64,000 nucleotides of DNA from a bacterium HR19. Its GTDB lineage: Bacteria; Calescibacteriota; Calescibacteriia; Calescibacteriales; Calescibacteriaceae. This document shows, one piece after another, positions 1 to 64,000 of the stretch. The stretch lies in the NCBI GenBank assembly GCA_002898315.1, contig BEHV01000008.1:1-64000 (forward strand), written 5' to 3'. The position numbers were made by a program, and so were the translations under genes. The notes beneath the pieces are model-generated. The model searched no databases and had not been told where the DNA came from. It saw nothing but the letters and a program-made list of their open reading frames with translations. Numbering within the stretch: the stretch's first letter is position 1; each line of letters opens with the position of its first letter.

Positions 1-311
1 GCCTGTCCGCCAAAAGTGAAAACAAGCTGAATAACCAATTTATCTGGGAACGCGCTTTTTATCTCTGTATAGTATGAAAGCAATCTTATAGCAAACTCTT
101 TTGATATTTTGAGCTGAAACTCAAAGTTTATGACTGCCTCCGAATCTTTATATTTCCCTAAAAAAAGCTTGTCAACTCTTTTTTGTCTGACATGCGGGAA
201 CTCAACATTCTCAACTTTTTCAATCTTTATATCTCCTATTCTGCAAAGACGGAGTATTTCTTCTTCCACTCCCGCAAAAAGGTCTTTTAAAGTTATATCA
301 AATCTTTGCAT
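1..311 (-). CDS. Rpn/PD-(D/E)XK family nuclease, N-terminal part (truncated by window edge)
   Basis: The reverse strand is open from an ATG at 309-311 to the window edge, giving 103 residues that begin MQRFDITLKDLFAGVEEEIL. The stretch VRQKRVDKLFLGKYKD followed by EAVINFEFQLK fits the PD-(D/E)XK core of Rpn-type (recombination-promoting nuclease/DUF4351-like) proteins: an Asp, then an acidic E-x-Q strand. Family members are often annotated as putative transposases but act as DNA endonucleases or recombination-promoting factors. The C-terminal part is outside the window, so intactness cannot be judged. No Shine-Dalgarno precedes the ATG. It is divergent from the lipoprotein gene at 508. Confidence 0.65.
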   Translation of the reverse strand, partial: MQRFDITLKDLFAGVEEEILRLCRIGDIKIEKVENVEFPHVRQKRVDKLFLGKYKDSEAVINFEFQLKISKEFAIRLLSYYTEIKSAFPDKLVIQLVFTFGGQ

Positions 312-494
312 GATTTAATTAATTAAGACATTTTGGTATTTTGTTCTGAATTCCTCTCGTTTTATTTAAGTATCGTATCTAAAAAATTCCGGGAAGCATT
401 CACTATTTTGGGTAGGTTCAGGTTAAAAGGAGAGAAAACGAAGCACAATAACCTCATTTAAAACAAAGATTTTGTCTATATCAGCAAAAATTAA

Positions 495-500
495 TAAATT
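495..500 (+). promoter_or_regulatory. Candidate -10 element (TAAATT) 7 nt before the ATG at 508
   Basis: TAAATT followed by seven nucleotides and then the ATG. There is no Shine-Dalgarno, so the transcript may be leaderless. No clear -35 is visible. Confidence 0.35.
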
Positions 501-507
501 TTTTTAA

Positions 508-2409
508 ATGAAGATTATACCTGACACAAGGAAAATAATCGGTCTTTACCATCTTCATCTCCCGTTTTTTCTAATTTTTGCTTTTTCTCTTAATTCATGT
601 GAAAAACCCAAAAAAGTAGAAATTGAACCACCCATATCAGATGACAAAATAATAGAAAAAAGAATATCAATAAAAGAGATAAAAATGAGCTACCCTCAAA
701 ATCTAACCTTTTTCACAGCCGGAACCGAACTTCAAATTTCCCTCCAACTTTCATGTCCCGATTTCCCAAGAAAAATAAGCATATCAGCAGAAGTATCAGA
801 TGAAAAAAACCAAAACCCACTGAAAGTTTCTCCCGCTGAAATCACTTGTCTTGGAGAGCAGGAATACTCACTCTCCATCTCCATACCATCAGAAATAGAA
901 GGTTTGTTCTACTTAAAAATCGCTTTAAAAAGCGACTTCCCGCAAGATATAACACAGTTCATAACTAAAAAGGTCTATATTGTGAAATTTGAAGGTTCTG
1001 AACACGTGATGAGAAACTGGAAGCAGATAGCTCAAAAAACAATACCAAAGCTTGGGAAAATACAAATCTACGACGAAGATGAAAAAATAAAATTTCTCGC
1101 CACATCTGGAAATAACATAATATCTTTTGATTTTTACCCGCAAAGTAACTCGTTCTCCGAACCCTCAACTATCTTTTCCCTATCAGCAACTCAAAATTCT
1201 CCTTCGGAAAAAGTTGAAATCATACAAAGCATAAAAATAGGAGATAAATACCTGCTTATTATAAAAGCTCTTTCTGAGTTCAGGTTGATTGAAGTATCAA
1301 AAGATAATAACTCGCAAGATTACGGTAAAATAAGTAGCACCCTGATAAGCGATGCCTATATAGAAAGTCCAGAACGCTATATATTTTTTGACTCAACATG
1401 CTCAAAATTAATCGCTATATCTAAATCTGGAAAAAACATAAACGAGATTCCGCTCTCTTCACCCTGCTTTTTCTACTACCAACCCCAAGGAAAAAGAGAA
1501 GAAATAATTTATCTATCTCCAACCTCTGATGGGACAGGAATATTTGCTGTGTCAGAAAAATTTTCATCTGAAAATTTCACAGAAAAGATAACAGATATCA
1601 CATTTGACCAGATTCTTACAAACGATAAAGGGGAAATAATCTTTTTCAAGTTAGGTGTAGACAACTTTTTGAACATACAACTCAAAGTAATGAAGCTCAC
1701 AGCTGATAAAAACATAGAACGAAGAGAAGTTCTTCTGCCCTTGCCCAAGACAGCTGTAAATTCCTTGAGATACATACCTTTGAGTGAAAACAAAATCTTT
1801 GTATATTATGAACCAACTTATAAAAATTCAAACACAGTAGTCGTAAGCGTCATAAACATATCAGATGAAACAGGAATAGAGAAAACATTTGCAGTCCAAA
1901 AACTCAACAACATATTCATAAAATCATCAGGGAACAAAAAACTTATCGCATTTTACGAAAGAGATAAAATAGCAGGATTTTTATTTGATGGTATAAATCT
2001 CGCAAGAAACTTCACTGGATACTTTTCGGGAGATCCAATAGATTTTTCGTCATCTCAAGACGAAATATTGATAGTATCAAGAGGTTCCGGTAGATTGGTC
2101 TTCTTCGTTTTCTCAGATAAATCGTCAGATTACTTTTTCACAAACTCAAAGGTTCTATCATATAGATACTTCATAATCTCTCCACAAATATTTTTTATGA
2201 TTTTCACAGATGATACAAGGTGCTGGGAAGGAGGAACCTGCTACGGGAGTGAATTCTCATTTATAAAATTGCAATCAATCACAATTGAAGAGAAATTTTT
2301 TGAGCATACAAGAGCTATATCACAAAGATTTGTTGGATTCACACTAAAATATAAATTCCCGCTGTGCATAATTCAAGACATAGATAAAATACTGATTTTC
2401 ATGAGATAA
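508..2409 (+). CDS. Predicted lipoprotein of unknown function (633 aa)
   Basis: A basic start, a hydrophobic stretch (about residues 14-28) and LNSC with Cys31 form a type II signal peptide, so the product is probably lipidated and exported. Residues 40-160 look like a beta-sandwich module (alternating strands ending in KKVYIVKFEG). The rest is beta-rich with recurring short strands that could form an irregular propeller, but I recognise no family. A CWEGGTCYGSE segment near residue 570 may hold a disulphide. There is no Shine-Dalgarno, and a TAAATT sits 7 nt before the ATG. The downstream neighbour is convergent. Function is unknown. Confidence 0.8.
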   Translation: MKIIPDTRKIIGLYHLHLPFFLIFAFSLNSCEKPKKVEIEPPISDDKIIEKRISIKEIKMSYPQNLTFFTAGTELQISLQLSCPDFPRKISISAEVSDEKNQNPLKVSPAEITCLGEQEYSLSISIPSEIEGLFYLKIALKSDFPQDITQFITKKVYIVKFEGSEHVMRNWKQIAQKTIPKLGKIQIYDEDEKIKFLATSGNNIISFDFYPQSNSFSEPSTIFSLSATQNSPSEKVEIIQSIKIGDKYLLIIKALSEFRLIEVSKDNNSQDYGKISSTLISDAYIESPERYIFFDSTCSKLIAISKSGKNINEIPLSSPCFFYYQPQGKREEIIYLSPTSDGTGIFAVSEKFSSENFTEKITDITFDQILTNDKGEIIFFKLGVDNFLNIQLKVMKLTADKNIERREVLLPLPKTAVNSLRYIPLSENKIFVYYEPTYKNSNTVVVSVINISDETGIEKTFAVQKLNNIFIKSSGNKKLIAFYERDKIAGFLFDGINLARNFTGYFSGDPIDFSSSQDEILIVSRGSGRLVFFVFSDKSSDYFFTNSKVLSYRYFIISPQIFFMIFTDDTRCWEGGTCYGSEFSFIKLQSITIEEKFFEHTRAISQRFVGFTLKYKFPLCIIQDIDKILIFMR

Positions 2410-2437
2410 GCAGGTGAGATAGAAGACATTTAGAATT

Positions 2438-3625
2438 TCAGTATGATCTGGGCAGTCCAAGAACATGCTCAGCCGTGAGGTTCAAAATCATCTCATTTGA
2501 TACGGGAGCGGTTTTCAAAAGTCGGGCGGAATCCCACAGAATTATGAAAAAGTTATCTTCAACAAAACCAGCTCCACCGTATGTCTGTATTGCTCTATCA
2601 ACCGCTTGAAGCAAAAGCTCAGCTGCAAGGTATTTTGCAGAGTTAGCGAGAAACATAACCTCCTGCGGTGGAAGGTTTTTATCATAAGCCCAAGCAGATT
2701 TATACACAACTAATCTGACCGCTTCTTGCCTTATCTTCACATCAGCCAGAGGATGCTGTATCGCCTGATAACTCCCAATAGGTCTTTCACCAAAAACACA
2801 CCTTTGATTTGCATACTCAACAGCTCTTTTTAAGCAGAACTCACTCAAACCAACAGCAGAAGCTCCAGCAAGAATTCTCTCGGGATTCAAACCGTTGAAC
2901 ATAACAAAAACCCCCTGATTCTCCTCACCAACAAGGTTCTCCTCTGGAACTTCAACATCTTCAAAAAAGATAGTAAATTGGTTCATTCCCTCTATTCCTC
3001 TTGTGTTGAGCTTGTGCATCTTTATACCTTTTGATTTCAGGTCAACCATAAAGAGAGAAAGTCCATACATTTTCGGAAGCCCTTTTTTTGAAAGCTCTGA
3101 GTAAGGTATTGTTCTTGTTATAAGAAGTATGTAATCTGCAACATCTGCACCGGTTATATATGTTTTCTCTCCGTTTATTATGTATCTTCCGTTTTTCTTT
3201 TGAGCGAATGTTTTTATTCTGAATGTGTTTGTCCCTGCTTCCGGTTCTGTCACTCCGAGGGCGCATTTTATTTTTCCCTCAGCCATAGCAGGCAAAAACT
3301 TTTTTTTGAGCTGCTCGCTACCGTTTCTGATGATGCAAGATTCCGCACAGATTGTAAGGACAAACAGAGCATTTCCTATTCCATATTTTGCGAGCTCTTC
3401 CATAGCTACGGTGCTTCCGAGAAGACCTATTCCTGTTCCGCCATATTCTTGGGGGACAATAGAGCCCAAAAATCCGGCTTTTGAAAGCTCATCCCATATC
3501 TCCTGAACGAATTCGTTTCTTCTTATCTTCTCAAAAAGTTCTTTCCTTCTGCCTTCAAATTTTTTGTGTATTCTTTCTGCTGTCTCCTTTGCCATTTCAA
3601 TCTCCGGCTGAAAAGCAAAGTCCAT
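2438..3625 (-). CDS. Acyl-CoA dehydrogenase
   Basis: FAD-dependent acyl-CoA dehydrogenase of 395 aa, the usual length for the family, catalysing alpha,beta-desaturation of acyl-CoA in fatty-acid or branched-chain oxidation. The N-terminal helical domain ends with VPQEYGGTGIG. The FAD/substrate signature CALGVTEPEAGTNT lies at 121-134, the second signature region is YGGAGFVEDN, and Glu378 in the C-terminal SNEMILNL segment aligns with the catalytic base of the MCAD-type family. The start is set by a strong AAGGAGGTGATAAG immediately upstream. It is divergent from an acyl-CoA ligase with an inverted repeat between them, suggesting co-regulation. Chain-length specificity cannot be read from the sequence. 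Confidence 0.93.
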   Translation of the reverse strand: MDFAFQPEIEMAKETAERIHKKFEGRRKELFEKIRRNEFVQEIWDELSKAGFLGSIVPQEYGGTGIGLLGSTVAMEELAKYGIGNALFVLTICAESCIIRNGSEQLKKKFLPAMAEGKIKCALGVTEPEAGTNTFRIKTFAQKKNGRYIINGEKTYITGADVADYILLITRTIPYSELSKKGLPKMYGLSLFMVDLKSKGIKMHKLNTRGIEGMNQFTIFFEDVEVPEENLVGEENQGVFVMFNGLNPERILAGASAVGLSEFCLKRAVEYANQRCVFGERPIGSYQAIQHPLADVKIRQEAVRLVVYKSAWAYDKNLPPQEVMFLANSAKYLAAELLLQAVDRAIQTYGGAGFVEDNFFIILWDSARLLKTAPVSNEMILNLTAEHVLGLPRSY

Positions 3626-3689
3626 CTTATCACCTCCTTCAAATCTATCTTACAAATTCAAGCCGACGATTTTAGAATTTACAAGAAAA

Positions 3690-3707
3690 TTTGAACGATT
3701 GTTCAAA
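3690..3707. promoter_or_regulatory. 18-bp inverted repeat, candidate operator of the divergent acyl-CoA genes
   Basis: TTTGAACGATTGTTCAAA has two perfect 7-bp arms around a 4-bp centre. It lies about 65 bp from each start codon of the divergent acyl-CoA dehydrogenase and acyl-CoA ligase genes. The shape resembles operators of TetR-family FadR/PaaR-type repressors (TGAAC, central bases, GTTCA). Direct view: the palindrome and its position. Inference: a fatty-acyl-responsive repressor acts here. No TetR-type gene is in the window. Confidence 0.5.
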
Positions 3708-3770
3708 AAAATCTTTTGATTTTTCAACCTAAAAAACCAACAAGAATCACTAAAATATAGAAAGGGAAAA

Positions 3771-5438
3771 ATGATAGAAAGAGCCGAGAAGATAAAGCAA
3801 AAAATCAATACCATAAGGGAAAACATAAGAGATGTCATATATTCTCTGAAGGTCCTTGACTGGTTCATAAAAGAAAACGATTCTAACTATAAGGACTTTT
3901 TAATAAATCTCATAAAAGGAATAATGGGAGATATAGAGCCAATAAGAAGGCAGGCGGAAAAAAGAGGTCAAAAACCAGCTGTAATATGGGAAGGTGGAAC
4001 GAGGTCCCACAAAGAGCTTTTTGAAAGAGCGGAAGCGCTTGCAAAATTCCTCACAGAAAACGGAGTATCACAGAAAGATAAAATCGCTCTCATATCTCCC
4101 AACACACCAGAAGCGCCTGAAATATGGTTAGCTTCAAACCTCATAAGAGCCCACTTCATCCCAGTAAACTACCGACTGAAATCACAAGAGATAAAATACA
4201 TAATGGAAAACTCAGAGTGCCAGATAGTTATATACCACGAAGAAGTAGAAGAAGAGGTCAAAAAGAGCGGAAAATACAAAATAGAGCTTGAAATAAAAGA
4301 AAGCAAAAAAGAAATGTCTTCTTATGAAAAGGCAATTGAAGAGGGGTTGAAATCTGAAATAAGAATAAAAATTCCTCCCGCAAGCAAAAGCAAGATGATA
4401 ATTTATACCTCGGGGACAACCGGGAAACCAAAAGGGGCTTACAGACCTTTAAAAGCTCTCAACGCATTTTTGTTTATAGCTACCGCAGGGTACGAATTCG
4501 GAATAAGCAAAAACGACAGACACCTTGTCGTATGCCCTCTGTACCACTCTGCTCCACTATTTTTCGCTCAACTTCATCTCACTCTCGGCGCAACTATAAT
4601 AATAGAAAAAAAGTTCAGAGTAGAAAGATTTGTAAAAGCAGTATCAGAGCACAAAGCTACTACAACCTTCGTAGTGCCATACATAATCTCAGAAATCCTA
4701 GAGCATCTTCCCGAAATCAAAAAAGATGAGCTGAAAAGTTTAAGAAAGGTGATATGCGGTGGAGCATTTTTATCACCACACCTCAAAAGAAGATTTTCAG
4801 AAGAGTTCGGTCCAATCTTATATGAGTTCTATGGCTCAACTGAAACAAGCATAAACTCTATCTTAAAACCCTATGATATTCCGAAGAAAGCAGAAAGCGT
4901 AGGAAAAATCTATCCGCTCACAAAAATAAAAATAATAGATGAAGACGGAAACAAATGTCCCCCAAACAAAATAGGAGAAATATTTGTCAAATCTCCGTTT
5001 ATGATGCGCGGATACTACAAAGATGAAGAATATACGAAACAGTGGGTAAGAGATGGATTCATATCAGCGGGAGATATAGGAAAAATAGACGAAGATGGAT
5101 ACCTTTACATAACTGACAGAAAAAAAGATATGATAATAAGCGGGGGAGTGAATATATATCCAGCAGAGATAGAGTCCGCATTATACGAGCATCCTGCTGT
5201 GAAACTCTGTGCGGTTGTAGGCGTTCCAGATGAAAAATGGGGAGAAAGAGTCAAAGCATTTATTGTGCTGAAAAAGGGATTTTCTATCACAGAAAAAGAA
5301 CTTGAAGAATTTCTCAGGTCAAAAATCGCTGGATACAAAATACCACGAGAATGGGAATTCGTTGATGAGCTACCCATAACTCCCTCAGGAAAAATACTGA
5401 AAAGAGAACTCAGAAAAACTCAAGAGAAAATAAGATGA
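3771..5438 (+). CDS. Acyl-CoA synthetase (AMP-forming ligase)
   Basis: ANL-superfamily ligase that activates a carboxylic acid, probably a fatty acid, to its CoA thioester through an acyl-adenylate. The ATP loop IYTSGTTGKPKG is at 211-222, followed by YGSTET, the GDIGKIDEDGYLYITDRKKD hinge region, then SGGVNIYPAEIE and the C-terminal PSGKILKREL with the catalytic Lys. The first 50 residues are a charged helical extension not typical of the family. An internal ATG at 3924 would give a conventional N-terminus, but its spacing to AAAAGGA is poor, and the longer start has GAAAGGG upstream. It faces an acyl-CoA dehydrogenase across an inverted repeat, so fatty-acid degradation or uptake is likely. 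Confidence 0.9.
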   Translation: MIERAEKIKQKINTIRENIRDVIYSLKVLDWFIKENDSNYKDFLINLIKGIMGDIEPIRRQAEKRGQKPAVIWEGGTRSHKELFERAEALAKFLTENGVSQKDKIALISPNTPEAPEIWLASNLIRAHFIPVNYRLKSQEIKYIMENSECQIVIYHEEVEEEVKKSGKYKIELEIKESKKEMSSYEKAIEEGLKSEIRIKIPPASKSKMIIYTSGTTGKPKGAYRPLKALNAFLFIATAGYEFGISKNDRHLVVCPLYHSAPLFFAQLHLTLGATIIIEKKFRVERFVKAVSEHKATTTFVVPYIISEILEHLPEIKKDELKSLRKVICGGAFLSPHLKRRFSEEFGPILYEFYGSTETSINSILKPYDIPKKAESVGKIYPLTKIKIIDEDGNKCPPNKIGEIFVKSPFMMRGYYKDEEYTKQWVRDGFISAGDIGKIDEDGYLYITDRKKDMIISGGVNIYPAEIESALYEHPAVKLCAVVGVPDEKWGERVKAFIVLKKGFSITEKELEEFLRSKIAGYKIPREWEFVDELPITPSGKILKRELRKTQEKIR

Positions 5439-5555
5439 AAATTTTCAAAAAATCGTGAGTGGCTTTTATACCGAAAAGATATTTTGAAGTATGCAATTTC
5501 TAATACCAAAATAATTAAATATTCTTTCAATTTCGTAAAAAAGGAGGAGAGGGAA

Positions 5556-6824
5556 GTGGGAAAGAGAAATGAAAAAAACGGAAAATCTTACGTAAAATGT
5601 CTGAGGTGCAGAGAGTGTAAAAGAGAATACGAAATTGCTCCAATTCATATCTGTGATGTGTGCTTTGGTCCCCTTGAAGTAGAATACGAATATGAAAGAA
5701 TAAAGCTAACAAAAAGCATGCTCAAATCAAGGAAACCAAACATGTGGAGGTACAGAGAGCTCCTGCCAATAGACGGCGACCCGGTGGTTTATGATGTAGG
5801 ATTCACCCCGCTTTTCAGAGCAAAAAACCTTGAAAAATACTTTGGATGCAAAGAGATATGGATAAAAAACGATGGAGTAAATTTTCCGACACTTTCTTTC
5901 AAAGATAGAGTTGTAGCAATCGCCGTAAAGAAGGCAAAAGAGTTTGGTTTCAACGCTGTGGCTTGCGCATCAACAGGAAACCTCGCAAACTCAGTATCAG
6001 CAATCGCCTCAATATACGGAATGAAGGCATTTATCTTCATACCCTATGACCTTGAACCCACGAAAATCCTCGCATCATCAATATACGGAGTCGAAGTGAT
6101 AGGAATAAAAGGAAGCTACGACGATGTCAATCGTTTATGCGCAGAGATAGCAGAAAAATATAAAATAGCTTTTGTCAACATAAACATAAGACCGTTCTAC
6201 TCCGAGGGATCTAAATCTTACGGATTTGAAATAGCTGAACAACTCTCTTTCAAATTACCAGACCATATAGTGGTTCCTATGGCAGGTGGTTCTCTCATAA
6301 CAAAAATATGGAAGGCATTTCAGGAGTTCAAAACCATAGGATTACTCAAAGAAGTTGATACAAAAATGTACGGTGCTCAACCCGAGGGATGCGCCCCGAT
6401 AGTCAATGCAGTGAAAAAAGGGCTCGCAATATTCACCCCAGTGAAAGAACCGAAAACAATAGCAAAGTCCCTCGCAATAGGCAATCCCCCAGATGGATAC
6501 TACGCAGCAAAAGTCATAAGAGAATCAGGTGGATGGGCAGAGTGCCCATCAGACCAAGAAATAATATCAGCAATAAAAATACTCGCAGAAAAAGAAGGAA
6601 TATTTACAGAAACCGCAGGCGGAGTCACTTTCGGAGCATTCATAAGATTACTTGAATCAGGAAAAATATCAAAGTCAGATAGTGTTCTCATATCTCTCAC
6701 CGGAAATGGATTGAAAACCCAAGAAGCATTAGCAGAATATATCCCCCCCATAAAAATCATAGAACCTTATGTTGAGAGATTTGAGGAAGCGTTCAAAAAT
6801 GATTTGGCGAAGTTTAAACAATAA
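5556..6824 (+). CDS. thrC: Threonine synthase
   Basis: PLP enzyme converting O-phosphohomoserine to threonine and phosphate. I set the start at a GTG at 5556 because AAGGAGGAGAGG ends five bases before it. The open frame extends 24 codons further upstream to a TTG with no ribosome site. With this start (422 aa) a Cys cluster (Cys15, Cys18, Cys21, Cys33, Cys36) forms a zinc-ribbon-like N-terminus, as in archaeal and thermophile enzymes. The PLP lysine is in SFKDR (Lys116). The phosphate-binding region is VACASTGNLANSVSA and the C-terminal part ends in SLTGNGLKTQEAL. A cysteine-synthase-like gene follows after 36 bp, probably in one operon. Confidence 0.92.
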   Translation: MGKRNEKNGKSYVKCLRCRECKREYEIAPIHICDVCFGPLEVEYEYERIKLTKSMLKSRKPNMWRYRELLPIDGDPVVYDVGFTPLFRAKNLEKYFGCKEIWIKNDGVNFPTLSFKDRVVAIAVKKAKEFGFNAVACASTGNLANSVSAIASIYGMKAFIFIPYDLEPTKILASSIYGVEVIGIKGSYDDVNRLCAEIAEKYKIAFVNINIRPFYSEGSKSYGFEIAEQLSFKLPDHIVVPMAGGSLITKIWKAFQEFKTIGLLKEVDTKMYGAQPEGCAPIVNAVKKGLAIFTPVKEPKTIAKSLAIGNPPDGYYAAKVIRESGGWAECPSDQEIISAIKILAEKEGIFTETAGGVTFGAFIRLLESGKISKSDSVLISLTGNGLKTQEALAEYIPPIKIIEPYVERFEEAFKNDLAKFKQ

Positions 6825-6860
6825 CAGCAAATTTCTCAAAAGCGGAGGAAAGCCCCTGAT

Positions 6861-7883
6861 ATGGATTATGTAGACCACGAACTATTGAAAACCCTTGAGG
6901 AAGCGAAAAAATACTCAATAATATCTAAAATAGGAAACACTCCTCTTGTTAAACTTTCAAGATTGAAGGAATTCCTCAAAATACCAAAAAATGTCAATAT
7001 ATGGGCAAAGGTAGAAGGATTGAACCCCGGTGGCTCCGTAAAAGATAGACCAGCTATATTCATGATAGAGGAAGGAATAAGGTCGGGAAAGCTGACAAGA
7101 GAAAAGATAGTCCTTGACTCAACATCGGGCAACACCGGGATAGCTTATGCAATGATATGCGCAGCACTGGGAATAAGATTGCGACTTTGCATTCCCTCAA
7201 ACGCCTCATTTGAACGGCTCAAAATTCTCACTATACTTGGAGCAGAACTTATATTGACAAACCCTCTTGAAGGTTCAGACGGAGCAATGGCAGAGTGTAT
7301 GAAAATTTATGAAAAAGAACCAGATAAATACTTCAAACCAGACCAATACTCAAATCCCGAAAACCCAAGAGCTCACTACGAAACAACCTCAATGGAAATA
7401 TGGAGAGATACAGGAGGAAACGTTGACTTTTTCGTGGCAGGAGTAGGAACGGGCGGAACGATAATGGGAGTAGGCAAAAGATTAAAATCTCTCAAAGGTT
7501 CTATAAAAATCGTTGCTGTTGAACCAGAAGAACCAATTCACGGCATTGAGGGATTGAGAAACACCAACTACTCGGCGATCCCAAAGATATTTGATAAAAA
7601 CTTTCCAGACCTATACATAAAAGTGAGGACAGAAGAAGCATATCAGACCGCAAGGATAACAGCTCTCTGCGAGGGATTGTTCGTCGGCGCTTCATCTGGT
7701 GCATCTCTTAAAGCATGCGAAATTCTTGCAAAAGAAGTAGCAAACGGAATAAAAGACCAAATAAATATAGTGACCATACTCCCCGACTCGGGAGATAGAT
7801 ATTTCTCCTCACGAATGTGGGAAGACAAGAAATTTGTTGAACTTATAAACAAGATAAGATGGAAAAAGGAAACAGGAAAGTAA
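6861..7883 (+). CDS. Cysteine synthase family protein (O-acetylserine sulfhydrylase type)
   Basis: Fold-type II PLP enzyme of 340 aa. NPGGSVKDR contains the Schiff-base lysine (Lys61), STSGNTGIA binds substrate carboxylate, GVGTGGTIMGVG binds PLP phosphate, and the C-terminal PDSGDRYFS carries the pyridine-nitrogen contact. These support a CysK/CysM-like beta-replacement enzyme making cysteine from an activated serine and sulphide. O-phosphoserine or cystathionine chemistry cannot be excluded. It lies 36 bp after thrC with GGAGG upstream of its ATG, so the two probably form an amino-acid biosynthesis operon. Confidence 0.88.
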   Translation: MDYVDHELLKTLEEAKKYSIISKIGNTPLVKLSRLKEFLKIPKNVNIWAKVEGLNPGGSVKDRPAIFMIEEGIRSGKLTREKIVLDSTSGNTGIAYAMICAALGIRLRLCIPSNASFERLKILTILGAELILTNPLEGSDGAMAECMKIYEKEPDKYFKPDQYSNPENPRAHYETTSMEIWRDTGGNVDFFVAGVGTGGTIMGVGKRLKSLKGSIKIVAVEPEEPIHGIEGLRNTNYSAIPKIFDKNFPDLYIKVRTEEAYQTARITALCEGLFVGASSGASLKACEILAKEVANGIKDQINIVTILPDSGDRYFSSRMWEDKKFVELINKIRWKKETGK

Positions 7884-7955
7884 TAATCAAGAGAAAAAAC
7901 TATGTTTTTTGAGACCAACCAAATAGCATAAATCCAAAATTCAAAAAAATAAAAA

Positions 7956-7961
7956 TAAAAT
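7956..7961 (+). promoter_or_regulatory. Candidate -10 element (TAAAAT) 9 nt before the ATG at 7971
   Basis: TAAAAT then nine A/T-rich bases and the ATG. No Shine-Dalgarno is present, so a near-leaderless transcript is possible. Confidence 0.25.
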
Positions 7962-7970
7962 TTTTTATAT

Positions 7971-9254
7971 ATGCCTGTTTTCTCATATACAGGAGTAAAA
8001 GATAACAGAAAAGTGAGAGGAATTATTGAATCGTTCTCAAAATCCGACGCTATACAGAAACTTAAAAGCGAGGGAATAATAATAATAAAGATTTCTGAAA
8101 CATCAAAAAAAACGCTCACCTCAAAAAATGGCTCAAACCAACAAGCAAGCAAAAATCAAATTCCTCTTGATATCCTCTCCAGATTAAAAAATATCCAGAA
8201 CTCGGTATCTCTTTTTTCACGAATATCACTCAGAGATATAGAGGTTTTCTCACGGCAGATATCCTCACTACTCAAAGCAGGTATGTCGCTTACAGATTCT
8301 CTTGATACAGTAGCAAAACAAACAAAAAAACTCAATTTCAAACAACTCATAATGTCAATTTCAGAAGATATAAAAGGTGGAAAATCATTTTCACAAGCAT
8401 TAGGAGAACACAAAAACATCTTCCCTGAAATATACATAGGAATGGTGAAATCAGGAGAGACATCTGGGGACCTTGACAAAGTCATGGAGGACCTTGGAGA
8501 GTACCTTGAAAGACAAATAGCCATAAGATCAAAAGTATCATCTGCAATGATATATCCAATATTCGTTGTAGGAGTTATGGGAATTGTTCTGTGGGTTCTT
8601 CTGACTTTTGTTGTGCCGAAAATATCTCAGCTCCTTCAAGATGTAGGAAGGTCGTTGCCAATATACACAAAGGTTCTCATATTATTTTCAAAAATCGTAA
8701 GCACATCTCTACCATACCTCATAATTATGTTCTCGGCTCTGTTTTTCTTCCGCAAAAAAATCCTTTCCATACCAAAAGTAAGATACTACTTTGACCTTAT
8801 GCGACTCAAATTTCCGATATACTCAAAAATTCACCTCCTCGGAGAAACATATAGAATTTTCTCAACTCTCTCAACCCTTACCAAAGCGGGAGTTCCTCTC
8901 GTCAAAGCAATAGAGACAGCAGAAAATATAACATCTAACATACACCTCAAAAAAGTCCTAAAAGAAGCAAGAGAATATACAATAGAAGGAAAAAATATGT
9001 CAGAACGACTGGCGGAGTCGGAATTTTTCCCACCTATGATAGCCAACATGGTTGCAGTGGGAGAAAGGTCAGGAGAGCTGGAAAAAATGTTCTCAAACAT
9101 AGCTCATACCCTATCCTCTGAGCTTGAAACATTCGTAGCAGGAGTTACATCTCTTATAGAACCAATACTCATCGTATCAATAGGAGGAATGATTTTCCTC
9201 ATTATGCTATCTGTAATAGTCCCGATACTTGAAATAAACAAATCTATAATGTGA
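7971..9254 (+). CDS. gspF: Type II secretion / type IV pilus inner-membrane platform protein (GspF/PilC family)
   Basis: A 427-aa polytopic protein with the two duplicated T2SF domains of the family. The N-terminus MPVFSYTGVKDNRKVRGIIE is the usual GspF opening. The first domain begins at IEVFSRQISSLLKAGMSL and is followed by a hydrophobic segment (FVVGVMGIVLWVLLTFVVP). The second begins at FSTLSTLTKAGVPL, and a C-terminal membrane helix (LIVSIGGMIFLIMLSVIV) closes the protein. It anchors the assembly ATPase to the pseudopilus machinery in the inner membrane. A GspD secretin lies 6 kb downstream, but no ATPase or pseudopilin is nearby, so the secretion genes are scattered. Confidence 0.92.
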   Translation: MPVFSYTGVKDNRKVRGIIESFSKSDAIQKLKSEGIIIIKISETSKKTLTSKNGSNQQASKNQIPLDILSRLKNIQNSVSLFSRISLRDIEVFSRQISSLLKAGMSLTDSLDTVAKQTKKLNFKQLIMSISEDIKGGKSFSQALGEHKNIFPEIYIGMVKSGETSGDLDKVMEDLGEYLERQIAIRSKVSSAMIYPIFVVGVMGIVLWVLLTFVVPKISQLLQDVGRSLPIYTKVLILFSKIVSTSLPYLIIMFSALFFFRKKILSIPKVRYYFDLMRLKFPIYSKIHLLGETYRIFSTLSTLTKAGVPLVKAIETAENITSNIHLKKVLKEAREYTIEGKNMSERLAESEFFPPMIANMVAVGERSGELEKMFSNIAHTLSSELETFVAGVTSLIEPILIVSIGGMIFLIMLSVIVPILEINKSIM

Positions 9255-9259
9255 TTTTT

Positions 9260-11197
9260 TCAATTTTTGTTTTTCTTTTTTGGGGAACTTATAGAAATGC
9301 CTGGGTTCTCTTGTAAGCTTTCCTTAAAATTTTTTACCACCTCCTTAAAGTTTTCTTTGAACTTTTCAAACTCTTCAAGGTAGGTCTTTATCATTGAAGA
9401 AAGCGAGTGCCTCCATAGTTTTTCTCCTCTCGCTATTGAATCAAGCTCTTCCTCCATACTTGCAGTGAATTCTGGCAAACATATCTTCGGCATGTATTTT
9501 TCCAAAACCTCGTCTTGAAATATCCCATCTCCCGTGGGAATTAACTTACCTTTCTCTTCAACTATGTATCCTCTTTTTTTGAGGGTTTTTATTATTGTTG
9601 AGTATGTTGATGGTCTTCCGACACCTGATCTTTCAAGCTCTTTTATAAGCGTTGCTTCTGTATAAAGTGGTGGAGGCGTTGTGAATTTCTTCTTATAAGA
9701 TATTCTTTCAAGGGGTTTTTGTCCAACCGATAAATTTTTTGTAAATTCAAAAGATAAAGCAAACTTGAAATTTTCATCTCCTTCATACTCATCATCACTC
9801 AAATCCTCTTCTCTTCTGTTCCATAATCTCAAAAACCCGTCAAACTTCAAATTTCTCACTTTAAAAGCGAAAAACAAATTCTGTGGTAGAGAAGGAGACG
9901 AGAATTTTACCTGAACAACACCAAATAAAGCGTTCTTTGACTGCGATGAGAAAAACCTGAAACATATCATAAGAAGGAGTTTATCATACGGATTCAGGTT
10001 TGAATCTTTCAGTTTGCTCAAAGAAGAAATATCATCAAAAAACTTCACAAATCTCTGAAATCCTTCTTCTGTCGGTCTTATACATTCGTGGGCTTCCTGA
10101 GCATTTGCAACTTTTGTCTTCCATCTTCTCCCCACATTCTCTATATCTTTATAACTTGACGAAAAGAAAGATTTTGCTATTGAGAATCCCTGCTCTGAAA
10201 TATGAGTTGAATCAGTCCTATGATAAGTTATAAGACCTCTTTCAAAAAGGTTCTGGGCTATCTTCATCGTGAAGTCAGAAGAAAAACGAAAGAAGTTCTT
10301 CGCATCTTGCAACATAGATGATGTGGTATATGGTGGAGGTGGGCTTTTGCTTTCATTTGTTCTTCTGAAATCAGATACATAAAGCGAATTTATGCTTTCC
10401 GCTAATTCCTTCGCCTCAAATTCAGAAAAGAAATGTTTTACCCTTACCAGCGCTGATTTCTCATCACCAGATGAACCTATATCCTGAACTTTCTCATAGA
10501 GAACCGCCTTTATGTCCCCAAAGTCCGCATAAACTATAAAATACGGCTTTCTCTCAAAATCCCTTACCTCTTTCCATCTTTTAACTATGAGATGAAGGGC
10601 TGCTGACTGAACCCTGCCAGCAGATGAGTTCTTCCTTATACTCCAAAAAACAGGAGATAATGTATACCCCACAACTCTATCTATCAACCTTCTTGATATC
10701 TGAGCGTGGACAAGGTTCATATCTATTTTTCTCGGATTTTCCAGAGAGTTAAGAATTGCCTGAGGAGTTATCTCGTGGAAGACAATTCTTTTTGGGTCTT
10801 TTATGTTAAGAACTTGCGATATGTGCCAAGCTATCGCTTCACCCTCCCTATCTGGGTCTGTTGCTAAAATAACCTCCTCGGCATGTTCTGTTTCCCTTCT
10901 TATAAAACTGATGACTTTTCTTTTTGTTATCGTCCAGCTAACATTTACTTCTCCTTTCAATATGTCTTGGAAAGAAAAACCCATCGTTCTTTCTGGAAGG
11001 TCTCTTATATGCCCAAAAGATGCAACTACTTTCCACTCTTTACCAAGTATAGAAGAAATTTTTCTGCTTTTTGTCGGCGACTCAACTATAAGAACCTTCT
11101 TTGGTTTCCCCCGATTAGAGCTTTCCTTCTTCTTAATAACGATTGCCTTCTGATTTTCTTCGTGACTACCTTTCCTTCTGAAATTTTCATTCGCCAT
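9260..11197 (-). CDS. topA: DNA topoisomerase I
   Basis: Type IA topoisomerase that relaxes negative supercoils. After a 30-residue Lys-rich extension the Toprim domain starts at KVLIVESPTKSRKIS and holds DPDREGE at 114-120. The region SSAGRVQSAA (191-200) is typical, and the active-site Tyr is Tyr325 in GLITYHRTDST (His replaces the more common Met beside it). At 645 aa it is far shorter than the 865-aa E. coli enzyme, and no Cys-pair zinc ribbons occur; it ends in a basic, Asn/Lys-rich tail. TAAATT lies 6 nt before the ATG and no ribosome site is seen. It is convergent with gspF with only 5 bp between. Confidence 0.95.
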   Translation of the reverse strand: MANENFRRKGSHEENQKAIVIKKKESSNRGKPKKVLIVESPTKSRKISSILGKEWKVVASFGHIRDLPERTMGFSFQDILKGEVNVSWTITKRKVISFIRRETEHAEEVILATDPDREGEAIAWHISQVLNIKDPKRIVFHEITPQAILNSLENPRKIDMNLVHAQISRRLIDRVVGYTLSPVFWSIRKNSSAGRVQSAALHLIVKRWKEVRDFERKPYFIVYADFGDIKAVLYEKVQDIGSSGDEKSALVRVKHFFSEFEAKELAESINSLYVSDFRRTNESKSPPPPYTTSSMLQDAKNFFRFSSDFTMKIAQNLFERGLITYHRTDSTHISEQGFSIAKSFFSSSYKDIENVGRRWKTKVANAQEAHECIRPTEEGFQRFVKFFDDISSLSKLKDSNLNPYDKLLLMICFRFFSSQSKNALFGVVQVKFSSPSLPQNLFFAFKVRNLKFDGFLRLWNRREEDLSDDEYEGDENFKFALSFEFTKNLSVGQKPLERISYKKKFTTPPPLYTEATLIKELERSGVGRPSTYSTIIKTLKKRGYIVEEKGKLIPTGDGIFQDEVLEKYMPKICLPEFTASMEEELDSIARGEKLWRHSLSSMIKTYLEEFEKFKENFKEVVKNFKESLQENPGISISSPKKKNKN

Positions 11198-11203
11198 ATT
11201 ATC

Positions 11204-11209
11204 AATTTA
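11204..11209 (-). promoter_or_regulatory. Candidate -10 element (TAAATT) 6 nt before the topA ATG
   Basis: On the reverse strand TAAATT is followed by GATAAT and the start codon. With a normal -10 to start-site distance, transcription would begin at or beside the A of ATG. Confidence 0.4.
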
Positions 11210-11297
11210 AAAATTAAAAGACCAAGCAAACAAAAAAAGAGCAACATCAAAAACACCACAGAAATTAAATCAAGTCAGAAAAAACAGAGCTCTAAAA

Positions 11298-11891
11298 TCA
11301 TTCTTCGGTATATAGAGAGCAGATTTTGAGAAAATTATGTATCATTTTTTTCCCTTGGTGAGTCATTATTGATTCTGGGTGGAACTGAATACCTTCTAAC
11401 GGAAAATTTTTGTGTCTTATTCCCATTATTTCTTCATCTTCCAGAGAAATTGCGGAAAGAACGAAGTCCTTTGGTACGCTTTCCAAAACAAGAGAATGAT
11501 AGCGAGTGCCTACCGAAGGGTTTTCAACTCCCTCAAAAATTCCTTTGCCATCGTGCTTTATCTTTGACGTTTTCCCGTGCATTATTCTTTTTGCGTTTAT
11601 TATTTTTACTCCGAAAACATATCCTATTGCCTGATGACCGAGACATACACCTAATATTGGCTTTTTGCCCGCATATTTTTCTATGATATACGGAGTCCTG
11701 CCTGCGTTTTCAGGTCTCCCGGGACCCGGCGATATAACTATTCCTGAATACCGTGATAGATCTGCTGGCACTTCATCGTTTCTGAAAACATCAACTTCTG
11801 CTGAAAGCTCTGATAGGTATTGCCAGAGATTATACACAAATGAATCGTAGTTATCTACAAGAACTATTTTGAGTTTTCTTCCTTCTGGCAT
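11298..11891 (-). CDS. Glutamine amidotransferase subunit of anthranilate/aminodeoxychorismate synthase
   Basis: Class I glutamine amidotransferase of 197 aa. It opens with KIVLVDNYDSFVYNLWQYL, has ISPGPGRPE, the nucleophile Cys in LGVCLGHQAIG and the His/Glu pair in GIQFHPESIMT. It supplies ammonia to chorismate for tryptophan (TrpG) or p-aminobenzoate (PabA), and the two cannot be told apart without the partner synthase, which is not in the window. No Shine-Dalgarno is visible before the ATG. It lies upstream of topA on the same strand with a 100-bp gap, so it may be transcribed separately. Confidence 0.9.
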   Translation of the reverse strand: MPEGRKLKIVLVDNYDSFVYNLWQYLSELSAEVDVFRNDEVPADLSRYSGIVISPGPGRPENAGRTPYIIEKYAGKKPILGVCLGHQAIGYVFGVKIINAKRIMHGKTSKIKHDGKGIFEGVENPSVGTRYHSLVLESVPKDFVLSAISLEDEEIMGIRHKNFPLEGIQFHPESIMTHQGKKMIHNFLKICSLYTEE

Positions 11892-11968
11892 TTTTTTAAG
11901 TCATATTTTTTTAAGTTTTTCGGAACCAATTATTAGAAGTTTAGGTAGTTTATAAAGTTCAAAAGATT

Positions 11969-11999
11969 TTGCAAAAAGAGAATTTTTTTGTGATATGAT
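11969..11999 (+). promoter_or_regulatory. Candidate promoter of the cobalamin riboswitch transcript
   Basis: TTGCAA (11969-11974) and TATGAT (11994-11999) are separated by 19 bp. A start near 12006 would place the riboswitch P1 stem a few bases into the RNA. The spacer is slightly long for a sigma-70 promoter. Confidence 0.45.
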
Positions 12000-12013
12000 T
12001 AATTTATATTGGA

Positions 12014-12205
12014 GTATCCTGTGGAGGGAAGCCCGTGAGAATCGGGTGCGGCCCCAGCCGCCGTGACCCTGAATCTGCGGGCTCGGCATGCCACTGGGTA
12101 GTTGGGTGAAATCTAAAGCTCGCTACCTCGGGAAGGCATGCTATAAAAAAAACCCGCAGTAGGTCCTAAGGGACCGAAGGGGAGCCGGAAGACCTCGCAG
12201 GATAC
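12014..12205 (+). ncRNA. Cobalamin (adenosylcobalamin-type) riboswitch
   Basis: A structured, GC-rich leader within AT-rich surroundings. P1 is a perfect 8-bp pairing of GTATCCTG (12014-12021) with CAGGATAC (12198-12205). Between them are hallmarks of the class: GGAGGGAAGCCCGTGAGAAT near 12023, GGTGCGGCCCCAGCCGCCGTGACCC, the GCCACTGGGTAG region, and the B12-box-like GGGAGCCGGAAGACCTCGC just before the closing strand. No terminator hairpin lies between P1 and the ATG at 12231, and GGGGGTG at 12217 is the ribosome site, so control of translation initiation is the simpler model. It governs a beta-propeller lipoprotein and cobT. Confidence 0.92.
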
Positions 12206-12230
12206 AAAAAATAACTGGGGGTGAACAAAA

Positions 12231-13475
12231 ATGCAAAGAAAAATACTCGGCTTAACTATATCAGAAAAAAACGGCACCGAAAAAATCAAAACAAAAAAGC
12301 AAAATCAAAAAAAACTTCTTTTCCTCCTTATCTCAACTATCATATTCACATCAGCTCAATGCGCTCAAAATGAAACAAACCAGAACACAAAAAAAGATTA
12401 TATACCCGAAAAAATAGTAATAGGTGGAGAAACCTCAGGCAAAATGCTCCTCATCAAAAATGGAAAAGAAAAACTCCTCCAAGAGATAAAAGGAGCGGTA
12501 TTTCATCAGGTTATAATGTCTCACGATGGAAAACTCATCTTCGCAGCTTCACCTAATCAGAACAAAGTATATGTTTTTGATGGAGGTAACTTATCTCTTA
12601 TAAAAACAATAGATGTCGGAGAACACCCAACACACATGAGCTTTGATGATGAAGGAAAAATTCTTTCTGTTGTCAACGAAGATAGCGGAGAAGTATCTTT
12701 TATATCAGTAGAAAGATTGGAAGAGTTGAAAAGGTTCTCCGGATTCTCAACCCCTCACTTTGCGAGGTTCTACAATAACCTCTGGTTTGTAGCTAACTTC
12801 TCATCAAACAAAATATCTGTTGTTGATTTAGAAAAGGGAATAATAAAAGAGCTAATCGCTCCGGGAATACCAGAGTGTGAGAGAAATGAAGAATGCGCTT
12901 TCTTTGATGTATCTTTAAGAAGTGGAACCGGCTTGGCGCTACACAAAAAATCAGGAACAATAATTGAGTTCAACACTCATACCCTTGAAATCACAAAACT
13001 CGTTGGAAAAGAAAATTCACTACTGAAAAAAGCTTATGAAGGATTAGAAGATGTCTCCGCTTTCAGAATAGTAATCTCACCATTTGAACCCGTAGCATAC
13101 GGAGTTTTCTCAAAAGGTGTCATAATGTATGACTATGTCGCAAGAGATATTTTCAATATATGGGTTTCAGATGAAAAATTCTTCTCGCAGTTCCTAATAG
13201 AGTATCCCGGAAAAGTTTTTGTTCTGATGCACGACAAAAACAAGATCGCTATTTTTTCTAAATTCAAACTTGAGAAAACAGTAGAGGTTGGCGGAGTTCC
13301 AGTAGAAGGAATCTATTACAATGGATACATATATGTTTTCGTAGCAGACGAGAAAACACATAAAACAAAGTTGCTCGCACTTGACGGAGAAGGGAAGACA
13401 TTTGAAATAGCTGAAGAAGATTTCTTCCCAGCAGAAGGAATACATATTCCGGGAGCTTATCCGTACTGCCACTGA
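12231..13475 (+). CDS. Riboswitch-controlled beta-propeller lipoprotein, candidate BtuG-like corrinoid-binding protein
   Basis: 414 aa with a long basic N-region, a hydrophobic stretch at 29-40 and SAQC (Cys44) as a lipobox with Gln at -1. The mature part is made of YVTN/YncE-type propeller strands, for example GGNLSLIKTIDVGEHPTHMSFDDEG and NKISVVDLEKG. It has a Cys pair in PECERNEECAFFD and ends in GAYPYCH. Translation starts at GGGGGTGAACAAAAATG directly after a cobalamin riboswitch, and cobT follows after 60 bp. In Bacteroides, BtuG is a surface lipoprotein propeller that binds cobalamin very tightly. By architecture plus regulation I infer a similar corrinoid-capture role here; homology to BtuG itself is not shown. 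No TonB receptor lies beside it. Confidence 0.75.
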   Translation: MQRKILGLTISEKNGTEKIKTKKQNQKKLLFLLISTIIFTSAQCAQNETNQNTKKDYIPEKIVIGGETSGKMLLIKNGKEKLLQEIKGAVFHQVIMSHDGKLIFAASPNQNKVYVFDGGNLSLIKTIDVGEHPTHMSFDDEGKILSVVNEDSGEVSFISVERLEELKRFSGFSTPHFARFYNNLWFVANFSSNKISVVDLEKGIIKELIAPGIPECERNEECAFFDVSLRSGTGLALHKKSGTIIEFNTHTLEITKLVGKENSLLKKAYEGLEDVSAFRIVISPFEPVAYGVFSKGVIMYDYVARDIFNIWVSDEKFFSQFLIEYPGKVFVLMHDKNKIAIFSKFKLEKTVEVGGVPVEGIYYNGYIYVFVADEKTHKTKLLALDGEGKTFEIAEEDFFPAEGIHIPGAYPYCH

Positions 13476-13534
13476 ATAACTTTCAGCTAACTTCCAACAG
13501 AAAGCGCTCTCAACAAAAAGGAGGTAGAAAAACT

Positions 13535-14560
13535 ATGAATGGAACTACTTCAATTGAAAAAGCGGTTAGAGATAAACTTGATAATCTCACAAAGCCAAAG
13601 GGGAGTTTAGGATTTCTTGAGGAGATCGTGGTAAAATACGCGAAGATAACAGGGAAAACAGAGTTTCATCTTCCGCTAAAAAAGATGGTTTTTGTTTTCT
13701 GCGGAGACCACGGAGTAGCAGAAGAAGGAGTGAGCGCATACCCACAAGAAGTCACAGCACAAATGGTTTATAACTTCATAAAAGGAGGAGCAGGAATAAA
13801 TGTTATATCAAGATACGTTGGAGCTGAGGTATATGTTGTTGATGTCGGCGTAAAAGAAGATATATTATCGCAGAGTGAGAACTTTATAATGAGGAAGATA
13901 TCTTATGGAACGAGAAACTTTACAAAAGAACCAGCTATGACAGAAGAACAAGCACAAAAAAGCATAGAAGTGGGAATAGAGATGTCTGAATTAGCTCAAT
14001 CAAAAAGAGCAGATATTGTCATACCGGGAGATATGGGAATAGCTAACACCACCCCATCATCTGCAATAATATCATTCGTAACTGAACAACCACCAGAAAA
14101 AGTCGTAGGAAGAGGAACAGGCATAGACGATACGAGGTTGAGAAAGAAGATTGAGGTTGTGAAAAGAGCTATTGAGATGTGGAAACCGAAAGACGGCTTT
14201 GATGCGCTCTGCAAATTCGGTGGCTTTGAAATAGGAGCAATAGCAGGACTAATCTTGGGGTGCAAAAAAAATAAAATTCCCGTAGTTCTTGATGGTCTCA
14301 TAACCCTTGCTGGATTTCTCATCGCATACTCAATTGACCCAGAAGTCAAAGATTATGTTTTTGCTGGACACAAAACAGCTGAACCAGGCGGAAATGTAGC
14401 TCTTTCGTTTCTTGGGATAAGACCTATACTTGACCTTGATATGCGACTCGGCGAAGGTACAGGCGGAACGCTCGCAACTTCTATAATAGAATGCGCCTTG
14501 AAAATCTATAATGAAATGGCAACTTTTTCATCAGCCGGTGTCTCCCAATCAAATATATAA
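13535..14560 (+). CDS. cobT: Nicotinate-nucleotide--dimethylbenzimidazole phosphoribosyltransferase
   Basis: CobT transfers the phosphoribosyl group of nicotinate mononucleotide to dimethylbenzimidazole (or another base) to make the alpha-ribazole phosphate of the cobalamin lower loop. The 341-aa length is typical. It starts near LDNLTKPKGSLGFLEE, has FCGDHGVAEEGVSAYP, PGDMGIANTTPSSAI and GRGTGIDD, and the catalytic Glu is Glu307 in RLGEGTGG. AAAGGAGGTAG precedes the ATG. It is the second gene behind the cobalamin riboswitch, consistent with nucleotide-loop assembly or remodelling of salvaged corrinoids. Confidence 0.95.
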   Translation: MNGTTSIEKAVRDKLDNLTKPKGSLGFLEEIVVKYAKITGKTEFHLPLKKMVFVFCGDHGVAEEGVSAYPQEVTAQMVYNFIKGGAGINVISRYVGAEVYVVDVGVKEDILSQSENFIMRKISYGTRNFTKEPAMTEEQAQKSIEVGIEMSELAQSKRADIVIPGDMGIANTTPSSAIISFVTEQPPEKVVGRGTGIDDTRLRKKIEVVKRAIEMWKPKDGFDALCKFGGFEIGAIAGLILGCKKNKIPVVLDGLITLAGFLIAYSIDPEVKDYVFAGHKTAEPGGNVALSFLGIRPILDLDMRLGEGTGGTLATSIIECALKIYNEMATFSSAGVSQSNI

Positions 14561-14636
14561 AAATCAAAAAATAAAAAACCTCAAATATACTCACTTTTTT
14601 CCCTTTATCAAAATGGCCAATTAAATTTTATCTATT

Positions 14637-15335
14637 GTGAAATACATCAAAAAAAGAAAAAGTATAGATACCGCAAATTCTATAAAAGAGAGAAATCTTT
14701 CAAAAGAAGTGCTAATTCGCCTCCTTGTTTTCTTCATCGCTATCGCCTTATCAAACTCATGTATAGAGATACACGCAAAGTTCAAAATCAATAGAGACGG
14801 AACAGGATACGGAAAAATAGTATATGTGGTAAACAGAGGAATATACTCCGCTCCAGATGAACAGAACATCGCCATAAACGAAGATAAGCTGGCAGAATCA
14901 ATAGCAAAAAGAGAAGGAGTAAAAGTGATAAAAACAGGAAGCTCATGGGAAAACGAAAACACAGTTAGAGTATGGGTTGAATTCGAATTCAAAGATATAT
15001 CTCGCCTTTCCGATTCCTTCTCCAAGTATTACATTGAAGATTTAGGAAATGGAAAAAAAGAGTTCAGAGCATATTATAAACTCAGAGGTGAGCTACACAA
15101 AAGAGAGCTTTTGAAATCAATGTTCAAAGACCTTTCTTCTTCTCTTGAAGTGGAATTCCCGGGAAAAGTGATAAGCACAAACGGAAAAAAAATCGGAAGC
15201 AATAAAGTGGTATGGAATATTCCAGCAGAAGAGTATGTTGGAAGAGATGTTGACCTTCAATTCATAGCTCAATTTGAAGTCGGGAAAGAAGGATTGATAC
15301 AAAAAATAAAAAACAAAATAAAAAGCATTCTCTGA
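14637..15335 (+). CDS. LppM-like small lipoprotein
   Basis: 232 aa from a GTG start. A hydrophobic segment at 25-39 ends in LSNSC (Cys42), a good lipobox. The mature part, starting EIHAKFKINRDGTGYGKIVYVV, matches the pattern of the LppM/DUF3153 domain, in which a beta-sheet with a D-G-x-G turn is followed by helices and a final strand ahead of a membrane-proximal basic tail (KIKNKIKSIL here). Family members are exported lipoproteins of poorly known function. The start codon is uncertain because no ribosome site is seen. It sits between cobT and gspD with no evident link to either. Confidence 0.7.
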   Translation: MKYIKKRKSIDTANSIKERNLSKEVLIRLLVFFIAIALSNSCIEIHAKFKINRDGTGYGKIVYVVNRGIYSAPDEQNIAINEDKLAESIAKREGVKVIKTGSSWENENTVRVWVEFEFKDISRLSDSFSKYYIEDLGNGKKEFRAYYKLRGELHKRELLKSMFKDLSSSLEVEFPGKVISTNGKKIGSNKVVWNIPAEEYVGRDVDLQFIAQFEVGKEGLIQKIKNKIKSIL

Positions 15336-15450
15336 CGCAAGATGACAAAAGATAAACTCTCTCTCCTGATAAATAACAAGAAAAAAATACTTTTTTACGA
15401 TTATTTATTAAAAACTATTGAAACAAAAAAATATTTAGTCCGACAAAACG

Positions 15451-17412
15451 ATGAAAGAAAATAAAAAAACTAATAATGATAAAATGGGAAAAGAGACAAG
15501 AAAAAACAAGAACATCTCGCTCATACTAATTCTTCTTCTGGTATTGAATTTTCTTAACTCAAAAAAACTTGACGCAGAGGAAAAGGTCTCAATGAACTTC
15601 AAAGACATAGATATAATTGACCTTGTGCGACTTATATCAGAATGGTCTGGAAAAAACTACCTTCTTGACCAGAGAATAAGAGGAAAAGTGACAATAATCT
15701 CTCCAAGACCGGTAAGCAAAAAAGAAGCAATTGAGATTTTCAACTCAATTTTGTTCGCAAACGACCTCGCACAGGTTGAAGTTGGAAACATAGTCAAAAT
15801 AGTTCCAGCAGCAGAAACAAGACAAAGCCCCATAAAAACCGTAATAAGAGAAAAAACTCTCCTCCCATCAGAAGAGTTTGTAACCTTGATTATGACTCCG
15901 AAATTCGCAAATGCAGACCAAGTATCCGCAGTTTTAAGAAACCTTCTTTCAAGAAACGGATTTATACAGACCTACTCCCCAACAAACACAATAATACTCA
16001 TTGAAACAAAGGCAAACGCAGAAAGGTTAAACCAAATCCTTGAACAAATTGACTTGCCCCCTCCATTCAAAGTGGAAATGATAAAACTAAAATACTCCCT
16101 CGCTCAAGATGTTGTGAATATACTCACCCAAATATCGCAGTCAATTTTAGGACAAGGAGTTCCACCTCAGCAACAACCAAGAATAATCGCAGAACCAAGA
16201 ACAAACTCCGTCATAATCGTTGCAAAAGATGATGATTTAGAATACCTCAAAAAAGTCCTCGCAGAAATAGATATACCAGAAGAAAAGGGAGAAGTTAATG
16301 TAGTATATCTCAGGTATGCAAAAGCAGAAGAGGTATCTTCAATCCTCCAGAACATAATAGGTGGGGGTGGATTAAGACAACCCGGACAGGCACAGGTGGT
16401 CCAGCTCCCAGTAAGAATAGCAGCAGATAAATCAACAAACTCCCTTATCATAGTCGCTTCACCGCAGGACTACGCAAAAATAAAAGAAATAATAGAAAAA
16501 ATAGATGTGGAAAGAAGACAGGTTTTCGTCTCAGCGGTCATCATGGAAGTATCATCTTCAAGATTATCTCAATATGGACTATCATTTTTCGGAGCAAAAG
16601 AGATTCCTGTAAAGGTTGAAGGCGAAACCAAAAAAGGAATAGGAATTTTCGGAGAATCATTAGGAACACCACTTCCAGTCCAAATAGTGGACCCGAAAAC
16701 AATAGCTCAAATCTCCGGCTTGCTTTTTGGCTTCAGCTTACCACCTATTGATGTGAGTGTCGGAGGTCAAACACTATCTATACCACCCCTTGCTGCAGTT
16801 CTCAACGCACTCGCTACTCATACCCAAGTTGATATACTTTCAACCCCGCACATACTCGCAATAGACAACAAAGAAGCAGAAATAAGAGTAGCAACAAATA
16901 TACCCTTCCCCACAGGTCAGATAATCACCGCAGCTGGACCAGGTGGAGCAGCAGTTCCCACAATCACAATACAGAGACAAGATGTAGGAATAATACTCAA
17001 AATCACTCCTCATGTAATCCGTGAAGAAAAGAAAATCTCTCTTGATATAAACATTGAAATATCTGATGTCGCAGAAGAACCACCCCCAGGGCTGGCAGTA
17101 TCGCAGCTTGGTATAGCAACAATAAAAAGGTCGTCTTCCACATCTGTTCTTGTTGATGATGGACAATCAATAGTAATAGGCGGACTTATGAGAACGAGAA
17201 GCTCTATGTCAAGAGCAAAAGTTCCAATACTCGGCGACATACCCGTTCTAGGAGTTCTTTTCAGGTCGTCGCAAAAGAGAGTTCAAAAATCAAACCTACT
17301 CATATTCATAACTCCAAAAATAATATGGGAAAAGCAAGATGTAGAAAACATAAAGATGAAGAAAATAGAAGAAGATATAAAGTTGAGAAAAGAAGAAGGA
17401 ATTCAAAAGTAA
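15451..17412 (+). CDS. gspD: Type II secretion system secretin GspD
   Basis: 653-aa outer-membrane secretin. After a signal anchor (residues 22-38) come the N0 domain (VSMNFKDIDIIDLVRLISEWSG), then N1, N2 and N3 modules recognisable by repeated TNSVIIVAKDDD and TNSLIIVASPQD strands, and the secretin pore domain with VPILGDIPVLGVLFRS near the C-terminus. It forms the outer-membrane channel for folded exoproteins or pseudopili. The short C-terminal tail (about 35 residues, very charged) may be the S-domain or a pilotin-binding region. The PAP2 phosphatase gene begins 13 bp after its stop codon. Confidence 0.95.
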   Translation: MKENKKTNNDKMGKETRKNKNISLILILLLVLNFLNSKKLDAEEKVSMNFKDIDIIDLVRLISEWSGKNYLLDQRIRGKVTIISPRPVSKKEAIEIFNSILFANDLAQVEVGNIVKIVPAAETRQSPIKTVIREKTLLPSEEFVTLIMTPKFANADQVSAVLRNLLSRNGFIQTYSPTNTIILIETKANAERLNQILEQIDLPPPFKVEMIKLKYSLAQDVVNILTQISQSILGQGVPPQQQPRIIAEPRTNSVIIVAKDDDLEYLKKVLAEIDIPEEKGEVNVVYLRYAKAEEVSSILQNIIGGGGLRQPGQAQVVQLPVRIAADKSTNSLIIVASPQDYAKIKEIIEKIDVERRQVFVSAVIMEVSSSRLSQYGLSFFGAKEIPVKVEGETKKGIGIFGESLGTPLPVQIVDPKTIAQISGLLFGFSLPPIDVSVGGQTLSIPPLAAVLNALATHTQVDILSTPHILAIDNKEAEIRVATNIPFPTGQIITAAGPGGAAVPTITIQRQDVGIILKITPHVIREEKKISLDINIEISDVAEEPPPGLAVSQLGIATIKRSSSTSVLVDDGQSIVIGGLMRTRSSMSRAKVPILGDIPVLGVLFRSSQKRVQKSNLLIFITPKIIWEKQDVENIKMKKIEEDIKLRKEEGIQK

Positions 17413-17425
17413 ATTTGAAACCTAC

Positions 17426-18079
17426 ATGATACTCCTGATTTTTTTCCTTCTTTCATCATCTGAAATAAATCACTTAGATTCGGTAAAGGAAGACATTTCA
17501 TCTGAGTTCAGGTTGAAAATTCAAGAAGCAAATAAGATGTTTTCAGGAGTAGTGATAGGGATTTCCGCAGGGATAATATCATCTTTGATTGATGATGAAT
17601 TAAAAGAGCTATCAGATAAAATGAGAGCAAAGGAATTAGGGAAAATAATGAGCTTGCCGGGAGATGGACTGATAATAACTCCCCTGGTTTTAGGTGGATA
17701 TATTTATGGATTTATAAGCGAAAACCAGAAATTAAAAAATGCATTTTTAAAAAGCATGTCAAATCTTCTCTTTTCAACAATAGCAGTTCAAATTCTGAAA
17801 TTTTCTGGAAGGAAAAGACCTTCTGAGACAGATTTTCAATATGATTTCAGTTTCCCCGGCATAAAAAGCAGATTCAGGTCTTTCCCATCTGGACACGCCC
17901 AAGCGAGTTCAGCAGTGTATTTCACCCTCGGCAAACATCTCTGTGAAAATAAATTATGCTCTATCATATTATTTTCAGTCCCCCCAATTGTATCTTTTGG
18001 AAGGATATTAGGAAACAACCACTGGTTCTCCGACACCATATCTGGAATGATAATCGGAGTTTCTTTTGAGCTGTTTTGA
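17426..18079 (+). CDS. PAP2 family membrane phosphatase
   Basis: 217-aa integral membrane protein with the type 2 phosphatidic acid phosphatase motifs. KFSGRKRP is motif 1 (one residue shorter than the usual Lys-x6-Arg-Pro), FPSGHAQ is motif 2 and FGRILGNNHWFSD is motif 3 with the catalytic His and Asp. Such enzymes remove phosphate from lipid substrates such as undecaprenyl pyrophosphate, phosphatidate or lipid A. The exact substrate cannot be told. It is likely co-transcribed with gspD and converges on the TRAP binding-protein gene with a 10-bp gap. Confidence 0.85.
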   Translation: MILLIFFLLSSSEINHLDSVKEDISSEFRLKIQEANKMFSGVVIGISAGIISSLIDDELKELSDKMRAKELGKIMSLPGDGLIITPLVLGGYIYGFISENQKLKNAFLKSMSNLLFSTIAVQILKFSGRKRPSETDFQYDFSFPGIKSRFRSFPSGHAQASSAVYFTLGKHLCENKLCSIILFSVPPIVSFGRILGNNHWFSDTISGMIIGVSFELF

Positions 18080-18089
18080 GATGAGAATA

Positions 18090-19124
18090 TCAATTGCTTT
18101 TTCCTTTTCTGAAATTTTCTAATTCCTCTTCAATCTTTTTCAAAAAGTCATGAGAATATTCGGTATTTTCAGCGTACCATATTTTCTTTCTCACTTCATC
18201 GCGAAACCAATTTATCTCATCATCTGAAACATCAACAAATTTAATGTTCATCATTTTCAACCTTTCAATAGATTTCTTATTCCCTTCTCTTATTTTTTCT
18301 GTAATCCATTTTCTTTTCTGTTTCAGAGCAGTTTCAAGAGATGATCTGAAATCAACAGGGAGCGTATCCCATGATTTCTTATAGATTACCACAGCTCCCG
18401 CTTCAAATCTATAAGGATAGTTTATCATAACCTTTGTGAGATTACACCATTGAAGAGAGATACAAGCCATAGGAGATAGGTCAACGGTCTCCAGCATTCC
18501 TGTTTCAAGAGCAGAAAGGACATCTGGCACGAGAACGAAAATAGGACTTGTGCCGAAAATCTTCACCACATTCAATATCACTCTTTCATCTTTCCAGCCC
18601 CACATATGCGTTTTACCTAAATCTTTCAGTTTTGAAACATCTTTTCTTGTAGTGAAGAAATAAGAAAATCCCTGCTCTGTAAGAAGAAGCAGTTTAAAAC
18701 CTCTCTTTTCAAAGAATTTTTCAAAATCTGGAAGGAATTTATCAAAAATGAAATCAACTTCTTTTTCGTTTCTGAACAGCATAGGAAGGTCAAGAACAGA
18801 GAGTTCTGGAGCGATTTTTTTTATTCCAAGCGTTGTAAAACCGCCACCTTGAAGCTGACCTATTCTTATTTTTTTTATCATCTCATCTTCATCTCCCATC
18901 ACTCCTCCGGTGTAAAAGATTATTCTTGGTTTTTCAGCTGATCTATGTAAAACCTCGTCAAATACATCATTTATAGCTTTGACCCAATCACTGTCTGCTG
19001 GTGCCAATGTACCGAGTTTCAACACCGCCTGTGGAAACACATAAGAAAAGAAAAATAACGAGAAAACAAGAGGGACCAAAAGATAAACCAGAAAACTGCT
19101 TCGCAAAAAATTTTTCTTTCTCAT
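18090..19124 (-). CDS. TRAP transporter solute-binding protein, DctP type
   Basis: 344 aa with an N-terminal signal or anchor (residues 10-31, ending SYVFPQA) and a DctP-type binding domain: LKLGTLAPADSDWVKAIND, the IRIGQLQGGGFTTLGI loop, and FFTTRKDVSKLKDLGKTHMW, where family members hold the conserved Arg that binds the ligand carboxylate. TRAP systems take up organic acids using ion gradients. No DctQ or DctM membrane subunit is nearby, so this is either an orphan binding protein or is paired with distant subunits. TAAAAT lies 6 nt before the ATG with no ribosome site. Confidence 0.88.
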   Translation of the reverse strand: MRKKNFLRSSFLVYLLVPLVFSLFFFSYVFPQAVLKLGTLAPADSDWVKAINDVFDEVLHRSAEKPRIIFYTGGVMGDEDEMIKKIRIGQLQGGGFTTLGIKKIAPELSVLDLPMLFRNEKEVDFIFDKFLPDFEKFFEKRGFKLLLLTEQGFSYFFTTRKDVSKLKDLGKTHMWGWKDERVILNVVKIFGTSPIFVLVPDVLSALETGMLETVDLSPMACISLQWCNLTKVMINYPYRFEAGAVVIYKKSWDTLPVDFRSSLETALKQKRKWITEKIREGNKKSIERLKMMNIKFVDVSDDEINWFRDEVRKKIWYAENTEYSHDFLKKIEEELENFRKGKSN

Positions 19125-19130
19125 AAACTA

Positions 19131-19136
19131 ATTTTA
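19131..19136 (-). promoter_or_regulatory. Candidate -10 element (TAAAAT) 6 nt before the TRAP binding-protein ATG
   Basis: Reverse strand: TAAAAT, TAGTTT, ATG. There is no Shine-Dalgarno, consistent with leaderless initiation. Confidence 0.4.
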
Positions 19137-19156
19137 ATCATAAATTTAAGATTAAA

Positions 19157-19576
19157 CTACATAAAAACAAGAGTCGCTTTTGCAATACACAAAAGCCTCC
19201 CGTCTCTTACCGAATAATACTCGGTTTCAAAAACAACAAAAACCATCTTACGCCCGGTCCTCTTGCTCACCTTCTCGTAAATATCGGCTACACGAGTCCT
19301 ATACCTTATCCTCTCCCCATAATCAGGAAAAGAGAAAAACTCATACTCCTGCTCGGCATGTAAAAAAGTTCTAAAACCCTTCACTCCGTGATCAGGTCTG
19401 CCCTTCCTAAAACAAGTAAAAAATGTCGGCGGGATAATTTTGTTTTTGATGTACTCATCAATGTTCTCCTCCCGTATAGCTAATAAGAACCTCTCAACAT
19501 CTTTTGAGCAGAAGTCCTCCTCTATCCACTCCCCCCACTTACCCTTCACTTCCTCTGAAAAAGTTAGCTCATCCAT
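19157..19576 (-). CDS. MaoC-like hotdog-fold protein (N-terminal dehydratase type)
   Basis: 139 aa, single domain. The pattern of an N-terminal helix, PPTFFTCF, LHAEQEYEFFSFPDYGERIRYRTRVADIYEKVSKRTGRKMVFVVFETEYYSV and a last strand KATLVFM matches FAS1-like/MaoC_N hotdog proteins that hydrate or dehydrate beta-hydroxyacyl thioesters. In two-gene systems this half pairs with a MaoC half; no partner is adjacent. It may belong with the acyl-CoA genes at 2.4-5.4 kb. It lies 32 bp upstream of the TRAP binding-protein gene on the same strand. Confidence 0.7.
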   Translation of the reverse strand: MDELTFSEEVKGKWGEWIEEDFCSKDVERFLLAIREENIDEYIKNKIIPPTFFTCFRKGRPDHGVKGFRTFLHAEQEYEFFSFPDYGERIRYRTRVADIYEKVSKRTGRKMVFVVFETEYYSVRDGRLLCIAKATLVFM

Positions 19577-19659
19577 ACTATATCAATTTTATATCATGCT
19601 TAATGTTTTAAAAAGAATTTTTTCAGCAAAGCTTTTTGAGTATTTTACATCAAAGATTT

Positions 19660-21870
19660 TCATTTATCTTTCAGAACCTTTGAAGGAAATGGAGAGATGA
19701 GTTGTTTCTTTCCGTTCCCAAGCTGAGCAGAATTATTAAATCCAAAACACCAAAGGTAATTATCTTTTATAAAGCATGTATGAAAAGCACCTGCGAAAAC
19801 CCTCTGAACACCATTGCCAACATAATTGAAAAGCGAATTTCCACCAGTTTGACCGTAGGTTCCATCTCCCCAACATATAAGTTCTCCGTTGGACTTCAAG
19901 GCACAGGTATGATACCATCCACATACCACATCAGAAATATTTTCCATAACCTGTTTCGGATTTCTCTGAATATCAAAGCTTCCATCTCCGACCTGACCCT
20001 TGTCGTTCCCTCCCCAACAGTAAAGTTTTCCATCAAAAGACAGAGCGCAAGAATGATAGTATCCTGCACAAACCTTTGAAATCCCCGATGAAAAAACAAG
20101 TTGTGCCTGATGAGTTGATGAGTTAGGTAAAGAAACACCAAGCTGACCGTATCCGTTCCACCCCCAGCACCACAGAGAACCATCTTGTTTTACCGCACAG
20201 GTATGGGCATAACCCAAAGATACATGAGAAACACCAAAAGAGAAAATCTTATAAGGTGAAGTCGCTATATCACCATATTGATAAGAAGTTCCAACCTGCC
20301 CGTAGTAATTCCATCCCCAACAATATAAGCTTCCATCGTTTTTTATAGCGCACGAGTGAGCATATCCGAGAGAAAAAGCCCTAACATTCTCCAGAACCTT
20401 AGTGATAGGATTTTGGATTGAAATTGAACTTCCATCTATCTGTCCGTAATCACCTCTTCCCAAGCAGTTTAAGTTTTTCATATAATCTAAGTAGCAAGTG
20501 TGGTATGCTCCCGCAGAGACATCAAGAGCAGATACAGAGTCAGAGTAAGAAGGATTCAGCACACACTCCAACTTTCCATCTCCGTCGCAGTCAAAGTCGG
20601 GCTGAACTGTTACCTGCCCGAAAGAGTTATCTCCCCAACAATAAAGTTTTCCATCAGACAAAACAGCACAAGAGTGATATAAACCCAAACCAACAGAAGA
20701 AACACTATCTAAAAAGTTAAGGTTTCTTGTCAGAGCAGAGATGACCTCTGAATAACCTGATCTCCCAAAAAGGTTTTCAGCATAAACTCTAATGAAGTAT
20801 CTCTTTCCCGGCTCAAGTCCAAAAATATAGCCATAAGTTATATCTTTCCCAAACTCTTGCTTCGTGACAACATAAGAGAAATCTTCGGTCTCAGATACCT
20901 CAACAATAAATTTGCTCTCATTTTTTGAGTTATCTTTCCAGCTAATTCCCAGAATATACCAAGATATGAAATTTATCTGAGGAGCGGAAGGAGTAAGACA
21001 CGCGGGAAACCCTTCATCTACAAAACCATCGCAGTTATCGTCAATAAGATTGCATACTTCACTCGCAGAAGGATTAACCGCCGGATTATTGTCATCACAA
21101 TCACCAGCTTGAGTTGTGTATCCCTGAGGCATAGTACAATCTGGTTTTTCTATTGGGTTGGCTTTACCAAATCCATCTCCATCAACATCAGGGAAAAATA
21201 CACAAGAAGAAGGACAGTTTTCATCAACTTTACCGTCGCAGTTATTATCTTTGCCATCTCCGCATATTTCCTGTTTTGAGGGGTTTATTTCAGGAGAAGA
21301 ATCATCACAATCCCCTCCAACATCAGATAAGCCATCTGGTTTTTTACAAGATAGAACATATAGATTGCTATCACCAAAACCATCTTGGTCTTGGTCAATG
21401 TAAAATTTCTTTGCTGGACAGCTTGATGAGTCAAACGGGTCTGTGCCACTTAAAATCTCATCAAGGTTTGAGCTCCCATCATTATCGGAGTCAGGAAGAT
21501 TCGCTTTGGAAATATCTGTTATGTCATACTCGGGTATCCGTGGGGAAAAAGTGGCAGTATATTCAACAAGGGCGATACCTTTGTAAATCAAGCTTATATA
21601 AGCTCTGTATTGAGAATTTGAAAAAGGCAAAAGAAAGGAAACATAAGTTATTCCTTGCGATTGATATATCTGACTTTCTCCTTCAAATTTTTTTCCTGAA
21701 AAAATATCGTGGACTTCAAATTTTGCTTTCACATCTTCAAAAGACGGGAGTTTGAAAAGAACTCTTAACTTGAGAGTAAAAAAAATCTCTTCCTCTACCG
21801 CTTTTTTACCGGAGCAAGAAGAAAAGAGATACAGAAAGAGCAAAAATAAAAGAGATTTTTTAGTTCTCAT
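19660..21870 (-). CDS. Large lipoprotein with MopE-like calcium repeats, FN3 domain and seven RCC1 repeats
   Basis: 736 aa with a lipoprotein signal (LFSSC, Cys19). Residues about 150-295 carry Asp-rich MopE/thrombospondin-3-like units (DQDQDGFGD, GGDCDDSSPEINP, DGKDNNCDGKVDENC, then a second set), expected to bind Ca2+ and form disulphides. A fibronectin type III domain follows at about 300-380. From about 385 to the end seven RCC1 units repeat a core like YHSCAVLSDGKLYCWGDNSFGQ, enough for a complete seven-bladed propeller. The conserved Cys in each blade (HSC, YCW) is notable. The protein is probably surface-exposed and binds a ligand or partner. No enzyme signature is present, and the role is unknown. 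Confidence 0.88.
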   Translation of the reverse strand: MRTKKSLLFLLFLYLFSSCSGKKAVEEEIFFTLKLRVLFKLPSFEDVKAKFEVHDIFSGKKFEGESQIYQSQGITYVSFLLPFSNSQYRAYISLIYKGIALVEYTATFSPRIPEYDITDISKANLPDSDNDGSSNLDEILSGTDPFDSSSCPAKKFYIDQDQDGFGDSNLYVLSCKKPDGLSDVGGDCDDSSPEINPSKQEICGDGKDNNCDGKVDENCPSSCVFFPDVDGDGFGKANPIEKPDCTMPQGYTTQAGDCDDNNPAVNPSASEVCNLIDDNCDGFVDEGFPACLTPSAPQINFISWYILGISWKDNSKNESKFIVEVSETEDFSYVVTKQEFGKDITYGYIFGLEPGKRYFIRVYAENLFGRSGYSEVISALTRNLNFLDSVSSVGLGLYHSCAVLSDGKLYCWGDNSFGQVTVQPDFDCDGDGKLECVLNPSYSDSVSALDVSAGAYHTCYLDYMKNLNCLGRGDYGQIDGSSISIQNPITKVLENVRAFSLGYAHSCAIKNDGSLYCWGWNYYGQVGTSYQYGDIATSPYKIFSFGVSHVSLGYAHTCAVKQDGSLWCWGWNGYGQLGVSLPNSSTHQAQLVFSSGISKVCAGYYHSCALSFDGKLYCWGGNDKGQVGDGSFDIQRNPKQVMENISDVVCGWYHTCALKSNGELICWGDGTYGQTGGNSLFNYVGNGVQRVFAGAFHTCFIKDNYLWCFGFNNSAQLGNGKKQLISPFPSKVLKDK

Positions 21871-21946
21871 AAAATCAATTTTCTGAAAAATTAATCATCA
21901 AATCTCTGTTTTACTATTATGTTAAAAATGCGTTTTACATATTTCT

Positions 21947-24900
21947 ATGCCAAAAAGGACTGATATAAAGAAAATTCTTGTAATCGGCTCGGGTCCTATA
22001 ATCATAGGGCAAGCAGCAGAATTTGATTATTCGGGGACACAAGCTTTAAAAGCTCTGAGACAAGAAGGCTATGAAATAGTCGTCGTAAATTCAAATCCAG
22101 CGACAATAATGACAGACCCTGAATTCGCAGATAGAACCTATATTGAACCGCTCACTGTTGATTTTTTAGAAAAAATAATAGAGAAGGAAAGACCTGACGC
22201 TATACTTTCAACACTTGGGGGGCAAACCGCTCTCAATCTCTCAGCAGAACTCCACGAACAGGGAATACTGCAAAAATATTCAGTTGAACTCATAGGTGCA
22301 AAATACGAAACGATAAAAAAAGCAGAAGATAGAGAAGAGTTCAAAAAAGCGATGCTCAAAATAGGACTTAGAGTTCCAAAATCATTTTTTGTTGATTCAA
22401 AGGAAAAAATGAAAGAGGCATTCAAAGAGATCGGAGTGCCGGCTGTCATAAGACCATCATTCACACTCGGAGGAACAGGTGGTTCAATAGTATGGAAAGA
22501 AGAAGAATTTTTTGATAAACTAAAATTCGCCCTTGAAATAAGTCCCAAAGGTTCAGCAATAGTTGAAGAATACCTTGATGGATGGAAAGAGTTTGAACTT
22601 GAAGTCATGCGAGATAAAAATGACAACTTCTCTGTGGTATGTACAATAGAGAACTTTGACCCGATGGGAGTTCACACGGGGGACTCAATAACCGTCGCAC
22701 CAGCACAAACTCTTACAGATAAAGAGTTCCAGGCAATGAGAGATGCAGCAAAAAGAATAATGATTGAAATAGGAGTTGATACAGGTGGCTCAAACATACA
22801 GTTTGCAGTAAATACCAAAACCGGAGAAATAGCTGTTATAGAGATGAACCCGAGGGTTTCAAGGAGTTCAGCGCTGGCTTCAAAAGCCACAGGATTCCCA
22901 ATAGCAAAAATCGCCTCGCTCCTCGCAGTCGGCTACACACTTGATGAAATACCAAACTTCATAACTAAAAAAACCCCCGCTTCATTTGAACCATCAATAG
23001 ATTACGTCGTCGTAAAAATCCCAAGGTTTGACTTCGAAAAATTCCCGGAAGTTGACCCCTATCTTGGAACTCAGATGAAATCAATCGGAGAAGTCATGGC
23101 GATAGGAAGAAATTTCAGAGAAGCTTTTTTGAAAGCAATATCTTCACTTGAAAAGCACCCATCTTTCCCAGTAAAACTTAACATCAAAGATGAAGAACTG
23201 GAAAAATTTCTCAAACCACATCCTTTCAGAATATTTGCTATCTTTGAGCTGATAAGAAGAGGTAAAAGCATAGAAGAGCTATCTGAAAAGACAAAAATAG
23301 ACACATGGTTCCTCAATCAGATGAAAAGAATAATTGAGATAGAAAGAAAATTAGAAAAGCATAAACTTGAAGATGTTCCCGATGAACTTTTATATGAAGC
23401 AAAAGCAAGCGGGTTTTCAGATGAATACCTCGCACATTTATTTAAAAGAACAGAAAAAGAGATATTTCAAAGAAGAAGGGAGAAAAATATCATACCTGTT
23501 TTCAAGTGTGTTGATACTTGCGCAGGAGAGTTCCCCGCCTTAACACCATACTACTACTCCTCATACGATTTTGAAAACGAGTCATATGTCATAAATAAAC
23601 CAAAAGGTATAGTGCTCGGAGCAGGACCGAACAGAATAGGACAGGGAATAGAGTTTGATTATGCAGCTTGCCATGCCATATTTGCACTGCGGGAGATCGG
23701 ATACTACTCAATTATGGTCAACTCAAATCCAGAGACCGTCTCAACCGACTACGATACCTCAGACAAACTCTATTTTAGCCCGATAAATCGGGAAAATGTT
23801 CTTGAAATACTTTACCATGAGAAGCCAGACCTTGTTTTCGTGAGCTTTGGAGGTCAAACCCCTCTCAAACTCGCAAAAGTGATACAGGAAAACGGATTCC
23901 AAATAGCAGGAACTCCGCCTGAATCAATAGACATTGCAGAAGACAGAGGAAAATTCAGGGAGCTTATTGATAACCTTGGAATAGACCAGCCCCCATCTGA
24001 GACAGCGTTTTCAGAAAAAGAAGCACTTGAAAAAGCTGAAAGATTAGGATACCCCGTTCTTGTAAGACCATCTTATGTCCTTGGCGGAAGAGCTATGGCA
24101 ATATGTAACTCACCAGAAGACCTCATTTCATATCTCAAAGATGCATTCTTTGTTTCAGAAGATAAACCCGTCCTCATAGATAAATTCCTTGAGGGAGCGG
24201 TTGAAGTAGATATTGACCTTGTATGCGATGGCAAAGATGTTTTGTTCGGAGGGATTTTGAGGCATGTTGAACCAGCGGGAATTCACTCGGGCGACTCCGC
24301 AAACTTTATCCCTCCATACGGATTCTCCAAAAAACTCAAAGGTGATATAGTAGATATTTGTTATACAATCGCACGCTGGCTCGGAGTCGTAGGAATCATG
24401 AACCTACAACTGGCTGTATCCGACGGGAAAGTATATGTCCTTGAAGCAAACCCGAGGTCATCAAGAACAGTCCCCTTCATATCAAAAGCAATAGGGATAC
24501 CACTTGCTAAAATAGCAACATATGTTATGTGTGGCAAAACTTTATCTGAATTAGGAATAAGAGGATATTTTGAATCAAAATATTTTGCGGTAAAAGAGGT
24601 TGTTCTTCCGTTTCTGAAATTGAGACACGACCCAATTCTTGGTCCCGAAATGCGTTCAACAGGAGAAGTCATGGGTGTTGATTTTTCTCCCTACTTTGCA
24701 TTCTACAAAGCTCAACTCGCAGCAGGAAACAAAATTCCTCTTTCAGGCTCAGCACTCCTGACAGTAAGAGACAAAGATAAACAAAGGACGCTAAAATTAG
24801 CCACAGAACTTGAAAAACTCGGATTTGAGATATTTGCAACAGAAGGAACCCACAAATTTCTCACAAATCGCGGAGTCAAATCAAAAAAGGTTTTCAAGCT

Positions 24901-25183
24901 GGGAGAAGGTAAGCCAGATATAATTGACCTTGTTGAGTCAAAGAAAGTAAATTTACTCATCAACACTTTTGATTATGATAAAAAAGCCATCAGCGATTCC
25001 GCTTATATTCGCAGGTCCGCCATATTCAATCAGATATGCTACTTCACAACAATAGAATCGGCTGAATTTGCAGTAGCAAGTATAAAAGAGATAAAAGAAA
25101 AACTCGGTGGAGACATAAGAAAACTTGATGTGTACTGCATCCAGGACATCTACAAAATAGAAAAAGTTTTTTCCGCCCTCTAA
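21947..25183 (+). CDS. carB: Carbamoyl-phosphate synthase large subunit
   Basis: 1078 aa, full length for CarB, which makes carbamoyl phosphate for pyrimidines and arginine. The two homologous ATP-grasp halves are clear: the first starts [23 protein letters not shown], the second [20 protein letters not shown], and both contain E-M/A-NPR-S-RSS-type metal sites ([14 protein letters not shown] and [14 protein letters not shown]). The C-terminal MGS-like allosteric domain begins near [10 protein letters not shown]. The small subunit carA is not adjacent. The terminal TAA overlaps the reverse-strand smpB stop codon within four bases. Confidence 0.97.
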
Positions 25184-25626
25184 AACCTACGGAGTTCCCT
25201 CTCCTTTCTTCTCATCTCTCTTTCTATTATATCTTTTCTTTTATCCCAGAGTTTCTTTTTCTTCCCCAAACCTATTTCTATTTTCACAAGCTTGTTATCT
25301 TTTATTATGACCGAAAGAGGAATTATTTTCATCTCTTTTCTTGTTGCTTTACCGTAGAGTTTTTCTATTTCTTCTTTTGTGAGGAGAAGTGCTCTTGTAC
25401 GAGTTGGTTCATGACCAAAATGCGAGTTCTGATAGGGTGCAACATACATATTCAAAATAAAAGGTCTGCCCTTTATGAATGTTATAACCGCCTCATCGAT
25501 AGAGACATTGCCTTTTCTTATTGATTTTACTTCCGAGCCGAGCAAGCTTATTCCGGCGATAAATTTTTCTTCTATTTCGTATTCGTTTGCGGTTCTATTT
25601 TTTGTTATGACTTTTATGTTTGGCAT
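25180..25626 (-). CDS. smpB: SsrA-binding protein SmpB
   Basis: SmpB binds tmRNA and brings it to stalled ribosomes for trans-translation. The 148-aa product has the beta-barrel core [24 protein letters not shown], the [16 protein letters not shown] segment and the basic C-terminal tail [21 protein letters not shown] chose the ATG at 25626; a TTG two codons earlier (25632) is also possible. The start lies only 10 nt downstream of the 3' end of tRNA-Ser, so no independent ribosome site fits outside the tRNA. Expression probably depends on processing of a tRNA-Gln/tRNA-Ser/smpB transcript. Confidence 0.95.
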
Positions 25627-25635
25627 TTTCAAGGG

Positions 25636-25724
25636 CGGAGGGGACGGGATTTGAACCCGTGCGCCCCTTTTTACAGGGCACGTGGTTTCCAGCCACGCTC
25701 CTTGGACCGCTCGGACACCCCTCC
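25636..25724 (-). tRNA. tRNA-Ser (anticodon GGA)
   Basis: 89-nt gene with a 7-bp acceptor stem (GGAGGGG/CCCCTCC), an anticodon arm CGTGG-CTGGAAA-CCACG giving GGA, a long variable arm as expected for serine, and a T-arm with GGTTCAAATCC. The discriminator is G. CCA is not encoded (CCC follows). It is transcribed with the downstream smpB and the upstream tRNA-Gln. Confidence 0.95.
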
Positions 25725-25732
25725 TTTTACTA

Positions 25733-25807
25733 TGGCTGGGGGGCGAGGACTCGAACCTCGACCCTCGGATCCAGAGTCCGATGTTCTGCCAATTAAACTA
25801 CCCCCCA
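25733..25807 (-). tRNA. tRNA-Gln (anticodon CTG)
   Basis: 75 nt including an encoded CCA. The acceptor TGGGGGG/CCCCCCA begins with U, as in bacterial tRNA-Gln. The anticodon arm TCGGA-CTCTGGA-TCCGA gives CTG, and the T-arm has GGTTCGAGTCC. It lies 8 bp upstream of tRNA-Ser on the same strand. Confidence 0.95.
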
Positions 25808-25965
25808 AAATATGAAAAATCACTTACTTAAAAGTATAAATAGAAAAAACAAGTTTTGCTCTTTTTCGTCTTTCTTCCTCAGCACCCAGTGTGAAAAATT
25901 TTCCTCTCGGACAAATTTCCGCAAACAAAGTTTATTGTAAAAATAAAAATCGGGGCAAATTTTAG

Positions 25966-25971
25966 TAAAAT
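25966..25971 (+). promoter_or_regulatory. Candidate -10 element (TAAAAT) 9 nt before the ATG at 25981
   Basis: TAAAAT, nine bases, ATG, and no Shine-Dalgarno. The leader would be 0-3 nt. Confidence 0.35.
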
Positions 25972-25980
25972 TAAGCTCTA

Positions 25981-26946
25981 ATGTTAAGGGTCGGGGTGAT
26001 TGGACTGGGCTTTGCTGGTAAAATCCACCTTGAAAAACTTGCAGAAAACGAACTCGTCAAAATATCAGCAATATGCGACATAGAAGAAGAAAAAATTGAA
26101 TCCGCAAAAGACCTCCTGAAAAAACTCAAAAGAGAAGAAGTTGAAATCGCCTCAAAAAACTTTGAAGATGTGCTACCTTTCTGTGATGCCATATTTATAG
26201 CAACACCCGCAAAATCACACTACAAAATACTCAAAAAATCCATTGAAAACGGCAAACATGTGTTTGTAGAAAAACCCATTACCACTAAATACGAACAGGC
26301 AGAAGAGCTCAAACAAATCGCAAAGAAAAAAGGAGTTATAGTTCAGGTCGGATACATAGAAAGATTCAACTCCGCTTACACATTCGCAAAACAGTTCATA
26401 AAAATGCCAGGGTATATCAGAGCCGAAAGATTGAGCCAGTTTCCCGGAAGAGGAACAGATATAGATGTTATATTTGACATAATGATTCACGATATAGACG
26501 CACTCATAGGATTAATAAACGATACACAAATAGAAACGATAGAAGCCATGGGAATACCAGTTATAACAGATAAACCCGACATCGCTATGGCAAGAATAAA
26601 ATTTTTGAAAGGATGCATAGCAGAACTTACTTCCTCCCGTGTCTCATACAGGAAATTCAGAAAGATGAGAATATTTCAGACCGGGTCGTATATATCAATT
26701 GATTTCCTTGAAAGAAGAACAGAAGTTTACAAAAGAGAAAAGCTGAACGGAAAATATGAGATCAAAGCTATAATAAGGAACTTTGAAAATTCAGACCCGA
26801 TGAAAAAAGAGATTGATTCTTTCATCTCCTGCATACTTGATGGTAAGGAACCAGAAATATCAATAGAAGAGGCATCAAAGTCAATCCTCATCGCAGAAAA
26901 AATAAAAGAAGCCCTTATCTTCATGCCCGAAAACTCAATCGGGTAA
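25981..26946 (+). CDS. Gfo/Idh/MocA family oxidoreductase, possibly GnnA-like
   Basis: NAD(P)-dependent sugar oxidoreductase of 321 aa. The Rossmann start is VGVIGLGFAGKIHLEKL, the catalytic lysine is in VFVEKPITT, and IMIHDIDALIGL holds the active-site His. The section from FPGRGTDIDVIFDIMIHDID to RKMRIFQTGSYISIDFLE closely follows the pattern of oxidoreductases found in lipid A (lpx) clusters, which include GnnA, the UDP-GlcNAc 3-dehydrogenase used to make amide-linked lipid A. That assignment is inference from the motif pattern; no lpx gene is in the window. Confidence 0.85.
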   Translation: MLRVGVIGLGFAGKIHLEKLAENELVKISAICDIEEEKIESAKDLLKKLKREEVEIASKNFEDVLPFCDAIFIATPAKSHYKILKKSIENGKHVFVEKPITTKYEQAEELKQIAKKKGVIVQVGYIERFNSAYTFAKQFIKMPGYIRAERLSQFPGRGTDIDVIFDIMIHDIDALIGLINDTQIETIEAMGIPVITDKPDIAMARIKFLKGCIAELTSSRVSYRKFRKMRIFQTGSYISIDFLERRTEVYKREKLNGKYEIKAIIRNFENSDPMKKEIDSFISCILDGKEPEISIEEASKSILIAEKIKEALIFMPENSIG

Positions 26947-27036
26947 ATAAAATACATTCACAAAAGCCGAAAAACAAAAAATTTCCAAAAGAATTAAAAT
27001 AAAAACAACAAAATTAAAAAAGGAGGTGAAAAGATA

Positions 27037-28263
27037 ATGACAAAAAATGAAGTGAAAATAAAATCAACAGAAGGTAAGTTCAAACCATATCTGCTAACCG
27101 CTTACGCTGTCTTTTTCCTCATTCTTCTTACACAAAGCTGTACGAAAAAAATGCCAAAATACCCCCAAACCTTTGATGCACAAATTATAACATCTCTTGA
27201 CCCTGAAAACGTTGAAGTAAATTCAAAAGGAACATGGGAACATATAGAAGGAGCAATACACGAAGCTAAACTCAACGCTATGTGGGCAGTAATTCAAACT
27301 CTCGCTCAAACAGATGAAGAAAAATCTAAAATAGAAGCCAACAAAGAATCAATCTTCTCAGAACCAGATAAATATGTCAGAATTGAAGGAAGCCCAAAAA
27401 GAACGAGAACTCCCGACGGAAAAATAAGAGTAGAAGTAAAAGCGATAGTCAGAAAAAAACTTCTTGAAGATTACCTCGTATCCGCAGGATACATAAAAAA
27501 GAGAGAAGAAATAATTGAAGTTCTTGAAAACCCATCAATAGTTGTCATACCAGATGAAAGAGTGAAAAATCAAAACTGGATAGATTTTGGTGTGAGCGAA
27601 GTGAATTCTTATCTCACGACAAAAAAGTTTGAAGTCCTGAACCCTGAAACAGTTCAGAAACTATATGAAATGGCTCAACAGGTTGAAGCAGTGGAAGGAC
27701 TTCCCCAAGACCTCACCGCAAAAATAGCTCTCGCAATAGGGGCAGATATATACATAACTTTGGAAGGAAAATTTGAAGAAGGCAGAGTCGGCTCCGACAA
27801 AACCGTAAAAGCCACTGCATCTTTGAAAGCATTTGAATCAACAACAGGACGGCTCATCGGCTCGTCAACCGGCTTTTCAAAAGAGCTTGTCGCAGGTCCC
27901 GGGAAAGATAGAGTCACACTCGCAGAAGCCATAAGAGACGCAGTAGATAAACTCATAACCCAAATTATGGACTACTGGAAATCTGACCTCAAAAAAGGAA
28001 AACAGTTCCTCATATTCGTATATGGTGACTTCAAAGACCTCTCATCTCAAAAAGATATAATAGATTCCCTAAAAGCTATATCATCTGAATACAAGAGAGA
28101 AACCGCTACATCATCTCTTATGACTTTCAGAGTATGGTACAAAGGTCAATCAGATGATCTTATATTCGCACTCCAAGACGAACTCTCAAAAAGAAAGATT
28201 AAACTCGCTCCAACAATGCAAAACAGAAAAATGATTCAGATAAAAACAGAAAAAACTATGTGA
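27037..28263 (+). CDS. FlgT/LPP20-like lipoprotein of unknown function
   Basis: 408 aa with a lipoprotein signal (LLTQSC, Cys35) and a strong AAAGGAGGTGAAAAG before the ATG. Residues about 55-150 show a region like the N-terminal LPP20/FlgT module, with repeated Ala-rich helix AIHEAKLNAMWAVIQTL. Residues 175-300 resemble the FlgT middle/TolB-N-like module (PSIVVIPDERV, AIALAIGADIYITLEGKFEEG, and TGRLIGSSTGFSKE). FlgT-like proteins sit in the periplasm or outer membrane and bind assembly machines or divisome partners. No flagellar gene is present, so a general envelope role is more likely. Family assignment is tentative. Confidence 0.7.
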   Translation: MTKNEVKIKSTEGKFKPYLLTAYAVFFLILLTQSCTKKMPKYPQTFDAQIITSLDPENVEVNSKGTWEHIEGAIHEAKLNAMWAVIQTLAQTDEEKSKIEANKESIFSEPDKYVRIEGSPKRTRTPDGKIRVEVKAIVRKKLLEDYLVSAGYIKKREEIIEVLENPSIVVIPDERVKNQNWIDFGVSEVNSYLTTKKFEVLNPETVQKLYEMAQQVEAVEGLPQDLTAKIALAIGADIYITLEGKFEEGRVGSDKTVKATASLKAFESTTGRLIGSSTGFSKELVAGPGKDRVTLAEAIRDAVDKLITQIMDYWKSDLKKGKQFLIFVYGDFKDLSSQKDIIDSLKAISSEYKRETATSSLMTFRVWYKGQSDDLIFALQDELSKRKIKLAPTMQNRKMIQIKTEKTM

Positions 28264-28284
28264 AATTAAAATAGGGCTCGCAAA

Positions 28285-29916
28285 TTAGTAAAAAAGATTC
28301 ACACCAGCAGAAAAAACGAAAGATGAAAAATCAAAGTAACCTGACCTTTTGAACGATAAAAACCCAGCTCCCTTTTTTCTCACCAAGTTTATGTTGGCAG
28401 AACTGAACCCAAAGAAAAGATAAGTATCTTTTATCCCGTAATCAGTCCTCAGTCCTGATTCTGAAATTCTGTCAAACATATCTAAAAGGATCTGAAACCC
28501 ACCCGAAATCTGCCAGCCGAAAACCGTCCCAAAAACTCCCCTACCCCCTACATCATAATACTCAAAAAACGAAATGGCAGAGGGTCTGAAACTTAAAAAT
28601 GGAACAACTATCTGCTCTTCAACAAAATCAGCAAATAAATCAATCCCGACTCCGAAAAGTGATATAAGCATAGATGAGTAGTTCTCATCAAGTCGCAAAA
28701 GCTCGTTGTTATCAGATATAGCAACCCTCTTACCCCGAAGGTAGCTCCCCGCAACATCAAAAGATATAAAAACAGGAAGCACACCAAAAGGAGAAAAGAG
28801 ATTCTTTGAAAAAGTGAAATCAGCAAAAAAAACCCTCTTGCCATATGCAAGTGAAAACAAACTGCTACTTCCAACCTTGCCCGCATTCCCAAAAGAACTA
28901 AATTTGAGACCGAAAGAGAAAAAACCATTCCATCTCCAATCTTCCTCTGGCTCATCTGCACTTGATTCCTGAACCGAAAAAAAATTCCTGAAAACACCAG
29001 ATAAAACCCTCAGAAACCTCACGAAATTCGGAGAAAATTCATAGTATAACTTCACAATCTCTCTTCCGAAAATCCCTCTCAGAAGAAAATTCCTCAAAGC
29101 TATTCCAAGAGAATAGAAAAATGAATCTCTTCCGAAAATATATGTTATCACGCATCCGACATTCTCATCGGGGGGAGATGATTTTCCGAACTCCAAACTC
29201 TTGTAAGGCACAACATAGAAAAAATCCGAGTCAGGAGAAAATTTTCCTCCGTAATCTACTGCCTTAACAAATCCACAATATCTCACTCCGTTTTCAACTT
29301 CTTTGCCACCGAGATTATTTACCTCAATAGAGTTCGTATTTGTTTCAAAGGTGTATGCGCTACAACTTCCCTCATACCCTGCATAAACTACATATTTTTG
29401 AATATCTCTATCTTTTACTGCGTCCCACTGAACTAAAAAGCTTCTATCTTTTCCAAAAGCTTTCACATTGCTCACCCTTTTCGGATAATCATCGTAAAAT
29501 ATGTTGCATGTGAAAAAACTCAGAGTTTGGTATCCGCTTGCAGATGTTGACGATACCTCAAAAGACATAAGTATCTTTCCATCAGATACATCAAGATTTT
29601 GAAAATTTATCTCCTGCGTGTTGTCTCCGTCTGAAATGTTTTTTTCCACAAGGTATTTTTTACCAAAGCTATCGTCATAAGCTACGCGAAGTTTATACTG
29701 GGAACAACCTGAACAAGAAAAAGAAACCTGAACAGAGTAATTTTTTGTGATCGCGCTATCTTGTGTTATGACTCCGACCTGCGTTGAAGAAGAACACCAT
29801 TCATCTTTACAGCTCGTACAAGATATACTCTGGGCAAAAACAAATTTAACAAAAGCAAGAAGGAGAAAATTCAGAAAAAGTCGTAGAAATAGAGCGTAAA
29901 TTCGTCTTCGCAACAC
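28285..29916 (-). CDS. Secreted protein with FN3-like domain and beta-barrel-like C-terminus
   Basis: 543 aa from a GTG start. The signal peptide ends at FVFAQ, followed by a Cys-rich N-terminus (SCTSCKDEWCSSS) that suggests disulphides. Residues about 155-245 look like a fibronectin type III domain (RVSNVKAFGKDRSFLVQWDA, VRYCGFVKAVDYGGKFSPDS). The remaining 250 residues are rich in alternating aromatic/glycine strands and end in SAGVNLFY, a pattern of outer-membrane barrels with a terminal aromatic residue. An outer-membrane protein with a periplasmic or surface FN3 module is inferred. TAAAAT lies 7 nt before the GTG. No family is recognised for the barrel. Confidence 0.75.
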   Translation of the reverse strand: MLRRRIYALFLRLFLNFLLLAFVKFVFAQSISCTSCKDEWCSSSTQVGVITQDSAITKNYSVQVSFSCSGCSQYKLRVAYDDSFGKKYLVEKNISDGDNTQEINFQNLDVSDGKILMSFEVSSTSASGYQTLSFFTCNIFYDDYPKRVSNVKAFGKDRSFLVQWDAVKDRDIQKYVVYAGYEGSCSAYTFETNTNSIEVNNLGGKEVENGVRYCGFVKAVDYGGKFSPDSDFFYVVPYKSLEFGKSSPPDENVGCVITYIFGRDSFFYSLGIALRNFLLRGIFGREIVKLYYEFSPNFVRFLRVLSGVFRNFFSVQESSADEPEEDWRWNGFFSFGLKFSSFGNAGKVGSSSLFSLAYGKRVFFADFTFSKNLFSPFGVLPVFISFDVAGSYLRGKRVAISDNNELLRLDENYSSMLISLFGVGIDLFADFVEEQIVVPFLSFRPSAISFFEYYDVGGRGVFGTVFGWQISGGFQILLDMFDRISESGLRTDYGIKDTYLFFGFSSANINLVRKKGAGFLSFKRSGYFDFSSFVFSAGVNLFY

Positions 29917-29923
29917 AAATCAA

Positions 29924-29929
29924 ATTTTA
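29924..29929 (-). promoter_or_regulatory. Candidate -10 element (TAAAAT) 7 nt before the GTG at 29916
   Basis: Reverse strand: TAAAAT, TTGATTT, GTG. A non-ATG start with the same spacing as the ATG cases and no Shine-Dalgarno. Confidence 0.35.
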
Positions 29930-30012
29930 ATCTTAAAAAGGGAATTTTCTTTTGTTTAAACAAAATCTCTTGTAGAAATTTTGATTTCAATTGAGTAGAA
30001 TTTTTTTATAAT

Positions 30013-31053
30013 ATGCTCGCATCTCTTTTTGATTACAAGATAATGGAAAGAGCGATAGCTTCCTCGCTTATCTCGCTCATAATCTTCATCTTCTTCGGTT
30101 CAAAAATAATAAATTTTCTCAAAAGTATAGGGCTTGGACAGAAAGTTTCACAGTGGGGACCAAAATCGCATTTTTCAAAGGAGGGAACTCCCACTGCGGG
30201 CGGTTTCTTCATATTCCTAACCTCATTCATAGCGACAATAATTTTCGGAGACCTCACAAAACCATATCTCACACTCTCTCTTTTGACATTCGCACTCTTT
30301 ACTTTTCTTGGGCTTTTAGATGATGTTTTGAAGAAAAAGAGCAAAAAGCGCGGTCTCACAATATCTCAAAAATTCTCCCTCCAAATCCTCATATCTTTAA
30401 TCATCATCGGCATAACATATAAATTCGTTGGACTGAAACCATCTTTGAAAATACCATATACAGATAGTTTTTTAGACCTTCCTATGTGGCTTTACATTAT
30501 TCTGTGTATTTTCATCATTGTGGGAAGTTCCAACGCTGTCAATCTGACAGACGGAATAGATGGATTAGCAGGAGGACACGCACTCATATCTTTTGCGGTA
30601 TCCACTGTCTTTCTCTACCTTTCAGGACATCTCATATTTGCAAAATACCTAAACCTGTTTTTCGTAAATGGAATCGGAGAAGTGGTTATTTTATGTTCAG
30701 CAATACAGGGTGCAATACTTGGATTCCTTTGGTGGAACAGCTATCCCGCTCAGGTGTTTATGGGTGATTCGGGTTCGCTGTCGCTCGGAGCGCTCCTCGG
30801 ATACATAAGCATAATAGGAAAATTTGAACTCTTCCTCCCTATATTTGGCTTTCTATTTGTTGTGGAAGCAGTATCGGTGATAATTCAGGTCGCATACTTT
30901 AAAATAACAAAAGGGAAAAGAGTTTTCAGAATGGCTCCATTACACCATCACTTTGAACTCGGGGGAACAAGCGAACCGAAGGTGACCGCACGCTTCTTAA
31001 TAATCGGAATAATCTTTGCCGCAATCGCTCTCTTCGGAATAAAAGGAAAATAA
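30013..31053 (+). CDS. mraY: Phospho-N-acetylmuramoyl-pentapeptide-transferase
   Basis: 346-aa polytopic inner-membrane enzyme that transfers phospho-MurNAc-pentapeptide to undecaprenyl phosphate to form lipid I. Hallmarks in order: GTPTAGGFFIF, the Asp pair in GLLDDVLKK, NAVNLTDGIDGLAGG, MGDSGSLSLGALLG and the HHH motif in APLHHHFELGG. About ten hydrophobic segments are visible. It is outside the usual dcw cluster; the following SPOR-domain gene begins 27 bp later, and lgt and murA are nearby on the opposite strand. Confidence 0.96.
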   Translation: MLASLFDYKIMERAIASSLISLIIFIFFGSKIINFLKSIGLGQKVSQWGPKSHFSKEGTPTAGGFFIFLTSFIATIIFGDLTKPYLTLSLLTFALFTFLGLLDDVLKKKSKKRGLTISQKFSLQILISLIIIGITYKFVGLKPSLKIPYTDSFLDLPMWLYIILCIFIIVGSSNAVNLTDGIDGLAGGHALISFAVSTVFLYLSGHLIFAKYLNLFFVNGIGEVVILCSAIQGAILGFLWWNSYPAQVFMGDSGSLSLGALLGYISIIGKFELFLPIFGFLFVVEAVSVIIQVAYFKITKGKRVFRMAPLHHHFELGGTSEPKVTARFLIIGIIFAAIALFGIKGK

Positions 31054-31065
31054 CTCCAAGATTTT

Positions 31066-31071
31066 TAAAAT
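31066..31071 (+). promoter_or_regulatory. Candidate -10 element (TAAAAT) 9 nt before the ATG at 31081
   Basis: TAAAAT, nine bases, ATG. It lies inside the 27-bp gap after mraY, so the SPOR gene may have its own leaderless start in addition to read-through. Confidence 0.25.
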
Positions 31072-31080
31072 ATCTTTCAG

Positions 31081-31893
31081 ATGGACGAAGAAAAAAAAAT
31101 TGACTTCAAAGGATACTTCATAAGCTTCCTCATCTTCTCCGCATCAGCTGGACTATCCTTCTTCATCGGATTCAAAATAGGAAAAGATATAGGAAAAGAA
31201 GAGTTAAGAAAAGAAATAGCTAAATCTCATGAGACAGGATTAGAAGAAGTTTTAAAAAGAGTTTTTGAAAAGCAAGAAGAAACACAACCTGCAAAGCAAA
31301 AATCTGATGTTCACTCCACAAAAGAAACTGGATTGACCGAAAAAGAAGAAAAAGCAGTTTCACAATCCCAAGAAGAATCACAAAAAGGAATAACAGAAAC
31401 ACAAGAAAAAAAAGAAGAAATAAAGCAAACATATAAAGAAAAAGAGAATGAAGAAGAAGTTCAAAAGAAAGAAATGCAAAAATCAGAAGAGAAGGAAACC
31501 CGGGGAGATAGAGAAGAAACTTCAAAATCAGAAATGATGGGAAGTCAGAGTAAAACCGCTTCAAAAGAAATAAAAAAGGGAGGAACAGAAAAGCAAGAAA
31601 GGAAACAAAAAAGAGAAGAGAATGCGGAGAAAATCGGAGAGAGAATTTCTTTCTGGGAAAGCGGTGGAAGATGGACAGTTCAGGTCGCCTCATTTGAAAC
31701 AGAAGAAAAAGCTAAAAGATTTGCAGAAAAATTAAAGAGAGATTACGGATTTCCCGCATATATCATCAAAGCCACAGCAAACGGCAAAAACATATACAGA
31801 GTAAGAGTCGGAAAAGTTAAGAAGAAAGAAGACGCTCAAAAGCTCCTGTCGCTCCTCAAATCAAAAGGTTTTAACGGCTTGATAACATTCTGA
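31081..31893 (+). CDS. SPOR-domain membrane protein
   Basis: 270 aa. One membrane helix (about residues 12-28) follows a short cytoplasmic N-terminus. Residues 40-190 are an extreme Lys/Glu/Gln-rich, low-complexity linker, probably extended or coiled in the periplasm. Residues about 195-270 form a SPOR domain: WTVQVASFETEEKAKRFAEKL, FPAYIIKATANGKNIYRVRVG and DAQKLLSLLKSKGFNGLI. SPOR domains bind denuded glycan strands at division septa, the FtsN-like arrangement. It follows mraY closely, so a role in septal peptidoglycan is likely. Confidence 0.85.
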   Translation: MDEEKKIDFKGYFISFLIFSASAGLSFFIGFKIGKDIGKEELRKEIAKSHETGLEEVLKRVFEKQEETQPAKQKSDVHSTKETGLTEKEEKAVSQSQEESQKGITETQEKKEEIKQTYKEKENEEEVQKKEMQKSEEKETRGDREETSKSEMMGSQSKTASKEIKKGGTEKQERKQKREENAEKIGERISFWESGGRWTVQVASFETEEKAKRFAEKLKRDYGFPAYIIKATANGKNIYRVRVGKVKKKEDAQKLLSLLKSKGFNGLITF

Positions 31894-31906
31894 AAGATAA
31901 AAAAAT

Positions 31907-32905
31907 TCACTTCGTTAAAGCAAACCTACCCCTCAGCAGAGAATAAGCTCCAAAAGCAAACATAACAAAAGAAACTATGTGGTTTGCTGTTATAGTTTTA
32001 TCTATTATAAATCCTGAAAGCCCTGATGGGTCTCTCAAAAATTCAAGGAAAAACCTCAAACTCCCGTAAAACAGAAAATACATAGAAAATATTATGCCCT
32101 CAAAATATGCTCTGCTTCTACCATAACTGAAACCCAAAAACTCAACAAAGAAAAACAAAAATACAAATGAAGGCAAAAACAAAATATCTATCAAAGACGG
32201 AAAAGCAATACCCTTACCATACCACATATAGTATAACCTGACAAGAAGAAGCTCAATGAGAAGAATAAAAATAGTTTTCCCCTCTAAAATATCTTTTATC
32301 TTGAAAGAAGCAACTTTCTCTTGATCAAAATTTTTCCACGCTATCATCATTCCCCTTATGAAAGCGAAAAAGAAGAACATTCCGAGCCCCTCATAAATCT
32401 GCGTTGGATGAATCTTCACCCCGGTTATTGAGAGAGAAAGCGGATTTTTGAAAACTACGCCGAGTGGGAAATCAGTAGGTCTTCCATAACAGCATCCAGC
32501 AGAAAAACATCCCCATCTCCCTATGGCAAGTCCAATGAAAAGCCCAAGAGAAGTTATATCTGCCATCCTCAAAAAGCTGATATTCTTCTTCTTAGTCCAT
32601 ATATACCCCACAATTATTGAAAATATCACTCCACCATACCATGCCAAACCGCCTTCCCAGATTCTCAGAATTTTCACCGGCTCCTTGATGTAATCTTTTA
32701 TGTTGAAGATTATGTAAGCAATTCTTGTTCCAATAAGACCAGATATAAGAACCCAAATGATAAAATCAAGAATAATATATGGCTCTATTTTGAGTTCGCG
32801 TGAAACCCTCGCACAGTACTCAGCCGAAACTATAAAAGCAAAAGCTATAAAAACACCGTATGTGTATAACTTTATCTTCCCTACTTCAAGAAGTATAGGA
32901 TACAT
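31907..32905 (-). CDS. lgt: Prolipoprotein diacylglyceryl transferase
   Basis: 332-aa multi-spanning inner-membrane enzyme that moves diacylglycerol from phosphatidylglycerol to the lipobox Cys of prolipoproteins. It opens MYPILLEVGKIKLYTYGVF, and the signature GRWGCFSAGCCYGRPTDFPLGVVF and HPTQIYEGLG are present. An insert of about 40 residues around residues 200-240 (KIKDILEGKTIF region) makes it longer than the 290-aa E. coli enzyme. It overlaps the murA end by 20 bp, so the two are translationally linked. It serves the many lipoproteins of the region. Confidence 0.95.
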   Translation of the reverse strand: MYPILLEVGKIKLYTYGVFIAFAFIVSAEYCARVSRELKIEPYIILDFIIWVLISGLIGTRIAYIIFNIKDYIKEPVKILRIWEGGLAWYGGVIFSIIVGYIWTKKKNISFLRMADITSLGLFIGLAIGRWGCFSAGCCYGRPTDFPLGVVFKNPLSLSITGVKIHPTQIYEGLGMFFFFAFIRGMMIAWKNFDQEKVASFKIKDILEGKTIFILLIELLLVRLYYMWYGKGIAFPSLIDILFLPSFVFLFFFVEFLGFSYGRSRAYFEGIIFSMYFLFYGSLRFFLEFLRDPSGLSGFIIDKTITANHIVSFVMFAFGAYSLLRGRFALTK

Positions 32906-34226
32906 AATTGAAAATTTCTTTACTTTCCTGCTCTATCTTCATTTTTTCTGATTCTTTTGAGAAGATTTTTTCATCGTGTTCAAAGACCTCAATAGAGCCA
33001 CCGATTGACTTGAGTTTTTCTACAAAGTTTTCATATCCTCTCTGTATAAAATCAAATCCCGAAAGATAGGTTGGATTAGATTCAGCCATAAGTCCGGCAA
33101 TAGATAACGCTGCTGCACCGCGAAGGTCAAGCGCCCGAATCTCGCTCCCAAATATCTTTGAAGGATAAATTATTATCTCACCACCTTTCAATTCTATCTT
33201 TGCTCCCATCTTCACCAACTCATCAATATGAGACAACCTGTTCGGAAAAATCTTATCTACCACCCTGCTTTTTCCTTTTGATTTGAGAAGCATAACACAT
33301 ATTTGCGGTTGAACATCTGTCGGAAAAGCGGGAAAAGAATCTGCAACAATATCGGCCGGCTCATACACATCTCTTGACTCAATTTCAACGGAGCTTTGAG
33401 ATAAATTTATCTTAGCACCACAATTTGAAAGAACTTTGAGAACAGATTCTATATGCTCATAAATTACGTTTTTGACCTTCAACCTTCCGCCGACAGCAGC
33501 TGTAAGAACAAGCCAAGTGCTTGCTTCTATTCTATCTGGTATAAGCTCAAACTCAACTTCATCGCAAACTAAATCCTCATCACCATCAACAAAAACCTTA
33601 TCCCCCTCCCTCCTTATATCCACTCCATATTTTTTAAGGTATGATATGAGTTCTTGGACCTCTGGTTCAATAGCGATATTGCTTATCTCGGCTTTTGAGC
33701 GAATAGACATCAAAATAGCATTCTCTGTACCTGTCACGGTTTTTATATCAAATGTGAAACTTATGTTCCTTGAAGGTTTTCCTTTCGCAACAACAAAACC
33801 CCCGGTTTCTTCAACATAAAACCCGAAAGCTCTTGCTGATTTTATATGCTGGTCTATTGGTCTTTCTCCTATTTTACATCCCCCCGGCATTGGGATTTTT
33901 GCAAAGCCAAACCTGCTCAAAAGCGAGCCGAATATGACAACAGAACCTCTTATCTTCCCGAAAAGTTCAGGAGAAAAATCTCCCGGCTCTATTTTTTCTG
34001 AAAATATGATAAGCTCTTTGCTATCATCAGAGAATTCAAATGAGCATCCAAGCTCTCTCAATATCTCAAGCATAACGAAAACATCTTTTATTTTTGGAAC
34101 ATTTCTTATTTTTATCTTTTTTGCTCCGAGAGCTATTCCACAAGCGACAGCAGGAAAAAAAGCGTTCTTCGCCCCTGAAACCTCCACTTCCCCCTCAACA
34201 AAACTCCTTTTCAATACCGCTATCAT
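32886..34226 (-). CDS. murA: UDP-N-acetylglucosamine 1-carboxyvinyltransferase
   Basis: MurA adds enolpyruvate to UDP-GlcNAc, the first committed step of peptidoglycan synthesis. 446 aa, of the two-lobed EPSP-synthase fold. The N-terminus has EGEVEVSGAKNAFFPAVA, the reactive Cys is Cys117 in MPGGCKIGERPIDQH (so fosfomycin-sensitive type), and PAFPTDVQPQICVML and LDLRGAAALSIAGLM are typical. The C-terminal 25 residues after VFEHDEKI are an unusual extension that overlaps the lgt start. First gene of a murA-lgt operon. Confidence 0.95.
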   Translation of the reverse strand: MIAVLKRSFVEGEVEVSGAKNAFFPAVACGIALGAKKIKIRNVPKIKDVFVMLEILRELGCSFEFSDDSKELIIFSEKIEPGDFSPELFGKIRGSVVIFGSLLSRFGFAKIPMPGGCKIGERPIDQHIKSARAFGFYVEETGGFVVAKGKPSRNISFTFDIKTVTGTENAILMSIRSKAEISNIAIEPEVQELISYLKKYGVDIRREGDKVFVDGDEDLVCDEVEFELIPDRIEASTWLVLTAAVGGRLKVKNVIYEHIESVLKVLSNCGAKINLSQSSVEIESRDVYEPADIVADSFPAFPTDVQPQICVMLLKSKGKSRVVDKIFPNRLSHIDELVKMGAKIELKGGEIIIYPSKIFGSEIRALDLRGAAALSIAGLMAESNPTYLSGFDFIQRGYENFVEKLKSIGGSIEVFEHDEKIFSKESEKMKIEQESKEIFNYVSYTS

Positions 34227-34382
34227 AATTTCGAACCCACAAAACTTAAACTTCTCAAATGCCTCAAAATATAAACTTTAAAAATTCAAAAAAATCTATT
34301 CCTAATTCCTGAAATGAAACACAAAAAGGAAAAATAAATTACCTTTTGAGAACAAGTTTAAAAATTAGATAAAAAATTGAAT

Positions 34383-35321
34383 ATGAAGATACTCATATTT
34401 GGAGCGGGAGCAATAGGTTCAGCTATATCATACAAACTATGCAAAAAAGGATACAAAACCTTCATCGTAGGAAGAAAAGAACACATAGAGAAAATAAAAA
34501 AAGACGGATTAGAAATTCAGGGAATATGGGGAAACGATTTGGTCAAGAACGAAAATTTGATACCTCTTGAAAAAATAGAAGATGAAACAGAATTTGATTT
34601 CGTTCTCATAACTACAAAAACATTCTCAAATGAAGAAGCTGGGAGAACATTAAAAGAAAGAAATGTAAGGGCGAAACTTTTCGTCTCAATGCAAAACGGA
34701 CTTGGAAATTACGAAACGCTTTCAAAATATATTTTCCCGGTAGCGTCAGCAAGAGTCATCTTCGGCTCTGTTTTCGAAAACCCCGGAAAGATAAAAATTA
34801 CTGTCTGGGGTGGACCAATACTCCTTGGCTTCTGGGAAGAACAATTAGAAAAATTCAAAAAACACCTTTTTGAACTTGCCGAAGTGCTTCTTGATTCGGG
34901 ATTGGAAACAGAAGTCGTTGAAGATATAAAGACACCTATATGGGAAAAAACGATTTATAACTGCGCTCTGAACCCCCTCAGCGCTATCTTGAACGCAACA
35001 TACGGTCAGATAATTGAAAACGAATTCTCAAGAGAAATAGCCCAACAGGTAATAGAAGAAGCCCTACTTGTCGCAAAGTCAGAAAAAATAAACATAAGAG
35101 ATAATTTCACTGAATTCTTCCTGAAAAATATGATACCTCCAACAAAAGACCACATATCAAGCATGATTCAGGACCTGAAAATACGCAGAAGAACAGAGAT
35201 AGATTCAATGTGCGGAGCCATCGTAAAATATGGACTAAATCACAACATATTTCCAAAAGTCAATTTCACCCTCTGGAAAATAATAAAAGCACTTGAAAAA
35301 TCTGACTCATACCGGAATTAG
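34383..35321 (+). CDS. 2-dehydropantoate 2-reductase (ketopantoate reductase family)
   Basis: NADPH-dependent reduction of ketopantoate to pantoate in CoA synthesis is the family reaction. 312 aa from the ATG at 34383; a TTG two codons earlier is in frame but less likely. The Rossmann motif is LIFGAGAIGSAIS, ITTKTF follows, SMQNGLGNYE is the middle motif, and WEKTIYNCALNPLSAILNATYG carries the catalytic Lys and the Asn-rich helix. The C-terminal part includes TEIDSMCGAIVKYG. Several ketopantoate-reductase paralogues act on other 2-oxo acids, so PanE function is probable, not certain. Confidence 0.85.
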   Translation: MKILIFGAGAIGSAISYKLCKKGYKTFIVGRKEHIEKIKKDGLEIQGIWGNDLVKNENLIPLEKIEDETEFDFVLITTKTFSNEEAGRTLKERNVRAKLFVSMQNGLGNYETLSKYIFPVASARVIFGSVFENPGKIKITVWGGPILLGFWEEQLEKFKKHLFELAEVLLDSGLETEVVEDIKTPIWEKTIYNCALNPLSAILNATYGQIIENEFSREIAQQVIEEALLVAKSEKINIRDNFTEFFLKNMIPPTKDHISSMIQDLKIRRRTEIDSMCGAIVKYGLNHNIFPKVNFTLWKIIKALEKSDSYRN

Positions 35322-35359
35322 CATCATTCGGGCTTTTGACTTTAAAACTCAAAAAAAAT

Positions 35360-35812
35360 TCAGAAAATGTCAAAAATTTCTTCTTCTTCTGATTCTATCT
35401 CTGCATGCGGAAATTCTTCCGATACAACACCATTTTTGCTCAATTCAAGACCATCTCTTTGGGTCTCAATATAAGAAAATTCTTCTTTCTGCGCAGAGCG
35501 CGGTATGATTTTTATAGCTCTCGCAACAACACTTGACGCTTTTATGATTTTGTTATCAAACTCAAAAGTTGAACTTCTCAACTTTCCCTCCACAAAAATC
35601 CTATCTCCTTTTTTGAGGTGGTTTGAACAGAACTCCGCAAGCTTCCCGAATGCTAAAACTGTATGCCAATCTGTAATTTTTTTATAGCTACCATTCTGTC
35701 TTATAAACTCGTTAGTTGCCAGACGAAGCACAACCATAATCAAACCATCTCTTGTGTACTTTATTTTAGGGTCACTTCCCAAATTCCCAAGAAGAAAAAC
35801 TCTGTTTATCAT
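35360..35812 (-). CDS. ssb: Single-stranded DNA-binding protein
   Basis: 150 aa with one OB-fold: MINRVFLLGNLGSDPKIKYTRDG, then the DWHTVLAFGKLAEFCSNHLKKGDRIFVEGKL core. An acidic tail follows, ending EEEEIFDIF, which resembles the DDDIPF tip that recruits repair and replication partners. It binds ssDNA in replication and repair. It converges on the ketopantoate reductase gene and is upstream of nothing obvious on its own strand. Confidence 0.95.
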   Translation of the reverse strand: MINRVFLLGNLGSDPKIKYTRDGLIMVVLRLATNEFIRQNGSYKKITDWHTVLAFGKLAEFCSNHLKKGDRIFVEGKLRSSTFEFDNKIIKASSVVARAIKIIPRSAQKEEFSYIETQRDGLELSKNGVVSEEFPHAEIESEEEEIFDIF

Positions 35813-35953
35813 AAAATTTCAAACCCCCTCGCTAAGAAAAATAAGCACCAGAAAAATGAGTTCAATAACCTTAATTATAATCCCGAAGAAAAATTTTTGT
35901 TAAAGTTTGACAGCTTTAACTTATTTTCCTTCAATAAAAATTCTTGCAAAAAA

Positions 35954-37972
35954 TCATTTTTGTTTTGAAAGTGCTACCGCAAAAGTTATTCCAGCTCCGC
36001 TTTCCGATTTCCTCTTCACTTTCGGCAAAATAAGCTGTGAGTTCTCTCCCGCAGACAAAATAGCAGATGCCTCAGAAACAGAAGGAACACCAACATATTT
36101 TTCGGCAAAATGAGATGGATTCATGACAAGATGTGAAACACTCAAAAGTTCATCTCTCGTAAAAAACTGAAATTCAATACCGAACTCGTTTTCCATAAGC
36201 TTGGCAAACTTTACGAATTCAGGGTCATTCCTTTTCTTGTCAATTGTCGCTATCTTCTTCACACTGAAAAAAGACAAATTATTTTCTTTGAGAACCTCTT
36301 TCAGAAAGTTTTCAAATTCATAATGTTTTACACCTTCATCAAAACCTATACCCACACATAAGACACGCGGTCTATAAAAAACGCATGGGATTTTTATTTT
36401 TTCTTTATTCACTATTCTGTGAGTTATAAAGAGGCATGCCGAAAAATCGCTCTGCTTTTCTAAAAATTCTTTTTCTGAAAGTTCAACAACATTCGGCGGA
36501 AGCTTGAAAAACCTCTCCCCTGACTCCTGAACCAAAGCAACCCTCTCAAAATTCACAACCGCAGATGAAACCCTAACAAAAGTGTCGTGGTCTGCCTCCT
36601 GTTTCCACCCGAACTCACGCCCGAATATATCAACCGGAATCGTTCCTATCGAATCAGAAGCGGTTGTTATGACAGGAGTTGCCCCTATAATATGAGCTAT
36701 CTCTCTTGCGAGCTCATTCGCTCCACCAACATGACCCGATAGTAAGCTGATAACAAATCTTCCAGCATCATCTATCGCTAAAACCGCAGGGTCCTCTTCC
36801 TTTGACCTGATATGAGGAGCTATAATCCTCATGAAAGCTCCCACAGATATAACTCCGCAAATAGCATCATACCTTGAAAATATATCTCCTATAAGCTCTT
36901 TCAGATTCTTGAAGAAAGTAATAGATTTGAAATTTTCTATCTCCGATGAGCTATCTTTTTCAAACTCTGACTTAAACTTTTCAGAGACGAAAAAGTGCGT
37001 ATCAGCAAAATCTATCTTCTCCTTCAATTTTTTGAGAATTTCTATCCCTCCTTTCGTTATAGCTAAAAATGCTATGCCTTTTTTAAAGATAGATGAAAGA
37101 ACTTTTTTTCTCACATCATGAGAAATCTCAAAACCATAAGAACTCTCCTTTAACTCATCTGAAATCTTATCTTTTTTCTCAGAGAAAAACTTCCTTTGCT
37201 CAAAACTTTTTGCTTTCTGAACAATTTCTGAGTAATCATCTGAGTAGACAAAAGATCTTTTACCTCTTGCTGTAAAGACCTTTGAGACAATAAAGAGAGC
37301 ATGAGAAGTGATCCCCTCTTTCTTCGCTCTATCGCATATATCAGATAGAGTTCCAAAAATTATCTTCTCATCATCCCATGTCACCTTATAACACAGCGCA
37401 CAAGGAAAATCATAAGGATACCCAACATCAATAAGGTCATCTACTATATTTTTGAGCAAAGAAGCGGAGAGAAAAAAAATCAGGGTTGGCTTCTGCTTAG
37501 CTATCTCTTTTATATCCTCAGGAACCGGCGTCTTTCCCGGATACCTCGTTATAACAACTGTCTGAGTGACATCTGGGACTGTGAATTCTGTTTTAAGACG
37601 ACTCGCACAGGCAAGAAAAGATGAAACCCCCGGAACAATCTCAAAGTCAATGCCGTAGCTCTCAAGAACTTCCATCTGCTCTTTTATTGAGCCGAATATA
37701 GAAGGGTCTCCGTCATGCAGACGCACAACTAACTTCCCTTCCCTGTAAAACTCACGCATCAGCTCACATATTTCTTCAACAGTTCTGCCATGAGAATCAA
37801 TCTTATGAGCATTTTTTGCAAAATCTAAAATCTCTCTGTTTATCAGAGAGCCGGTATAAATTACAACATCTGCATTTTTGAGAACTTCATAAGCCCTCAG
37901 TGTTATAAGATATGGGTCTCCCGGTCCAGCTCCAACAAAGTAAATCTTCCCTTCTTTTTGATTCTGGCTCAT
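35954..37972 (-). CDS. Fused cobalt-precorrin-4 methyltransferase and cobalamin biosynthesis protein CbiG
   Basis: Two enzymes of the anaerobic corrin pathway in one 672-aa chain. The N-terminal SAM-dependent methyltransferase (about 10-260; YFVGAGPGDPYLITLRAYEVL, HDGDPSIFGSI, EIVPGVSSF) is CbiF/CobM, which methylates C11. The rest is CbiG, which opens the delta-lactone ring: an N-terminal GIAFLAITKGGIEILKKL segment, the core YDAICGVISVGAFMRIIAPHI with SLLSGHVGGANELA, and the C-terminal CVGIGFDEGVKHYEF and PSVSEASAILSAG. The frame extends upstream to 38086, but the ATG at 37972 (MSQNQKEGK) fits the family start and avoids overlap with the previous gene. Downstream of two Fe-S scaffold-like genes. 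Confidence 0.92.
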   Translation of the reverse strand: MSQNQKEGKIYFVGAGPGDPYLITLRAYEVLKNADVVIYTGSLINREILDFAKNAHKIDSHGRTVEEICELMREFYREGKLVVRLHDGDPSIFGSIKEQMEVLESYGIDFEIVPGVSSFLACASRLKTEFTVPDVTQTVVITRYPGKTPVPEDIKEIAKQKPTLIFFLSASLLKNIVDDLIDVGYPYDFPCALCYKVTWDDEKIIFGTLSDICDRAKKEGITSHALFIVSKVFTARGKRSFVYSDDYSEIVQKAKSFEQRKFFSEKKDKISDELKESSYGFEISHDVRKKVLSSIFKKGIAFLAITKGGIEILKKLKEKIDFADTHFFVSEKFKSEFEKDSSSEIENFKSITFFKNLKELIGDIFSRYDAICGVISVGAFMRIIAPHIRSKEEDPAVLAIDDAGRFVISLLSGHVGGANELAREIAHIIGATPVITTASDSIGTIPVDIFGREFGWKQEADHDTFVRVSSAVVNFERVALVQESGERFFKLPPNVVELSEKEFLEKQSDFSACLFITHRIVNKEKIKIPCVFYRPRVLCVGIGFDEGVKHYEFENFLKEVLKENNLSFFSVKKIATIDKKRNDPEFVKFAKLMENEFGIEFQFFTRDELLSVSHLVMNPSHFAEKYVGVPSVSEASAILSAGENSQLILPKVKRKSESGAGITFAVALSKQK

Positions 37973-38018
37973 CTCAAAATAATTAAAGGCAAAACCTTCC
38001 GGAATAGTTTTTACCTGA

Positions 38019-38555
38019 TTACATTTTTGGGTTTTGGATTTTCTGAGCTGTTTTTGGAGCGAGTTTGAATCCGAAATTCGGTTCAACCGGCTTTTCAGCT
38101 GGTTCCACCTTCTTTATCCACGGGATATGGTCAGAGAGTATTCTTTTCACTCCCGCTTTCATAGTAGCGACAGCAGATGGACAAAGCGCACAAGCTCCCT
38201 TCAAAGATACAACCACTAAACCATCAACTTCGTCTATCGTTTTTACCTCAATATCTCCTCCGTGCGACCTTATGTATTCTCCTACTCTGCTCATAACATG
38301 CTCAATCTCTTTTTCGGGAGAGTCAAAAAACCCTATATCTTTTCCGTAGATTTTCTCCCTTATGAATGATTCAAGCTTTGAAAAAGCTTCGTTTTTCTCT
38401 CTATTTGCATTGAACCTGACACCGAAGAAAATCTTCTCTTTTTGCTCATCTACAACATATATTTTTTCAACAAAATTGAAATTTTTCAGAATATCTGCAA
38501 GCACATGGGAGTATTTCTCATTGAGAATTTCTCGCAGAGGTTTTATAAGTGGCAT
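38019..38555 (-). CDS. NifU C-terminal-domain Fe-S scaffold-like protein
   Basis: 178 aa. Residues about 85-155 form a NifU C-terminal domain: VGEYIRSHGGDIEVKTIDEVDGLVVVSLKG followed by ACALCPSA with the Cys-x-x-Cys pair that holds a transient [4Fe-4S] cluster. The N-terminal 80 residues are an unassigned alpha/beta segment, and the C-terminus is a short Pro/Lys-rich tail. It probably passes clusters to apo-proteins. A second small Cys-rich gene lies upstream on the same strand, and the CbiF-CbiG fusion follows within 50 bp. Confidence 0.82.
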   Translation of the reverse strand: MPLIKPLREILNEKYSHVLADILKNFNFVEKIYVVDEQKEKIFFGVRFNANREKNEAFSKLESFIREKIYGKDIGFFDSPEKEIEHVMSRVGEYIRSHGGDIEVKTIDEVDGLVVVSLKGACALCPSAVATMKAGVKRILSDHIPWIKKVEPAEKPVEPNFGFKLAPKTAQKIQNPKM

Positions 38556-38610
38556 AATAAATTTGGCTCCAAAAATTTTTTCCCTTACATATCAAATTTT
38601 TCTTTTCAAT

Positions 38611-38934
38611 TCAGTTCTCATTCCAGAGTTTCAAGAAGTCATCTGGCGGGATTTCAGCAAGTCCGACGACTCTTTTTATTTCTGGAAACTCGTAAGCAAG
38701 TTCGTTCGCTATGAGTTGGGCAATCTGATTTGCAGCACAACCGCAGAAAGGAGAGCATCCAACCCCATCTCCGAGAGCTAATCCCAAAACAAGAGTTCCT
38801 GTCTCCTCATCAAAATCTTTAACCCAGACAACAACATCTTCTATCTGCGGGCTCGCCTTGATTCTCGGTCTTATATCAGAAAGAATATAGCTGTTAAACT
38901 TTTCTACCTTCTCGTTTAAGCTTTTCTCCTTCAT
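38611..38934 (-). CDS. Small Cys-rich protein, NifU/MIP18-like
   Basis: 107 aa with a strong GGGGAGGTAAAAG before the ATG. A beta strand pair (DVVVWVKDFDEETGTLVLGLALGDG) is followed by VGCSPFCGCAANQIAQLIA, a Cys-x3-Cys-x-Cys cluster, and a helix-strand-helix end. The layout is like a NifU C-terminal or DUF59/MIP18 domain with altered Cys spacing. An Fe-S carrier role is inferred from this and from the adjacent NifU-type gene 56 bp downstream. Family assignment is tentative. Confidence 0.6.
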   Translation of the reverse strand: MKEKSLNEKVEKFNSYILSDIRPRIKASPQIEDVVVWVKDFDEETGTLVLGLALGDGVGCSPFCGCAANQIAQLIANELAYEFPEIKRVVGLAEIPPDDFLKLWNEN

Positions 38935-39180
38935 ACCCTTTTACCTCCCCTTTGTTATTCATTTTAAATTAGTAATTTTTTTTATAAAAGAAGTTTTTTC
39001 AAAACGAATGGCTTTCTCAATTGAAATTGCGTGCTGTAATGAGAGAAAATCTCTTGCTCATCTCAAACAAGCAGGTAAAAGCGAGCTTTTGGACAAAAAT
39101 TATTTCAAAAAACCAAAAAATTTTACTCATTTTTTCTTAAATATTTTCACTTATTTTTAAACTTATAATTATATAAAGAG

Positions 39181-39927
39181 ATGAGCGAGATAGAGAAGAA
39201 AAGAGAGATGAGCGGGCTTCAAGAAAGGTTGAGAATGTTCGAAGAATTCAGAATCGCAAAAAACAAAATCCTCTCACAAGATGACTTCATGGAAGTCACC
39301 ATAAAAGACAAAAAAACAGGAGAAATAAAAAAGAAAAAAATGCTCCTCAAATCAGGTTGGAGAAAAATAAAACTCTTTTTCGGAATATCAAGCGAAATTC
39401 TGGAAATAAAAAGAGAGAAAGACGGAGATAAAATAATATACATGTGTAAAGCGAGGGTTTCCGCTCCATCTGGAATGTCCGCAGAAGCAGTTGGAATATG
39501 CTCATCTGACGAACCGGGAAAATCAAACATGCCTGAATATATCCTCTCATCAATAGCTCAAACAAGGGCTATAAATAAAGCGATCGCAGACCTCGTCGGA
39601 GCCGACTTTGACGAAGAAATAGATATAGAAAAACTCTCCGAAGAAGATTTAGACATCTCACACATAGAACCCCACTCAAAATCCGAAAAAGCCCTACCAT
39701 CAGATAAAACAAAACTCGTCTCACTCATATTTGGCATGATACACGAGATAGAAGGGAAAATATCTAGAACCGAAATATTCTCAAAAATAAAAGATTCGCT
39801 CGGAATACCAAAAGACCAGAACATAAAAATAACTCAACTTGATATAGACCAGCTCAAAAAAGTTGAATCAATCCTCAGGTCAGAAATACAGAACTTAAAG
39901 GCAAAAGAAACCGAAAACTTCTTCTGA
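39181..39927 (+). CDS. Rad52/ERF-like single-strand-annealing family candidate
   Basis: 248 aa, no signal peptide. The central part (about 55-150) has LKSGWRKIKLFFGISSEI, then KARVSAPSGMSAEAVGICSSDE and a SSIAQTRAINKAIADLVGADFDEE helix. I have seen this Gly-Trp-Arg-Lys ... T-R-A-x-N-R/K-A-I layout in uncharacterised archaeal and bacterial proteins, and it resembles Rad52/ERF-type annealing proteins (a beta-sheet plus a Thr-x-Ala helix). The C-terminal 80 residues are helical and charged, perhaps for partner binding. No recombinase or nuclease gene is adjacent. Assignment is a hypothesis. Confidence 0.55.
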   Translation: MSEIEKKREMSGLQERLRMFEEFRIAKNKILSQDDFMEVTIKDKKTGEIKKKKMLLKSGWRKIKLFFGISSEILEIKREKDGDKIIYMCKARVSAPSGMSAEAVGICSSDEPGKSNMPEYILSSIAQTRAINKAIADLVGADFDEEIDIEKLSEEDLDISHIEPHSKSEKALPSDKTKLVSLIFGMIHEIEGKISRTEIFSKIKDSLGIPKDQNIKITQLDIDQLKKVESILRSEIQNLKAKETENFF

Positions 39928-39984
39928 TAAAGCGGTGAGAAAACCTCCAGCAAGCTGAAAAAATAAAAAATCTACTATTAAGAT

Positions 39985-39990
39985 TAAGAT
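39985..39990 (+). promoter_or_regulatory. Candidate -10 element (TAAGAT) 6 nt before the ATG at 39997
   Basis: A tandem TTAAGATTAAGAT precedes AAAAAT and the ATG. No Shine-Dalgarno is present, so the start is probably leaderless. Confidence 0.4.
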
Positions 39991-39996
39991 AAAAAT

Positions 39997-41367
39997 ATGG
40001 GTGTATCTGTATTCAAAACTTTAAGGTCAAAAACAGCAAAAACCATATATGTAATTTTAGCAGCCGCTTTCTTCATAGGGTTCGGAATACTCTCCTCTCT
40101 CTCACCAAAAAGCTCAATCGGAAGCATAAAAATATCGGGAGAAAAGGTGCTCCAAGATGAGTTCCTCCTCCTGATGAAAGAACTTGAAAGAACAGATAGC
40201 GAAATCTCAAAAGAAGAAATAGAAAACCAGGCATTTGAAACACTCATCGCAAGAAAAATAATATCAAAAGAAATTGAAAACTGGGGGTTAAAACTATCTC
40301 GCGAAGAGCTACTTGCCATGCTCGGCTCACAAGCAGGTATATCAACAAGAAGAGATTACATCAACTTTTTGAGAAGCCAAGGAGTAACTCAAAAGTCATT
40401 TGAAAATTACATCAGAGATTCTTACAATCTCTCAAAATTCCAAGATATAATCGTAAGAGTTGAAACATCGGGAGAGTTAGATGAGTTTCAGGATTACCTC
40501 TCCCGCGCACTCGGAATAAGGTATGTCACAATAGCAGAAATAGATAAATCAAAATTCAAAATTGATGTAAATCAGAAAGAAATTGAAAGATATTACATTC
40601 TCAACCGAAGCGAATTCAAAATAGGTGAAAAAAGAGAAATATGGATAGCAAAATTTGATACAGAAGAAAAAGCAAAATCATTCTTCGGAATTCAAAGGTC
40701 GTTTTCTGATTTCTCTGACTTTGAGAGCTCCGCAACAGGAATCGGTGGCAGAGCAACAAGTGTAATACTCGGCAAAGAAGCGGGGACACAGAATCCAACA
40801 TTCGCTCCATTTTTCGCCGAGACAGCAACAGAAGGAGTCCTCACCCCACCCATAAATGTCGGAAATGAGTGGTGGGTCGTAAAAATACACAAAATATATC
40901 CAGAAAGAATCGCAGAACTCAAAGAAGCCGAAAGTAAAATAAGAGAAAAAATCATCGCTCAGAAAGTTTTCATCAAAGTCAAAGAAATAATTGATAACCA
41001 AAAAGATAAAATAAAATCACAAGATGACTTCAAAAAAACCTTCTCCCCATACTCCTTATCAATATATGAAGAAACATTCCTCCCTTATCTTGAAGCATAC
41101 CCAAAAGTTGAGTTTCAACCAGAACTGAGCTCAGCCCTTATATCAAAAGAAGAAAACTTCGTCTTTCCAAAACCCATAGAAAACAAGGGAAACATTTTTG
41201 TTGTTTTTGTAGGAAAAATCCTTCCAGACCCCACCAAAATCTCCGATTTCTTTATATTTGATATACAGAGAAACTTCCAGAGCATCATAGTAAGAGAAAT
41301 GCCAAGTATGAAGATAGAGCCGAGGTCTAAACAAGAAGCCATAAAAAAACTCCTCGGAAACAGGTGA
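39997..41367 (+). CDS. SurA/PpiD-like membrane-anchored periplasmic folding factor
   Basis: 456 aa. The N-terminus (MGVSVFKTLRSKTAKTIYVILAAAFFIGFGIL) is a PpiD-type membrane anchor. A SurA N-terminal helical module follows (DEFLLLMKELERTDSEISKEEIENQAFETLIARKII, then RRDYINFLRSQGVTQKSFENYIRD). Residues about 200-310 align in order with a parvulin (PPIC) domain, but I do not see its catalytic motifs clearly, so it may act as a chaperone and not as an isomerase. The likely role is folding of outer-membrane proteins and lipoproteins. Confidence 0.75.
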   Translation: MGVSVFKTLRSKTAKTIYVILAAAFFIGFGILSSLSPKSSIGSIKISGEKVLQDEFLLLMKELERTDSEISKEEIENQAFETLIARKIISKEIENWGLKLSREELLAMLGSQAGISTRRDYINFLRSQGVTQKSFENYIRDSYNLSKFQDIIVRVETSGELDEFQDYLSRALGIRYVTIAEIDKSKFKIDVNQKEIERYYILNRSEFKIGEKREIWIAKFDTEEKAKSFFGIQRSFSDFSDFESSATGIGGRATSVILGKEAGTQNPTFAPFFAETATEGVLTPPINVGNEWWVVKIHKIYPERIAELKEAESKIREKIIAQKVFIKVKEIIDNQKDKIKSQDDFKKTFSPYSLSIYEETFLPYLEAYPKVEFQPELSSALISKEENFVFPKPIENKGNIFVVFVGKILPDPTKISDFFIFDIQRNFQSIIVREMPSMKIEPRSKQEAIKKLLGNR

Positions 41368-41397
41368 AAGAAGAAACTCCAAAACATAATTCAGAAA

Positions 41398-42426
41398 ATG
41401 TCTTCTCTTGAAGAGAGATTCCGTAGAGCTATTAAAGTAGCCAGAGAAGGATTATCAGAACTATACCCCTCGTGTGCGTTGGCCATGGGAGATAAATTGA
41501 AATATCTTGAAGAATATCTCACACAAAATAGGGAGCCAGCTCTTTTTGATATAGCATCTTTGACCAAACCTCTCGCAACACTCCCTATACTTATTGAAAA
41601 CAAGATAAACATTGGAAGCAAAATCTACGATTTTTTAACCAGAGATGAAATACAAGATTCTGAAAAGAAAAAAATCAAAATAGTTCACATCCTTGAACAC
41701 AAAGCAGGATTTCAAGCTCATATACCACTCTTTGAAGAAATAGAGAAAAACTTCCCAATTCTACAAGCTGATGATAAAAACTTCTTCTACCTTGAAGAAA
41801 GCACCAAAGCCAGAATAAGAGAAAAGATGATAGAGCTTGCGTCTGAATCAAACCTATGTGGAAATGTGGAAGAAAAAACACTCTACAGCGACATAGGTTT
41901 TATATGCCTTACTGGATTCATAGAAAAATACCTTTCAAAAAAACTACTTCAAATCTTTGAAGAAGTGAAGAAAAAACTTTCTCTTGAAAATATATACTTT
42001 TACAACTACACTCCGGAAAAAGAAAAAATAGTAAAAACATACCACTACCACAGAGTCCACGACGAAAACTCATTTTATATGGATTCTTTATCTTTACACG
42101 CTGGACTTGTATCAGACCTGAAATCAATTTCAACCCTATGCACATACTTCCTCAACAAGATAAACTTTGAAGATGGGAGAAAAAAAATTGAAAGCGGGGA
42201 GAGATTTTTTCTTGGATTTGACTCATTCATAGTACAAAACAAAATACTTTTTGGACATCTTGGATTTACAGGGTGCGGTTTCTGGATTGTTCCCGAAAGA
42301 AAAGAGTTCTGTATTTTCCTCTCAAACAGAGTTTTTCCCTCAAAAGGAAGATACGCTGAAAAACCTCCAGAAAAATTTTTAAAACTCCGAAAAAGAATTT
42401 GGGAAATATTTTCAGATTCGGATTGA
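41398..42426 (+). CDS. Beta-lactamase-fold serine hydrolase (class C / penicillin-binding type)
   Basis: 342 aa. The Ser-x-x-Lys motif is SLTK (Ser54, Lys57) in FDIASLTKPLAT, the second motif is YSDIGF in place of Tyr-x-Asn, and a third element is GHLGFTGCGFWI. The helix before it has ILEHKAGFQAHIPLF, like HLLTHTSGLP in the family. No signal peptide is evident, so it may be a cytoplasmic esterase or peptidase, not a true beta-lactamase. The gene begins 30 bp after the SurA-like gene. Confidence 0.85.
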   Translation: MSSLEERFRRAIKVAREGLSELYPSCALAMGDKLKYLEEYLTQNREPALFDIASLTKPLATLPILIENKINIGSKIYDFLTRDEIQDSEKKKIKIVHILEHKAGFQAHIPLFEEIEKNFPILQADDKNFFYLEESTKARIREKMIELASESNLCGNVEEKTLYSDIGFICLTGFIEKYLSKKLLQIFEEVKKKLSLENIYFYNYTPEKEKIVKTYHYHRVHDENSFYMDSLSLHAGLVSDLKSISTLCTYFLNKINFEDGRKKIESGERFFLGFDSFIVQNKILFGHLGFTGCGFWIVPERKEFCIFLSNRVFPSKGRYAEKPPEKFLKLRKRIWEIFSDSD

Positions 42427-42460
42427 TAAACTAAATTTACACAAAAGGAGGATACTGAAA

Positions 42461-43183
42461 ATGAGCATACTCAACATTACCGCTCTGGTCATAACTTTGA
42501 GCGGACTTGAAATAATGAAAAAGGTTGATTCTCAACCTCTACCGCAAAGTTCAATAAGCACAGTAAAAATGATAATAAGCAAAGGAGGAGACACAAGAGA
42601 AAGAAAAATCATAATATACACCAAACGGGAAGGAGATAAAAGATTTTCCGCTACAAAATTTTTAGAACCAGCAGATGTGAAAGACACCGAATTTCTCCAA
42701 ATATCTGATGAAAAAGGAGAAACAAATCAGTGGCTTTATCTTCCTTCACTCAAAAGGTCAAGAAGAATAGCAGGAGCTCAAAAGAAAACATCTTTTATGG
42801 GAAGTGAAATCACATACGAAGATATGGAAAGAAAAATTCCAGAAGAATACAACCACAACATAATAAGCGAAGACGAAAAAATGTATGTAATAGAATCTAC
42901 ACCCATCAAAGATAAAGATTCTCAGTACTCAAAGGCGGTATTCTACATAAGAAAAGAAGATTTAGCAGTAATCAAAACAGAACTTTACGATAAAAACGGC
43001 AAAAAGATAAAAGTGATTGAAAACGAAGTGAAAAAAATTGAAAATAAATACAACATACCTATAAAAACCACCGTCAAAAACCTTGAAAATGGGAACTACA
43101 CAGAAATGATAGTAGAAGAGATAAAGGTTGATATTCCCGTAGATAAAAAAATATTCTCACCCGACTTTCTCGGTCAGTGGTAA
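42461..43183 (+). CDS. LolA-like outer-membrane lipoprotein-sorting family protein
   Basis: 240 aa with AAAGGAGGATACTG before the ATG. The N-terminus is a hydrophobic signal (about residues 2-15). The domain shows the LolA-like beta half-barrel: MIISKGGDTRERKIIIYTKREGDKR, FLQISDEKGETNQWLYLPSLKRSRRIAGAQKKTSFMGSEITYEDM, and AVFYIRKEDLAVIKTELYD. This subfamily normally lies beside an RND (MMPL) exporter and a barrel protein, forming lipid or hydrophobic-compound export systems. Here only the barrel-like gene at 43262 is present. Likely periplasmic carrier. Confidence 0.85.
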   Translation: MSILNITALVITLSGLEIMKKVDSQPLPQSSISTVKMIISKGGDTRERKIIIYTKREGDKRFSATKFLEPADVKDTEFLQISDEKGETNQWLYLPSLKRSRRIAGAQKKTSFMGSEITYEDMERKIPEEYNHNIISEDEKMYVIESTPIKDKDSQYSKAVFYIRKEDLAVIKTELYDKNGKKIKVIENEVKKIENKYNIPIKTTVKNLENGNYTEMIVEEIKVDIPVDKKIFSPDFLGQW

Positions 43184-43261
43184 AATTCAAAACCTCAACA
43201 AAAACAAAAAATCTAAAAAATAAAAACGATAATCAAAACCCTAAAAATAATAAGGTAATCA

Positions 43262-44692
43262 ATGGCAATAAAGGGCAGAAAGATAAAAAATAGCTTCAGA
43301 ATTTCTCTTATAGTGATGATGAGTGTTCTATTTTGTCAAGGCATAGCAAAAGCCCAAACACTCTACTCCCTCACAAGAATATTTTTAGACATACAAAAGC
43401 AAAATCAATTTGAAGATTTAGCAGAAGTAAAAGAACGCCTTTTCCTTGAATCCAAATATACAAAAGATAAATACTCAATATTATTTTCGGGAAAGATAGA
43501 CCTGAACTACTTTTACGGCGGATTCCCAAGATTTCAAGGTTTATTTGACCTCCACGAAATCTATCTTTCTTCATCTCTTAAAAATGCGAGCATATCTTTT
43601 GGGAGAAAAATCGTAAGTTTAGGAATAGTAGATAACTCACCCTACGATGTCATAAGCAGACCGGATTTCCGTGAAGGTTTTTTCAATCTGACCGACCCAA
43701 ACTTTCTCAAAACCCCGGGAATAATTCTTGATTCAATAATGTTTATCGGAAGCTCAACTTTGAGAATAATTTATGAGCCATTCTTCACACCCCCGCTCTT
43801 TTACGATATAAAAAGCGACTGGGCTATAATGAGCTGGAACTTCCTCAACTCTGCTTTTGAGGGAGATAAAAATTCGGAACAACTCAAAAATGTTTTAGAT
43901 GGTCAGTTTTCACCTGTCGTAAAAAATTATCCAGCAAGAATTGAAGACGCACTGAAAAGCTTTGGACTTGGACTTTACTTCTCCTCTAAATACGAAAACC
44001 TACAACTCGCACTCTTGGGATATACCGGATACAGCATTTTTCCCATGCCTTTTTTTGATTCTCTTTTTCTGCAAGAACTTGAACGCATGCCAGGAACACC
44101 AGAAGAAAAATTATCAAACATATCAGCAGCAGAAATACTTGAACCTGCTTCAAGAGGTGAAAGCTTCCTGAAACTTGAACCAAGAAGGTATCACATCATA
44201 GGCGGTGGTTGGTCGTATGAGATAGCAAACTTTCTCCTGAAAAATGACTTGGCTCTATACCTTATGGCAGACCTCCCAGATGAAAACCTCAACATAAGAG
44301 AGTTCTCACTCCTTTCATTTGCACTTGACACAGAAAGAGAGATAATACCAAATCTCATCATTATACCAAGCATAAGAGGAATAATAAACTTCTCACCCCA
44401 AAACATAATACTTATAAAGAAAAGAAATATCTTCCCTTCACTTGCCATACGATACGAGTTCTATATAAAGAACTATTCTTTTTCTTTCACAGGAAACCTA
44501 TCTTCTGATGTCCCTCTTGAAATACCCTTATCAATAAGAAGCTTTTTCTCCTTCATCTCTGCGGTATGGAAGCCAAGCGATTCAATAGAATTATCAGGTG
44601 GAGCAATAATACTCGGTGGAAAAGACATATCTATATTCGGATTCTTCAAAAATAACTCCGCAATATTTATATCATCAAAAATTTTCTTCTGA
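43262..44692 (+). CDS. Predicted outer-membrane beta-barrel protein
   Basis: 476 aa. A signal peptide ends at GIAKAQ (about residue 32). The mature part is rich in alternating hydrophobic strands (YSILFSGKIDLNYFYG, ASISFGRKIVSLG, LAIRYEFYIKNYSFSFTG) and ends in SSKIFF, with the terminal Phe typical of barrels recognised by BamA. It lies 78 bp downstream of the LolA-like gene, and that pairing is seen with DUF1302-like barrels in export systems. Specific family is not recognised. Confidence 0.72.
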   Translation: MAIKGRKIKNSFRISLIVMMSVLFCQGIAKAQTLYSLTRIFLDIQKQNQFEDLAEVKERLFLESKYTKDKYSILFSGKIDLNYFYGGFPRFQGLFDLHEIYLSSSLKNASISFGRKIVSLGIVDNSPYDVISRPDFREGFFNLTDPNFLKTPGIILDSIMFIGSSTLRIIYEPFFTPPLFYDIKSDWAIMSWNFLNSAFEGDKNSEQLKNVLDGQFSPVVKNYPARIEDALKSFGLGLYFSSKYENLQLALLGYTGYSIFPMPFFDSLFLQELERMPGTPEEKLSNISAAEILEPASRGESFLKLEPRRYHIIGGGWSYEIANFLLKNDLALYLMADLPDENLNIREFSLLSFALDTEREIIPNLIIIPSIRGIINFSPQNIILIKKRNIFPSLAIRYEFYIKNYSFSFTGNLSSDVPLEIPLSIRSFFSFISAVWKPSDSIELSGGAIILGGKDISIFGFFKNNSAIFISSKIFF

Positions 44693-44750
44693 AAAGCAAA
44701 TCCCTTAACAAAAAGATAAACAAAAATAAATCAAAGTAAAAAGAGCGAAT

Positions 44751-44756
44751 TAAACT
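44751..44756 (+). promoter_or_regulatory. Candidate -10 element (TAAACT) 8 nt before the ATG at 44765
   Basis: TAAACT, eight bases, ATG, with no ribosome site. Confidence 0.3.
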
Positions 44757-44764
44757 GAATTTTT

Positions 44765-45394
44765 ATGAGCAGAGATACATTTTTGAAAATCATCTCTATT
44801 ATCTTCGCTTCATCAATAACCATATTTTCATCTCTGACCTTCAAAAGAGAAATATCAACAAAATACAGAGTAAAAGTAGAAAGCATATCTGAAAACATAA
44901 TTTTATCTCCCGATTCAACAAGATATGTGGAAGTGAATCTGGAATGCCCACATCTCATAAGCGAAAACCTATTGAAAAGTCCAAAAGAAATAAAGATAAA
45001 CCTGAAAGGAGAAAGGTATTCATCAGTTCAAATTGATGTAGACGAAATCAAAATAGATAAACCCGCACTATGCAAAATCAAAGAGATAAACCCAAAAACA
45101 ATATACCTGAACCTAGAAAGAAAAATCTCAAAAGAACTTGAAGTCATACCAGATATTGTAGGAAGAGTAGATGATAAGTACTCGGTATCGGTAACCGTAG
45201 TTCCAAAATATGTTAAAGCAGTGGGACCAGAAAATGAACTCAAAGGTAAAAACAAGGCATACACAGAAATGATAGATATACAAGGGAAAACCCAAGATTT
45301 CTCGCTTGAAGTCCCTCTCTATAAAATAAATAACAGTGTGGATTTCTTCCCTCAAACAGTAACTGTCTTCATAAAAATAAGAGAGAAAGAATAA
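44765..45394 (+). CDS. YbbR-like domain protein
   Basis: 209 aa. A membrane anchor at the N-terminus (FLKIISIIFASSITIFSSL) is followed by extracytoplasmic beta-strand domains of YbbR type: one around YRVKVESISENIILSPDSTRYVEVNLE and another around SVSVTVVPKYVKAVGPENELKGKNKAYTEMIDIQGKT, which matches the usual YbbR closing strands. YbbR proteins (CdaR) often regulate a diadenylate cyclase, but no cdaA or glmM gene is adjacent. Confidence 0.78.
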   Translation: MSRDTFLKIISIIFASSITIFSSLTFKREISTKYRVKVESISENIILSPDSTRYVEVNLECPHLISENLLKSPKEIKINLKGERYSSVQIDVDEIKIDKPALCKIKEINPKTIYLNLERKISKELEVIPDIVGRVDDKYSVSVTVVPKYVKAVGPENELKGKNKAYTEMIDIQGKTQDFSLEVPLYKINNSVDFFPQTVTVFIKIREKE

Positions 45395-45424
45395 GAATAT
45401 CTGAATACAATCTTGAAAATTGAG

Positions 45425-46378
45425 CTAAAAAATTCTCACTTTCACACCCTTTTCAAGCGTTTCGTTCAACCTCATCAAAGTAGGAGCTACAAGAGTAGCA
45501 ACACTTTGAAACTCAGGAAGAACAGAATTTAAAACTGAAATAAGCTTTAATGTTTCAGAAACAAGAGTAGGAGTCATCTCAACAACTTTCGTAATATTAT
45601 CCTGATAAAATCTCAACTGGTCAAGTGTATGATTTATACTTCTGGTTAATGTAACGACACTTGGGAAAACCGAGTTTATATTTTCAACCAAAGCAGGTCC
45701 AACCCTGATGAGATTTTCCAAACTATCTTGATTCTGTGATAGTATAGAAACAAGTTGGCGCGTCTCCTTAACAATAACTTTTATATCAGAAGAGAGAGCC
45801 AAAAGGTCTGGAAAAACCTGATTTATTTTCTCCAGAGCTTCGGAAGAGTTCTTTATAAGCGGTTCAATATCTTTGACAAGTTTCGGTGCTAAATCCGCAA
45901 GTTGAGATATAAGCTCAGGATTTAGGGACTTCATAAAAGGTTCAAGAGACATTATAAGTTCGTCTGGCTCAAAAACGACCTTCGTTTTCGTTATCGTAAA
46001 ACCATCTTGGGCAGGGGAAATATCTCCCGTACCGGTGGGGACGAGTTCTACAAATTTTTCTCCGAGCAAACTTTTCAACCTTATCTGTGCTTCAAAGTCC
46101 TTTCTCACTGGCACACCATCTCTCAACTTCATTACAACTTTTGCGCAAATTTTTGAGTCAGAAAAGTAAAAATCTATTTTGTCAACGAAGCCCACTTTAA
46201 CTCCCGCAAGGCGGACTTCTGCTTTTTCAGCCAAACCCTTTGTGTTCTCAAAAACCGCATAATAAGTTTTATACCCACCAAAACCCCACTTCCCTATCTT
46301 TGATATAAGATAAAAGAGCGATACCACAAAAACTATAAATATTATCCCAAGATAAAATAGATTCTTCCTCTCCTCCAT
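45425..46378 (-). CDS. MlaD/MCE family lipid-transport protein
   Basis: 317 aa with one N-terminal membrane helix (LGIIFIVFVVSLFYLIS) and a single MCE domain: YYAVFENTKGLAEKAEVRLAGVKVGFVDKIDF then VRKDFEAQIRLKSLLGEKFVELVP. The remaining 170 residues are a long helical repeat region ending VKVRIF, likely to build a tunnel or needle as in larger MCE proteins. It carries phospholipids between inner and outer membrane. The MlaE/MlaF partners are not adjacent. TAAATT is 7 nt before the ATG with no ribosome site. Confidence 0.9.
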   Translation of the reverse strand: MEERKNLFYLGIIFIVFVVSLFYLISKIGKWGFGGYKTYYAVFENTKGLAEKAEVRLAGVKVGFVDKIDFYFSDSKICAKVVMKLRDGVPVRKDFEAQIRLKSLLGEKFVELVPTGTGDISPAQDGFTITKTKVVFEPDELIMSLEPFMKSLNPELISQLADLAPKLVKDIEPLIKNSSEALEKINQVFPDLLALSSDIKVIVKETRQLVSILSQNQDSLENLIRVGPALVENINSVFPSVVTLTRSINHTLDQLRFYQDNITKVVEMTPTLVSETLKLISVLNSVLPEFQSVATLVAPTLMRLNETLEKGVKVRIF

Positions 46379-46385
46379 AAAACAT

Positions 46386-46391
46386 AATTTA
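46386..46391 (-). promoter_or_regulatory. Candidate -10 element (TAAATT) 7 nt before the MlaD ATG
   Basis: Reverse strand: TAAATT, ATGTTTT, ATG. No Shine-Dalgarno. Confidence 0.35.
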
Positions 46392-46526
46392 TAAATCTAC
46401 TTTGAGATTTGTCAAGATTTGGTTTAAATCTCACCACAAAACCACAGGAGAAAATCAACCGAAAATAAAAATTTTTTGAAAATACTGAACTACAAATAAA
46501 GCATATTACCTGTTTTTTACTCTGTT

Positions 46527-47075
46527 ATGTCACGTATAGGAAGAAAACCAATAGAAATTCCAAAAGATGTGAAAGTTGATATAAAAGATGGAGAGATATT
46601 TGTCCAGGGTCCAAAGGGGAAACTCTCAATGAAAATTCCTCAACCTATTGAAGTCAAGACAGAGAATAACACAATTTATGTTATAAATCCACGCCCAGAT
46701 GAGAGAAAAGCAAAAGCTTTGCACGGAACAACGCGAGCGCTCATAGCAAACATGATAAAAGGGGTATCAGAAGGTTATAGAATAGAGCTTGATATATCTG
46801 GAATAGGATACAGAGCAGATATGCAAGGAGATACAATCGTTCTGAAAGTCGGATACTCCCATCCTGTCTATTTTAAACCGCCAGAAGGAGTTAAAGTTGG
46901 ATTGAGAAGCCCTGTCAGAATATTTGTTGAAGGCGTAGATAAATACATGGTTGGTCAGGTTGCAGCACAAATAAGAGATATTAAACCACCAGACCCATAT
47001 AAAGGAACAGGAATAAAATATGAAGATGAAGTCCTCAACCTGAAACCCGGAAAAGCAAAAGGTAAGAAAAAATAA
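46527..47075 (+). CDS. rplF: 50S ribosomal protein L6
   Basis: 182 aa: opens MSRIGRKPIEIPKDVKVDI and has the C-terminal signature region ending RDIKPPDPYKGTGIKYEDEV, which contacts 23S rRNA near the GTPase centre. Usually preceded by rpsH (S8), but here the upstream gene is divergent mlaD, so L6 is the first gene of a three-gene transcript. No Shine-Dalgarno is visible before the ATG. Confidence 0.97.
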   Translation: MSRIGRKPIEIPKDVKVDIKDGEIFVQGPKGKLSMKIPQPIEVKTENNTIYVINPRPDERKAKALHGTTRALIANMIKGVSEGYRIELDISGIGYRADMQGDTIVLKVGYSHPVYFKPPEGVKVGLRSPVRIFVEGVDKYMVGQVAAQIRDIKPPDPYKGTGIKYEDEVLNLKPGKAKGKKK

Positions 47076-47115
47076 ACCTTAAAAATTTAAAAATTAAAAA
47101 GGAGAGTGAGAAAAG

Positions 47116-47493
47116 ATGCTTTATGCTATGGTATCTGAAAAGAAAGAAAGGGAAATAAGAAGAGGAAGAAGAGTTCTCAGAGTCAGGAAGAAGATTTTAG
47201 GAACTCCGGAAAGACCGCGCCTATGCGTTTTCAGGTCAAACAAACACTTTTATGCTCAAATAATAGACGACACAAAGGGGTACACAATTTGCTCCGCCTC
47301 AACACTTGAACTTAAAGATAAAATAAAAAAAACCTGGTCACAAGAAGCGGCAAAGGAGGTGGGAAAACTCATAGCTCAAAAAGCGCTTGAAAAAGGAATA
47401 AAAAAAGTCGTCTTTGACAGAAGATTTTATAAGTATCACGGAAAGGTAAAAGCATGTGCGGAAGGAGCAAGAGAAGGAGGTCTTGAATTCTAA
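47116..47493 (+). CDS. rplR: 50S ribosomal protein L18
   Basis: 125 aa. The basic N-terminus ([16 protein letters not shown]) and [20 protein letters not shown] are typical of L18, which binds 5S rRNA, and the C-terminus has [39 protein letters not shown] precedes the ATG. A second ATG four codons in is possible. The stop overlaps the rpsE start (TAATG-type overlap), showing translational coupling. Confidence 0.97.
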
Positions 47494-48086
47494 TGGGTAA
47501 GTGGGGAAAAAGAGGGAGAATGTACGCAGGAAACTCATACATATACCTTCAAAAGTACATACCAAAAGAAGACGATGAAATAGTGGAAAGAGTTCTTGAA
47601 ACCTCAAGAGTGACACGAGTCACAAAAGGAGGAAAAAGGTTCTCTTTCAGGGCTTTCTGTGTAGTCGGAAATATGAAAGGAGCAGTGGGATACGGAATGG
47701 GTAAAGCTCTTGAACCATCAGAAGCAATAAGAAAAGCAGTAAATTCAGCAAAAAAGAAAATGATAGTTATTCCTATCGTCAACGGAACAATTCCGCACGA
47801 GGTTGAGGGGAAGTTCGGAACTTCAAGAGTGATTTTGAGACCCGCCGCCCCAGGAACAGGTATAACCGCAGGAGGAACAGTAAAAGCAATAATGACCGTA
47901 GCAGGAATAAAAAACATACTCACAAAATCAATAGGTGGAAATAACCCTCTAACGCTCACAAAAGCAGTATTTGATGCTTTCTCTAAACTCAGGACGCTTT
48001 CTCTACAAGCAAAACTCAGAGGGAAAAAATTAACCGAACTACTGTGGGAAGAAAACAAAGCAGAAGGCACAATTGACAATCAATAG
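47493..48086 (+). CDS. rpsE: 30S ribosomal protein S5
   Basis: 197 aa. The N-terminal dsRNA-binding-like domain (ERVLETSRVTRVTKGGKRFSFRAFCVVG) and the C-terminal domain (IPHEVEGKFGTSRVILRPAAPGTGITAGG) are those of S5, which acts in decoding accuracy. The first 30 residues ([20 protein letters not shown]) differ from the usual start. The ATG overlaps the rplR stop by one base. The expected rpmD, rplO and secY do not follow: glpD begins 123 bp later. Confidence 0.96.
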   Translation: MGKWGKRGRMYAGNSYIYLQKYIPKEDDEIVERVLETSRVTRVTKGGKRFSFRAFCVVGNMKGAVGYGMGKALEPSEAIRKAVNSAKKKMIVIPIVNGTIPHEVEGKFGTSRVILRPAAPGTGITAGGTVKAIMTVAGIKNILTKSIGGNNPLTLTKAVFDAFSKLRTLSLQAKLRGKKLTELLWEENKAEGTIDNQ

Positions 48087-48125
48087 ACAACTCAAACGCC
48101 AGAACATCCATAAATATCAGACCCT

Positions 48126-48139
48126 ATTGCAAAAGCAAT
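48126..48139 (+). terminator. Weak hairpin after rpsE
   Basis: ATTGC-AAAA-GCAAT forms a 5-bp stem followed by TCAAATTTTTA. It is short and A/T-rich, but sits between rpsE and glpD where transcription should end. Confidence 0.35.
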
Positions 48140-48195
48140 TCAAATTTTTATAGCTCAAAAAACTCGCCTGACCTTTTAAAAAATTAATATTTTGT

Positions 48196-48201
48196 TAAAT
48201 T
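48196..48201 (+). promoter_or_regulatory. Candidate -10 element (TAAATT) 8 nt before the ATG at 48210
   Basis: TAAATT, eight bases, ATG, no ribosome site. The segment is nearly all A/T, so chance is a real alternative. Confidence 0.25.
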
Positions 48202-48209
48202 TTTAAAAT

Positions 48210-49877
48210 ATGAACGAAAAGCAAACCAGCAGTCCCGAAAAACCAATCTCACAAAACGAAAACATAAGTGTAGAAAACTACGATGTCGCAGTCATAGGTG
48301 GAGGCATAAACGGAGTAGGCATAGCAAGAGACCTCTCTATAAGAGGACTTAAAGTGATTTTATTTGAGAAAGAGGACTTCGGATGGGGAACAACTTGGGC
48401 TTCATCATGCCTTATGCACGGCGGAGCAAGATACATCATAAACGATATCGGTGTCACATATAAATCATCAAAAGAAGCAGGTGTAGCAAAAAAAATCTCC
48501 ACTCACCTCCTTTCACGAAGACCTTTTATAATCGTCTCCCACTCAAAAACCATGACAAAACTCTTTGATATTTACATGAGCGTATATGATATTTTCTCAA
48601 CTATGAGAGGAGCAATAAGACACTTCAAAATAAATCAAGAAGAAGTTGAAAAAATAACAGGAAGAGAAGTAATATCAAAGGGAGGAGGAGTAGTAACAGA
48701 AGAATACGCTGTGGACCCCGTGAGATTATCTGTTCTTAACGCTATATCTGCAAAAGATTTCGGAGCAAAAGTTCTAAACCACACAGAAGTCATAAAGATA
48801 AAAAAAGAAAACAACCAATACCTTTTGGTAGCCAAAAACACATTATCAAACTCAGAAATAATTGTGAAATCAAAAATAGTGGTGAACACAACAGGTCCGT
48901 GGGCAGATAAATTCATACTAAATGCAACAGAAAACAATGAAAAAAAGAAGAGATTAAGACCTACAAAAGGGATACACATCGTATTTCCCGGAAAAATTTT
49001 GAACTCAGTAATAAGCTTTCAGGCAATAGACGGAAGGTACCTCCTATTTGTCCCCCTTGAAGATAGAACTATTTTGGGAACAACAGACGATGATTTTTTC
49101 GGAGACCCTGACGAAATAGAAATTTTAAGAGATGAGGTTGAATACCTCCTCCACTCCGCAGAAAAGTTTATTCCCAGAATAAGAGAGTTCAAACCATTCT
49201 CAACAAAAGTAGGTCTCAGACCAACACCGTATGTGTACGGAGTAAATGAAGATAAGATAACCAGGGAGTTTGAGGTAGAAGACGATGATGGATTCATATC
49301 TGTTTTTGGGGGGAAACTTGCGAGCTATCGGCTCCTTGCCGAAATCGTATCAGACCTCGTATGCAAAAAACTCGGAGTGAACAAAAAATCAAAAACTCAC
49401 CTCATTCCTCTCCCTGGCTCCGAGAACTCAGAAGGAGAAGAAAACGACGATATAGAAAAATTCTCAGAAAAAATAAAAGATTATCTTTCAAGAAATTTCA
49501 AAATCCCAGAAGACATAGCTCACTTTATGGCAAAAAAATATGGATGGAGGTCAAAAGAGATTCTCTCTCACTATGGATTAGGAGAACCAATATGCGAATG
49601 CTCAAAGGTTTATGAAGGAGAAATAAGGTATGCAATAGAAAAAGAAATGGCTCACACATTAGAAGATGTCGCAAGAAGAACATGGGCAGGCGATGGATTC
49701 TGCAACGGAATACTATGTGCAAAAAAAATAATAAAAATCCTTCTTCAAAAAGAAAGAAAACCAGAAGTTGGAAAATTTATATCAAGACGAGAAAAGCTCC
49801 TTGAACCTGTGAAAAAATATAACCAAAAGCTCTGGGAAGAGTTCCAAAAATTCAAAAACCAAATGCTCAAAGATTAA
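48210..49877 (+). CDS. glpD: FAD-dependent glycerol-3-phosphate dehydrogenase
   Basis: 555 aa. The FAD motif AVIGGGINGVGIARDLSIRG lies at 27-46 after a 20-residue extension. GTTWASSCLMHGGARYI, the TTGPWADK region, GTTDDDFFGDPDEIE and the C-terminal helical domain (EKEMAHTLEDVARRTWAGDGFCNGILC) are typical of GlpD/GlpA. It oxidises glycerol 3-phosphate to dihydroxyacetone phosphate and passes electrons to quinone. The next gene, 56 bp on, resembles alkyl-DHAP synthase, whose substrates derive from DHAP. Confidence 0.93.
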   Translation: MNEKQTSSPEKPISQNENISVENYDVAVIGGGINGVGIARDLSIRGLKVILFEKEDFGWGTTWASSCLMHGGARYIINDIGVTYKSSKEAGVAKKISTHLLSRRPFIIVSHSKTMTKLFDIYMSVYDIFSTMRGAIRHFKINQEEVEKITGREVISKGGGVVTEEYAVDPVRLSVLNAISAKDFGAKVLNHTEVIKIKKENNQYLLVAKNTLSNSEIIVKSKIVVNTTGPWADKFILNATENNEKKKRLRPTKGIHIVFPGKILNSVISFQAIDGRYLLFVPLEDRTILGTTDDDFFGDPDEIEILRDEVEYLLHSAEKFIPRIREFKPFSTKVGLRPTPYVYGVNEDKITREFEVEDDDGFISVFGGKLASYRLLAEIVSDLVCKKLGVNKKSKTHLIPLPGSENSEGEENDDIEKFSEKIKDYLSRNFKIPEDIAHFMAKKYGWRSKEILSHYGLGEPICECSKVYEGEIRYAIEKEMAHTLEDVARRTWAGDGFCNGILCAKKIIKILLQKERKPEVGKFISRREKLLEPVKKYNQKLWEEFQKFKNQMLKD

Positions 49878-49920
49878 AAAAACCAAAAATACAAAATAAA
49901 AAAATAAAACAAAAGATAAC

Positions 49921-49926
49921 TATCTT
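49921..49926 (+). promoter_or_regulatory. Candidate -10 element (TATCTT) 6 nt before the ATG at 49933
   Basis: TATCTT, ACTCTT, ATG. No Shine-Dalgarno. It would give the AGPS-like gene a leaderless transcript of its own. Confidence 0.35.
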
Positions 49927-49932
49927 ACTCTT

Positions 49933-51519
49933 ATGGAGAAAAGGAAGGTCAAATGGAACGGATGGGGATATGAAGATGAAGAATACCCAAAAGATAAAGC
50001 AAAAAAAATAACAGAAATCTTATCTGGATTTCTCGGACTGAGCAAAGATGATTTTTCACCATCTATAACCCTTGACAAAATAAAAATTGAACCACCAAAA
50101 TTAAACATAGAAGAACTCCAGAAAAAACTCAAAAACTCCCAAGTAACTTCTGATAAATACGAAAGGGTTCTTCACTCAAGTGGTAAGAGCTACAAAAACC
50201 TAATAAGATTGAGAAAAGGAAAAGTCAAAAAGTTTCCGGAAGCGGTCATATACATAAAAGATAAGAGAGAGATTGAGACCATACTTGAGTGGTGCGAAAA
50301 AAATAAAGTCGCATGCGTTCCGTATGGTGGAGGAACAAGTGTCGTTGGGGGAGTTGATGTTGAAGATATAGAAAAACCAGTAATAACCTGCGACCTTACA
50401 GAACTCAACAGAGTCATTTCAGCAGATGAAAAATCACTCACCGCAAAAGTTGAAGCAGGGGTGAGAGGACCACACCTTGAAGAACAGCTGAGAAAATTCC
50501 GCATGGCTCTGCGACACTACCCTCAATCTTTCATGCTTTCTACCCTTGGCGGATGGATCGCCTCAAGGTCAGCAGGACATTTTTCATCAAGATACGGAAA
50601 AATAGAAGAAATGATTCAGAGTATAGAGGTGATCACTCCAAAGGGAGTTATCAGAAATTTCGATGTCCCCGCAACTGCGTGTGGACCAGATATACCGCAT
50701 CTTTTCGCAGGGTCAGAAGGAACTCTCGGAATAATAGTTTCCGCAACAGTAAAATGCCACAGAATACCAACAAAAAAATTCTCAACATCGTTCGTATTTC
50801 CCGATTTTCAGTCCGCATGCGAAGCAGCGAGAATAATAATTCAAAGCGAAATAAACCCACCGCTTTTGAGAATTCTTGATGAAAGAGAGTTTATGATATC
50901 TTCTTTGGTTTCCGGTGGGACATTCAACGGTGGCTCCCTCCTTCTTTTAGGTTTTGAAGCAGATGAAGAAAATGAAAAAGCAGTAGAAGCAGAGTTTGAA
51001 AAATCAAAAGAAATATGCCAAAAATTAGGAGGGAAAGAGGAAGGGAAAAGAAAACTTGATGACTGGAAAAATGAGTACTTTGAGCAACCCTATCTCAGAG
51101 ATATTCTGATGGATTTTTGCATCGTTGTAGATACATTAGAAACTGCAACCAACTGGTCAAACCTTATGAAACTATATGATAAGGTAAAGAGCGCAATAGA
51201 AAACGCGATATTTTCCCGTACATTAGGCGGGGTCTCATGCAGAGTAACTCATGTATATACCTCCGGCGCATCACTATACTTTTCTTTTTTTGCAAAATCA
51301 AAAAAAGATGAGGAAGAAGAGTTATGGTGGGAGATCAAAAAATCGGCTTCCGACGCTATATCAGAAGGTGGAGGAACTATTTCACACCATCACGGTGTAG
51401 GAAGAGACCATAAAAAATGGGCAGAAATAGAGCTTAAAGATTCACTCACATTACTCAAAGGAATTAAGGAGTTTTTAGACCCTCACAAAATCTTGAACCC
51501 CGGAGCAATTTTTGATTGA
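49933..51519 (+). CDS. FAD-linked oxidase of the alkyldihydroxyacetonephosphate synthase type
   Basis: 528 aa of the VAO/FAD_binding_4 fold. The N-terminus KRKVKWNGWGYEDEEYP resembles the KWNGWGY opening of alkyl-DHAP synthase (AGPS). The FAD loop VPYGGGTSVVGG is at 129-140, then GWIASRSAGHFSSRYGKIEE and FAGSEGTLGIIVSATVK, and the C-terminal triad SHHHGVGRDH (His485-487) matches the His triplet found in AGPS. AGPS exchanges the acyl group of acyl-DHAP for a fatty alcohol, making the ether bond of ether lipids. A glycolate-oxidase-like dehydrogenase is the alternative, but the N- and C-terminal marks favour AGPS. It lies downstream of glpD. Confidence 0.82.
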   Translation: MEKRKVKWNGWGYEDEEYPKDKAKKITEILSGFLGLSKDDFSPSITLDKIKIEPPKLNIEELQKKLKNSQVTSDKYERVLHSSGKSYKNLIRLRKGKVKKFPEAVIYIKDKREIETILEWCEKNKVACVPYGGGTSVVGGVDVEDIEKPVITCDLTELNRVISADEKSLTAKVEAGVRGPHLEEQLRKFRMALRHYPQSFMLSTLGGWIASRSAGHFSSRYGKIEEMIQSIEVITPKGVIRNFDVPATACGPDIPHLFAGSEGTLGIIVSATVKCHRIPTKKFSTSFVFPDFQSACEAARIIIQSEINPPLLRILDEREFMISSLVSGGTFNGGSLLLLGFEADEENEKAVEAEFEKSKEICQKLGGKEEGKRKLDDWKNEYFEQPYLRDILMDFCIVVDTLETATNWSNLMKLYDKVKSAIENAIFSRTLGGVSCRVTHVYTSGASLYFSFFAKSKKDEEEELWWEIKKSASDAISEGGGTISHHHGVGRDHKKWAEIELKDSLTLLKGIKEFLDPHKILNPGAIFD

Positions 51520-51544
51520 ATATAAGAAATATAAGTCAAAAGAT

Positions 51545-52351
51545 TTAAACCGAGTTAAGCAGAGCGAGCAGGCGAGACCTTATCATCTTCTCTTTCATCT
51601 CTTGAACCGCTTTTTCAAATCCTAAAAATATAGAGCGCGAAACTATGGAATGACCTATTGAAAGCTCATCTATCTCAAGAATCTGAGCTATACTTGATAC
51701 ATTGTGAATGTTCAGAGCATGACCAGCCATAACTTCTAACCCCTTTTCAAAAGCGTAGCGAGCGACTTCTTTTATTTTCCTCAACTCATCTTCGTCAGAA
51801 GGATTCCTTGAATATGCCGTGGTATTTATTTCAACAAAAGATAAACCACAATCCAAAGCGTAATCTACCATGCGTTTTTCAGGGTCTATGAAAACCCCCA
51901 CCCTAACTCCTTTCCCTTTAAGAACAGAGCTAAATTTTATCACTGATTCCCTCAGATTCTTATCTGAAAGGTCCATACCGCCTTCTGTCGTGACCTCCTC
52001 AACTCTTTCTGGAACCAGAGTGACTTTATAAGGCACAACTTCCAAGACAAATTCCAAAATGTCATCAAACAAACCCATCTCAACAGTAAGCGGGAGTTGA
52101 ACTACTTCCTTCATCAATCTGACATCTCTCTCTTTTATGTGTCTTCTATCTTTTCTGAGATGGACTGTTATTCCATCAGCTCCTCCGAGTTTTGCCAGAA
52201 CCGCTGCGTGAACTGGGTCCGGCTCTTTTGCTTTCCTCGCTTCACGCAAAGATGCAACATGGTCTACATTAACAGATAACCTCATGTCCAGAGTAAATAC
52301 TCTTTTACTTTCAAATGACTTACTTTTGGTCTTTGAATTCAGCTCTTCCAT
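51545..52351 (-). CDS. pdxJ: Pyridoxine 5'-phosphate synthase
   Basis: PdxJ condenses 1-deoxyxylulose 5-phosphate with 3-amino-2-oxopropyl phosphate to give pyridoxine phosphate (DXP-dependent B6 route). Family marks: MRLSVNVDHVASLREARK, PDPVHAAVLAKLGGADGITVHLRKDRRHI, and AGHALNIHNVSSIAQI. The open frame begins 22 codons before the conserved start at MRLSV (ATG at 52285). Neither candidate has a ribosome site, so the true N-terminus is open. It converges on the AGPS-like gene. Confidence 0.93.
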   Translation of the reverse strand: MEELNSKTKSKSFESKRVFTLDMRLSVNVDHVASLREARKAKEPDPVHAAVLAKLGGADGITVHLRKDRRHIKERDVRLMKEVVQLPLTVEMGLFDDILEFVLEVVPYKVTLVPERVEEVTTEGGMDLSDKNLRESVIKFSSVLKGKGVRVGVFIDPEKRMVDYALDCGLSFVEINTTAYSRNPSDEDELRKIKEVARYAFEKGLEVMAGHALNIHNVSSIAQILEIDELSIGHSIVSRSIFLGFEKAVQEMKEKMIRSRLLALLNSV

Positions 52352-52411
52352 AGCTGGAAAAATCTTTTTTTGAATGATATTAGAAAATTTTCCTAAAAAA
52401 CCAAAATTTTG

Positions 52412-52440
52412 TTGACTTCCAAAAAAGAAATGATTAAATT
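52412..52440 (+). promoter_or_regulatory. Sigma-70-type promoter of the lipoprotein gene at 52490
   Basis: TTGACT (52412-52417) and TAAATT (52435-52440) are separated by 17 bp, the ideal spacing. A start near 52447 leaves a leader of about 43 nt that contains the Shine-Dalgarno GGGGAGGT. It is the clearest conventional promoter in the window and contrasts with the leaderless-looking starts. Confidence 0.65.
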
Positions 52441-52489
52441 TAAGGTGAAAAAATTATTTAAAAAACAAAAAACGGGGAGGTAAAAAATA

Positions 52490-54397
52490 ATGACGGGGTG
52501 GATAACTTGGGAAAAAAATTATAAGTGGGGAAAGTATATTTTCCCTTTCATATTATTTTTATTCTTCGCTTCTTGTGGCACTCAGGAAAACGTTTATACT
52601 CTCAAAGGCAAACTTCCAGATAATCTCCGCGCAGTTTCTACCTACGGAGAAAAAAGATTTGATTCGCAAAACTTAAAAGTTGATTTCACAGGATGGGAAG
52701 CAGACGCACCTCAAACGATATTCATAGTTGACCAGAACGACAGAAACTACCTTATGGCATATGTCCTACCAGAAAAACTCGTAAAAGAAGTGTGGGGAGA
52801 AAATGATAAAACCCTTGAACATTTTACCTCTGGAAGAACAATAAATGTTGATGAAAGAACAACAGCATTAGCTCTCGTAATTATGTCTCCGCCTTACTTC
52901 TGGGCTTTCACACCAAGAGCAATTGTCTATTCAGCACATTTTATAGTCACACACGAAAAATTTGAAGAACTCTCACAAAAAATTGCCTCTATAACTCCCG
53001 GAGAACTGACTTCTGGAAAATATCCTGAAATCTTCGCTCTTGCGTCAGAAATTGCAAGAGATGTCAGAGAAAAAATAATGCCAGCTGAAAAAACATCAGA
53101 AAGAATCTTCGCAAAAGATGAAACAGATTATGTTGAAATACCCTGCAATATCAACGGCCAAGGAATAGCTAAACTTGAAGATGCTCCCGGAACACAGGTG
53201 AAGTTCAAAGCAAAAAATATGGTGTGGTATGGTGGTGGAATTTTCAACAGTTTTGACCCCGGAAAAATAAACCAAATACAAAGTTATTTTGTCCTCAAAG
53301 CACAAGATGCTAAAATTGACCTATCACTAGATAATATCTTAACTTTGAACATAATAAATCCAGTAGTTGAGACAACCGTAAATCTTCCCTCATACGGACA
53401 GCACGCAATAAGAGTTGAAAAAGGAATTGAGTTCAGCTTATCTATTTTTACTGACCCTATAAAGAGAGTGGGACTTGCAGCGAACTTCGGAAGATTGGTA
53501 AAGTACGCAGTAGAGATAGCTGTTCCTAATATAGCTGCTTGCATACCAGATGGAGATACCTGGGGATACGCGGTAGCGTTAGCGCAAGAAATTCTTGACT
53601 CAGGAACAATAAACAGCATCAAAGGTGTTCTATCAAGCTCGTGGGATGAAATTGTCAGAGCTCTTGTCTCACATTTTATTGACCAGAACTCTTTCATATA
53701 TAAAATTTTGAACAAAGTTGGTTTTGCCAGCTGTGCTTACTCTCCTAACTTCATTATAAATCAAATAGCAGCAGTATTCAGAAATTTCCCTATTGTCAAA
53801 CTCTACGACGCTTTCACAAAATATATACCGTTTGGAATAGAACTTTTCACAAAACCTAAAACAGGAGTATATTATGCAGCAGAAGGTGTTCCTCTTCCTT
53901 ACGACATACCTATTGTAAGAGATTTATATCCTCTGCCAGCATCTTCTCCGGGAACGCTTACTCTAAAATCAGTGGGACCAGAGTGCACAAACTGCAGAGT
54001 GAGATTGGTATGTCCAGACAGAACAGCAATAGACCAGAGTGTCTATATATCTTGTTCATCTCAGATTAACTTATATGTTCCTCCTGATGTGTCGGGTACT
54101 TGCAGTTTTATCCTCTCAAAAGTTGAGACCTACAGACAAGGAGGATTTTTAGGTTTCGGGGGGACAACATATGCCAACGAGATAATCTTAACTCAGTGGC
54201 AGATACAGGTAAATAGATGTCCATCTTGTAGCACCGCGGGATTTCCCGGCAGTGTGTCAGAATACTACAATAAACAAAAGGAACAGCAAGGAGGAGGATG
54301 TAGAGCGTCATCTCCAGCAAATCCATACTCAGCCATTGCAATAGCTGTAATATTTGCTCTCAGAGAAGTGAGGAGAAGAAGGAAAGAAGAAAATTAA
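52490..54397 (+). CDS. Large lipoprotein with MYXO-CTERM-like C-terminus, function unknown
   Basis: 635 aa. The signal peptide ends FFASC (Cys29), a good lipobox, and GGGGAGGT precedes the ATG. Most of the chain (40-470) is unassigned beta/alpha sequence. Residues about 490-600 are Cys-rich (ECTNCRVRLVCPD, SVYISCSS, GTCSF, NRCPSC). The final 35 residues have GGGCRASSP, a hydrophobic run (YSAIAIAVIFAL) and RRRRKEE, the three-part layout of MYXO-CTERM-type sorting tails. If real, the protein is lipid-anchored and also C-terminally sorted. A second large lipoprotein follows 86 bp downstream. Function is not inferable. Confidence 0.8.
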   Translation: MTGWITWEKNYKWGKYIFPFILFLFFASCGTQENVYTLKGKLPDNLRAVSTYGEKRFDSQNLKVDFTGWEADAPQTIFIVDQNDRNYLMAYVLPEKLVKEVWGENDKTLEHFTSGRTINVDERTTALALVIMSPPYFWAFTPRAIVYSAHFIVTHEKFEELSQKIASITPGELTSGKYPEIFALASEIARDVREKIMPAEKTSERIFAKDETDYVEIPCNINGQGIAKLEDAPGTQVKFKAKNMVWYGGGIFNSFDPGKINQIQSYFVLKAQDAKIDLSLDNILTLNIINPVVETTVNLPSYGQHAIRVEKGIEFSLSIFTDPIKRVGLAANFGRLVKYAVEIAVPNIAACIPDGDTWGYAVALAQEILDSGTINSIKGVLSSSWDEIVRALVSHFIDQNSFIYKILNKVGFASCAYSPNFIINQIAAVFRNFPIVKLYDAFTKYIPFGIELFTKPKTGVYYAAEGVPLPYDIPIVRDLYPLPASSPGTLTLKSVGPECTNCRVRLVCPDRTAIDQSVYISCSSQINLYVPPDVSGTCSFILSKVETYRQGGFLGFGGTTYANEIILTQWQIQVNRCPSCSTAGFPGSVSEYYNKQKEQQGGGCRASSPANPYSAIAIAVIFALREVRRRRKEEN

Positions 54398-54467
54398 TAA
54401 GAGAACTCAAAACCGTCTGCTTCGAAAAGCAAAAGCACAAAGAGAATAAAATCAAACGAAAAAAAAT

Positions 54468-54473
54468 TATAAT
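54468..54473 (+). promoter_or_regulatory. Candidate -10 element (TATAAT) 9 nt before the ATG at 54483
   Basis: A consensus TATAAT followed by nine bases and the ATG, no ribosome site. The A/T-rich setting lowers certainty. Confidence 0.3.
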
Positions 54474-54482
54474 TTTATATCT

Positions 54483-56204
54483 ATGTGGTTGAGAAAGAAT
54501 ACATCTTTTTATTCTTTACAGAAAGGGATCTTGCTCCTCTTCACATTAACTTTCGCAATCTCTCTAATTCAATGCGCAAAAGAGAAGAAAGAAGATGATT
54601 TCTCAACAGGGCTTGCTAACAGAGACCCGAAAATTTCAGAAGGTATAACATATATAGAAAAAGAGAAAATTCAAGAAGCTAAAAAATTCTTCAGAGAACT
54701 TGGTAAGGAAAATCCTAAACACTGTGGATACCTCATAGGATACCCTCTTGTATCAATACAGGAATACCTTTCAAAAATAGCAGCGATAATAAATTTCGCA
54801 GTAAGTGTTTATGGAACAGGCGGAGGCGCATCTCCATCAATACTTCCGAAACAGGCGGAGATAAACCCAAAAGCGGGATGTGATGATGCTCTTGATAGAA
54901 TGATACGTGAATTTGCAAAATCACTTCACAACGAAACCGAAGATGGTTTAGCCCTAATAGAAAAAGCTATATCTCAACAGTGCGAGATGGAACTTGAATA
55001 CCCGCTCAGCATATCTATCGGGAACTCATTCAAAATTCGGCTCATTCTCTACGGAAAATTCGGTTCAGCAGAAATGTCGCTCCTCAGATACATAGGATAC
55101 CTAACATTATCTATTTCATCTGCTATTCTTTCACACGATTACTCGGTAGATACTCTAACTATACTACAAAACATATCAAAGATAGAGGGCAGGAATATAA
55201 CGAGCTTGCTCCGCACTCTCGCATTTATTATGGTCGGATGCGATAGAACTCTGGCTTTCCACCCAGAAGATAAATCTTATCTTTCCAAAATAACATCTTA
55301 TGTAGTCAAATCAATTGAAAGCGGATTTTCATTCCTTCAAGAGCTTGAACGAAGAAATGGAAAAGAAGGATATGTCCTTTACTTTAAAGATAACTCGGGC
55401 GAAGGAAAAATAGGTTATAACCCCGATACCGTCACCATAGCAACACCAAGAGATGAGATAGCAATTCAGGTAAAGGGAGAGATTCAAGCCGGAACAATAA
55501 AGTTGAACATGACAAAAATAACAATTGAAGTCCCCTACATAATATCGTTTGATTTCATAGACGAAGCAAAAGAAATAGCGAACAAGATAAAGAGAATTTT
55601 AGAGGAAGGGAAAGGGGGATGTCCCGAAAACTGCATATCAATAGCAGATGCGAATTTCTTCCTGAAAGCACTTAACACAGCTAAAATTGATGACTTCGTA
55701 AGAATTGATATAGTGAAATTTATAAAAGAACCCAAACCAATACGTGAAATCCTCCCATACTGGTTTTTTAATTCAACTCTCAAAAGATGGGAATTTATGC
55801 TTGAATCAGAAGTTCATCCAAGCAGGCAGGACACATCATACTTTATCTTCAACTACGACTCACCTCACTTTAACTTTCCAGATGTGATAACCTTTATGGG
55901 AAGAGAAATCAAAAATTTCTCTATCCCGCCAGATTGCGTTTTTTTAGACCAGAACTCTCCTGACTGGTTGCTTATTCCATACCTACTCTTACAGGACCCA
56001 ACATTAGGCGGAAGTATCTATATGAGATTAAAAGGCACTTTCATTGAAAGGTGTAGCGGAAGGGAGGACCCGTTTATGACCGACGAATGGAAGCCAGCAG
56101 ATGATTACATGATAAACAAAATGATAGCCATAATAACCAAAAAAACCGGCTCAATAATAATCCCACTCGTAGATATAATATCCAAATCTGTAAAATTAGA
56201 ATGA
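54483..56204 (+). CDS. Predicted lipoprotein of unknown function (573 aa)
   Basis: The signal peptide ends in SLIQC (Cys31); Gln at -1 is not the usual Gly/Ala/Ser. The mature part starts with a charged helix (residues 35-75), then a largely helical region with Cys pairs (HCGYLIG and CDDALDRM), and a beta-rich middle (YNPDTVTIATPRDEIAIQVKGEIQAGTIKLNMTKITIEVPYI). A GGCPENCISIADANFFLKALN segment resembles a short loop-helix. It probably works with the lipoprotein just upstream, since both are tail-to-head, but I recognise no family. Confidence 0.78.
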   Translation: MWLRKNTSFYSLQKGILLLFTLTFAISLIQCAKEKKEDDFSTGLANRDPKISEGITYIEKEKIQEAKKFFRELGKENPKHCGYLIGYPLVSIQEYLSKIAAIINFAVSVYGTGGGASPSILPKQAEINPKAGCDDALDRMIREFAKSLHNETEDGLALIEKAISQQCEMELEYPLSISIGNSFKIRLILYGKFGSAEMSLLRYIGYLTLSISSAILSHDYSVDTLTILQNISKIEGRNITSLLRTLAFIMVGCDRTLAFHPEDKSYLSKITSYVVKSIESGFSFLQELERRNGKEGYVLYFKDNSGEGKIGYNPDTVTIATPRDEIAIQVKGEIQAGTIKLNMTKITIEVPYIISFDFIDEAKEIANKIKRILEEGKGGCPENCISIADANFFLKALNTAKIDDFVRIDIVKFIKEPKPIREILPYWFFNSTLKRWEFMLESEVHPSRQDTSYFIFNYDSPHFNFPDVITFMGREIKNFSIPPDCVFLDQNSPDWLLIPYLLLQDPTLGGSIYMRLKGTFIERCSGREDPFMTDEWKPADDYMINKMIAIITKKTGSIIIPLVDIISKSVKLE

Positions 56205-56262
56205 CTTATTACAAGCGAACTCAAATAAACCTATAAAATAAAACTTATACCCGCTCATTCAT

Positions 56263-56268
56263 TACTCT
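56263..56268 (+). promoter_or_regulatory. Candidate -10 element (TACTCT) 8 nt before the uvrA ATG
   Basis: TACTCT, eight bases, ATG at 56277; no ribosome site. Confidence 0.3.
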
Positions 56269-56276
56269 ATTTTAAT

Positions 56277-59063
56277 ATGGATTTTATATATGTAAAGGGA
56301 GCGAGGCAGAACAACCTCAAAAACATAGATGTTAAAATACCAAAATTCAAATTCGTAGTTGTGACAGGAGTTTCTGGTTCTGGGAAATCATCGCTTGTGT
56401 TTGACATACTATTTGCCGAAGGGCAGAGAAGATATATAGAGTGCCTATCTTCTTATGCAAGGCAGTTCATAGAACAGATGCCCAAACCAGATGTTGATGT
56501 GGTTGAAGGTTTGTCTCCATCAATAGCGATAGACCAAAAAGGAGCAAGATGGAACCCACGTTCAACGGTATCAACTTCAACAGAAATTTACGACTACCTG
56601 CGATTGCTCTTTGCGAGAGTCGGAGAACCATACTGCCCAGATTGCAAAATACCCATCTCCGCCCTGACCCCACAAAAAATAGCTGACTTCATCTTCTCCC
56701 TTGAAGAAGGAACAAAGATCTTTATCTTCTCCCCTTATGTCAGAGGTAAAAAGGGAGAATACAGAAAAGATTTGGAACTCTGGCGAACAAGAGGATTCTC
56801 AAGAGTGAGAATTGACGGGCAAATCTATGACCTTCTGGAATCAATACCCCAACTTGAAAAAAACAAAAAACACACGATAGAAATCCTGATAGATAGGTTA
56901 ATCTTGAAGAAAGAAGAAGACACAAGAAGAAGAATAACATCTTCATGTGAGCAAGCAAAAGATATTTCAAAGGGACTTATACTCGTTGAGTGGGAAAAAG
57001 ATAACTCAAAAGATTCCCGTCTGTTCTCAACAGAGTTCTCTTGTCCAAACTGCTCTTTCTCCTACGGAGAAATCTCTCCGAGATTATTTTCGTTCAACTC
57101 GCCATACGGGGCATGTCCCGACTGCCACGGTATAGGAAAAGTTCTAAAAATAGATGAAAAACTACTCATAGATGAATCAAAATCAATAGAAGAAGGAGCT
57201 ATAAAGTCGTTCAGAAAATCAATACCAGATTACATTGAAAGTTGGCTTGAAGTAATATCAAAAAAATTCAACAGAAATGTTTTCAAGACAAAGTGGTCAA
57301 ACCTTGATGAAAAAATCAAAAGAGCAATACTATACGGAGAAGGAATTGAAGAATTTGAAGGAGTAATAAATTTTCTGTGGGAAAGGTATGAAGAAGGATA
57401 TTGGTGGGATGTCGAAAGATATATATCATCTTTCATCTGTCAGACATGTGGTGGTTCAAGATTGAAAAAAGAAGCGCTTTCTGTTCTGATAAACGGAAAA
57501 AGTATAAACGACATCGTTAATATGACCGTTGAAGAAGCACTTGAATTCTTCAGAAACATAAGATTTCCCGAAGGAAAGAAAGAAATAGCTGAAAGGATTC
57601 TTTCAGAAATAATATCACGACTTGAATTCATAAAAGATGTAGGGTTAGGATACCTTGAACTATCAAGAGAGTCATCTACACTTTCAAGCGGAGAGGCACA
57701 GAGGTTAAAGCTCGCAGCTCAGCTCGGCTCAAGATTAACAGGAGTACTATATGTCCTTGATGAACCAACATGCGGACTGCACCCGCGAGATGTTGATAAA
57801 CTCATAAAAACACTTGAAAAACTCAGGGATATGGGAAACACAGTCGTAGTCGTTGAACACGATAGAGAAACAATGAGCAGAGCTGACTTAATCATAGACC
57901 TCGGAAAAGGTGGAGGTATATACGGCGGAGAAGTCGTATTTTACGGAACTCCCGAAGAAGCGAAAAATAACGGAGACCTCCATCCTAACTCCATAACCTG
58001 CCAATACCTCTCCGGGAAAAGAGATATTCAGAGAACAACAAAAAGAAAATCACCAGATGGAAGGTGGATTATTCTGAGGGGAGCAAAAGGTAGAAACCTC
58101 AAAAATATTGACCTCAAAATTCCAGTTGGACTTTTTGTATGCATCACCGGTGTGTCTGGCTCCGGAAAGTCATCTCTCATAGTTGATACACTCTACCCTG
58201 CACTGAAAAATGCTCTTGAAGGTGATTCATCAGAAAAACCACTTGAATACGAATCAATAGAGGGACTGCAATACATTGATAAAGTGATACTTGTAGACCA
58301 ATCTCCGATAGGGAGAACTCCGAGGTCAAACCCTGCAACATATACAGGTGTTTTCACTCCGATAAGAGAGCTGTTCGCTTCACTACCTGAATCACGAGCA
58401 AGAGGATACACAATATCTCGCTTTTCATTCAATGTCCCCGGCGGAAGGTGCGAAGAATGCAGAGGAGAGGGTTTCATAAAGGTTGAGATGCATCTTCTTC
58501 CTGATATGTTCATAACATGTAAGGCGTGCGGAGGGAAAAGGTTCAACAGAGATACTCTTGAAGTGAGGTTCAGGGGTAAAAACATAGCAGACATACTTGA
58601 TATGACTGTTGATGAAGCGTTGGAATTTTTTGAGAATCAGTATTTCATAAGAGAAAAGTTGCAGGTTCTCAAAGATGTGGGGTTGGGATACATAAAACTT
58701 GGTCAGCCAGCAACGACGCTTTCTGGTGGAGAAGCTCAAAGAGTAAGATTAGCAAAAGAACTCTCAAAAAAACCAACGGGAAAAACCTTGTATATTTTAG
58801 ATGAGCCAACAACGGGACTACATCTTGAAGATATAAGGTATCTTGCGAACGTTCTTTTGAGGTTAGTTGAAATGGGGAACACCGTCGTTGTCATAGAACA
58901 CAATCTTGACCTGATAAAAATAGCTGATTGGATAATTGACCTCGGACCGGAAGGCGGAGAAAAAGGCGGATACATAATAGCCGAAGGGAAACCCGAGGAG
59001 ATTATAACGAGCGAAATTTCTTACACAGGGAAGTTTTTGAAAAAACTTCTATTAGGAACCTAA
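56277..59063 (+). CDS. uvrA: UvrABC excision nuclease subunit A
   Basis: 928-aa DNA-damage recognition ATPase of nucleotide excision repair. Two ABC modules are clear: Walker [10 protein letters not shown] near residue 32 and again ([15 protein letters not shown]) near residue 630, with signature motifs [17 protein letters not shown] and [17 protein letters not shown], and D-E-P-T Walker B motifs in both. Zinc modules are formed by [13 protein letters not shown]...CPDCHG, CQTCGG and CEECRGEG...CKACGG. The C-terminus is shorter than in E. coli UvrA (940 aa) by little. Confidence 0.97.
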
Positions 59064-59081
59064 AATTATCGGAAACTTATT

Positions 59082-59087
59082 TAGAAT
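59082..59087 (+). promoter_or_regulatory. Candidate -10 element (TAGAAT) 7 nt before the ATG at 59095
   Basis: TAGAAT, ATAAATT, ATG. No ribosome site. It lies in the 31-bp gap after uvrA. Confidence 0.35.
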
Positions 59088-59094
59088 ATAAATT

Positions 59095-62000
59095 ATGAGA
59101 AAAGAAAGTCATATAACACAAAGAAATTTTACGGGAAAAGTCCTGCTCCTCATAACTACACTTACACTGATACCAGTTTTACTTTTTCTTGTATCAAAAT
59201 GTGGAACCAAAACAGAATCTGAAATAAAAGATGAGGAACTCGCAAAAGCACCGGGATTAGAAGAAAGCATAAACCAAATCCCCAAACCAAAATCAATAAC
59301 AATAAAAAAACTTGAAGAAAAAGATATAGAAAACCTAAAACCTTCCACACCAGAGGAAGGAGCAGCATTCAAAGCAAAACCCGGAGACATACTCGTAGAA
59401 ACAGATAAAATAAGAGTCATAATTCAGCAACCATCAAGAGAAATCGGTGTCTCAACATACGGAGGGAACATAATAGACGCAGATATAAAAAGAGAAGATG
59501 GAACTTTCAGAGATATTGTTGGTGAGGAAAACTGGTTCTGGTTTCTCGGACACACTCTGAAACCCGAAAAAGTTGGAAAATGGAAAGAAAACATAATAGC
59601 AGCAACAGGCAAATTAGACCTCCTTGACTACATAAACGCAAACGGACTCGCAGAAACTGTCTTCAAAAGCTATATTCCAAACTTTGAACTCCCCTTCAAG
59701 GTTGATGAGGAAAGACCTATAAAAGCCACAAAATACTTCGTATTTTCAGACGGCAACCATGTCAAAATCATAGATGTGGCATGCAACGAAGGAAAAGAAG
59801 AAATCCCATTCTTCTTCTTCGCAGATATAATTGACTCAGGCGGAGATGTAGAGTTCTTCATACCATCTTCGGAACTCAAAGGATATGGATATAAAAGCCC
59901 TTTGCCTACCGGGCTTTCGGTGTTCAAGACCGACTTCATCGCATTTGTATCAGAAAAGCTCGATTCATCATACGGAATATTCCCGGAAACAGAAAATAAT
60001 GTCTCACTTATTGTCTCAGGAGTTGCAGCAATAGCTTATGGAATGCTTGAGGGGGATGGACTGAACAGTTTGCTCGCAATAGCAAGAGGAACATCATCAA
60101 AATTCATCACACTAAAACCTTCTGAGTGCCTCAAAAACGAAAAATACTTCATAATAGGAAACGGATCAGCTTCTTCGCTCACAGATGAGTTTTTCAGAAT
60201 AAAATCAAGAAAAGAAAATTCAGAGGTCTATCAAGTTAAAGGAAAAGTGAGCATAAGTGGTCTGCAAGTACTTCCATCAAAACCACACATAGCTGTCTTT
60301 GACAAACAAAATAAACTCATAACAACAGCAGGAGGAGATATTTACGGAAACTTCAAACTCGTTCTCCCGGCGGGAGAATATAAGTTCGTCGCTGAAATAA
60401 AAGAGATGCCTCCATCTGAACCTAAGCTTATATCTGTTCCATCAGTTCAAGATGTTGAGCTCCAAATAGGAAAACCTTCAAAAATCATAATCTCCGCTGT
60501 TGAGAAAAAAATATCTGGCGAAGAAATAAATATACCGGCAAAAGTATCGTTCATATGCCAGGGAGAATGTCCTAAAAAAATTTGTATCAAAGGTTGCGAA
60601 ATTTTAAGCACATCTTTCAGAGATTATGTATATGACCCGCTACCAGATGGAGTTCAAGAGGTCGTTTTCTTAAAAGACCTAAAACCAGAAGAAATTTATA
60701 TTTCCCCAGGTTCATACAAGATAGTTGTATCAAGAGGTATGGAATACTCACGATATGAAACAGATGTAAATATAGGACCGGGAGAGGAAACAAGAATAAA
60801 AGCGTATCTTCATAAGGTCGCAAACGCAGATGGATGGTTATCTGCTGATACTCATGTTCACGCGGTGAACTCACCCGATAGTCCCGTATCTCTCATAGAT
60901 AGGGTGATAACATTTGCAGGAGAAGGGGTAGACGTAATAATATCAACAGACCACGATTGGCTGACAGATTATGAGCCAGCTATTGCTCTGCTCGGGCTCA
61001 AAGATTTTCTCTCTTCACTTGTCGGACAGGAAATAACAACATTCTCATACGGGCATTTCAACGCTTATCCCTTAAAATTAGATAAAAAAGCACCATCAGA
61101 TGGCGCTCTTGACTGGGCAGAAAAGTATGACCGATACCAAAAATACGGAATAAAAGAATCAGAAAAAGAGAAGTTCAGATTTCTACGCTCCCTGCATCCG
61201 AAAGAAATTTTCAAGAACGCTCACCTTATGAAACCAGAAAACTTCCAGAGAAATATTGTTCAGGTTAATCACCCACGCTCAGGAGGAATGGGATACTTTG
61301 ACTACGTACTCCTTGATACTCTTCGTCTCACAACGGCAATAGACCCATGTATTCACAGAATTTTTCCACCAGCTGGAACTTGCGGAGGAGCAGATAAGGT
61401 CGGAGGTGATACCGGACTTTTCATACCACTCCAAACCCTGAAAGATATGGCAAATCTTGAAAGGTTTGACGCAATAGAAGTTTATAACTCATATTACGAA
61501 ATACCCATCGTTATAAATGACTGGTTCACATTCCTAAATCACGGTGTGCATATTACAGGAGTTGGCGTCTCTGATACTCATCAGAAAATACAGGTTCACC
61601 CGGGAATAGGAAGGACATTCGTATGGGTTGGAAAGGGGAATGATTCTCCTTCAAAGTTCAGAGAAGATATTGCGGTAAAAAACACATTCATAAATAATCT
61701 TGCTGACGGTAAGGTTTTCATATCAAACGGAATAATTTTAGAGGAATTCAAACTTTGCGGAGCAAGAGGGAACGCAGAAGAATGTGCCGAGATGGGATGG
61801 TCAAACATGAAAAACCTAACATCAAATTTCAAACTTAAAATAAGAGTGAAAAGCGCGGACTGGGTGAAATTTGACACTCTGAAAATTTTTATAAATACAA
61901 GAGAGACAGCAGCAAGAAGCAAACAGCCCGTGAAAAAATGGCCTACCCCATCTTATGCTACATCAATAACCCCAATACGACAGGAGATTGAAATACAGGG

Positions 62001-62373
62001 AAACAGATTCGGATGGATGGTTTTTGAGACGGAAATTCCTCTCACCCCACCAGCAGAAGATTTCTGGGTTGTTGCAGTAGTAAGTTGCGAAAACTCCTGC
62101 GAACCAAATCCCATGTTCCCAGTAGTAGTAGATAAAAAAGTCAAGCCGATACTTATAACTAATCCGATATATATTGACCAGAACGGAGACGGAAGATTTA
62201 CCCCATCACCACCCACCTATGCCAAGGAAAGCCCTCAGGCACCACATTACGAAAATCATCAGGCGGAAGGGAAAGCCATTAATTCAAAGAGCAAGGGAAG
62301 AAAATCCGATAGCAATAACGAAGAAAGAAAAATGTTATTAGAGAAGATTATAAAGTCGCTTCACATACATTGA
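59095..62373 (+). CDS. Large lipoprotein with CehA/McbA-type PHP metallohydrolase domain
   Basis: 1092 aa. The signal peptide ends in LVSKC (Cys36), with Lys at -1. Residues about 40-580 are beta-rich modules (including carboxypeptidase-regulatory-like strands around 385-460). The C-terminal half is a PHP-fold hydrolase: metal ligands in DTHVH (Asp585, His587, His589), TDHD (Asp619, His620), NHPRSGG (His726) and GVSDTH (Asp827, His829), matching the CehA/McbA family. Known relatives hydrolyse carbamates or process peptide antibiotics. Attachment to a membrane through a lipid makes a surface or periplasmic enzyme likely. The C-terminal tail is Lys/Ser-rich. Substrate unknown. Confidence 0.88.
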   Translation: MRKESHITQRNFTGKVLLLITTLTLIPVLLFLVSKCGTKTESEIKDEELAKAPGLEESINQIPKPKSITIKKLEEKDIENLKPSTPEEGAAFKAKPGDILVETDKIRVIIQQPSREIGVSTYGGNIIDADIKREDGTFRDIVGEENWFWFLGHTLKPEKVGKWKENIIAATGKLDLLDYINANGLAETVFKSYIPNFELPFKVDEERPIKATKYFVFSDGNHVKIIDVACNEGKEEIPFFFFADIIDSGGDVEFFIPSSELKGYGYKSPLPTGLSVFKTDFIAFVSEKLDSSYGIFPETENNVSLIVSGVAAIAYGMLEGDGLNSLLAIARGTSSKFITLKPSECLKNEKYFIIGNGSASSLTDEFFRIKSRKENSEVYQVKGKVSISGLQVLPSKPHIAVFDKQNKLITTAGGDIYGNFKLVLPAGEYKFVAEIKEMPPSEPKLISVPSVQDVELQIGKPSKIIISAVEKKISGEEINIPAKVSFICQGECPKKICIKGCEILSTSFRDYVYDPLPDGVQEVVFLKDLKPEEIYISPGSYKIVVSRGMEYSRYETDVNIGPGEETRIKAYLHKVANADGWLSADTHVHAVNSPDSPVSLIDRVITFAGEGVDVIISTDHDWLTDYEPAIALLGLKDFLSSLVGQEITTFSYGHFNAYPLKLDKKAPSDGALDWAEKYDRYQKYGIKESEKEKFRFLRSLHPKEIFKNAHLMKPENFQRNIVQVNHPRSGGMGYFDYVLLDTLRLTTAIDPCIHRIFPPAGTCGGADKVGGDTGLFIPLQTLKDMANLERFDAIEVYNSYYEIPIVINDWFTFLNHGVHITGVGVSDTHQKIQVHPGIGRTFVWVGKGNDSPSKFREDIAVKNTFINNLADGKVFISNGIILEEFKLCGARGNAEECAEMGWSNMKNLTSNFKLKIRVKSADWVKFDTLKIFINTRETAARSKQPVKKWPTPSYATSITPIRQEIEIQGNRFGWMVFETEIPLTPPAEDFWVVAVVSCENSCEPNPMFPVVVDKKVKPILITNPIYIDQNGDGRFTPSPPTYAKESPQAPHYENHQAEGKAINSKSKGRKSDSNNEERKMLLEKIIKSLHIH

Positions 62374-62496
62374 TTTGAGATAGATAGGGAAAAAGAAAGC
62401 AGTTCTTATATAAAAAACAAAAGACATTAAAGAAAAAATCAACTTATCCGATTCAATAAAATTAACCATCAGCAGTCACCTCTTTAAAAATACTTG

Positions 62497-62527
62497 GCGA
62501 GGGAAGGAAAAAAATATCCTCCCTCGC
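62497..62527 (-). terminator. Intrinsic-type terminator of the FBP aldolase/phosphatase gene
   Basis: GCGAGGGAAGGA and TCCTCCCTCGC form an 11-bp stem with one bulged A around a loop of A/T. Read on the reverse strand it is followed by CAAGTATTTTTAAA, giving a U-rich tail after fbp. It is also between convergent genes. Confidence 0.65.
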
Positions 62528-62560
62528 TACTTCATAACAAAAAAGAAATTTTTTAAAGAA

Positions 62561-63697
62561 CTAATCAACCTCTTCCCATTTATCTTGGAGCTTCTTTCTT
62601 ACTTCAGGTAAAGTTGTGTATTCAAGTTCTTCTGGAGGTAATATAGCAGGCATAAACGGTCCATGTCTTCTTATGTATATTGCCACTTCCATAGCTTGCC
62701 TTCTCACAGCATCCCAAGAAGAATCTTTGAAGTAATCAAGAAGAATATGCTCACCGGGTTTTGAGGCATCTTCAAGCCCTTGAATTTTTCCGTCCCTCAC
62801 ATGGAAACCGAGAGCAACAATTCTTGGGGGACCATCAAAGAAAGTCGGATTTGAGTCGTCTTGCGATGATGGGTAGAAAGGTCCCCAGTGAGAACCTCTC
62901 ATCCATCCTGAAACGAGAGCGGGAAAAGCGAAAGGTTGCAAAACTTCACCAGCAGCGGGAAGACCAGACTGAGCCCTTATCAGAGCGACCGGGTCGTCTT
63001 TTCCGACATATTTTCCGGCAATCAAAGAGAGTTTTTCAGTAGAAACAACAGCTGCAATACCTATTGAATTATCTTTTGAGAAGATTCTCTTTATAGCATA
63101 TCTTGTTATGTCTCCTATAAAAGCGAGGAGGTCGTGCAATCCCTCCGGTGTAGATATTTTTATTTTTTTGTGTTCTTTGACATCTACGACTTCAAATATA
63201 AATCCTGCGTGCATTCTTGTATCTATAACAAGACCTGTCGTAGTGAAAGGGTCAGCGAAAATTCTCGCAAGAGGAAGATTGAAAGCAGATGGTTCGGTTT
63301 TGTCTGCAAGCAGAGCTATAACCGGTTCAGATTTTCTCTCCTCAAATGTCATCTCGGCAGCTCCTGGACCCAAACCCCTGACATTTCCAGAAAACGCCTC
63401 TGCAAGAAGGTCTTGCCCGGCTCCATAAAGGTGCATTTTCTTTGCTTCCTCAGCAGCAGACATGAAAGCATCCCAAGCTAATTTATGAACTTTTTCGTTG
63501 TTTTCTCCTTTATCATGGGTCATTATGAGAGATATATCATCTCCACAGCGAGCAGTAGCAAAGTCCTCAATTATTCCTTTCTTCGTTCCATCTGAAAGAA
63601 CACTTTTTACCGCCTCTATCATTTTCGGATGAGGTGTGGTATGACCCGCAACAGAACCAACATCTGCCTTTATAAGAGATACCGTTACCTTACCCAT
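62561..63697 (-). CDS. fbp: Bifunctional fructose-1,6-bisphosphate aldolase/phosphatase (archaeal type)
   Basis: 378 aa from the ATG at 63697, chosen because AAAGGAGGTGG precedes it (the frame runs 15 codons further without a ribosome site). The N-terminus VSLIKADVGSVAGHTTPHPKM is the substrate/metal loop of the class V enzyme, with DPFTTTGLVIDTRMHAGFIFE and SGWMRGSHWGPFYPSS further on. It condenses triose phosphates and removes phosphate from the FBP, making gluconeogenesis one-way. The family occurs mostly in archaea and deep-branching thermophilic bacteria, so it supports a thermophilic host. A terminator hairpin follows. Confidence 0.95.
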   Translation of the reverse strand: MGKVTVSLIKADVGSVAGHTTPHPKMIEAVKSVLSDGTKKGIIEDFATARCGDDISLIMTHDKGENNEKVHKLAWDAFMSAAEEAKKMHLYGAGQDLLAEAFSGNVRGLGPGAAEMTFEERKSEPVIALLADKTEPSAFNLPLARIFADPFTTTGLVIDTRMHAGFIFEVVDVKEHKKIKISTPEGLHDLLAFIGDITRYAIKRIFSKDNSIGIAAVVSTEKLSLIAGKYVGKDDPVALIRAQSGLPAAGEVLQPFAFPALVSGWMRGSHWGPFYPSSQDDSNPTFFDGPPRIVALGFHVRDGKIQGLEDASKPGEHILLDYFKDSSWDAVRRQAMEVAIYIRRHGPFMPAILPPEELEYTTLPEVRKKLQDKWEEVD

Positions 63698-63928
63698 AAT
63701 TTTCCACCTCCTTTTTTTAATTTTCTTTTTTGTGTTTTCCACGCTCTTTTTTCAAATTTATTACTTTCAAATTCTCCTTTGTTTTTACCGATTTTTTATT
63801 CTTTCAAATCCGCAATTTCAATTATAAACCTTCACATCTTGAAAGATTCATCATCTGAAAAAACTCCGCTCCCTTTCTAAAAAAACTGATATTTTGGAAA
63901 GGTAAGAAGGTGTAGATAATTTTCTGTT

Positions 63929-64000
63929 ATGGCTAAAATAAGTGTTGAAAACGGAAGATTAAAAGTTCCAGATGAAGTTGATATTCCATTCATAGAAGGA
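63929..64000 (+). CDS. icd: Isocitrate dehydrogenase (NADP-type), first 24 codons
   Basis: The reading frame from ATG at 63929 runs to the window edge: MAKISVENGRLKVPDEVDIP then FIEG. The KI-V-NG-L-VPD---IPFIEG pattern is the usual start of bacterial isocitrate dehydrogenase, which oxidises isocitrate to 2-oxoglutarate. The short length leaves other family members (such as isopropylmalate dehydrogenase relatives) possible but less fitting. AAGAAGG about 20 nt upstream is too far for a good ribosome site. Confidence 0.7.
   Translation, partial: MAKISVENGRLKVPDEVDIPFIEG

Follow-up and report, generated by a model that had tools for sequence, protein, structure and literature searches.

We analysed a 64,000-nucleotide stretch of DNA from a hot-spring bacterium (the window) and propose that an exported β-propeller encoded directly behind its cobalamin riboswitch is a periplasmic or outer-membrane cobalt-binding protein, working by analogy like the zinc chaperone AztD. 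We give this proposal an even chance. We call the protein's unnamed family the CH-propellers; it is plausible, if somewhat less probable, that this family constitutes an undescribed, widespread component of the B12 regulon, acting as an extracytoplasmic cobalt chaperone or scavenger through varied partners (a porin, a NiCoT/ECF importer or an RND system). Judged from sequence, the gene contexts and the conserved histidine and cysteine residues fit cobalt better than a corrinoid. The features concerned are as follows.

12002–12216, + strand: cobalamin riboswitch aptamer (RF00174; cmscan, 60.3 bits), P1 GTATCCTG/CAGGATAC
12217–12230, + strand: 14-nt spacer between aptamer and start codon; contains a ribosome binding site of the GGGGGTGA type (from the sequence)
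12231–13475, + strand: predicted exported β-propeller of the CH-propeller family, 414 aa (ORF, Pfam/NCBIfam propeller matches, orthologues, family alignments and model)
12360–12362, + strand: Cys44, candidate lipidation site; Cys in 5/5 orthologues, absent in most distant members
12504–12506, + strand: His92, invariant in 18/18 family members
12633–12635, + strand: His135, invariant in 18/18; aligned with an AztD pore-site His
12756–12758, + strand: His176, conserved in 16/18; aligned with an AztD pore-site His
12876–12896, + strand: Cys216/Cys222 (PECERNEEC), candidate disulphide, conserved only in five close orthologues
13467–13472, + strand: C-terminal Cys413-His414, invariant in 18/18
13535–14560, + strand: cobT, nicotinate-nucleotide--dimethylbenzimidazole phosphoribosyltransferase (TIGR03160, 429.5 bits, cutoff 319.3)
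35957–38086, − strand: CbiF-CbiG fusion, cobalt-precorrin-4 methyltransferase/cobalt-precorrin-5A hydrolase (TIGR01465, 277.3 bits, cutoff 259.65)

The aptamer match covers the full RF00174 model (positions 1–189), scores well above the gathering score of 31.5 and is the only such match in the host genome (1.88 Mb, assembly 82% complete). All 8 bp of P1 are paired, as an earlier reading of the sequence alone (the sequence-only reading) had noted. In relatives, P1 is CTTCCTG/CAGGAAG, TGTTCCTTT/AAAGGAACA or TTGCTCTG/CAGAGCAA, a compensatory change that yields four different complementary sequences across five genomes. Since pairing is kept while the sequences differ, the riboswitch RNA is under selection. 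Riboswitches of the RF00174 class lower gene expression when intracellular adenosylcobalamin is plentiful. With a spacer too short for an intrinsic terminator, the output of the window riboswitch is likely control of translation initiation.

The propeller ORF begins with ATG, 14 nt past the riboswitch end, and is followed after a gap of 59 nt by cobT, confirming the gene order first described. Its product matches lactonase/YVTN propellers in Pfam and, weakly, DUF5074. Cys44 comes after a hydrophobic N-terminal stretch in all five orthologues. The lipobox is weak in the window protein, where Gln precedes Cys44, and canonical in only some of the five orthologues (one relative has a good box, LSSC). 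The window propeller is probably an exported lipoprotein, and the description of a B12-regulated, exported propeller outside Bacteroidetes therefore holds up. Among named records, the closest are a bacterial MAG (JAUQOU010000023) and Candidatus Calescibacterium nevadense.

A partnership with CobT, also suggested by the sequence-only reading, is not borne out: cobT adjoins the propeller gene in only two of the five genomes of the host family (G000 and G002), other genes are next in G001 and G003, and a conserved operon with cobT was rejected. In G004, the gene directly after the riboswitch-propeller gene encodes a MetE-type methionine synthase of 344 aa (catalytic domain; L023:11440–12474), which is possibly part of the same B12-controlled unit. 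At L033:1–3290 (G035:C18), a generic propeller gene adjoins two MetE-like genes; no riboswitch was found in the smaller L016 locus.

The orthologues were combined with two distant matches into a family profile, with which we searched 386 diverse genomes. Full-length relatives were found at E < 1e-70 and generic propellers at E ~ 1e-22 or weaker; extra members came from the phylum of genome G009 and from Candidatus Manganitrophus plasmids. In the 18-sequence alignment on which our residue counts rest, His92, His135, Cys413 and His414 are invariant, and residue 176 is His in 16 sequences and Leu in two RND-type paralogues. Cys-His forms the last two residues of all 18 proteins; of the C-terminal GAYPYCH motif highlighted earlier, the final Cys-His is thus strictly conserved. 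The cysteine pair of PECERNEEC, put forward at the same time, was rejected as a ligand site because it is restricted to the five close orthologues. Identity between lineages is only ~20%, so that the invariance of the His and Cys residues indicates strong constraint. The family members carry signal peptides.

Generic YVTN propellers also carry D99, G100, D117, P133, N149, S156 and P175. Histidines at positions 92, 135 and 176 are sporadic among them, and one protein (L079) has all three without a C-terminal Cys-His, which occurs in none of the generic YVTN propellers looked at. We therefore rejected the histidine triad as a unique mark of the family; only the triad combined with the C-terminal Cys-His is diagnostic. 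By this alignment, the family is defined by three axial-loop histidines plus a C-terminal Cys-His. Neither the NCBIfam equivalogs nor the Pfam family models have a name for it.

The distribution of the riboswitch supports the cobalt reading. It lies directly upstream of the propeller gene in all five genomes of the host family (the Candidatus Calescibacterium group), and upstream DNA could be read at 22 family loci, 20 of which, from four lineages, belong to operons under a cobalamin riboswitch (three near-identical Candidatus Manganitrophus plasmids are counted as one lineage). The sequence-only reading had named a lack of cobalamin binding, together with homologues lying mostly away from B12 riboswitches and B12 genes, as grounds for giving it up; for the homologues the reverse was found. 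The remaining two loci are RND operons without a riboswitch (G033 and G315).

The neighbouring genes also appear to favour cobalt: a CbiX chelatase adjoins the propeller (L025), as do CobO-CobN (L099; CobN, 1309.8 bits), HME-RND pumps are found (TIGR00914, 805 and 756 bits) next to an MFP with the Pfam heavy-metal-binding domain (marginal in L029), and in one of the two loci lacking a riboswitch the HME-RND operon adjoins CbiM-CbiQ-CbiO (L098, G315). In the phylum of G009, the riboswitch is followed by the propeller, CbiX, CbiC, CbiD and more cbi genes (L025, L097, L120, L121 and L122), with the same type of context on partial contigs (L126–L128) and a NicO-like nickel/cobalt transporter (weak match) at the far end of L122. 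A second paralogue in this phylum lies in the order riboswitch, OprB-like porin, propeller, MFP and CusA/CzcA RND (L124 and L125), and a terminator hairpin is visible behind the aptamer of L124. G101 and G367 have riboswitch, CobQ, CbiA, propeller, CobO, CobN, chelatase ATPase, CbiX and CbiC, the genes other than CobN being named by eye from sequence. The Candidatus Manganitrophus plasmids carry a cob operon, then riboswitch, porin and propeller, and G033 and G315 have a porin (seen in G315), propeller, MFP and RND.

Two further arrangements were observed. L121:8391–12993 and L123:2013–7676 each contain two separate cobalamin riboswitches, one preceding a CH-propeller and the other a TonB receptor and then a PepSY_TM protein, the two units of L123 being adjacent; the pairing of receptor and PepSY_TM protein suggests metal-chelate rather than B12 uptake. 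L124:3067–7015 and L125:1–5533 represent a B12-controlled operon with an apparent metal exporter (CusA/CzcA-type heavy-metal RND).

The host genome encodes CobA-HemD, CbiL, CbiH, a CbiF-CbiG fusion, CbiET, CbiC and CobT, and by these profile matches has much of the de novo anaerobic cobalt-corrin pathway. The fusion scores 239 bits against PRK05788, under the cutoff of 326; its gene lies 22 kb from the window riboswitch and has no riboswitch of its own. A FecCD/BtuC-type permease (PF01032) was found in none of the five Calescibacterium-group genomes, while the control search was positive in 13 of 14 reference genomes. TonB receptors (PF00593) are missing from four of the five, including the host, and from the neighbourhoods read; G004 has one, on a different contig from the propeller. 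These assemblies are 82–86% complete, so single absences are weak and the joint absence is meaningful. The part of a published survey used here reports about half of the B12 genes for C. nevadense and outer-membrane cobalamin receptors for Pyropristinus, and mentions none for the Calescibacterium lineage (PMC4791363).

To place the fold, we used an AlphaFold2 model built from three sequences, which is of moderate confidence (pLDDT 67.4, pTM 0.67). Its VIA-align Z scores are 22.2 for NirF, 21.9 for AztD and 21.5 for NirS, with NirN following; differences under 1 are ties. Foldseek lists BtuG structures at E-values similar to those of many other propellers. BtuG is absent among the best 50 VIA-align matches, which we did not take as evidence against it. 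Since the structural scores are tied, the fold does not decide function. In sequence, the family profile matches S-layer YVTN proteins (8e-53), hydrazine synthase β (1e-28) and YncE (7e-15) better than BtuG structures (~7e-12), and assignment to BtuG by homology was rejected because BtuG scores below the other three. The protein called BtuG-like by the sequence-only reading is thus no closer to BtuG than to other YVTN propellers.

AztD binds zinc in its pore through His124, His167 and His218, and its second site uses a C-terminal His (PMC6689063). In a profile-profile alignment, H135 and H176 fall on two of these, His124 and His167, and H92 lies in the preceding blade. Candidate pore histidines of a comparable kind, combined with a C-terminal His, argue by analogy for the cobalt reading. 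The AztD transfer hairpin HGxHxD (site 2), present in all AztD members aligned, is absent from the members of the family alignment. With the NCBIfam model for AztD (NF038015, cutoff 400 bits), the window protein is not among the matches listed, and two of 11 family members reach at best 1.8e-4. The CH-propeller may work like AztD but is not a member of the AztD family.

The sequence-only reading had described a corrinoid-capture lipoprotein: the propeller would bind cobalamin or its precursors, either at the outer membrane or beneath it, and pass them to a transporter, with CobT remodelling the product. The link to B12 stands, and the riboswitch, the candidate lipoprotein Cys, the fold in common with BtuG, the weak DUF5074 match, the adjacent cobT of two genomes and the riboswitch-controlled TonB receptors that adjoin the propeller gene in G009, G422 and G394 all agree with capture; an axial His could ligate the cobalt of a corrinoid too. 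However, with a BtuB-type receptor absent from four and a BtuC-type permease from all five genomes, and a de novo pathway in the host, BtuG-like capture is not the best reading, and we consider corrinoid capture unlikely. Where BtuF/BtuC are present (L120), the propeller is with CbiX, in a riboswitch unit separate from that of btuF, and the HME-RND and CbiMQO contexts also speak against it. So, apparently, do the conserved residues: they are His and Cys, and no Trp or Tyr is invariant in the family alignment, against an aromatic corrin pocket in BtuG (Trp194, Trp272 and Tyr316; PMC10404256). L027 (G039:C35, 6825–11082, − strand) encodes, behind a riboswitch (10914–11082), an Asp-rich exported protein without Pfam match, a propeller lipoprotein and a BtuB-like TonB receptor; if a pair of the BtuG kind is sought, this locus is more promising than the one in the window.

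A role like that of NirF or NirN, in which the propeller would bind a tetrapyrrole or carry out a redox, assembly or export-linked step in corrin handling outside the cytoplasm, is improbable. NirF, a propeller of heme d1 biosynthesis, is the top structural match, with NirS and NirN next, and some family members lie inside corrin operons, but the ranking is a tie, corrin ring synthesis is cytoplasmic whereas family members have signal peptides, and the porin, RND and ECF contexts would be left unexplained. Detoxification or sensing, with a periplasmic buffer for Co, Ni, Cu or Zn serving an RND pump and the B12 switch merely reporting the cobalt that reaches corrin synthesis, is about as improbable. 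It would account for the four loci that combine an HME-RND pump with an MFP (and with a porin, where visible), and for the heavy-metal-binding domain (Pfam) of the MFP, which is above cutoff in L098 (G315) and marginal, just below, in L029 (G033). The majority of members, however, are found among B12 synthesis genes with no pump in the vicinity, and B12 shortage should not switch on an exporter; a metal exporter so regulated would be hard to understand unless its mode of action is unusual.

In the cobalt reading, plentiful intracellular adenosylcobalamin would turn the propeller gene down through the window riboswitch. When B12 is short, the exported propeller would be made, lipid-anchored in the Calescibacterium lineage and apparently soluble in the periplasm in most others. 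Its pore, lined by histidines of successive blades, would act together with the C-terminal Cys-His to bind a metal, Co(II) being the likeliest. The propeller would then concentrate cobalt or hand it to a transporter, allowing the cobalt-corrin pathway to run. The riboswitch and its co-conservation with the propeller, the family with its conserved His and Cys, the cobalt-linked gene contexts and the missing canonical B12 uptake genes are observed; metal binding at a single His/Cys site, cobalt as the metal, its hand-over to a partner and the site of action are inferred. Several observations count against the cobalt reading. Single axial histidines also occur in generic propellers, with all three in L079, and the two RND-type paralogues have Leu176; the AztD transfer site HGxHxD is absent; the heme d1 proteins and BtuG share the fold equally well, with a model pLDDT of only 67; and a cell short of cobalt would hardly be expected to make an HME-RND exporter under a switch that B12 turns off (L124 and L125).

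Little is known of the route that cobalt takes through the envelope, or of its selection over zinc, nickel and copper ahead of corrin synthesis. The part of a 2021 review drawn on here (PMC7689651) places both the cobalt chelatases and the chaperone CobW in the cytoplasm, states that no outer-membrane receptor specific to cobalt is confirmed and does not mention a propeller; no relevant paper on a propeller in operons for B12 or cobalt came up in our literature searches. With an exported protein that is conserved, under B12 control and equipped with a clear candidate metal site, the envelope step would become testable, and if the proposal is true, a cobalt-chaperone propeller would do outside the cytoplasm what CobW does within it. 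More generally, finding a propeller gene downstream of a B12 riboswitch is not enough to call it BtuG.

Compared with known systems, the window riboswitch is an ordinary RF00174 member with a covarying P1, and its target gene alone is unusual. Like BtuG (PMC6143338, PMC10404256), the window protein is a propeller with an N-terminal Cys in the Calescibacterium lineage and a cobalamin riboswitch; unlike BtuG, it has no BtuB partner or BtuC-type permease, and it has axial histidines and a C-terminal Cys-His. The heme d1 propellers NirF and NirS are the best fold match and are likewise linked to a tetrapyrrole cofactor, but no nir genes were recognised among the neighbours read, where the context is corrin and cobalt instead. 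With AztD (PMC6689063), the CH-propeller shares predicted export, candidate pore histidines on successive blades (two of three aligned), a C-terminal His and a high structural score. It differs in lacking HGxHxD, in falling below NF038015 and in having no AztABC or Zur neighbours in the loci read, and it is instead placed under a B12 riboswitch and tied to cobalt and B12 genes.
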